From Hydrogenophaga sp. (GTDB lineage Bacteria; Pseudomonadota; Gammaproteobacteria; Burkholderiales; Burkholderiaceae_C), in NCBI GenBank assembly GCA_011390855.1, contig JAABRN010000200.1, positions 1 through 10,962 on the forward strand: DNA of 10,962 nt, given 5' to 3'. The notes under the pieces were generated by a model. The model worked only from the letters and a program-made list of their open reading frames with translations, searched no databases and had not been told where the DNA came from. Shown here piece after piece: positions 1 through 10,962 of this stretch. A program made the translations under genes and the position numbers. Position 1 is the first letter of the stretch; each line of letters opens with the position of its first letter.

Positions 1-2
1 AA

Positions 3-1517
3 CCGCAGGCACACCAACAGTTGCCCAGCCCATCGGACTGGACCTTTGAACTGATCGAAACCTACCACGCTGAAATTGCAAAGACCGCCAGCAGTTTCGG
101 CCTGGACGTGTACCCCAACCAACTGGAGGTGATCACCGCAGAGCAAATGATGGACGCCTACTCCAGCGTCGGCATGCCCATGCTTTATCGCCACTGGTCT
201 TACGGCAAGCAGTTCATCAGCACGGAAAAGAACTACCGGCGCGGCCACATGGGCCTTGCCTATGAGATCGTCATCAATTCCGACCCCTGCATCGCCTACC
301 TGATGGAGGAAAACACGCTGGCCATGCAGGCACTGGTCATCGCCCATGCAGCCTATGGGCACAACAGTTTTTTCAAGGGCAACTACCTTTTCCGCATGTG
401 GACCGATGCGTCGTCCATCATCGACTACCTGGTCTATGCGCGGCACTACATCGCCGAATGCGAAGAACGCCACGGCATGGAAGCCGTCGAAGAAATCCTC
501 GACTCCTGTCACGCATTGATGAACCATGGCGTGGACCGGTACCGGCGCCCCCAGAAGCGCTCACTGGCGCAGGAAAGCGCGCAGCGTGAAGAACGCGAGC
601 GCCATCTTCAGCAGCAGGTGAATGACCTTTGGCGCACTTTGCCGCGCCGCGAAGGCCAGAACACTGAGAGCAATGCCTTGAGGCGCTTCCCTGAGGAGTC
701 ACAGGAAAACATCCTCTACTTCATCGAAAAAAATGCCCCCTTGCTCGAGCCCTGGCAGCGCGAAGTGGTTCGCATCGTGAGAAAGGTCGCGCAGTACTTC
801 TACCCCCAGCGCCAGACCCAGGTCATGAACGAAGGGTGGGCCACGTTCTGGCACTACACCTTGCTCAACTCCATGTACGACCGGGGCCTGCTGGCCGATG
901 GCTTCATGATGGAGTGGCTGAGCTCACACACCAGCGTGATCTTCCAGCCACCTGTTGGCCACCGAGCTTACAGTGGCATCAACCCCTACGCACTCGGCTT
1001 CGCGATGTTCACCGACTTGCGACGCATCTGCGAGAACCCCACCGAAGAAGACCGCCGATGGTTTCCAGACATTGCAGGCAGCGACTGGATCAAGACGCTG
1101 GACCACGCGATGCGCAACTACAAGGACGAAAGCTTTGTGGGGCAGTTCCTCAGCCCCAAAGTCATGCGGGACTTCCGGCTTTTCGCGATTCACGACGATG
1201 AAAAGGCGCTCGAGCTCGAAGTGTCAGCCATTCATGACGACAATGGTTACCGGGCACTGCGCGAATCTCTGTCTCACCAGTACGACATCGGCAGCAGAGA
1301 ACCCGACATCCAGGTCTGGAACGTCAATGTTCGCGGTGACCGTGCCTTGACGCTGCGCCACACCCAGCGCAACGGCATGCCCATGAACGAAGCCACGGCT
1401 GAAGTGCTCAAGCATGTGTCCCGCCTGTGGGGGTTTGACGTGCATCTCGAGAGTGTGGACAGCGGTGGCGCTGTACAACGGAGCTGGCAGGTGCCTGCGC
1501 CCTCTCATCGCCACTGA
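3..1517 (+). CDS. SpoVR family protein, 5' end outside the window
   Basis: Member of the SpoVR/YcgB family (stage V sporulation protein R-like), a widespread proteobacterial protein of unclear biochemistry. In Bacillus it acts in spore cortex formation; in proteobacteria it normally accompanies the PrkA-type kinase (YeaG) and YeaH in a stress/stationary-phase cluster, which I would expect just left of this window. About 500 residues are visible, close to the family length. Numbered from the TTG at 21, characteristic stretches are AHAAYGHNSFFKGNYLF (about 109-124), FRMWTDASSIIDY (about 124-136), and NEGWATFWHY (270-279), all typical of the family core. The frame is open right back to base 3 and the TTG at 21 has no ribosome binding site, so the true start probably lies upstream. 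It converges on the exonuclease gene, with 91 bases between stops and no clear terminator. Family call is firm; function is not. Confidence 0.93.
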   Translation, partial: PQAHQQLPSPSDWTFELIETYHAEIAKTASSFGLDVYPNQLEVITAEQMMDAYSSVGMPMLYRHWSYGKQFISTEKNYRRGHMGLAYEIVINSDPCIAYLMEENTLAMQALVIAHAAYGHNSFFKGNYLFRMWTDASSIIDYLVYARHYIAECEERHGMEAVEEILDSCHALMNHGVDRYRRPQKRSLAQESAQREERERHLQQQVNDLWRTLPRREGQNTESNALRRFPEESQENILYFIEKNAPLLEPWQREVVRIVRKVAQYFYPQRQTQVMNEGWATFWHYTLLNSMYDRGLLADGFMMEWLSSHTSVIFQPPVGHRAYSGINPYALGFAMFTDLRRICENPTEEDRRWFPDIAGSDWIKTLDHAMRNYKDESFVGQFLSPKVMRDFRLFAIHDDEKALELEVSAIHDDNGYRALRESLSHQYDIGSREPDIQVWNVNVRGDRALTLRHTQRNGMPMNEATAEVLKHVSRLWGFDVHLESVDSGGAVQRSWQVPAPSHRH

Positions 1518-1608
1518 GCCTCTGCGCCTGCTTATTCCACCGCCCTCTTCATCACACCCCGCGCTATCGTTCTGGCCAGTTGAATCCGGTGGCATGCATG
1601 TCGCACGC

Positions 1609-2361
1609 TCAGTGCCACAAGTCCCGCAGAGGGGTCTGCGGTCCGAATCGGTGCGCCACCTGAGCCTGCAAGAGTTCAGCCGAGGCCAGCGAGTCGGACA
1701 AGGCATGGTGCAGGCGATAACGTGGCAGACCGTAGCGCGCCCGGCTGGCCGCCAGCCGGATCGACAGCCGCGGCGGCACAGGCTGCCACAAGCGGCGCCA
1801 CCATGAAGGCAGTGGTCGGCGGTGCATGCGAGCCTCCAGCTCCATCGTGTCGATGACCGGAAATTCGATGCCCTCGCCGATGCGCCGTCGCAGGGCCTGG
1901 TCCAGGAACTGGCGCTCGATATCCCGGCAATGCACCACCATCACCTGGCCCGCCATGATCGACAGCAGTTCGCCCAACAGTTCGTCAAGGTCCGGCGCCT
2001 GAAGCAACTGCTGGTGCGTGATGCCGTGAAAGGTGACTGCCTCGTCGGCCAGCGGCACACGCGGCTTGACCAGCCAGTGCCGTCCCTGACTGGCCCATAT
2101 GCGGTCCAGTGACATCGGCACCAGCCCCACGCTCACGATGCCGTCGGTGGCTGGATTGAGCCCGGTCGTCTCCACGTCCAGCGCCAGCAGGGGCACGTGC
2201 TGTAAAGGCGTATCGCCAGACAATGCACCAGCGGCATAGAAGGTCCGCAAGCGGGGATCTCGCGCCGACTGCTGCAAAGCAGAGAAGCGCGCAGGCCAGT
2301 CCAGCACATCGCCGGCCGGATCGGCAGCTTTCGTGTCGCGTAAAAGCCCTGCGTGCAACAT
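1609..2361 (-). CDS. DnaQ-like DEDDh 3'-5' exonuclease
   Basis: A 250-residue protein of the RNase T/DNA polymerase III epsilon-subunit exonuclease superfamily, which removes nucleotides from 3' ends of DNA or RNA by a two-metal mechanism. Exo I is LALDVETTGLNP with D62 and E64. Exo II is VVHCRDIERQFLD (142-154), where the usual Asp of HNxxFD aligns with E149. Exo III is HHALSDSLASAEL with H218 and D223. An extra N-terminal stretch of about 55 residues precedes the domain. It is the last gene of a minus-strand operon: its ATG lies 6 bases after the stop of the cNMP/CBS/DUF294 gene and no good Shine-Dalgarno is seen, so translation is probably coupled. Because it is paired with a signalling protein and not with replication genes, it is more likely an accessory exonuclease (perhaps acting on a nucleotide or RNA) than the replicative proofreading subunit dnaQ. 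Substrate unknown. Confidence 0.9.
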   Translation of the reverse strand: MLHAGLLRDTKAADPAGDVLDWPARFSALQQSARDPRLRTFYAAGALSGDTPLQHVPLLALDVETTGLNPATDGIVSVGLVPMSLDRIWASQGRHWLVKPRVPLADEAVTFHGITHQQLLQAPDLDELLGELLSIMAGQVMVVHCRDIERQFLDQALRRRIGEGIEFPVIDTMELEARMHRRPLPSWWRRLWQPVPPRLSIRLAASRARYGLPRYRLHHALSDSLASAELLQAQVAHRFGPQTPLRDLWH

Positions 2362-2367
2362 GGGGCG

Positions 2368-4251
2368 TCAGCGTGCCGACTGGTGCCGGAACTTCAGGTA
2401 GTCCTGTGCCTGGTCCAATACCAAAAAAGCGTCGCGCAGGCTCTTGCGTTCGAAATCCGACAGGCGCTCGGGCTCCAGGGAGTTGCCGGGTTGCTGACCA
2501 TTCTTCAAATCTTCGGCCTGGGCGCGAAAACGCACAAAGGACAGGAATTCAAGCGCGTCATGCAGGTCGGGTCCGCGCCCCGGAGAGAGCACGCCGGCCT
2601 TGATCACATCATCCAGCCGGTCAAACGAATTGACCGCTTCGGAGCCCACCGACAGCGCATGCACGCGGATCAGGTCGGTGAGCGGCGCGGTGCCGCGTCG
2701 CTTGAGGTTGATACCCGCGCTGTGGCGGCCGTCGGCTTCCAGCACAAAACCCTTGAAGAAGCCCAGTGGTGGTGTGCGCAGCAGAGCATTGCGCGCCATG
2801 CTCGCCAAAAAGCGCGGGTGCTGGCGGGCCTGCCGTGCCATGCCGCGCCGCAGGCTGTCGGCCCAGTCGGTGCGCCCGTGTACGCCGTCCAGGTCGAAGA
2901 AGATGCTGCTGTGTAGCAGACCCTCGGCTGTCGGCTTTTCGATCCAGTCCTTGAAGTAGTCCTGCCACACCCGCAGCGGCTGACGCCAGCGCGGGTTGGT
3001 GGCCATCACGTCACCTGTACACAAGGTGTAGCCACAGCGTGCCAGCCCCTCGGTCACGAAGCGGGCCAGGTTTTCAAAATAGGCGTCATGGCGGGACGGC
3101 TCAAATCGGTTGTCCAGCACCAGCGCGTTGTCCTGGTCGGTCACCAGCCCCTGCTCCTGCCGGGCCATCGAGCCCAGCGCAAGAAAGCAGTAGGGAACAG
3201 GCGGAGGCCCCAGAGACTGCTCTGCCAGCTCCAGCAAGCGCTGCTTGAACGCGCGCCCGATCGCAGACATTGCACTGCCCACCACACGGGCGCTGGCATG
3301 TTCGCCCAAAATACGCAGGAAACTGGTGCGCACTTCTGGCACCAGTGCCTCCAGTTCGTCCACCCCCTGCGCACGGCCTATGCGGCCCACCACGAACAGA
3401 CTGTTGCCAGACTCGAAGCGGATGATGTCGGACAGGGCCACCACCCCCACAGGTCGACCATTCTTCATCACCGGCAAATGGTGCACCTTGTGTCGCAGCA
3501 TGAGGGCCATGGCCTCGAACACCAGCCGGTTGTGTTCGATGGCAATGACCTCGGTGCTCGCGATGTCGACAACGGGCGTGCTCTGCGGCAGGCCCTGTGC
3601 CAGCAGTCGACTGCGCAGATCACGGTCTGTCAGGATGCCAGCCACGCGGCTGGTCGGTGTGCCGTCTTCACCTGCCGGACCACCTTCGTCAACCAATAGC
3701 AGCGACGACACGCCACTGTCGGTCATGCGTCGCGCTGCTTCCTGGGCACTGACGTGAGGCGACAGGGTGACCGGCTCGCGCTCGACCAGGCTGCCCACGA
3801 TGGCAGACAACAAGGTATTGCCTGCCTGCTGGCGCGAGACCGCCTTCTGCAGCCGCGTGCGGTCTTCGATCTCCACCTGGTCGGCAAAGGCCTCGTTACC
3901 CTCGAAGAGCTCGATGAACACAGCCTCAGGCAGCAGGTAAAGCAGCGTGTCTTCCTGAGCCACCGCCGGAAAGCGGACCTTCTTGCGGTGCAGCAGGCCG
4001 AACTCTCCGAAGTAACCGCCTTCGGTCAGGCGGTTGTACAGCGTGTCATCACGCCGGTAAACCTCGACCACGCCGCTGCGAACGATGTGCCAGAACTGTG
4101 CCTCCTCGCCGAATTCGACGATGCGCGTACCGGCCTTGCAGTAGCGCACATCAATGGCTCTGCAAATGCGACTGAGCGTGTCTTCGTCCAGATCCCGGAA
4201 CGGCGTGTGCTGCCTCAGGAACCCGGAGATGTCATGCTGCTCGTCGTCCAT
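2368..4251 (-). CDS. cNMP-binding / CBS-pair / DUF294 nucleotidyltransferase-like signalling protein
   Basis: A 627-residue cytoplasmic multidomain protein. Residues about 10-130 form a cyclic-nucleotide-binding (CAP_ED) fold, with GGYFGEFGLL (78-87) as the phosphate-binding-cassette region. About 155-280 hold two CBS motifs, ending DLRSRL and GVVALSDIIRFE, which usually sense adenine nucleotides. About 310-450 is a DUF294/GlnD-like nucleotidyltransferase, with GSMARQEQGLVTDQDNAL at 360-377: the GS motif plus D372 and D374 as metal ligands. The rest is the helical DUF294 C-terminal domain. The architecture resembles the N-terminal uridylyltransferase logic of GlnD and suggests that a bound nucleotide controls modification of a partner protein, but no target is known. 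It starts 15 bases after the BCCT gene with a GGAG ribosome binding site and precedes the exonuclease by 6 bases. Proteins of this design often sit beside sodium:solute symporters, so a role in controlling the adjacent transporter is a reasonable inference. Confidence 0.93.
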   Translation of the reverse strand: MDDEQHDISGFLRQHTPFRDLDEDTLSRICRAIDVRYCKAGTRIVEFGEEAQFWHIVRSGVVEVYRRDDTLYNRLTEGGYFGEFGLLHRKKVRFPAVAQEDTLLYLLPEAVFIELFEGNEAFADQVEIEDRTRLQKAVSRQQAGNTLLSAIVGSLVEREPVTLSPHVSAQEAARRMTDSGVSSLLLVDEGGPAGEDGTPTSRVAGILTDRDLRSRLLAQGLPQSTPVVDIASTEVIAIEHNRLVFEAMALMLRHKVHHLPVMKNGRPVGVVALSDIIRFESGNSLFVVGRIGRAQGVDELEALVPEVRTSFLRILGEHASARVVGSAMSAIGRAFKQRLLELAEQSLGPPPVPYCFLALGSMARQEQGLVTDQDNALVLDNRFEPSRHDAYFENLARFVTEGLARCGYTLCTGDVMATNPRWRQPLRVWQDYFKDWIEKPTAEGLLHSSIFFDLDGVHGRTDWADSLRRGMARQARQHPRFLASMARNALLRTPPLGFFKGFVLEADGRHSAGINLKRRGTAPLTDLIRVHALSVGSEAVNSFDRLDDVIKAGVLSPGRGPDLHDALEFLSFVRFRAQAEDLKNGQQPGNSLEPERLSDFERKSLRDAFLVLDQAQDYLKFRHQSAR

Positions 4252-4266
4252 GCCAGTCTCCAGCGC

Positions 4267-5898
4267 TTAACCGCTCCTGGGCTCCGAAGCCAGACCCTTG
4301 ACCACAGACACAGTGGCCACCAGCAGCACCACGGCGAAGGGGAAACCGGTCGATACCGCCATGGCCTGCAGGGCCACCAGGCCGCCACCCAGGATCAGCG
4401 CAATCGCCACCAACCCTTCAAACACGCACCAGAATACCCGCTGTGGTGTGGGCGCGTTGATCTTGCCGCCAGCGGAAATCACATCGATCACCAGCGAACC
4501 TGAGTCAGACGACGTCACAAAGAACACCACGACCAGCACGATGGCGATGAACGATGTGATTTGAGCCAAAGGCAGCACATCAAGCATGAGGAAAAGCTGA
4601 AGCGGGAGGTCGGCACCTGCCGCCGCCTGATAGCCATCGTTGACCAGTTGCAGAATGGCCGTGCTACCGAACACGGTCATCCACAAGACGCAGGCCAGTG
4701 AAGGCACGATCAGCACCGACACGATGAACTCACGAACGGTGCGACCGCGCGAGACACGCGCGATGAACATGCCTACAAAAGGTGACCAGGAGATCCACCA
4801 GGCCCAGTAGAAGGCAGTCCAGCCCTGCGAGAAGTTGGCATCATCGCGTCCCACCGGGTTGGCCAGCGCCGGCAGGTACTGCAGATAGGCTCCCAGGTTG
4901 TCAAAGAAGCCGGTCATGATGGCCAGTGTCGGCCCCACCGCGATGACGAACACCAACAGCAGAATGGCGAGCACCATGTTGATCTCGGACAGGCGCTTCA
5001 CGCCAGCATCCAGCCCTGCCAACACAGAGATCAGCGCGATCGCGGTGATACCAATCACCAGCACGATCTGTGTTGTATCGCCCAGCGGCACACCGAACAG
5101 GTGGTTCAGACCCGCTGCCGCCTGCGAAGCACCCAGCCCCAGTGAGGTCGCCAGGCCGAACATGGTGGCAAGCACCGCCAGGATGTCGATCACGTGCCCT
5201 GGCCAGCCCCAGATGCGCTCGCCCAGCAGCGGGTAAAACACCGACCGGATGGTGAGCGGCAGGCCTTTGTTGAAGGAGAACAGCGCCAGTCCCAGGGCCA
5301 GAATGGCGTAGATCGCCCACGGGTGCAGCCCCCAGTGGTAGATGGTGGCCGCCATGGCCAGACGCCTTGCTGCATCGGCATCGCCGGCTGCGGCACCCAG
5401 CGGCGCCCAGTCGGTGCGCACGCCGTCTTCCATGCTCGTGCCACCCATCGCGCTACCAAAGTGCGATAGAGGCTCGGACACCCCATAGAACATCAGTCCG
5501 ATGCCCATGCCCGCTGCAAACAGCATCGAGAACCAGCCCAGGTAGCTGTAGTCCGGCTTGGCCTCGGTGCCACCCAGACGCACTTTACCCAGCGGCGAGA
5601 TGGCCAGGCCGAGGCAAACCAGCACAAAGATGTTCCCTACCCCTATGAAGAACCAGTCCAGGTTGGAAGTCAACCAGCCGCGCAAGGCGGAGAACATCGG
5701 TTCGGCCGATGACTGGAACATCAGTGTCAGAAGCACAAAGGTAATCACCGTCAGGCTCGAGATGGCGAACACCCTGTTGTGTATGTCCAGCCCGAACGGA
5801 CCAACCTTCACCACGATGTTGTCCTGGCCTATGCGGTAGTCCGTGTTGATGGGGTTGACTCTCCCATCCGGCTTCATCGGGTCGTTCGGTTCATTCAT
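4267..5898 (-). CDS. BCCT family betaine/choline/carnitine transporter
   Basis: A 543-residue inner-membrane secondary transporter with about 12 hydrophobic segments, taking up quaternary ammonium or related zwitterionic compounds (glycine betaine, choline, carnitine, possibly DMSP), normally driven by sodium or protons. Family signatures are clear: AAGMGIGLMFYGVSEPL (about 128-144), the helix with the aromatic cage FYWAWWISWSPFVGMF (363-378), and the following RVSRGRTVREF loop. FFVTSSDSGS near the C-terminal third is also typical. The N-terminal tail (about 45 residues) is short, and the protein ends soon after the last helix, so it lacks the long osmosensing C-terminal tail of BetP. The ATG at 5898 is preceded by AGAGGA at a 7-base spacing. 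It leads an operon with the cNMP/CBS/DUF294 protein and the exonuclease, which suggests regulated uptake for nutrition or signalling rather than simple osmoprotection. The actual substrate cannot be read from the sequence. Confidence 0.95.
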   Translation of the reverse strand: MNEPNDPMKPDGRVNPINTDYRIGQDNIVVKVGPFGLDIHNRVFAISSLTVITFVLLTLMFQSSAEPMFSALRGWLTSNLDWFFIGVGNIFVLVCLGLAISPLGKVRLGGTEAKPDYSYLGWFSMLFAAGMGIGLMFYGVSEPLSHFGSAMGGTSMEDGVRTDWAPLGAAAGDADAARRLAMAATIYHWGLHPWAIYAILALGLALFSFNKGLPLTIRSVFYPLLGERIWGWPGHVIDILAVLATMFGLATSLGLGASQAAAGLNHLFGVPLGDTTQIVLVIGITAIALISVLAGLDAGVKRLSEINMVLAILLLVFVIAVGPTLAIMTGFFDNLGAYLQYLPALANPVGRDDANFSQGWTAFYWAWWISWSPFVGMFIARVSRGRTVREFIVSVLIVPSLACVLWMTVFGSTAILQLVNDGYQAAAGADLPLQLFLMLDVLPLAQITSFIAIVLVVVFFVTSSDSGSLVIDVISAGGKINAPTPQRVFWCVFEGLVAIALILGGGLVALQAMAVSTGFPFAVVLLVATVSVVKGLASEPRSG

Positions 5899-5997
5899 GA
5901 ATTCATCCTCTCAAACGTTTTATTGGCCAGAAATCAGTGCAATTGCAGCAGTCACCTCAGGGGCGCTGATGCATTGGGAAGGCGACATGAAGCTGAT

Positions 5998-6123
5998 TCA
6001 ACTCCCAGAGGAAGGCCACGAAGCGAGGGCGGGCCGACGGGCAGCACCTTGGCCTGGCTGACCAGCACCGGCACCACTCCAGGGAGAGGCAGACAGGCTG
6101 ACGGATGAGAAGATGGATAGCAT
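5998..6123 (-). CDS. Possible 41-residue leader ORF upstream of the BCCT operon
   Basis: An ATG at 6123 on the minus strand is preceded by GGAGGAG (6137-6131) with a 7-base spacing, the strongest Shine-Dalgarno in the gap and better than that of most genes here. The frame reads MLSIFSSVSLSASPWSGAG and continues rich in Ala, Gly, Pro and Ser to a TGA at 5998, about 100 bases upstream of the BCCT start codon. The N-terminus is mildly hydrophobic; no family is recognised. It could be a small protein, a regulatory leader peptide, the remnant of a decayed gene, or a chance match. Only the ribosome binding site supports it. Confidence 0.25.
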   Translation of the reverse strand: MLSIFSSVSLSASPWSGAGAGQPGQGAARRPALASWPSSGS

Positions 6124-6385
6124 GAGAAAACTCCTCCGGAAATGGGGGTGCTGCCTGTATGGCGCCGTCTTGTGATGACGATCGATTCGCCCCTGCCTTG
6201 CTGGCTGGAGCGGTGGCGTGTGCACCGGATCGGTGGTGAGGGAATCGACGGCGGCGGTGGCCCGATGTGGCAGCGGTGCTCGCCACTCCTAACCCCTGAG
6301 GGACAACGAGTGACGGTGATCTGTCAGCAAGGGCCGGCACCGCCAGCACAAATACCGTGCCAGCCATGCCGTCGAGAAAGTGGAC

Positions 6386-6415
6386 ATTGTCGCTGCTTTG
6401 CAATGGCAACGTCAA
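6386..6415 (-). promoter_or_regulatory. Promoter-like -35/-10 pair, minus strand
   Basis: TTGACG (6415-6410; 5 of 6 to the sigma-70 -35 consensus) and GACAAT (6391-6386; 4 of 6 to the -10) are separated by 18 bases. Transcription would start near 6379 and run through the small ORF into the BCCT operon, giving a leader of roughly 480 bases. Such matches arise by chance in a gap this long, so this is only a candidate. Confidence 0.25.
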
Positions 6416-6592
6416 ATGACGCCAGCAATCCCAAGCGACCCCAAAGGTTGGGTGACAGCAAATGCCTCACAAGCTGTTGATCTGGGGCGAGTGTCCTAGG
6501 GCTACGGGTGCACGACAAAACAGCGTTCACGCACAAGCGACTTTGTCGACACCCAAAACGCATCAGGGAAGGGGATAGACTGCGACGGGCCG

Positions 6593-6623
6593 TTTGCTGT
6601 GGAGCGGCGTCTCGCACAGCAAA
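6593..6623. repeat. Perfect 9-bp inverted repeat extended to a 12-bp stem
   Basis: TTTGCTGTG (6593-6601) is exactly complementary to CACAGCAAA (6615-6623). Inside, GAG (6602-6604) pairs with CTC (6611-6613), leaving a single bulged G at 6614 and a 6-base loop. No T-run follows the stem on either strand, and the outer ends are TTT/AAA instead of the AAA/TTT order of a bidirectional intrinsic terminator. It could be an operator, or an RNA hairpin about 160 bases past the AbiEii stop. Confidence 0.55.
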
Positions 6624-6785
6624 TTCTTCACACCAGAACGAGCAGGTGAACCGTGGAGGTAGCTCCGGACGCGAATAATCAGGCTCATGAAGACAAGCAA
6701 CTTCCACGACCTCTGAGGGACGCGTGTGCCTTCAGCCAGCGAACCTACGCGCAGCTGATGGCACCCGTCCTGCGCGGCAGCGATG

Positions 6786-7649
6786 TCAAGGCGCAAAGGA
6801 CTGCAGAACTGGCATCAACGAGACACGCAGTTTGCCGACGATTGCAGGCAAGGGTTCCAGAGCAAGCCCGTTCTTTCGGAGAAACGCCAGCCACAGGGCC
6901 CGCCGAGAGGCATCGTCCGCAAACTCGTCTGTCAGGCCAACAGGCAACGCATCAGGAACCAGCATGCCGCGGCGTTCGAAAGTTGCCCTGATCGCCTGGG
7001 CCAGCAAGCCGGCGTCCAGGGTTTCCCTGTCCAGAAGCACCGACAGATCGAAGTAGTCCTTGAGGCGGCTGTTCGTCATGCCCAGCATGGCGATGGCATG
7101 GAGCTTTTCCGCGATGACCGTGTATTTCGGGTAGACCCGCAGCCTTGGCGCGGGCAGATCATCCAGCAGCACCGGGTAGACCGATTCCACTGGCGCCGGC
7201 GTGACCGCATCACCGAATCCGACGTCGATCTGGGTCTTGCATCGTGCCCGGGCCAGATCGCCTGCGACGATCACGCGCACGCCGCCGTACCCAGCTTCCT
7301 TTCTGATTTCCTCGACCGTGACCGAGGCCGGATCGAACACGATCCCGTCATCGACCAACACGGCTGCAATGTCACGGAAGGCCTGGGCGACCGAGTCCAG
7401 ATCGCTGGCACCGAAGCCGAGCAGATCGGCATCGCGCGTGGCCCTGTGCGGCATGTCGTACCAGAGCGTGAACAGCAGCGCACCCTTCAGCAGGAAGCGA
7501 TCCGCGTGCGGTGACTGGGTCATCCGGTAGAGGATGCGCTCCAGGGCGAAGCGCACCAGCACCTGGTTGAAATCGACGCCCTGCGCCTTGGCCAGGTTGA
7601 GCAGGCGTGCTCGGACGGAGGCGGCCACGTTTGGACCGACAGCGCTCAT
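6786..7649 (-). CDS. abiEii: AbiEii/AbiGii family nucleotidyltransferase toxin
   Basis: Toxin half of an AbiE type IV toxin-antitoxin pair (COG2253), 287 residues. AbiEii-type proteins are DNA polymerase-beta-fold nucleotidyltransferases; characterised relatives bind GTP or transfer nucleotides to tRNA, stop growth reversibly, and can abort phage infection. Family motifs: FLLKGALLFTLWYDM followed by RATRDADLLGFG (the K-G and DxD nucleotidyltransferase core), KTQIDVGFGD carrying the third acidic position, and YPKYTVIAEKLHAIAM followed by NSRLKDYFDLSVLL, the conserved AEKLHA/KDYYDL block. I place the start at the ATG at 7649, giving MSAVGPNVAASVRARLLNLA, because it overlaps the antitoxin stop by four bases (ATGA) as in coupled TA operons. 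An in-frame start 15 codons upstream would lie well inside the antitoxin gene and is less likely. All catalytic motifs appear intact, so the toxin is probably active. Confidence 0.92.
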   Translation of the reverse strand: MSAVGPNVAASVRARLLNLAKAQGVDFNQVLVRFALERILYRMTQSPHADRFLLKGALLFTLWYDMPHRATRDADLLGFGASDLDSVAQAFRDIAAVLVDDGIVFDPASVTVEEIRKEAGYGGVRVIVAGDLARARCKTQIDVGFGDAVTPAPVESVYPVLLDDLPAPRLRVYPKYTVIAEKLHAIAMLGMTNSRLKDYFDLSVLLDRETLDAGLLAQAIRATFERRGMLVPDALPVGLTDEFADDASRRALWLAFLRKNGLALEPLPAIVGKLRVSLMPVLQSFAP

Positions 7650-8251
7650 CCGATGCTCTCCAGGTACGGCCGCATCACGTTGGCCACCCGGCAAACCTTG
7701 GCATAGCGCCAGATCTCGTCCACCGAAGCCTTGTTGCGGGAACGCACGTCCTTGAGTGCCTCCAGCGCCACGTCGAGGCCGATCTTGTTCCGGTGCTTGA
7801 AACAGTCCGCCACGGTCTTGGCCACGCCGTAGACCCGCAGCCTGACACCATCGCGTTCAACTTCTTCGACCCCTGCTGAATAGGCCTCGCCCGTGAACTG
7901 CACCATCTTGATCGGCGGGTAGTCGATCCGGGGTGGGTGGCTGCCGCGTGGCATGGCGATCCAGACCTGGCGCGGCAGCTGGGTGGTCAGCTCGTGGAAC
8001 TGCAGTGCGGTGAGCAGGCAGAACACGGCCTGTGGCACCTTTGCTGCGACTGTGCCAAGGCTCTCGAACTCAGACACCTGTGCATCTGGCAGGCGATAAA
8101 GGCCACGCCCGACCCGCTCCAGCAGTCCAGCGGCATTCAGCCGCGTGAGGACGACCCGTGGTGCATCGATCGCATCCAGGTCGCTGGCGCGCAGAAGCCC
8201 TCTCTGGCCAACCAGATCAAGGACACGCTGGGTGTGGGTTTCGGAAAGCAT
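7646..8251 (-). CDS. abiEi: AbiEi family antitoxin and transcriptional repressor
   Basis: Antitoxin half of the AbiE pair, 201 residues. An N-terminal winged-helix domain (about 1-55: RVLDLVGQRGLLRASDLDAI then RVVLTRLNAAGLLERVGRGLY) is followed by the AbiEi C-terminal domain (about 70-195), with VFCLLTALQFHELTTQLP and VAKTVADCFKHRNKIGLDVA as typical blocks. In characterised systems the C-terminal domain neutralises AbiEii without forming a stable complex (hence type IV), and the N-terminal domain represses its own promoter by binding inverted repeats. A long imperfect palindrome begins 9 bases upstream of this start codon, as expected for autoregulation. The ATG at 8251 has only a weak GGAA upstream, but no better in-frame start exists. 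Its stop overlaps the toxin start by four bases. Confidence 0.92.
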   Translation of the reverse strand: MLSETHTQRVLDLVGQRGLLRASDLDAIDAPRVVLTRLNAAGLLERVGRGLYRLPDAQVSEFESLGTVAAKVPQAVFCLLTALQFHELTTQLPRQVWIAMPRGSHPPRIDYPPIKMVQFTGEAYSAGVEEVERDGVRLRVYGVAKTVADCFKHRNKIGLDVALEALKDVRSRNKASVDEIWRYAKVCRVANVMRPYLESIG

Positions 8252-8259
8252 GCCGCAGT

Positions 8260-8309
8260 ATGTTCCGTTATTTCGTCGAATGCAAGTAATCGACGTTAAA
8301 TTGGAACAT
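8260..8309 (-). promoter_or_regulatory. Candidate AbiEi operator: 50-base imperfect palindrome
   Basis: Two 20-base arms, 8260-8279 and 8290-8309, face each other around a 10-base spacer. Fifteen of 20 positions pair: the outer ATGTTCC (perfect 7) and the inner CGTCGA (perfect 6) are conserved, and the mismatches lie in the AT-rich centre of each arm. It starts 9 bases upstream of the antitoxin ATG. A promoter-like pair, TTGCAT (8285-8280) and CATACT (8262-8257) with 17 bases between, falls inside it, though both matches are weak. AbiEi antitoxins studied elsewhere bind paired inverted repeats of about this size in their own promoter, so this is the expected regulatory site. Confidence 0.65.
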
Positions 8310-8567
8310 CCAACCTCAGGGCTTGGTTCAGGCCAGACACACCTACCCGAATAGAAAAATCGTCACAGTTGAACCCGGAAGACAACTGCCGCGAGAAAAA
8401 CATCCGCCCAGCCGACCTGACTCCAGTTTCCCGCTGCGCTGACCATCAGCTTTGCAAAGGATCCGGTAGCTTCCTGCCGAACAGCGGCTTCGGCGCTTGG
8501 GCGACTTCGATGATGCGATTAAAGCAGACCGACTCCAGTTTAGAAGTGACCGGATATAGGGGAGACG

Positions 8568-8596
8568 TCCGAGTCGGGCGGTCCGACCCCGTCGGA
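8568..8596 (+). repeat. GC-rich bulged hairpin upstream of the endonuclease
   Basis: TCCGA (8568-8572) pairs with TCGGA (8592-8596) and GTCGG (8573-8577) with CCGAC (8583-8587), around a 5-base loop and with a 4-base bulge (8588-8591). Ten GC-rich pairs make a stable hairpin about 100 bases before the endonuclease start. No U-run follows, so it is not a standard terminator; it may be an operator or leader structure. Confidence 0.4.
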
Positions 8597-8676
8597 TCAA
8601 GCAGAGGAGAGGAGGATAGGATTGATGGCAGGATAGGCTGTGCGCCAACAAATGTCTGCCAAGCAGCAAGGTCATC

Positions 8677-8684
8677 AAGGGAGG
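8677..8684 (+). promoter_or_regulatory. Shine-Dalgarno that fixes the endonuclease start
   Basis: AAGGGAGG ends 9 bases before the ATG at 8694. This decides for that ATG over the in-frame GTG at 8640, which has no comparable site. Confidence 0.75.
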
Positions 8685-8693
8685 AAATCAAGA

Positions 8694-9572
8694 ATGGCGA
8701 GACGCAAGAAATCCAGCACGGCCGACGACCTGCTGGAACTGGTGGCGATGCTGCCCTGGTGGGCCGGCGTGTTGCTGGCGCTGGTGAGCTACTTCGCGCT
8801 TTACAACATCGCATCCCAACCAATGGTGGCGCCCACGCAGCCAGGACAAATGGACACGATGGTCACGCAGTCGATCTGGAGGTCGCTGACCACTATTGGC
8901 CAGTACTTCGTTTCCTTCGTTTGCTTGCTGGGTGCGATCATGTCTGCTTGGCGACGCCGTGAGCGAAAGAACCTAGTTGTTGATGTGGCCAGGAGCCAGG
9001 CGACCGATGCGCTCGACGGCATGAGCTGGCGTGAGTTCGAAATGCTGGTGGGGGAAGGCTTTCGCCTGCAGGGCTACCTGGTGGTGGAAACCGGGGGCGG
9101 TGGTGCCGACGGCGGCGTGGACCTCGTGCTCACCAAGCCGGGTAAGAGCGGCGGCGAGAAATTTCTTGTGCAATGCAAGCAGTGGCGCGCCTACAAGGTG
9201 GGCGTGGACGTGGTGCGCGAGCTGTACGGGGTGATGGCTGCAAAGGGCGCCACCGGCGGGTTCGTGGTGACCTCGGGGCGGTTCACCGAGGAGGCGATCA
9301 GCTTTGCCAGCGGCCGCAACGTGACGCTGGTTGATGGGCCGAAGCTGCACGGGCTGCTGCGGCAAGCTCAGGCGGCTGCCGATCGGTCGCCTGCCCAGAA
9401 GCCTGCTGCGCCGATGGCTCACTCCCCTGCTCCATCAGCCCAGTCACTGGCTTGCCCTCTGTGCGCGAAACCCATGGTTCGGCGCACCGCCAAACGCGGC
9501 GTCAATGCCGGCAACGAGTTCTGGGGCTGCAACGGCTATCCGAACTGCCGTGGCACGCGCCCGATCAACTGA
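8694..9572 (+). CDS. Membrane-anchored Mrr-type restriction endonuclease with C-terminal zinc finger
   Basis: A 292-residue protein. A basic N-terminus (MARRKK) precedes two hydrophobic segments, about 17-40 and 66-86, so it is likely held in the inner membrane with the following domain in the cytoplasm (RRRERK after the second helix). Residues about 108-218 are a restriction-endonuclease Mrr-like PD-(D/E)xK domain: SWREFEMLVGEGFRLQGY, GGGADGGVDLVL with D143, FLVQCKQW with the Q160-C-K162 catalytic pair, and GATGGFVVTSGRFTEEA. A flexible Pro/Ala/Ser linker leads to a topoisomerase-type C4 zinc ribbon with C254, C257, C279 and C285. Mrr-like enzymes cut modified or foreign DNA without needing a partner methylase; none is seen nearby. 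It lies 14 bases before the PLD-helicase and is very probably co-transcribed with it. The target is unknown; a general DNA-quality or plasmid/phage restriction role is inferred. Confidence 0.9.
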   Translation: MARRKKSSTADDLLELVAMLPWWAGVLLALVSYFALYNIASQPMVAPTQPGQMDTMVTQSIWRSLTTIGQYFVSFVCLLGAIMSAWRRRERKNLVVDVARSQATDALDGMSWREFEMLVGEGFRLQGYLVVETGGGGADGGVDLVLTKPGKSGGEKFLVQCKQWRAYKVGVDVVRELYGVMAAKGATGGFVVTSGRFTEEAISFASGRNVTLVDGPKLHGLLRQAQAAADRSPAQKPAAPMAHSPAPSAQSLACPLCAKPMVRRTAKRGVNAGNEFWGCNGYPNCRGTRPIN

Positions 9573-9586
9573 CTCCAAGGACAACG

Positions 9587-10962
9587 ATGGCATTGCCCGA
9601 TGGCCTCTATGACCTGTTGTTGACCGAGGGGCTTGCCCGATCACTGGCCACCCTCGACTCGTCACGTGCCGATGTGTCGGCGCTCAGAGGTGGGGCAGCC
9701 GAGTTCCTGGCCGATGTCATCACCCGCCAGCTCTCGACGATCCTCGACGATGTGTCTGGCGACGAGGCAGAGAAAGCCAAACGGCAACTCGAACTGGTGA
9801 ATGGGTTGCTGGTGATGCTGCGTCAGCGGCTCGCCGGAAGCAGCGCGGACGTTGCCTCTGCGGCTGGCGAAGTGGTGGACCTGGTGGCGCCGCCGTTGCG
9901 GGTCCTGAGGGCAGTGCAGCGCGACCAGCAGTTCCCAGTGTCGCCAGAGATTGGGCTGGGCGTGCCCTGGCTGTTCACGGCCGGCAAAGGCTCGCCTTCC
10001 CTGCTGCAGGAGATTCGCCGTGAGCTGGCATCGAGCGATCAGGTGGACATCCTGGTCAGCTTCATCACCGTCTCTGGCGTGCGCAAGCTGCAGGATGTGC
10101 TGCAACAGATCACGGCCAAGGGTGCGCAGCAAGATGGACAGGCGCAACCGAAGACCCGGCTGCGCATCCTCACCACAACGTACACGGGTGCAACGGAGGC
10201 CCGGGCGCTGGACGAGCTCGCGCGTCTGCCGGGCTGTGAGGTCCGCGTGTCGCTGGATGGCCGGCGCACCCGGCTGCATGCCAAGGCCTGGCTGTTCCAG
10301 CGCAGGACCGGTTTTGGTTCGGCGTATGTCGGCAGCGCCAACCTCTCGGGAGCCGCACTGACAGGCGGACTGGAATGGACCGTCAAGCTGACCCAGCGCG
10401 CGCAGGAGGCGCTGTTCGCACGCGCCGTGGCCCACTTCGAGACGCTGTGGGCGGACAGCGAGTTTCAGCGCTACGACCCGGACAACGTCGAACACCGGCA
10501 GGCACTGGCGGCGGCGTTGGGTCGCGAGTCATTTGGTGGCGAACCCTCTGCAACGATCAGCTTCTTCGACCTGCAGCCCAAGACCTACCAGTTGGAAATG
10601 CTGGAGCAGTTGAGCACCGAGCGTGCCCACGGTCGAACCCGAAACCTGCTGGTGGCGGCCACCGGCACGGGCAAGACGGTGGTGGCCGCGTTCGACTACC
10701 GGAACACCTGCCGCATCGAGGGTGGGCGCCCTCGCCTGCTGTTTGTGGCCCACCGGGAGGAAATCCTGCGGCAGGCCATGCGCACCTACCGCGAGGTGCT
10801 GCGCGATCCCGAGTTCGGCGATCTGCTCACGGGAAGTCATCAACCCGAGCGCTGGGACCACCTGTTCGCCACCATCGACAGCGTGACCAGCCGCGACCTG
10901 GTGGCCACCGTTGGTGCCGACCACTGGCACACGGTGGTGGTGGATGAATGCCACCGCCTGGC
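9587..10962 (+). CDS. PLD-nuclease/superfamily 2 helicase fusion, 3' end outside the window
   Basis: Frame open from the ATG at 9587 to the window end (458 codons seen), preceded by AAGGA with a 6-base spacing. Residues 1-115 are helical and unrecognised. About 120-290 is a phospholipase D-type (HKD) nuclease domain: RLHAKAWLF with H231 and K233, then YVGSANLSGAAL with N252. Only one HKD motif is present, so it would act as a dimer. About 325 onward is a superfamily 2 helicase: Q335 in a Q-motif-like FDLQPKTYQLEML, Walker A ATGTGKT (358-364), motif Ia LLFVAHREEILRQA (384-397), TIDSV, and motif II VVVDECH (D453, E454), a DECH variant of DEAH. Known relatives with this order continue with a second RecA-like domain and often a DUF3427 C-terminus; neither can be seen here. 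It probably unwinds and cuts DNA in defence or repair, together with the upstream nuclease. Confidence 0.9.
   Translation, partial: MALPDGLYDLLLTEGLARSLATLDSSRADVSALRGGAAEFLADVITRQLSTILDDVSGDEAEKAKRQLELVNGLLVMLRQRLAGSSADVASAAGEVVDLVAPPLRVLRAVQRDQQFPVSPEIGLGVPWLFTAGKGSPSLLQEIRRELASSDQVDILVSFITVSGVRKLQDVLQQITAKGAQQDGQAQPKTRLRILTTTYTGATEARALDELARLPGCEVRVSLDGRRTRLHAKAWLFQRRTGFGSAYVGSANLSGAALTGGLEWTVKLTQRAQEALFARAVAHFETLWADSEFQRYDPDNVEHRQALAAALGRESFGGEPSATISFFDLQPKTYQLEMLEQLSTERAHGRTRNLLVAATGTGKTVVAAFDYRNTCRIEGGRPRLLFVAHREEILRQAMRTYREVLRDPEFGDLLTGSHQPERWDHLFATIDSVTSRDLVATVGADHWHTVVVDECHRL

Follow-up and report, generated by a model that had tools for sequence, protein, structure and literature searches.

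A two-gene locus of Hydrogenophaga sp. has been analysed in which the gene for an Mrr-type nuclease with a predicted membrane anchor (TM-Mrr, gene 1) stands directly before the gene for a fusion of a PLD nuclease with a helicase (gene 2). By its sequence gene 2 encodes a type IV restriction enzyme of the SauUSI type, a member of a known family, and the reading that we favour, at a probability of about three in four, is that this enzyme is accompanied by an optional and independent membrane nuclease which would provide a second layer of restriction. The two genes recur together as a block in Hydrogenophaga and in some other Burkholderiales, and the Mrr gene has repeatedly been lost or has decayed beside the helicase gene, to which it is most likely dispensable. 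The DNA analysed, here called the window, has 10,962 nucleotides and makes up the whole of contig G000:C190, from an assembly of 2.39 Mb with a completeness rating of 55%. The two reading frames, found by an earlier note on the same DNA from the letters alone, were confirmed at their positions (Table 1), and the AbiE toxin-antitoxin pair which that note had placed nearby is real, with PADLOC matches at E 6.8e-93 for AbiEi and E 1.5e-100 for AbiEii.

Table 1. Features of the two-gene locus, in positions of the window.
Feature	Position	Strand	Basis
TM-Mrr gene (gene 1; ATG 8694 to TGA 9572, 292 aa): membrane anchor (predicted, two stretches), Mrr_cat PD-(D/E)xK nuclease, topoisomerase-type zinc ribbon	8694..9572	+	Pfam, hydropathy, alignment, model
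Membrane stretch 1 (predicted), about residues 14-40	8733..8813	+	hydropathy; helix in model
Membrane stretch 2 (predicted), about residues 60-85	8871..8948	+	hydropathy; model
Mrr_cat domain, residues 107-221; active site E116, D143, Q160, K162	9012..9356	+	Pfam, alignment
Zn_ribbon_Top1, residues 254-291; C254, C257, C279, C285	9453..9566	+	Pfam, alignment
14-nt intergenic gap with ribosome-binding-site-like AAGGA at 9577-9581	9573..9586	+
SauUSI-like type IV restriction enzyme gene (gene 2), 5' part (ATG 9587, 458 codons), cut by contig end with the frame still open; last full codon ends at 10960	9587..10962	+
PLD nuclease domain, about residues 137-288; H231, K233, N252, E263	9995..10450	+
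SF2 motor, N-terminal half (ResIII): GTGKT 360-364, DECH 453-456	10571..10960	+

Domain organisation of the two products

The product of gene 2 in the window (P0002) has Pfam matches to PLDc_2, ResIII and DEAD and matches the PADLOC family mREase_IV (PDLC03659) at E 1.2e-87. Searching the PDB gave a sole strong match, 7clg, a 953-aa "putative helicase" (E 2.1e-23) which we take to be SauUSI; the only other match was 3h1t (E 0.0064). Both the size of the 7clg chain and the HxKx4E motif at its residues 119-126 fit what is described in passages of the SauUSI structure paper (PMC7913695). The window holds 458 of about 1058 codons and the target-recognition part was read in relatives, of which the complete protein P0003 (L006:8001-11174, 1058 aa) is 98% identical to the window protein over the comparable 458 residues. 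P0003 carries PLD, ResIII, Helicase_C and DUF3427 (residues 906-1052, E 1.2e-18), its PLDc_2 match falling just below the Pfam cut-off (25.5 against 27 bits; 27.6 bits for the protein of the window). Its match to PDLC03659 spans residues 128-1049 (E 3.6e-199), and its match to 7clg spans residues 137-758, through both motor halves, at E 2e-65, or at 1e-86 with a 14-row profile; beyond residue 758 the similarity to 7clg is weak by sequence (residues 945-1013 at 6.3 bits, 14.6 bits with the 14-row profile). The AlphaFold model of full-length P0003 had a mean pLDDT of 48.7 and was too poor for use. In the alignment H231, K233, N252 and E263 fall on the HxK, N and E of the 7clg PLD site and are invariant in all 14 rows, as is K363 of the motor, while the last E of the SauUSI HxKx4E is replaced by Q in 12 of the 14 rows and kept in two.

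SauUSI is described, in passages of PMC3874153, as a single-polypeptide, ATP-dependent enzyme cutting DNA that contains m5C or hm5C, with DUF3427 proposed as the recogniser; according to parts of the later structure paper (PMC7913695) the recogniser has an SRA fold and turns on a translocating ATPase, which leads to shredding of the DNA by a PLD dimer. Since similarity to SauUSI is low in the coupler and recognition regions of the family studied here, the m5C specificity may not carry over. Type IV restriction enzymes have no methylase and no separate specificity subunit. The absence of both from the locus, which the earlier note had pointed out, is what would be expected given the assignment of gene 2 to this type. 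The claim that no named defence system matches holds in part: the PLD-helicase half of the pair matches a named family, and the pair itself matches none.

The TM-Mrr protein matches Mrr_cat (E 2.9e-33) and Zn_ribbon_Top1 (E 1e-9) in Pfam; the zinc ribbon was absent from the earlier note. The Mrr_N winged helix is not among its Pfam hits, and hydrophobic stretches, read by the Kyte-Doolittle scale at around residues 13-40 and 61-85, stand in its place; the AlphaFold model (mean pLDDT 73) has helices at residues 9-19, 22-40 and 53-100. The protein is probably anchored in the membrane, and the positive residues before the first stretch and after the second suggest that the nuclease lies on the cytoplasmic side. 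The model contains a PD-(D/E)xK domain, for which MspJI (E 1.4e-5) and AspBHI (E 3.2e-5) rank highest in the PDB, with TM-scores over the whole query of only 0.30 and 0.34 respectively; these two are modification-dependent enzymes. Conservation was read from 42 rows, made up of the eight paired proteins and, of the 36 stand-alone loci tried (L021-L045 and L067-L077), the 34 whose match exceeds 250 residues, with L046-L049 and L078-L084 omitted. In this set E116 and D143 are present in all 42 rows, K162 in 41, and each zinc cysteine in 41 or 42, one having been lost from the Mrr of L009; Q160 is invariant in the 11 rows of a further alignment (A3) and does not reach 95% conservation in the 42-row set. 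The residues which had been singled out for mutation, D143 and K162 in gene 1 and H231 (in HAK) and K363 (in GTGKT) in gene 2, were correctly read and are conserved in relatives.

The tandem in related genomes

Scanning genomes with gene 2, by short peptide patterns taken from the query, a method which favours close relatives, identified 18 further loci. The two genes are not kept together across this helicase family: an intact TM-Mrr reading frame lies directly upstream in seven of the 18 (L003, L004, L005, L006, L008, L009, and L010), the Mrr gene is decayed in two (L013, without its 5' part, and L015, where only two pieces are left), none is present upstream in another seven (L007, L012, L014, L016, L017, L018, and L019), and two can be assigned to neither group (L011, with none seen in 297 nt upstream, and L020, without its 5' end). 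With the window there are eight intact pairs, and the gap measures 14 nt in seven of these and 21 nt in L010. Both genes of the pair are under purifying selection; in 28 comparisons among the eight paired loci dN/dS ranged from 0.07 to 0.25 for mrr and from 0.06 to 0.11 for the helicase part. At the protein level mrr evolves faster than the helicase part, and dS of the two is broadly alike in most comparisons, with L003-L004 as an exception (0.45 against 0.24). The two genes are probably co-transcribed.

Comparison of pair-bearing loci with different flanks delimits a common block, which begins some 0.9-1.2 kb ahead of the helicase start, that is with mrr and at most about 300 bp more, and ends at about the helicase stop or, in some pairs of loci, slightly past it. 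One tRNA-Pro site is common to three of the loci (L003, L005, and L006), a downstream HNH gene is shared by L008 and L009, with a short stretch of it remaining in L004, and the surroundings of L010 and of the window differ from those of the other pair-bearing loci. When a pair-bearing locus is compared with a solo one, the homology mostly starts at or near the ribosome-binding site of the helicase gene.

Several explanations for the movement or composition of the block were considered and set aside. Terminal repeats around it were sought in four loci: L004 and L009 have none, and the few in L006 and L010 lie inside the block and not at its ends. Integration associated with tRNA genes is not general, as tRNA-Pro lies downstream in L003, L005, and L006 and tRNA-Arg upstream in L009, with none in nine of 13 loci; the window has no tRNA gene. 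A phage origin was rejected, there being a single short match in the phage collection (116 nt, 75.9%), and in IMG/VR TM-Mrr occurs in three contigs and the helicase in one, not together in the stretches examined. Plasmid records number 99 with a TM-Mrr-like and 19 with a helicase-like match, none being in both among the 40 of the 99 TM-Mrr records listed. The AbiE genes were rejected as part of the module, because among the loci compared AbiEi and AbiEii matches occur only in the window's own DNA (L001 and L054) and are local to it.

In a tree with the 34 stand-alone proteins the eight paired Mrr proteins group together as a single clade, with support of 99/95, so that the simplest reading of the tree is a single recruitment of the Mrr gene, from a largely stand-alone family, to a place before a gene of the SauUSI-like kind. 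In the helicase tree, where 10 of the 24 inner branches are open, paired and decayed copies are interspersed with solo ones. One helicase of another branch, L051, is preceded by no more than about the first two dozen Mrr codons (Mrr-profile E 1.5e-5), with a stop which apparently overlaps the helicase start; this scar suggests an older pairing, later lost in that locus.

Proposed function and alternatives

By analogy with SauUSI, the C-terminal SRA-like/DUF3427 domain of the gene 2 product would recognise modified cytosine in foreign DNA, recognition would switch on the SF2 ATPase, which would translocate along double-stranded DNA, and this DNA would then be broken by the PLD nuclease acting as a dimer. 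TM-Mrr, probably translated from the same message, would sit tethered at the inner membrane, its nuclease and zinc ribbon facing the cytoplasm, and would in its own right restrict phage or plasmid DNA arriving at the membrane. It would most likely form an independent and dispensable layer, because the helicases occur solo and the Mrr gene decays beside them. Against such independence, the exact spacing of the two genes could also mean a real functional coupling. The restriction-like module with a membrane-anchored nuclease that the earlier note had proposed is supported to this extent, the anchor being predicted, and it recurs as a two-gene block.

The association was also looked for in samples of 200 genomes of the family, 360 of the class and 398 of the phylum, the last searched for the helicase only, and no tandem pair other than that of the window was found in them. 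In the family sample TM-Mrr has a match at E 1e-20 or better in 37 genomes, in 26 of which it starts at residue 19 or before and includes the anchor, and the helicase is found in 13 genomes at E 1e-60; TM-Mrr matches occur in 19 genomes of the class sample and helicase matches in 18 of the phylum sample. Three family genomes have both (G000, G076, and G160), adjoining in G000 as the tandem and in G160 divergently with a distant helicase, and three class genomes have both (G000, G485, and G500), adjoining only in G000. Near the phylum helicases no Mrr-profile match other than that of the window was seen in the stretches examined, which reached about 1.5 kb past the match where the contig allowed; distant helicases match from about residue 130, little or nothing upstream of the gene start is then covered, and a missing partner is weak evidence in such cases. 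The earlier note had made its reading depend on conservation of the pair beyond close relatives; the tandem is intact in eight loci, and in the samples searched it was not found outside close relatives.

These counts bear on an explanation in which the two genes have no functional link, the Mrr gene being a co-located, independent defence gene selected for its own activity, and we regard this as a tentative but serious alternative. TM-Mrr belongs to a widespread family and is mostly a stand-alone gene (it adjoins a helicase gene of the SauUSI-like kind in only two of the 26 anchor-bearing family genomes), it is found among varied defence genes and it is repeatedly absent beside the helicase. 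Against it stand the exact spacing and the co-directional order, both kept in different surroundings.

Stand-alone TM-Mrr genes do lie near other defence genes. From 20 regions around TM-Mrr genes, 19 gave 75 neighbouring reading frames (L117, in which the Mrr was not called, was left out), and these matched 125 PADLOC families at 1e-8, the best 25 of which include type IIG, type I, GajA, AbiD, mREase_IV, SoFic, and PD-T4-1; 72 reading frames taken elsewhere on these contigs, from 18 regions, matched three (mad2, mad3, and DolB). The direction of the contrast is clear and its size is overstated, as families and not proteins were counted, one GajA-like protein matching many models, one counted neighbour being the methyltransferase-PLD-helicase of G160 itself, and mad2 appearing in test and control alike; the control regions, in 18 of these 20 contigs with that of L117 included, were taken at fixed, arbitrarily chosen places and were not random draws. 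Some stand-alone TM-Mrr genes adjoin ordinary genes, such as a gyrB-like one in L115, judged from the start of its reading frame. In L140, a contig of the viral collection, TM-Mrr stands directly before HsdM and HsdS with 33 nt between the reading frames, and in G160 it is divergent from a gene for a methyltransferase-PLD-helicase-DUF3427 protein. Such neighbours, with the SauUSI-like one, would fit TM-Mrr proteins being membrane-tethered helper nucleases beside different restriction systems, acting on DNA which the partner's motor reels in at the inner membrane. We consider this unlikely; if it were true, restriction would be location-specific.

Slightly less probable again is an obligate two-component machine, in which both nucleases are required and the Mrr nuclease, held at the membrane, receives its DNA from the SF2 motor. 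It would account for the near-constant 14-nt gap, for the recurrence of the block as a unit and for the conserved active-site residues of both enzymes, and there is a precedent in Zorya, for which parts of a published account (PMC11890865) describe a membrane part working with an Mrr-like nuclease and helicase; the TM-Mrr protein (P0001) matches PADLOC ZorD at E 2.9e-10. However, the existence of solo helicases makes such a machine unlikely: the L007 helicase, 90% identical to that of the window, stands without an Mrr gene, Mrr is truncated or in pieces beside open helicase genes in L013, L015 and L051, and SauUSI works as a single polypeptide according to passages of PMC3874153. The suggestion that the helicase feeds DNA to either nuclease is weakened by the same observations. 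The two enzymes may cooperate on occasion.

A role in DNA repair, with a RadD-like helicase and a nuclease, is very improbable, as RadD (6jde), the second PDB match of P0003 (E 5.9e-24), covers the motor only, whereas the match to 7clg is much the strongest and extends over the PLD domain, the distribution in the family is patchy and the block recurs in different surroundings.

Comparison with known systems

Among open-licence papers no published account of the two-gene arrangement was found. The pair is real but narrow, and we regard it as a modest variation on known restriction systems. What had looked like an unknown system is now placed in a named family, and the question that is left is the narrower one of why a stand-alone, probably membrane-anchored nuclease was recruited before a type IV enzyme, and why a near-exact spacing was kept in one lineage and the Mrr gene lost in relatives. 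Should membrane-tethered nucleases assist translocating restriction enzymes, this would have a bearing on the place within the cell at which incoming DNA comes under attack.

TM-Mrr shares with nucleases of the Mrr/MspJI type the Mrr_cat domain with E116, D143, and Q160-x-K162, and the structural match to MspJI and AspBHI. EcoKMrr has a winged helix and MspJI an SRA domain, as described in passages of PMC12707154; TM-Mrr has instead a predicted membrane anchor and a zinc ribbon of the topoisomerase type. With Zorya (ZorA-ZorB-ZorC-ZorD) the pair has in common a membrane component, an Mrr-like nuclease and a helicase, but in the pair the nuclease and the helicase are encoded by two separate genes, and the predicted anchor is part of the nuclease itself. 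No ZorA- or ZorB-like protein was found among the eight window proteins scanned, the contig ending inside gene 2, or in the relatives' neighbours scanned, HNH_2 in L008 and DUF4238 in L003. The type I restriction-modification genes of L140 resemble the window pair in that TM-Mrr lies directly upstream of the genes of a restriction system, the partners there being HsdM and HsdS and not a SauUSI-like gene. The closest likeness is to SauUSI, with which the gene 2 family shares a PLD nuclease, an SF2 motor and a C-terminal DUF3427/SRA-type domain in the same order, as well as the conserved HxK, N and E of the PLD site. Unlike SauUSI, its members have about 100 extra residues before the PLD domain, usually a Q for the E of HxKx4E, a coupler and recognition part of low similarity and, in some cases, a TM-Mrr gene upstream.

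Genes of the window outside the pair

When AbiEii/AbiEi was sought among the loci compared, matches were confined to the window's own DNA.

Genes of the window other than the TM-Mrr and SauUSI-like genes
Gene	Position	Strand	Remark
AbiEii/AbiEi pair	6786-8251	-	divergent from Mrr gene
SpoVR	within 3-5898	+	ordinary gene
RNase_T-type exonuclease	within 3-5898	-	ordinary gene
cNMP-CBS-DUF294 protein	within 3-5898	-	ordinary gene
BCCT transporter	within 3-5898	-	ordinary gene

SauUSI-like genes and their surroundings

The genome to which the window belongs holds a second SauUSI-like gene (L064, G000:C173:1262-3925, + strand; 41% identical), which also appears to be cut by its contig end. At two pair-bearing loci the SauUSI-like gene is faced convergently by an HNH_2 endonuclease-like gene (L008:4600-5637 and L009:11146-12120, both - strand); the HNH_2 assignment comes from a domain search of L008 only, and the stretch is common to both loci at the DNA level.

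Remnants of the Mrr gene were seen upstream of SauUSI-like genes. Upstream of an open SauUSI-like gene of another helicase branch lies a TM-Mrr scar (L051:4641-5105, - strand) in which approximately the first two dozen codons are left, and the stop of this remnant apparently overlaps the start of the SauUSI-like gene. In L015 (4231-6311 and beyond) a CRISPR-like array is found 5' of a decayed Mrr and a SauUSI-like gene, its repeat occurring 31 times at a spacing of about 70 nt with 37 nt common to the copies, as judged by eye.

In genome G160 several domains are fused in a single protein of 1272 aa (L107:2998-6816, - strand), namely an N-terminal small methyltransferase, PLD, the SF2 motor, a weak Peptidase_S24-like match (residues 1009-1125, E 1.9e-5) and DUF3427; a TM-Mrr gene is divergent from the fusion gene. 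Other distant helicase matches are also contained in open frames of 1218-1394 aa.

TM-Mrr beside other defence genes

A stand-alone TM-Mrr has a GajA-like AAA/TOPRIM gene nearby (L113:2192-5958, - strand), the two being separated by a 535-aa ORF with an Mrr match. On a contig of a viral collection (L140:2648-7550), TM-Mrr directly precedes genes for HsdM (N6_Mtase match), HsdS (Methylase_S match) and DUF4268.
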